Shown piece by piece: positions 1-12,831 of a DNA stretch of 12,831 nucleotides (position 1 is its first letter; each line of letters begins with the position of its first letter). The DNA comes from Clostridia bacterium (GTDB lineage Bacteria > Bacillota > Clostridia > Christensenellales > CAG-314), in NCBI GenBank assembly GCA_017452035.1, contig JAFTNE010000087.1, positions 1 through 12,831 on the forward strand. The letters run 5' to 3'. The position numbers and the translations under genes were made by a program. Under the pieces are notes generated by a model, which was not told the origin of the DNA, made no database searches, and worked only from the letters and a program-made list of their open reading frames with translations.

Positions 1-463
1 AAGTCTCGTCGATTTTATTAACTTCGTTAATTCAATCGAAAATATAGCACCAGATGATGCTTTGACTATAAACATAAATAGTCCTGGTGGAAGTGTATCA
101 GATAGCGTAGCAATATATAACATAATAAAGAAGCTCCCATGTAATGTTATTACCCATAATTTGGGCGAGGTTTCATCTGCAGCAATATTATTATATATGT
201 CAGGTAAGACGAGAACCGCCGAGGATATTTCTAAATTTGTATTTCATCCTCCGATAAGGAGTCTAAACGGAAACCATAATTATTATCAACTTAAGGAAGT
301 GTTAGAGAATTTGACAACCGATATAAATAATTATTGCTCAATAGTAACAGCAACAATTCCAACTATAACGGAAAAATACGACATACTAAAATCTCTAACA
401 TGTGAAGCATTAGTACTTACAAAGAACGATGCTGTTGCATGTGGCATTGTAACTATCCTATAG
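1..463 (+). CDS. ClpP-like serine protease, 5' end cut off by the window
   Basis: The frame is open from base 2 with no stop before TAG at 461-463, so this is the C-terminal 153 residues of a gene that begins outside the window; an internal TTG at 62 is not a convincing start. It matches the ClpP/crotonase fold: an INSPGGSVSDSVAIY segment (visible residues 25-39) corresponds to the ClpP strand-turn-helix INSPGG, GEVSSAAILL (55-64) puts Ser59 at the nucleophile position of GxAASMG, and VFHPP (80-84) puts His82 at the place of MIHQP. The C-terminal NDAVACGIV resembles the ClpP SAEEAxxYGLVD stretch, but the usual catalytic Asp position appears to be Ala with Glu beside it. Divergent ClpP-like proteins of this kind are common in phage and mobile elements, including head-maturation proteases; no other phage gene is visible. 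The family call is fairly safe, the role unknown. Confidence 0.75.
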   Translation, partial: SLVDFINFVNSIENIAPDDALTININSPGGSVSDSVAIYNIIKKLPCNVITHNLGEVSSAAILLYMSGKTRTAEDISKFVFHPPIRSLNGNHNYYQLKEVLENLTTDINNYCSIVTATIPTITEKYDILKSLTCEALVLTKNDAVACGIVTIL

Positions 464-713
464 ATTGACCTACAATTCCTATAGATTGACTTGCAATTCC
501 TATAGTTTGGCAATCTACAATTCCAAGTGTTTGTGGCGTATATTCTGGAGCTGTACTACCTTGGATAGCACAATGTACTTTTTGAGAGTTTAATGCATTA
601 TCAACATCAATCAATACTTGTTTCGATTGGGCTATAGTTAATTTATTTTCTTCTAAAATTTTTATAATTCGACCTACAATTGTAGCCGAAGGTTGGGTTG
701 TGTTACTTGTCAT
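453..713 (-). CDS. Small hypothetical protein with repeated (S/T)IGIxxQ tail
   Basis: An 86-residue minus-strand ORF. The start is chosen at the ATG at 713-711 because a clear GGAGG lies just upstream on that strand (TGGAGGTAAAAATAATG); a longer upstream frame exists but has no such signal. The N-terminal half looks helical and polar (IIKILEENKLTIAQSKQVL), and the last 27 or so residues are a short-period repeat, (S/T)-(I/L)-G-I-(V/A)-x-x. There is no signal peptide or membrane segment, and I recognise no family. It converges on the ClpP-like gene and overlaps its last 11 bases. The plus-strand terminator at 741-770 lies upstream of it, so transcripts from the ClpP side would run antisense across the whole ORF. 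Confidence 0.6.
   Translation of the reverse strand: MTSNTTQPSATIVGRIIKILEENKLTIAQSKQVLIDVDNALNSQKVHCAIQGSTAPEYTPQTLGIVDCQTIGIASQSIGIVGQSIG
457..524. repeat. Tandem 21-24 bp repeat, three copies
   Basis: Units start at 457, 478 and 499, each opening with CCTATAG and closing with a (T/C)TACAATT or TTGCAATT motif; lengths are 21, 21 and 24 bases. The array begins inside the last codons of the ClpP-like gene and encodes, on the minus strand, the repetitive C-terminus of the small ORF at 453-713 (SIGIVGQ, TIGIASQ, TLGIVDCQ). Confidence 0.8.
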
Positions 714-740
714 TATTTTTACCTCCATTAAAATTATCCT

Positions 741-770
741 AGACCGTTTATCTATTAGACGGTCTTTTTT
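741..770 (+). terminator. Rho-independent terminator facing the IS
   Basis: A perfect 7-bp stem, AGACCGT (741-747) with ACGGTCT (759-765), an 11-base loop, then six T (765-770) on the plus strand. It would end transcripts coming from the ClpP-like gene before they run antisense into the transposase gene, whose stop codon (771-769, minus) lies in the same T-tract. On the minus strand there is no U-tract after the hairpin, so it is a weaker terminator for the transposase mRNA. Confidence 0.75.
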
Positions 771-2133
771 ATTTAAAGAATTTGAGCAGATATGTTTGTA
801 CCTCCTTGGCACAGCCATCTCTAAACTCAAAAAACTCTACTAAACTCATACAAAAAAAGTACTTACCACTGTACAAAACCAAATGACTTATAAAGCCAAT
901 TCCTTGTTTTTTTAATAGTACAGGCAAACTTTTGCCGAGATATTTTTGTCCTTTCTCACTATTTATGTATAATTGGTAGAACAAGTAGCCCAACAGTACA
1001 CAAATTATGTGAAAGCTTATAACGTTATATTTTGTACTTTTGAAATCTTCAAGTTTCCAAAAGTCTTTTAATTGTCTAAAATCTTCTTCTATTTCAGGAC
1101 GCAACTCATATATTTTGATTATTTCAGATGCAGTGGCTTTTGTATTGGTAGTAGCAAAAACAGCATATGTATTTACTTCTTTATCCCATACAACACAAGT
1201 ATTAATTGGAACATCTACATATTTTTGGTCGCTTTCCCAATGCACACCCATATCTGATACAGCGGTTATGAACTGATTCTTTCTATATGGATGAGGCATC
1301 CAATTGTTTTGTTCCTTTGCAGAAGACACGGCTTGCTCAAAAGCTACCATATTGTGTCTGAGTGGTACATATGTATCAACACCCTTGTATGACTTTAAGT
1401 AATTGATTAATTCTCTGGAAAGGAAACCCCTATCGTTTATCAAAATGTCGCCATATTTGAAGCATTTGGTTGTTTTCAACATTTCTTCTGACAAGTGTAA
1501 ATCGTGAATTGACGCTGTACCAAAACGGATTTCTTCAATAATTCCTGTGTCCTTATAGATACCTCTAAGAGACGACACCTTATAACCTCTCATCTTATCG
1601 CCCTTACGGTCAAATGTTATGGAGGAATTTTCGTAATTTTCATTATCAAAATTTACAGCAATCTTTGTACAGTCAAGAATATGTATGTTTGTCACGATTC
1701 CTTTCTTGGCAAAAATGTTTCTTCTTACGGTGTCATTGTAGTAGTTAACCCACTCATCTGCAGTGTATTTACCCAGCAAATGTCTAATAGTACCTTCGGT
1801 AAACAACTCCTCCCTATCGTGATTGATAATGTTGTAGCCAAGCTCTGCTAACACTCGATGGTCACTAATTGCATATGGGATATCCGTTAAACTTGACCTA
1901 ACTTTCATTTTAGAGGCAATCGCAAGCGCCATAACTAACTTAAATGGTACACATGTATTATGCCTACGCTTATCAATAAACGGATTGTGTAAACAATCTA
2001 TAATGCCATCTTGTATCATAGCCAAAATGATATCGTCTATGATGTCAGAAGCACTTGGCATAATAGCATCAAGTTGCATATTTTTTACACTTTTCTCGAC
2101 TTCATAACGGTTATTTTTGCAGATAGTCAACAT
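769..2133 (-). CDS. IS4-family DDE transposase
   Basis: A 454-residue cut-and-paste transposase with an RNase H-like DDE core (DDE_Tnp_1 type). The start is the ATG at 2133-2131, preceded on the minus strand by AAGGGGGTGGA at good spacing; the frame runs further upstream but without a ribosome-binding site. Acidic residues sit in ILDCTK (Asp154), INDRGF (Asp234) and RPEIEEDFRQLK (Glu349). The last region carries the IS4 signature Y-x2-R-x3-E-x6-K exactly: Tyr342, Arg345, Glu349, Lys356. The N-terminal 120 residues are the usual helical DNA-binding part. Length is normal for the family and there is no frameshift. The gene is transcribed away from the XRE regulator at 2257, from a promoter whose -35 box lies in the shared inverted repeat at 2177-2213, which suggests the repressor may also control transposition. 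Confidence 0.88.
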   Translation of the reverse strand: MLTICKNNRYEVEKSVKNMQLDAIMPSASDIIDDIILAMIQDGIIDCLHNPFIDKRRHNTCVPFKLVMALAIASKMKVRSSLTDIPYAISDHRVLAELGYNIINHDREELFTEGTIRHLLGKYTADEWVNYYNDTVRRNIFAKKGIVTNIHILDCTKIAVNFDNENYENSSITFDRKGDKMRGYKVSSLRGIYKDTGIIEEIRFGTASIHDLHLSEEMLKTTKCFKYGDILINDRGFLSRELINYLKSYKGVDTYVPLRHNMVAFEQAVSSAKEQNNWMPHPYRKNQFITAVSDMGVHWESDQKYVDVPINTCVVWDKEVNTYAVFATTNTKATASEIIKIYELRPEIEEDFRQLKDFWKLEDFKSTKYNVISFHIICVLLGYLFYQLYINSEKGQKYLGKSLPVLLKKQGIGFISHLVLYSGKYFFCMSLVEFFEFRDGCAKEVQTYLLKFFK

Positions 2134-2157
2134 ATAGTCCACCCCCTTTCCACTATT

Positions 2158-2186
2158 AGTGTACCATATATTGGATATTTTGTCAA
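2158..2186 (-). promoter_or_regulatory. Transposase promoter
   Basis: Read on the minus strand: -35 TTGACA (2186-2181), a 17-base spacer, then -10 TACACT (2163-2158), with the transposase ATG about 25 bases downstream. The -35 box lies inside the left arm of the inverted repeat 2177-2213. Confidence 0.65.
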
Positions 2187-2213
2187 CTATTTGTGGAAAA
2201 TTGTTGACAAAAT
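2177..2213. promoter_or_regulatory. Inverted-repeat operator spanning both -35 boxes
   Basis: ATTTTGTCAAC (2177-2187) and GTTGACAAAAT (2203-2213) are perfect 11-bp inverted arms separated by 15 bases. Each arm contains the TTGACA box of one of two divergent promoters. This fits an autoregulatory site for the adjacent XRE repressor, and binding would be expected to block both promoters; that is inference from position and symmetry only. Confidence 0.6.
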
Positions 2214-2232
2214 TTTCAAAATAGTGTATAGT
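2204..2232 (+). promoter_or_regulatory. Promoter of the XRE regulator operon
   Basis: Near-consensus sigma-A promoter: TTGACA (2204-2209), 17-base spacer, TATAGT (2227-2232). The start codon of the regulator follows 25 bases after the -10 box, leaving a short leader with AGGAG at 2243-2247. Confidence 0.85.
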
Positions 2233-2256
2233 ATCAGCAAAAAGGAGCGTGATTCT

Positions 2257-2565
2257 ATGAGTATAACTATGGGAAACAAAATCAAAAACCTTAGAGAGAA
2301 GGCTGGACTGTCGCAAACAGAACTTGCCGACAAACTCGGTTTGAGCAAATCCGTTATTTCTGCATACGAAAAGGGGATACGTAACCCATCTTTCAAGGTA
2401 TTGCCCTTATTAGCAGAAGCATTGAATGTGTCTCAATTATATTTCTTCGAAAAAGGTGAATGGCAAAACCAGCCTGTCACCGTTGATATATCTGATTTAA
2501 ACCCCGACCAACAAAGAATTATTATCTCGTTGGTTAATGAGTTTAAGGAAAGTAATAAGTCTTAG
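2257..2565 (+). CDS. XRE-family helix-turn-helix transcriptional regulator
   Basis: A 102-residue DNA-binding protein of the Cro/C1 (HTH_3) type. The helix-turn-helix covers about residues 6-62: LREKAGLSQTELADKLGLSK and SVISAYEKGIRNP are textbook, with the recognition helix around SKSVISAYEKG. The remaining 40 residues (DISDLNPDQQRIIISLVNEF) look like a short dimerisation tail. The start ATG at 2257 is preceded by AGGAG with 9-base spacing and a near-perfect promoter; the open frame upstream of it lacks these. It is first in a two-gene unit with the zinc-ribbon gene 19 bases downstream, and divergent from the transposase. It probably represses its own promoter, and possibly that of the transposase, through the inverted repeat at 2177-2213. 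Such regulators are common on mobile elements. Confidence 0.9.
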   Translation: MSITMGNKIKNLREKAGLSQTELADKLGLSKSVISAYEKGIRNPSFKVLPLLAEALNVSQLYFFEKGEWQNQPVTVDISDLNPDQQRIIISLVNEFKESNKS

Positions 2566-2584
2566 GGAATAAGGTGATATTATT

Positions 2585-2845
2585 ATGCCCATGATATCTG
2601 GTACTCATCATTGTTCGAAGTGTGGTTTTGAAATGTTTTGGGAATACCATCTTCCCGAACTGCGCCAAAATTGTACAGCATATACATTTACTAATGGCAG
2701 TCATCGAGTAACATTACTAAATAGTTTTAAAGATAGGCAATTACAATTTCGAATTGAGTGCACTAATTGCGACCATGCTGATTTTTTCAACTACGATAAC
2801 GGCAATTTTTACAATAAACAGAAATCGCATCGAAAACATTTTTAG
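2585..2845 (+). CDS. Small zinc-ribbon-like protein
   Basis: An 86-residue protein, second in the unit behind the XRE regulator, with AAGGTGAT about 6 bases before the ATG. It has two CxxC knuckles, CSKC (residues 10-13) and CTNC (around 59-62), about 50 residues apart, which suggests one zinc site and a small zinc-ribbon fold. There is no signal peptide or membrane segment, and the last residues are basic (KQKSHRKHF). A second in-frame ATG two codons downstream is an alternative start. The 3' end overlaps the minus-strand ORF 2787-3020 by 59 bases; transcription would continue to the terminator at 3041-3070. I do not recognise the family; a role in nucleic-acid or protein binding is only suggested by the zinc knuckles. 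Confidence 0.65.
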   Translation: MPMISGTHHCSKCGFEMFWEYHLPELRQNCTAYTFTNGSHRVTLLNSFKDRQLQFRIECTNCDHADFFNYDNGNFYNKQKSHRKHF

Positions 2846-3020
2846 TTAATGTTTTCAGTTCATTTTTGGTAATTCCTTCAATATCAATTTCCTCTCTTAA
2901 ACCACTTCTTTTGCAAAGATATCTTAATGTTTTGTCATTAGGATGCAATTCGTCAACCCCATACTCACTATTAAATAAAAATTCTTTTTGACATTCCAAA
3001 AGTCTAATTGCTCTGTTCAT
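2787..3020 (-). CDS. Small hypothetical protein, convergent with the zinc-ribbon gene
   Basis: A 77-residue minus-strand ORF whose ATG at 3020-3018 has a good ribosome-binding site on that strand (AAAGGTGGTGAAATAATG); an upstream ATG pair 11 codons earlier is less well supported. The protein is charged and appears largely helical (MNRAIRLLECQKEFL, GITKNELKTLTKNVF), with a Cys-x2-Cys near the end (YCKNCRYRS). No family is recognised. It overlaps the plus-strand gene by 59 bases tail to tail, and the terminator of that gene lies beyond its start, so plus-strand transcripts would be antisense to it along its whole length. I see no strong minus-strand promoter ahead of it, so it may be poorly expressed. 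Confidence 0.5.
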   Translation of the reverse strand: MNRAIRLLECQKEFLFNSEYGVDELHPNDKTLRYLCKRSGLREEIDIEGITKNELKTLTKNVFDAISVYCKNCRYRS

Positions 3021-3040
3021 TATTTCACCACCTTTCTTAA

Positions 3041-3070
3041 AGACACTCATCATGAATGTCTCTTTTTTTT
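3041..3070 (+). terminator. Rho-independent terminator of the regulator operon
   Basis: A hairpin with arms AGACACTCA (3041-3049) and TGAATGTCT (3053-3061), nine positions with one C-A mismatch and a tight loop, followed after one C by eight T (3063-3070) on the plus strand. It suits the end of the XRE and zinc-ribbon transcript. Confidence 0.7.
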
Positions 3071-3089
3071 ACTCTTTTTGTAGAAACTA

Positions 3090-3118
3090 TTGCAAATTTT
3101 CTGATAATGTGCTAAAAT
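3090..3118 (+). promoter_or_regulatory. Promoter of the structured leader and lipoprotein gene
   Basis: TTGCAA (3090-3095), 17-base spacer, TAAAAT (3113-3118) with an extended -10 (TGC directly before it). Predicted transcription start is about 3125, which is exactly where the first arm of the long hairpin begins. Confidence 0.75.
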
Positions 3119-3230
3119 ACGCTCGTCACACAAGTTAATAATATCCATTTTGGGAAAACTATACTTTGGTAAAAAGTTGTTTTCTCTTTTTGCTTATGCC
3201 CAAAATGGAGTAAAGCTTGTGTGACAACAA

Positions 3231-3261
3231 TAGGAGAAACACTTTTTCAGTGTGTCTCTTA
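3231..3261 (+). promoter_or_regulatory. Predicted antiterminator hairpin
   Basis: Bases 3231-3243 can pair with 3249-3261: ACACT/AGTGT, one A-G mismatch, then AGAG/CTCT, a G-U and two A-U pairs, around a five-base loop (TTTTC). This uses the whole left arm of the terminator at 3249-3273, so the two structures exclude each other. Confidence 0.55.
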
Positions 3262-3278
3262 TTGGGGCACACTTTTTT
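3249..3278 (+). terminator. Terminator upstream of the lipoprotein gene
   Basis: Stem AGTGTGTCTC (3249-3258) with GGGGCACACT (3264-3273): ten pairs including two G-U, loop TTATT, then six T (3273-3278). It lies between the promoter at 3090 and the gene at 3300, so it must be read through for expression from that promoter. Confidence 0.8.
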
Positions 3279-3299
3279 ATTTTACGGAGGTAAGCACAC

Positions 3300-4319
3300 A
3301 TGAAAAACACACAAAAGTTAACCCTTTTACTTATCCTTGCATTGCTAATTATAATAAGTGTTTTCACTTTTTCGGCTTGTGATGAACCTTCTAAAGCTTG
3401 TCAGCATCAATGGATTGAAGCGAATTGCCTTTACCCAAAAACTTGCCGAATTTGTTATCAAACCGAAGGAAGTGCTCTTGGGCATAACTTTTATAATGCC
3501 ACTTGTACTGAACCGAAAACTTGTACAAGCTGCAATCTAAAAGAAGGTGCTGCTCTCGGTCATTCCTATACATCCGTTGTACAAGCACCAACATGTACAA
3601 AACAAGGTTATACAACTCATACATGTTCTGCATGTGGTGACACAAAAGTAGACACATATGTAGAATCAAATGGTCACACAGTGGTGATTGACAATGCTGT
3701 ATCCGCAACTTGCACAAGGGCGGGTCTTACAGAAGGTAAACACTGTTCAATATGCAACGTAGTACTTGTTAAACAAGGACGGGTTGATGCTCTTGGACAC
3801 GATTATGTACAAGGTGAATGTACAATTTGTGGCGATGATGACCCTAATTATACCAATCCATACGATGCTCTTGCCCAATATGTCTTGGATAATGGCACCT
3901 ATAATGGGGAAGGGTGGTACTTTATTGAATACGATATTCTGGATGATGGTAATGAATATCAATTTTGCATTTTTACAGATGACATCGCAACTTCACTTTC
4001 ATTTGTAATGTATTCTTATGTAGCAGATAGTGATAGTTATGTAGAAATATATTTAAACAAAGATACAGATATACAAGATGTGTACATTTGGAACGAAAGT
4101 TCTGGACATACCACAAATGCTTACGGTTCTATTTACGAAAATACATTTGGTTACTCAAATTACATATACGACTATGAGTACTATGGGGATTATTCTTCTT
4201 TGTCTAGTAAATTTAAAGAAGTCTTTCAATCACAAGTAGATTTATTGTTAACAGGTGTTAGTACATTCTTATTGCCTGACCATATCACCATGGAAATGCT
4301 TGGATTTGTTAATTATTAA
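3300..4319 (+). CDS. Predicted lipoprotein with Cys/His-rich repeats
   Basis: A 339-residue protein. The start at 3300 has GGAGG at 3286-3290. A lipoprotein signal peptide covers residues 1-26 and ends in the lipobox FSAC, so Cys27 would be lipidated and the protein anchored on the outer face of the membrane. Residues 34-178 hold four and a half repeats built on the pattern A-x-C-x-x-P-K-T-C-x-x-C-x-x-x-E-G-x-A-L-G-H (clear at 41-62 and 67-88, looser at 89-126 and 127-167, short at 168-178). This repeat type is familiar from surface proteins of gut Clostridia; metal or thiol chemistry is possible but unproven. Residues 186-339 form an acidic, Tyr/Asp-rich globular region that I do not recognise. 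Expression probably depends on the leader and terminator at 3125-3278. No terminator is evident after the stop. Confidence 0.75.
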   Translation: MKNTQKLTLLLILALLIIISVFTFSACDEPSKACQHQWIEANCLYPKTCRICYQTEGSALGHNFYNATCTEPKTCTSCNLKEGAALGHSYTSVVQAPTCTKQGYTTHTCSACGDTKVDTYVESNGHTVVIDNAVSATCTRAGLTEGKHCSICNVVLVKQGRVDALGHDYVQGECTICGDDDPNYTNPYDALAQYVLDNGTYNGEGWYFIEYDILDDGNEYQFCIFTDDIATSLSFVMYSYVADSDSYVEIYLNKDTDIQDVYIWNESSGHTTNAYGSIYENTFGYSNYIYDYEYYGDYSSLSSKFKEVFQSQVDLLLTGVSTFLLPDHITMEMLGFVNY

Positions 4320-4338
4320 TTCATGCGTTTTATCCTAA

Positions 4339-4367
4339 TTGACAGAAAATTCAAAATATAGTACAAT
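4339..4367 (+). promoter_or_regulatory. Promoter of the cationic micro-ORF
   Basis: TTGACA (4339-4344), 17-base spacer, TACAAT (4362-4367): a near-consensus sigma-A promoter starting 20 bases after the lipoprotein stop codon. The leader from about 4374 to 4440 is roughly 67 bases. Confidence 0.85.
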
Positions 4368-4389
4368 TTCGCTTGCCATAATATTATTT

Positions 4390-4431
4390 CTCCTTTTATG
4401 TTAATTGCTTGAAAGTATTACACATAAGGAG
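4390..4431 (+). promoter_or_regulatory. Possible hairpin hiding the micro-ORF ribosome-binding site
   Basis: CTCCTT (4390-4395) is complementary to AAGGAG (4426-4431), the core of the Shine-Dalgarno sequence, and the stem continues with ATGT (4398-4401) against ACAT (4422-4425) after a two-base bulge. The ten pairs enclose a 20-base loop and would block translation of the ORF at 4441 until opened. Confidence 0.4.
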
Positions 4432-4440
4432 GTGAGCCGA

Positions 4441-4506
4441 ATGGCTAAGAGAAAAATTAAAATCGAAGTCAAGGTTACGGCTAAAGTCCGTATCCGTCGC
4501 CGCTAA
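4441..4506 (+). CDS. 21-residue strongly cationic micro-protein
   Basis: ATG at 4441 lies 6 bases after the extended Shine-Dalgarno AAGGAGGTGA (4426-4435), one of the strongest in the window, and the ORF ends at TAA 4504-4506. The peptide begins MAKRK, has an alternating charged/hydrophobic core (KIKIEVKVTAKVRI) and ends RRR: ten basic residues, one acidic, no aromatic residue and no cysteine. The alternation suits an amphipathic beta-strand or nucleic-acid binding tail. It has its own promoter (4339-4367) and terminator (4521-4553), so it is a complete one-gene transcription unit. It is far below usual gene-calling limits. I recognise no family; an RNA/DNA-binding, ribosome-associated or membrane-active peptide are all possible. 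Confidence 0.65.
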   Translation: MAKRKIKIEVKVTAKVRIRRR

Positions 4507-4520
4507 TATTATGCGACCTT

Positions 4521-4553
4521 AAGAGAGTGACCCAAGCACTCTCTTTTGTTTTG
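4521..4553 (+). terminator. Rho-independent terminator of the micro-ORF
   Basis: A perfect 9-bp stem, AAGAGAGTG (4521-4529) with CACTCTCTT (4537-4545), a seven-base loop, then TTTTGTTTTG. It sits 14 bases after the micro-ORF stop and separates it from walJ. Bases 4554-4649 between here and the next promoter show nothing I can assign. Confidence 0.85.
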
Positions 4554-4649
4554 TAATAGAGTGTTTGTATTTTGAATTATTCTGTCAATGGGTGGGCAAT
4601 AACTACTTGATGAACTACTTTACGAATTGAAGTGTTACATCGCCAAAAC

Positions 4650-4679
4650 TTTACAAAATATTGCAATGTGTGGTATAAT
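4650..4679 (+). promoter_or_regulatory. Promoter of walJ, with start site next to the ATG
   Basis: TTTACA (4650-4655), 18-base spacer, perfect TATAAT (4674-4679) with an extended -10 (TGG directly before it). The predicted start site is about 4686, only a few bases before the walJ ATG at 4689, so the message would be leaderless or nearly so. Confidence 0.7.
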
Positions 4680-4688
4680 ACTTATGTT

Positions 4689-5465
4689 ATGCTAAAACTT
4701 ACACCATTGTTTTCGGGCAGTAGGGGCAACTGTACCCTAATCCAGACAAATAACACCAATATTTTGTTAGACGTGGGCTACTCGTACAAAAAACTTTTGG
4801 TAGCTTTGGAGGGCAAAAACCTTACCCCCAAAGATATTTCTGCCATTGTCATCACACACGAGCACGACGACCATATTTGCGCGTTGCCAATGTGGACAAA
4901 GTTCGTGCCCAACACAAAAATTTACGTACCACAACCTATTGTTAACTGCATTGCAAATCGCAGTTACTCACCTTATGTAGAGGGTATTGGTGGTAGTTTT
5001 GTCGTTGGTGACGTTACAGTGGACGTGTATCAATGCTCACACGACAGTCAAGCTTGTTGTGGCTATCGGTTTAGTAATGAAGGTCAAAGCATTGCCAGTA
5101 TCACCGATACGGGGTGTTTTGATGAGCAAACGGTACAATTTCTTGCGCCATGCAAGGTTGTGCAATTAGAGTGCAACCATGACGTTACTATGTTGCAAAG
5201 TGGAAGGTATCCTTACCTTTTGAAACGCCGTATTGCATCCCCTTTTGGACACCTTTCCAATGACCAATGCGCCAGCATTTTGCAACAACTCATTGGTACC
5301 AACGTCAAAAAAGTGGTGCTTGCACACCTTTCTGAAAACAACAACACAGCAGAACTTGCCTTTGATACAGTAAACAAAATGTATCAAAAGAATAATATTG
5401 TGGAGGGACGCGATATTCAAATTTACGTTGCATCCCAACACACAGTAGGAGAAACAATTGACTAA
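4689..5465 (+). CDS. walJ: MBL-fold metallo-hydrolase, WalJ/YycJ family
   Basis: A 258-residue metallo-beta-lactamase-fold protein, probably a cytoplasmic 5'-3' exonuclease-like enzyme binding two metal ions; WalJ has been linked to cell-wall and DNA-replication control in Firmicutes. The N-terminus MLKLTPLFSGSRGNC matches the family start (FSSGSSGNC). The metal motif HxHxDH is present as THEHDDH (His57, His59, Asp61, His62), followed by CSHDS, the Asp of ITDTGCF, ECNHD, and AHLSENNN near the C-terminus, all as expected for this subfamily. The start at 4689 is set by the family alignment; the frame extends upstream to a GTG at 4632 but that lies ahead of the predicted promoter. There is no Shine-Dalgarno before the ATG. 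It heads a unit with the CPBP protease (8-base overlap) and rlmH, the conserved partner. Confidence 0.9.
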   Translation: MLKLTPLFSGSRGNCTLIQTNNTNILLDVGYSYKKLLVALEGKNLTPKDISAIVITHEHDDHICALPMWTKFVPNTKIYVPQPIVNCIANRSYSPYVEGIGGSFVVGDVTVDVYQCSHDSQACCGYRFSNEGQSIASITDTGCFDEQTVQFLAPCKVVQLECNHDVTMLQSGRYPYLLKRRIASPFGHLSNDQCASILQQLIGTNVKKVVLAHLSENNNTAELAFDTVNKMYQKNNIVEGRDIQIYVASQHTVGETID

Positions 5466-6327
5466 TTTGTACACAAAAAAAGACGGCCTTGCGAGTTTTT
5501 CCGTAGCAGTGGTGGCATATCTTGTATTGCAGGTGCTTTTGGGTGGTTTGCTTTTGGGCATGCAACCCAATTCGCTTGGATACAACCTTGTATACGCTTT
5601 GCTACCAGCAAGCATATTTTTGATAGCATTTGGCTATGCTAAAATTGCCAAAAAGAACTTTGTTTGCGCAACAACGGCAAACGTCAATCCAAAACTCGCA
5701 CACGTCCTTTGGGGATGCTTGGCAACGTTTGGACTGATACACCTGATGCTACCCATAAACGAACTGTTTTTGGATATGTTCGAAAACATGGGGCTAACGC
5801 GCCCTTCTACAGAAATTGACCTCAACCCAGTGGCATTGGTTATTGTAACGGTAATTTTGGCTCCCATTGGCGAGGAGTTTTTGTTCCGTGGCACAATAGG
5901 CCGAGGCCTTGTCAACGACAAACCAATTTTGGGCATTGTGCTTTGTGGAGCGTTGTTTGCACTGTTCCACCTAAACCCTGCCCAAACTTTGCATCAATTT
6001 GTGCTTGGCAGTGTGCTTATGCTGTTGGCATATCGCAGTGGTAGTGTTTGGACGAGCGTAATTGCACACGCTTTCAACAACTTTGTTGTAGTATTTTTCA
6101 CCTTTGTGTACGACCCCACGGAGTTTTACACAAACAACTGGGTGCTTGTGGGAGTTGTTGGAGGAGTTATCTTTGTTGGCGCAGTTGTTGGCTATTTGCT
6201 TACAACCAAATGCCACGCCGTAAAGCAGGATATTGACGAAAAGCCCACGTCCACAACTTGGTCAATGTTTATTGTTGCAGTGGCAATGTGCGCTTTGCTT
6301 TGGATGATGAGTTTGTTTGCGGAGTAA
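5458..6327 (+). CDS. CPBP-family intramembrane metalloprotease
   Basis: A 289-residue polytopic membrane protein of the CPBP (CAAX protease and bacteriocin-processing, formerly Abi) family, with about eight hydrophobic segments. The three family motifs are intact: EEFLFRG (Glu139, Glu140, Arg144), FALFHLNP (His171) and HAFNN (His204, Asn208). Known members cleave substrates within the membrane, or in bacteria serve in peptide maturation, immunity or regulation; the substrate here is unknown. The TTG at 5458 is taken as the start because AGGAG lies six bases upstream (5447-5451) and it overlaps the walJ stop, implying translational coupling. It lies between walJ and rlmH, where Bacillus carries the HtrC-type serine protease, so a membrane quality-control role is a reasonable guess. 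Confidence 0.88.
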   Translation: MTNLYTKKDGLASFSVAVVAYLVLQVLLGGLLLGMQPNSLGYNLVYALLPASIFLIAFGYAKIAKKNFVCATTANVNPKLAHVLWGCLATFGLIHLMLPINELFLDMFENMGLTRPSTEIDLNPVALVIVTVILAPIGEEFLFRGTIGRGLVNDKPILGIVLCGALFALFHLNPAQTLHQFVLGSVLMLLAYRSGSVWTSVIAHAFNNFVVVFFTFVYDPTEFYTNNWVLVGVVGGVIFVGAVVGYLLTTKCHAVKQDIDEKPTSTTWSMFIVAVAMCALLWMMSLFAE

Positions 6328-6331
6328 AATT

Positions 6332-6802
6332 ATGAAATTTAAACTTGTAGTGGTGGGCAAAATAAAGGAGGAGTTTTACCGTCAAGCCATTGCCGAGTAC
6401 ACAAAGCGTCTTTCGAGATTTGCCGTGACGGAAATTGTCGAAGTGGACGAGTGCTTTTTCAACGGTGAACCCAACCCAGCACAAATACAAAAAATTATGG
6501 AAACAGAGGCCAAAGCAATTCTTGCCAAAGCCGAAGGTTGTCTTGTTGCGCTGGATATTGACGGAAAGCAACTGGACAGCGTACAAATATCCAAGTATAT
6601 CGAGGAACAAAAGCAAAATTACTCTACCTTTACCTTTATAATTGGTGGTAGCAACGGTTTGCATCAATCTGTAAAAAGTAGGTGCAATTTGCGTTTATCA
6701 TTTGGAAAAATCACCTTGCCACATCAACTGTGCAGAGTGGTACTGTGCGAGCAACTTTATCGCGCATGTACCATCAGTGGCAACATACCATATCACAAGT
6801 AG
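6332..6802 (+). CDS. rlmH: 23S rRNA (pseudouridine1915-N3)-methyltransferase RlmH
   Basis: A 156-residue SPOUT-class methyltransferase, close to the usual 159. It methylates pseudouridine 1915 in helix 69 of 23S rRNA in the assembled 70S ribosome using S-adenosylmethionine. The knot region shows FIIGGSNGL (102-110), the SAM-binding loop of the family, then LSFGKITLPHQLCRVVLCEQLYRA (123-145) and the signature C-terminus ending PYHK that reaches the partner active site in the dimer. The ATG at 6332 has GGAG at 6321-6324 within the tail of the upstream gene; four bases separate the two genes. An ATG five codons upstream is in frame but lies inside the protease gene and does not match the family start. 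No terminator is evident after the stop. Confidence 0.96.
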   Translation: MKFKLVVVGKIKEEFYRQAIAEYTKRLSRFAVTEIVEVDECFFNGEPNPAQIQKIMETEAKAILAKAEGCLVALDIDGKQLDSVQISKYIEEQKQNYSTFTFIIGGSNGLHQSVKSRCNLRLSFGKITLPHQLCRVVLCEQLYRACTISGNIPYHK

Positions 6803-6813
6803 TACAAAGGCTC

Positions 6814-6842
6814 TTGCGTAAATGGTACAAGTGTGGTAAAAT
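6814..6842 (+). promoter_or_regulatory. Promoter of the hydrolase-like to lepB unit
   Basis: TTGCGT (6814-6819, weak -35), 17-base spacer, TAAAAT (6837-6842) with an extended -10 (TGG before it), closely resembling the walJ promoter. The predicted start near 6849 leaves a leader of about 60 bases that contains both palindromes at 6862-6897. Confidence 0.6.
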
Positions 6843-6861
6843 ATAGGCACAAACAGTGCGC

Positions 6862-6875
6862 GTGACAACTGTCAC
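6862..6875. promoter_or_regulatory. Inverted repeat GTGACA-AC-TGTCAC
   Basis: Perfect 6-bp arms with a two-base centre, just downstream of the predicted start site. The shape suits a dimeric repressor operator or a very small RNA hairpin. No regulator is identified. Confidence 0.5.
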
Positions 6876-6881
6876 AAGATG

Positions 6882-6897
6882 GGGTATTGCAATACCC
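6882..6897. promoter_or_regulatory. Perfect 16-bp palindrome before the start codon
   Basis: GGGTATTGCAATACCC reads the same on both strands. As RNA it forms a six-pair hairpin with a TGCA tip ending immediately before the AAAGGA ribosome-binding site (6898-6903). There is no T-tract, so it is not a terminator. It could be a repressor operator, or a hairpin affecting message stability or initiation. Confidence 0.55.
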
Positions 6898-6908
6898 AAA
6901 GGAAAACT

Positions 6909-8537
6909 ATGGAACTACTAACAAACAAAACATTGTGGGAAGGCTTTGATGCAACTGCCGAGCAACTGGACGTTACCGTTGCTAAAACAGTAGCGCAAGA
7001 CAAATATACCTTTACAAAGGTCTACTTTACTGGCAGAACCTTTGCAAGTGGTCGCAAAACTCGTGTTTGCGCCAACATTTGCCAACCCAACAAAAAAAGT
7101 GGCAGAGCAGTACTACTAATTACCAGTAGCCATCGCTCTTTTAACCAAAAAGAGTTGTTGGATATTGCTCAAAATGGCTTTATTGCCATGTCCATTGACG
7201 TAGACGGTCGTACAGAAAGTGGCTGTGGTACTATGTACCCCGAGGAAGTATCTTATTGCAACGCTGTGGAAAACAAAGATATCTACTTTTTTGATGGCAC
7301 AGTGCGCAACAGCAAGTTGTACGAACAAGCTCTTTGCGCTATGCGCGCCATTACCTATTTGGTAGATGTGGAAGGCGCAAGCAGTGTTTCCGTTGTAACA
7401 ATTGGCGAGTGCAGTAGCATTGGCGCTATTGTTTGCGCACAAGACAAACGCATTACTAACGGTATGCTTTTGTTTGGTAACCTCAACATTGATTACCCCG
7501 AGGCAGACTTTGTTGTAGATGGCAAAGCATCCTTGCAGGATCAATTTGCTCACGACGACAAAAGTCAAGCGTGGACAATGGGCCTTGCTCCACAAAGCTA
7601 TCTTATGAATATCACCGTGCCTATGTACGTAGTAAACTCTGCAAACAGTCACAGGGTGGATGTCGTTGAGGTTAGTAAATCTTTTAACAGACTTAACAAT
7701 CAAAGTAGATTGCTTATTGTGCCAGATATGTTCGACTGGTTGGATGCGCGATACACAAAAAGCGTGATTGCTTGGTGCAAAGGCGCAACCACCGAGGAGG
7801 AAAATGAAATTGGCTACTTTGTGGAAAACGGCGAATACTTTGTAAAACTGAAAACATCAGCGAAAATTGAAGACAGCGCCATTTGGTACTGTACAAATGC
7901 AAATTCTCGCGCAAAGCACTGGTCAAAAGCTCAACTTGTTGAGCGTGACGACGGCTACGTTGCCAAGTTAGATTTGTACCAACAAAACTGTAACGTGGTG
8001 GCATTTTCTCAAATTACAGGCAAAATTACAACCTCCTCCACTCTGTTGGAAATCCAAGTCAAAAACGCACAAAACGTCAAAATTCCCAATAGCATTTTGT
8101 TCACTGGCGAAGGTCAAAATCAGCTTTTTTCCATTGGTTCATCAAAGTACAGTTTATTTACCACGTCCGAGTTTAAACGCAAAAAGGGCTACCTTGGCAT
8201 TGTTGGCGCGCAGGGCAATGGTCTTGCAACATTTGCATTGACCGACCCAAGTGTCAAAACAAGGTCGCATTTTGCCGTTACATTTGATATTTGCGCAACG
8301 GAGCAAACACCCCTTACCATCGCTGTGGTATGTAACTATGGTCAAACAAACGACATCTACATTGCCACAAAAGCTCTTATTGGTGATGGCAAGTGGCAAC
8401 GAGTAACGGTGGATGCCAACGATTTTTATAGTAATAGCACCGAGCGTAGCAAACAAATGCCAGCAGAACAAATCCCTCAACTGTTGGTTTTGAAAAGTCA
8501 ACAAACCTTTTTGGTTAACAACATAATTTTGGTATGA
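6909..8537 (+). CDS. Divergent alpha/beta-hydrolase-like protein with C-terminal beta-rich region
   Basis: A 542-residue protein; the ATG at 6909 has AAAGGA five bases upstream, whereas the in-frame ATG at 6879 would put the 16-bp palindrome inside the gene. Residues about 30-295 follow the layout of acetyl-xylan-esterase-like hydrolases: a VYFTGRTFASGRKTRVCANI strand pair, a VLLITSSHRS oxyanion-loop region, a RAITYLVDVEGASSVSVV helix-strand, the elbow TIGECSSIGA (164-173), CAQDKRI and VPMYVV. The usual G-x-S-x-G nucleophile is replaced by G-E-C-S-S, with Cys168 at the nucleophile position, and the catalytic His region is not recognisable (VPDMFDWLDARY). Residues about 300-542 look like beta-sandwich material. 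There is no signal peptide. It may be a pseudoenzyme or use Cys, as dienelactone hydrolases do. Its stop overlaps the next ATG (ATGA at 8534-8537). Confidence 0.6.
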   Translation: MELLTNKTLWEGFDATAEQLDVTVAKTVAQDKYTFTKVYFTGRTFASGRKTRVCANICQPNKKSGRAVLLITSSHRSFNQKELLDIAQNGFIAMSIDVDGRTESGCGTMYPEEVSYCNAVENKDIYFFDGTVRNSKLYEQALCAMRAITYLVDVEGASSVSVVTIGECSSIGAIVCAQDKRITNGMLLFGNLNIDYPEADFVVDGKASLQDQFAHDDKSQAWTMGLAPQSYLMNITVPMYVVNSANSHRVDVVEVSKSFNRLNNQSRLLIVPDMFDWLDARYTKSVIAWCKGATTEEENEIGYFVENGEYFVKLKTSAKIEDSAIWYCTNANSRAKHWSKAQLVERDDGYVAKLDLYQQNCNVVAFSQITGKITTSSTLLEIQVKNAQNVKIPNSILFTGEGQNQLFSIGSSKYSLFTTSEFKRKKGYLGIVGAQGNGLATFALTDPSVKTRSHFAVTFDICATEQTPLTIAVVCNYGQTNDIYIATKALIGDGKWQRVTVDANDFYSNSTERSKQMPAEQIPQLLVLKSQQTFLVNNIILV

Positions 8538-8728
8538 TTTCTTGCAAACTTGGAGATACTGTCACTACACGAAAACCCCACGCATGTGGTTGTAACAAGT
8601 GGGAAGTAGTGCGTACAGGTGCCGACTACAAAATTAAATGTAAACAATGTGGGCATGTTGTAATGTTGCCCAATGACAAATTTCACAAGGTGGTAAAACA
8701 GGTTGAGTCAACAAACACCGACAACTGA
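8534..8728 (+). CDS. DUF951 family small zinc-binding protein
   Basis: A 64-residue protein matching the DUF951 (YyzM-like) family of Firmicutes: an N-terminal D-x-V-x-T-R-K-P-H-A-C-G stretch (8-19), NKWEVVRTGAD (21-31), then KCKQCG (35-40) and VMLP (43-46). Cys18 or Cys20 with Cys36 and Cys39 probably bind zinc. The family is small and uncharacterised; a nucleic-acid-binding role has been suggested only from its fold. The ATG overlaps the stop of the hydrolase-like gene by four bases, and its last 26 bases overlap lepB, so all three are probably translationally coupled. Confidence 0.88.
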   Translation: MISCKLGDTVTTRKPHACGCNKWEVVRTGADYKIKCKQCGHVVMLPNDKFHKVVKQVESTNTDN

Positions 8729-9416
8729 ATTTGATACCTTTGACGAGCAAAGTTTAGCGCAACAACCCCAACAACAGTCCAACAACGCCAAAAAGTGGGA
8801 CAAAGTTTTGAACGTTCTACTTGCCGTTGTTTTGGTGGTTTTGGTGGTAACAGTTGTTGTCAAGGCGTTTTTTGTCACAAACGTGGTGGTGTCGGGGGAC
8901 TCGATGTATCCCACGTACACAAGTGGCAAGGTTGTCAAGGTGGACCGTACTGCAAATCAAAACACAGTGCAACGTGGCGATATTGTTGTATTTTACCTAA
9001 ACAACCCCGGTTGGTTACGCAAGCATTTTGACTTCTTCCCCAAGGGGGATGACGCGCAAAGCCAGTACAGGCTACTTATCAAGCGTGTTGTTGCAATACA
9101 GGGTGACCAACTTTGGGTGGAACAGGTAGGCGATAAGTACAAAGTTATGGTAAAAACTGCCGATGGCAACGTTGTTGGCGAGTTGTACCCCATGCCAGAC
9201 GAGCCAACGGAAAATGAAACACTATTGCCAGAAAGTGCCTTTTACATTTCTTCCCACACGCTAAAACGTTTGGAAAACTACACCAAAGATACTCCCTATA
9301 CAGTACCCCAAGGCTACTTTTTTGCCATGGGTGACAATCGCGACCAAAGTCACGACAGTCGCTACCAAGATATGGGCGACATCCCCTACACAAACCTTTT
9401 TGGCGAAGTGATGTAG
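8703..9416 (+). CDS. lepB: Type I signal peptidase
   Basis: A 237-residue membrane-bound Ser/Lys protease that removes signal peptides from exported proteins on the outer face of the membrane. The polar N-terminus (Gln-rich, residues 18-27) precedes one transmembrane segment (about 34-57). Box B is SGDSMYPT with nucleophile Ser67; box D is LLIKRVVAIQGD with general base Lys127; box E is GDNRDQSHDSR (210-220). The protein ends at NLFGEVM, soon after box E, slightly shorter than many relatives. The start is the TTG at 8703, preceded by AAGGTGG (8687-8693), inside the end of the DUF951 gene; no in-frame ATG occurs before the catalytic SGDSM motif. A terminator follows 29 bases after the stop. 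Confidence 0.95.
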   Translation: MSQQTPTTEFDTFDEQSLAQQPQQQSNNAKKWDKVLNVLLAVVLVVLVVTVVVKAFFVTNVVVSGDSMYPTYTSGKVVKVDRTANQNTVQRGDIVVFYLNNPGWLRKHFDFFPKGDDAQSQYRLLIKRVVAIQGDQLWVEQVGDKYKVMVKTADGNVVGELYPMPDEPTENETLLPESAFYISSHTLKRLENYTKDTPYTVPQGYFFAMGDNRDQSHDSRYQDMGDIPYTNLFGEVM

Positions 9417-9444
9417 TGGCAAATACAACTAAATACAAACTACC

Positions 9445-9475
9445 AACACACTTAGCATTTGCTGGTGTGTTTTTT
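9445..9475 (+). terminator. Rho-independent terminator after lepB
   Basis: Stem AACACAC (9445-9451) with GTGTGTT (9465-9471), an inner TAGC/GCTG extension after a one-base bulge, loop ATTT, then a run of six T (9470-9475). It closes the unit that starts at 6909. Bases 9476-9670 up to the germination operon are AT-rich and hold no promoter I could recognise with confidence. Confidence 0.8.
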
Positions 9476-9670
9476 GTTGCAAAAATATGTTTGTAGCCAA
9501 GGTATATTTCAAAAAAGTCAACACGTGTACAAAAAAATTTCTGCAATACGCCAAAACTCACTCAAAACCTAATTGCACTGGCGTTTCTAAAAGTAATTTG
9601 AATAGCGTCTGGGCATTAGTTTTTCAGTGGATAGGTATATTTGTTTGAGCAAATTGTCAAAATTAGTTTT

Positions 9671-11080
9671 ATGAATAACTATCTCGAACAACTACAAAAC
9701 GTGTATCGAAATGACGACGACTTTTGCACAAGACAAATTGATTGTGGTGTAAGCGTTACCATTGCCTTTTTGGACAGCATGTGTAGCGACATCAAAATTT
9801 CCAACTATGTTGTAGAACCAATGTTGTATGGTGAGGGTTCAACGGATTTTGCTGAAATAAAAAAGCGATTGACGGCTGGCGCAGTTGTCAAGGAGGTTGC
9901 AAACTTTTTTGATGTGGTGGATGTAATTTCCAACGGCCACACAGTGGTGTTTGTTGGAGAAAACTGCCTTTCGGTAGATACTCGCACAACGATAGCAAGG
10001 GCTATTGTAGAGCCACCAACGTCTATGGTTATGCGTGGCCCACGCGAAGGGTTTATCGAAGATGCCAAAACCAATTTGACACTAATTCGCAAACGGCTAA
10101 AAACATCCGACTTGAAGGTTACAACGCTAAACGTTGGCAAATACACCAATACAACGGTGTACGTGTGCTATATTTGTACTATCGCTGACGACAAAGTGGT
10201 AAACAAAGTAATTCAGCAGGTGAAAAAAATCAACATTGATGGCGTTTTGGATGCAAGCTACATCACAAGGTACATCGACCAAAACAAAACGGCACTTTTC
10301 AGGCGCGTAGGCATGACGGAAAAACCAGACGTTGCCGTTGGCAAGATGTTGGAAGGGCGAGTTGCCATCATTGTGGATGGTTCGCCAATGGTGCTGACAG
10401 TTCCCTACTTGTACGTAGAGGATTTGCAGTCGCCCGGTGACTACTATGAAGACCACACAATGACGTCGCTAAACAGACTTTTGCGTTTTGTAAGTGTTTT
10501 GGCAAGCGTGTTGTTGCCATCGTTATACGTGTGTTTGCAAATGTACAACTACCAAATCATTCCACTAAAATTTTTGATAACCGTACTAAACGCCACCCAA
10601 GCAATACCCTTTTCCCCCTTGGCAGAAATGATACTTATCATTGTAATTTTTGATATTTTGCGCGAGGCAAATTTGCGTATGCCCTCAGCCGTTGGTATAT
10701 CGTTATCACTTGTTGGGGCAATAGTGTTGGGAGACGCTGCTGTAAAAGCAGGGCTAATTGGAGCGCCAGCAGTGATGATAGGTGCGCTTTCCGGCATAGG
10801 GCTGTTTACCATGCCAGATAACACCTTGATACTTTCCCTTTTGCGTCTTGCAATTACCTTTATTGCAGGCATGATGGGCATACTTGGAGTGATACTTAGC
10901 ATGATGATGATATTGTTTTACCTTTGCTCTATGCAGGGATACCACACACCATTTTTAGCTCCTTTTACGCCACCAATGGAAAACGACAAGCAGGATGCCG
11001 TGATGAACAAACCACTTACACAGTGGACAAAACGTCCCAAATCCATACCTAACAAAAACCAAACACGGAGGGGCAAATGA
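9671..11080 (+). CDS. gerAA: Spore germination protein, GerA family A subunit
   Basis: A 469-residue A subunit of a nutrient germinant receptor in the spore inner membrane (GerAA/GerBA/GerKA family). The hallmark RGPREGFIEDAKTNLTLIRKRL lies at residues 122-143, followed by DGVLDASYITRYID and EGRVAIIVDGSP, all typical. The N-terminal half is soluble; after about residue 270 come about five hydrophobic membrane segments, then a basic polar tail ending near QTRRGK. The ATG at 9671 is chosen because it begins MNNYLEQLQNVY as in relatives; a TTG at 9641 is in frame. Neither has a clear Shine-Dalgarno, which is odd for this window. It overlaps the B-subunit gene by four bases (ATGA). Which of the GerA, GerB or GerK groups it belongs to cannot be decided here. 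Sporulation sigma-G control is expected from the family but I could not find the promoter. Confidence 0.93.
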   Translation: MNNYLEQLQNVYRNDDDFCTRQIDCGVSVTIAFLDSMCSDIKISNYVVEPMLYGEGSTDFAEIKKRLTAGAVVKEVANFFDVVDVISNGHTVVFVGENCLSVDTRTTIARAIVEPPTSMVMRGPREGFIEDAKTNLTLIRKRLKTSDLKVTTLNVGKYTNTTVYVCYICTIADDKVVNKVIQQVKKINIDGVLDASYITRYIDQNKTALFRRVGMTEKPDVAVGKMLEGRVAIIVDGSPMVLTVPYLYVEDLQSPGDYYEDHTMTSLNRLLRFVSVLASVLLPSLYVCLQMYNYQIIPLKFLITVLNATQAIPFSPLAEMILIIVIFDILREANLRMPSAVGISLSLVGAIVLGDAAVKAGLIGAPAVMIGALSGIGLFTMPDNTLILSLLRLAITFIAGMMGILGVILSMMMILFYLCSMQGYHTPFLAPFTPPMENDKQDAVMNKPLTQWTKRPKSIPNKNQTRRGK

Positions 11081-12186
11081 ACAAAGATAAGGTAACAGTT
11101 GGACAATTTGCTTTGTTGTTGCTACTGGTAACGTCTGGTAGCAAGTTTTTGTCATTGCCCTCCATTTTAGCTGGCGACGTTGGTCACGACAGTTGGTTGG
11201 TACTTTGCGTGGCATTTTTATGGGATGGCGTGTGTCTTGCCTTTTTGGGCTGGGCACTAAAACTCAACCAGCAAAACCACCTCTCGTTAGACAAAATTTT
11301 GAGGACAACCCTTACCCCAATTGTAGAAAAGTTGGTGCTGTTGGTGTTTTTTGTGCTGTTTGTAACGCGCAGTATCGTTCTGCTAAACTCCTGCTATCGT
11401 ATGTTTGCCGTTACCTTTGACGTTTCCACCAACTGGATTATGTTTGTATTGCCCATTGTTGCAGTCAGTTTTTTTGCTATTGCAAGGGGGTTTGTTAGCA
11501 TTGCGCGAGTAGGACAACTTATGTGCGCTTTGATTGTATTGTGCATTGTTGCATTGCTATCCTTTACAGTTAGACAAACGGATTTTGGGGGACTTTTACC
11601 CATTGCCGAGGCAGGATGGAACAATATCATCAAAACGGCGTTCGATCGTTGCTTTTGGTTTGCCGACTACATTTTTGTGTACTTTGTGATGGAAAACTTG
11701 CACATCAAAAAGCGCACCTTTGCGCCAATATTTGCCTCTTTTGCAGTGGGTGTGGTGTTAACTGTGGCAATGAACGCCATTTTTGTTGCGCTGTTTGGCT
11801 CTATCGCACCGGAAATAAAGTTAGCAATGAGCAAAATTTCGGTGTTTTCCGTATCGGAAACAACCAACGGCCGTTGGGACTGGCTTACCCTTTCGGTGTG
11901 GATAATGTCGGTTCTTATCAAAATTGTAATTTTTATCTACTGCGCTTACAAAAGTGGCGAAAAGCTGTTTGGTCTGCACTTTACCAAGCCAAACGTTTGG
12001 GCAATTTTGGTAATTGCGTTGTTGCTCATGACCCCATTGCTTATTTCAGCAGAAACCATTGTGCAAGACTTTATGACAAAACTGCTTGTACCCTTTGCCG
12101 TTGTGCAGTACATTTTGCCTTTGTCGTTGCCCCTTTTGACAACCATTGCCAACAAAAAGATGACTGTGGAGGTTCCAAATGAATAG
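11077..12186 (+). CDS. gerAB: Spore germination protein, GerA family B subunit
   Basis: A 369-residue integral membrane protein of the spore-permease family (amino acid-polyamine-organocation superfamily), the usual length, with about ten hydrophobic segments along the chain. In the germinant receptor the B subunit binds the nutrient signal. Its N-terminus (DKVTVGQFALLLLLVTSGSKFLSLPSILAG) matches the family's first broken helix, where the ligand pocket lies. GGAGG stands six bases before the ATG, which overlaps the A-subunit stop. Its own last eight bases overlap the C-subunit start, the standard A-B-C operon order. Confidence 0.93.
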   Translation: MNKDKVTVGQFALLLLLVTSGSKFLSLPSILAGDVGHDSWLVLCVAFLWDGVCLAFLGWALKLNQQNHLSLDKILRTTLTPIVEKLVLLVFFVLFVTRSIVLLNSCYRMFAVTFDVSTNWIMFVLPIVAVSFFAIARGFVSIARVGQLMCALIVLCIVALLSFTVRQTDFGGLLPIAEAGWNNIIKTAFDRCFWFADYIFVYFVMENLHIKKRTFAPIFASFAVGVVLTVAMNAIFVALFGSIAPEIKLAMSKISVFSVSETTNGRWDWLTLSVWIMSVLIKIVIFIYCAYKSGEKLFGLHFTKPNVWAILVIALLLMTPLLISAETIVQDFMTKLLVPFAVVQYILPLSLPLLTTIANKKMTVEVPNE

Positions 12187-12831
12187 TTTGAAACGTATAG
12201 GCATTGTGCTGGTTGTGGCAACACTTTTGTTGGTGACGTCTGCAAGTTTTATGTCCAATGACATTTTGAACAGGGCAATTATCATTGGCCTTGGGTTAGA
12301 TTTGGCAGAGGACAACCAACTTGTTGTCACTGCAGAGGTTATTAGCCCCGGAAACGGCAGTGAGCAAGTGGGCACGTTTAGTAAAACAATTACAGTGACG
12401 GGGCAAACGGTGGCGCACGCCATTGGGCTAATAACACAAAAAATGGGCAAAGAGGCGTCACTTGGGCAGTGCGCATTGCTTATGCTTGGACAAAGTTTGT
12501 ACACCAAGGTAGATTTTTCGCAAATTGTCGATTTTTTTATCCACTCCTATAACTTTAAGGAGTCGTCAGTAATTTGCTGTACCAAAGGAGAGGCAAAGGA
12601 TTTGCTAAATCAAGGCGAGGCTATGTCGCAAAGCGTATCGTTAGCCATCATTTCCACATTGCAACAGCAGGCAAAAAGTATCGCTTTGCCAACCAATTCT
12701 CTTTTGCAGTACACTCGCAGTCAAAAAGAACTTCTTGGCACTGGCTTTGCCAACTACGTTCAGTTTGTGCCTTCCAACAATGCCGACCCACAAAACCCTA
12801 ACAAAACACAGGGCTACTTTGCCTATAATGG
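12179..12831 (+). CDS. gerAC: Spore germination protein, GerA family C subunit (3' end outside window)
   Basis: The first 217 codons of a GerAC-type protein, open to the window edge. The ATG at 12179-12181 has TGGAGG ending six bases upstream and overlaps the B-subunit stop. After a hydrophobic N-terminus (residues 5-22) comes NDILNRAIIIGLGLDLAED, the counterpart of the family's conserved opening (xxINDLAIVxGIGID), then VTAEVISPG and a GKEASLGQCALLMLG stretch typical of domain 1. The C subunit is normally a lipoprotein on the outer side of the spore inner membrane. Here the lipobox Cys-Trp-Asp is absent: the aligned stretch reads SASFMS, with Ser at the Cys position, so it would be anchored by an uncleaved helix or secreted. 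Confidence 0.88.
   Translation, partial: MNSLKRIGIVLVVATLLLVTSASFMSNDILNRAIIIGLGLDLAEDNQLVVTAEVISPGNGSEQVGTFSKTITVTGQTVAHAIGLITQKMGKEASLGQCALLMLGQSLYTKVDFSQIVDFFIHSYNFKESSVICCTKGEAKDLLNQGEAMSQSVSLAIISTLQQQAKSIALPTNSLLQYTRSQKELLGTGFANYVQFVPSNNADPQNPNKTQGYFAYN

Follow-up and report, generated by a model that had tools for sequence, protein, structure and literature searches.

In preQ1-I, ZTP and fluoride riboswitches, the strand just 3′ of the sensing domain is either held by that domain or used by the antiterminator or terminator, while T-box leaders and ANTAR/BglG-type antiterminators use an antiterminator and a terminator that exclude each other within a 5′ leader. In clostridia, c-di-GMP riboswitches occur in many copies per genome before surface genes, and copies are also present in phages. 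The RNA element described here, from a 12,831-nucleotide stretch of a Clostridia bacterium contig (the window), resembles each of these systems. Its predicted layout has both the contested 3′ strand and the mutually exclusive hairpins, and, as with c-di-GMP-I and -II riboswitches, a genome can carry the element many times, sometimes in tandem, ahead of genes for secreted and surface proteins, and phages have copies too. Compared through Rfam with preQ1-I, ZTP and fluoride riboswitches, it differs in having no Rfam match at cut-off, in the length of the duplex predicted between its tip strand S and the strand X that follows its outer helix P1 (median 15 bp), and in that transcription should begin precisely with P1. 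No Rfam match places it with c-di-GMP-I or -II riboswitches either, and 39 of the 53 carrier genomes show no GGDEF gene at E ≤ 1e-10; from T-box leaders it is separated by the absence of a T-box covariance model match at the element in the loci scanned. We read positions 3125-3278 as a transcription attenuator that acts in cis, belongs to a new family, is locked to its promoter and has a terminator and antiterminator contested through X, and assign this reading a probability of about 80%. Judged from sequence, the attenuator is probably a riboswitch.

The initial annotation had described two perfect 10-bp stems nested in one another, 3125-3134/3216-3225 and 3145-3154/3199-3208, and had judged a chance origin unlikely. 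Both stems are found at these positions, and a perfect nested pair of 10-mers within 110 nt occurred in none of 300 length-matched Markov-1 random sequences. The computed fold extends the stems to 12 bp (3125-3136/3214-3225) and 11 bp (3144-3154/3199-3209), and the minimum free energy of 3115-3240, -39.5 kcal/mol, was equalled by 0 of 200 dinucleotide shuffles (z -5.9). The annotated range of 3125 to 3225 contained the stems but ended too early, as the conserved element runs through the terminator to 3278 (Table 1). At the tip, the computed fold pairs 3168-3176 with 3186-3194; homologues read by eye suggest an alternative pairing of 3154-3159 with 3179-3184. The antiterminator (3229-3263) excludes the intrinsic terminator (3249-3273), and the two hairpins are near equal in energy, as a switch needs, which we counted in favour of a switch. 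The lipoprotein encoded downstream has no Pfam match.

Table 1. Positions of the promoter, RNA element and downstream gene in the window
Feature	Positions	Strand	Basis
Promoter: TTGCAA 3090-3095, TG 3110-3111, TAAAAT 3113-3118; 17-base spacer; expected RNA start ~3125	3090..3118	+	Sequence; fixed distance in relatives
Whole element	3125-3278	+	P1, P2, tip hairpin, strand X, antiterminator, terminator; promoter before, lipoprotein gene after
P1, 5′ strand	3125..3136	+	Fold, random-window control; covariation in relatives
5′ side of P1/P2 internal loop, conserved AATA	3137..3143	+	AATA frequency in relatives
P2, 5′ strand	3144..3154	+	Fold; own-versus-swapped energies
Tip strand S (GGTAAAAAG...TCTC), complementary to X, also part of tip hairpin	3168..3189	+	S:X tests
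P2, 3′ strand	3199..3209	+	Fold
P1, 3′ strand	3214..3225	+	Fold; covariation
Strand X, after P1; putative partner of S or part of antiterminator	3231..3249	+	S:X and antiterminator tests
Antiterminator hairpin, -13.5 kcal/mol	3229..3263	+	Folding energy; pairs kept in relatives
Intrinsic terminator: stem 3249-3258/3264-3273, -14.2 kcal/mol; T run 3273-3278	3249..3278	+	Sequence, energy, covariation
Ribosome-binding site GGAGG	3286..3290	+	Sequence reading
Downstream gene: 339-aa lipoprotein, Cys-rich repeats	3300..4319	+	ORF; lipobox by pattern

Searching 151 genomes, among them that of the window, at the DNA level gave weak matches, around a few of which the layout was the same with the letters changed. 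A first model built from six seeds matched 57 of the 151 genomes at E ≤ 0.5, and a second, built from 72 copies, matched 53 of 151 at E ≤ 1e-4 (own genome counted); the latter matches include 23 of 24 other congeneric genomes. Across the class, the second model matched 96 of 391 genomes at E ≤ 0.001, again counting the window's own, in a search that scored only 8 candidates per genome and in which several genomes reached 8; stricter filters lose weak copies. The draw from the phylum, which doubles as a specificity control, gave a match in 1 of 249 genomes, namely the window's own. Carriers often hold several copies per genome, sometimes in tandem, and in the window's own genome (79% complete) no second DNA match of the window copy was found at E ≤ 0.001. 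Homologues of the lipoprotein were found at 19 loci, of which 13 were carried into the model search, and served mainly to name organisms. Among the 12 named genomes obtained in this way, 8 match the model at E ≤ 0.1 (titles Oscillospiraceae, Eubacterium, Ruminococcus and Clostridia bacterium) and 4 have no match at that threshold (Oscillospiraceae, Christensenella, Lachnospiraceae and Clostridia). From 79 matches, four in which the palindromic hairpin was hit on the reverse strand (L066, L068, L088, L072) and two L094 rows repeating L074 were removed to give the 73-copy set used below; merging it with 94 further copies and removing 3 repeats gave the set of 164.

The test on homologues that the initial annotation had proposed was whether the stems undergo compensatory change, and they do, with double-sided changes at 9 of 9 P1 pairs in each of two alignments (72 and 94 copies, sharing at least one copy, L089/L212). 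Taken together, the P1 and terminator pairs are formed in 99.1% and 99.8% of alignment cells, and 15 of 16 and 16 of 16 pairs, respectively, are changed on both sides, a level reached by 0 of 500 shuffles. Their covariation was 0.598 against 0.203 in shuffles for the 72 copies and 0.493 against 0.179 for the 94, with slid registers at or below 0.095. The alignments were fitted to the tested structure, which favours it; slid and shuffled controls were nevertheless far off. The arms of P1 and the terminator accept G-U pairs in both alignments. The sequence of P1 is conserved beyond pairing needs, for example with A-U at alignment column 5 in 61/72 and 89/94 copies, and AATA lies within 12 nt after P1 in 116/164 copies (0.08 expected by shuffling). 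P2 is variable in sequence, and its own strands pair at -20.0 versus -7.7 kcal/mol when swapped between copies (z -56, 164 copies). Similarly, the antiterminator strand fits its own terminator arm (-15.5 versus -9.65 kcal/mol swapped, z -25, 164 copies), although such own-versus-swapped tests on related copies overstate independence. An antiterminator with 6 or more pairs is present in 163/164 copies; the antiterminator segment equals or exceeds the terminator in stability in only 95/164, which we counted against the switch model. In compact copies trunk length varies little (median 23 bp, quartiles 21.75-24, n=32), which would be in keeping with a fold that is compact and bent. A check for upstream peptides gave a ribosome-site-like string with a start codon in 91/164 copies and was judged uninformative.

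Complementarity between S and X was evaluated in the 129 of 164 copies in which an anchor was found, the other 35 being left out. The own S:X duplex averaged -15.1 kcal/mol versus -9.6 for swapped strands (z -19.5) and was among the best 10% of swaps in 91/129 copies; measured against other copies of the same genome, own duplexes gave -16.3 (n=56) versus -12.6 (n=178). In an earlier test on 73 copies, the own partner was the best of all in only 10/73 and the mean lay beyond all 10,000 permutations. A pair table for 96 copies of one subtype shows all four Watson-Crick types at several S positions; the register there was chosen by complementarity and only cells paired by the duplex program were used, so mismatches cannot appear. 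Part of the complementarity would also be expected if S merely resembles the 5′ arm of the terminator. Under a plain length criterion, the linkers would be long enough to cross the P1-P2 trunk in only 73/162 copies, and in 89/162 they are too short unless the internal loop were to bend the trunk back. The S:X duplex may thus be incompatible with the trunk, or it may be a misreading. The correlation between trunk length and linker length is -0.27. The duplex may form beside the trunk, as a pseudoknot, or instead of part of it.

The promoter noticed at the outset, an extended -10 type that would start RNA at the first stem, has the expected parts, TTGCAA and TAAAAT with TG before the -10 hexamer (Table 1). 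As promoter-like sites number 9 in 2800-4700 with 8.1 expected by chance, the window promoter alone proves nothing; the proof is its fixed position in relatives. Exactly five bases separate the -10 hexamer from the first model position in 139/166 copies, and a hexamer at a distance of 5-7 is present in 89.8% of upstreams versus 16.5% of shuffled upstreams. The hexamer is TG-extended in 134 of the 166 copies and the -35 matches at least 4 of 6 bases in 132, both counted without a control. With this distance fixed, transcription should begin at the base of P1. To our knowledge a fixed promoter-to-helix distance is unusual for leader RNAs, and we call the promoter lock an odd trait of an otherwise known kind of device, a leader attenuator or riboswitch.

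Downstream genes are rich in lipoproteins and secreted proteins. For cargo of at least 80 aa, a hydrophobic N-terminus was found in 60/91 versus 47/237 other ORFs of the same loci and a lipobox in 28/91 versus 11/237, by simple rules and with other ORFs that may include false ones. Pfam was run on 68 cargo genes, after exclusion of genes whose start was distant or not credible, and on 63 of 65 selected in a second set. BspA-type LRR_5 repeats were matched in 12/68 and 4/63, and Listeria-Bacteroides repeats, zinc ribbons, SPFH, copper-amine-oxidase-N, CHAP, SLH and AMP-binding are among the top 25 families. Some cargo is small, cytosolic-looking or MazE/AbrB-like, indicating that the regulon is not purely surface. 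PHROGs matches on cargo fall mostly in families of unknown function, and defence genes showed no trend as cargo against the 25 best PADLOC families, one member each. The regulon names no pathway and therefore suggests no ligand.

Comparison of the copies establishes P1, P2, the antiterminator, the terminator, S:X complementarity, promoter locking and the downstream gene as features of the sequence. We infer that transcription actually starts and terminates at the predicted sites and that the signal acts in the OFF direction. RNA polymerase would start at the first base of P1, and the transcript would fold into a sensor domain of P1, P2 and the tip. On leaving P1, strand X would be contested by S and by the first half of the terminator. 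If free, X would pair with the terminator's first half, so that the antiterminator forms first and the lipoprotein gene is transcribed; were X held by S or otherwise unavailable, the terminator would form and transcription would stop. A signal bound by the sensor domain would most likely favour S:X and so turn the gene OFF. We also infer the aptamer-like character proposed for the RNA from the outset. That the signal is a small molecule is, as a last step taken by itself, an evenly balanced call.

The initial annotation also found no known riboswitch consensus at the element, and the Rfam 15 scan of the window and 26 other loci agrees. No family reached its gathering cut-off over an element (window at E ≤ 5; 12 loci at E ≤ 1; 15 loci, one of them the window's, at E ≤ 0.5), and a single match below cut-off overlaps one (L214 1539-1652, Phe_leader, 32.9 bits against a cut-off of 55, E 0.1). 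Its broader proposal of a cis-regulatory RNA or small RNA is supported by the compensatory changes together with the lack of an Rfam match. As in transcriptional riboswitches, a conserved folded domain with compensatory changes lies in the 5′ leader, and 3′ of it the antiterminator and terminator are, at sequence level only, mutually exclusive. A reverse transcriptase, as expected of a retron, is absent from the nine window proteins scanned and from the best 25 families of each cargo set. The matches listed from the open-licence literature held no description of this RNA, which is weak evidence.

Instead of sensing a signal itself, the leader could be bound by an antiterminator or terminator protein that reads the trunk or tip and the antiterminator hairpins. 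Such a protein would suit the conservation of P1 beyond pairing needs, for instance at the column 5 A-U, and the large, scattered gene set with copies in phage contigs; known protein-bound leaders in Rfam, however, gave no match in the loci scanned, and we consider this reading possible though doubtful. The arrangement of promoter, terminator and ribosome site favours cis-regulation over a free small RNA that has its own promoter and terminator and precedes genes by happenstance. Although the copies are complete promoter-to-terminator units, and tandem units occur with separate promoters where upstream sequence was inspected, a free RNA has no need of an antiterminator, which nearly all copies keep, and a ribosome site with an ORF starting within 65 nt downstream on the same strand follows 109/165 copies versus 80/664 random positions (56/165 have no clear gene start within 65 nt by the rule used). 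A free small RNA is therefore improbable.

More remote still is an element acting as DNA, for instance the relic of a small transposon, a site of recombination or a paired operator, whose arms form inverted repeats by chance. Inverted repeats, several copies per genome and copies in phage contigs would fit it, but changes in one arm are compensated in the other, G-U pairs are tolerated, the orientation relative to promoter and gene is the same in most copies, and the window copy has no second DNA match at E ≤ 0.001 in its own genome, which is 79% complete. A divergent c-di-GMP riboswitch controlling a surface regulon would explain the many copies before surface genes, as known from clostridia, yet neither the c-di-GMP-I (RF01051) nor the class II consensus matched at the element in the loci scanned, and the only c-di-GMP-I match in the window lies at 7888-7967 with 19.5 bits against a cut-off of 35. 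GGDEF genes at E ≤ 1e-10 are present in 14/53 carriers versus 45/98 non-carriers, and the carriers without one include the window's genome; c-di-GMP was rejected as ligand on this count, some of the genomes being incomplete, and we regard the divergent riboswitch as very unlikely. Returning to the attenuator, we see an even chance that it represents a new class of riboswitch, found in roughly one in four of the species sampled in the taxonomic class (96/391) and in some phages, which responds to an intracellular signal, regulates many surface and secreted proteins and moves as a fixed promoter-plus-switch cassette before unrelated genes. If so, a control RNA widespread in apparent clostridia is missing from Rfam 15, one that would govern the surface proteins with which cells face host and neighbours, lipoproteins and BspA-type repeat proteins among them. 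It would provide surface control in genomes where c-di-GMP signalling often seems absent, and its ligand would point to an unrecognised signal.

An exact 15-base string was used to pick 73 stretches of viral contigs, and 21 of them contain a copy at E ≤ 2e-6; several of these have identical scores. A DNA search of phage records with the window element gave short pieces only (E 0.7), the viral copy at L145 found nothing in phage or plasmid records, and a second viral pattern gave no match. Neighbours of the L145 copy match phage exonuclease, HNH, virion structural and large-terminase families, which puts this copy in a phage context. In L145 3430-10878, the RNA copy and its cargo gene stand just before the exonuclease and a 908-aa protein of phrog_4291, a family annotated as RNA-dependent RNA polymerase; we presume that this protein may be a YonO-like phage RNA polymerase. 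A cargo family of ~345 aa recurs behind the phage-contig copies at L137, L159, L189 and L170, with ..KILEFLYGDKKAEL.. common to those whose sequence was read.

Two RNA copies lie within a few hundred bases of each other at L129, L230, L248, L251, L254, L272, L275, L277 and L286, and also at L074, L097, L114 and L120. Read by eye, each tandem unit has a separate promoter where upstream sequence was inspected. In L074 (1209-1645), the first tandem unit is followed by what seems, by eye, to be a decayed copy of the gene behind the second.

Elsewhere in the window, a short ORF at 62-463 carries a motif by which we take it to resemble a ClpP-type protease. A DDE_Tnp_1 transposase gene on the minus strand (769-2316) lies next to an HTH_3 regulator gene, for which the ORF runs from 2011 and the scan covered 2200-2562. 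Two more perfect inverted repeats of more than 10 bases are present at 12338-12435 and 2177-2213. A very basic 21-residue mini-ORF (MAKRKIKIEVKVTAKVRIRRR) lies at 4441-4506, with a near-consensus promoter at 4339-4367 and a terminator after it at 4521-4545.
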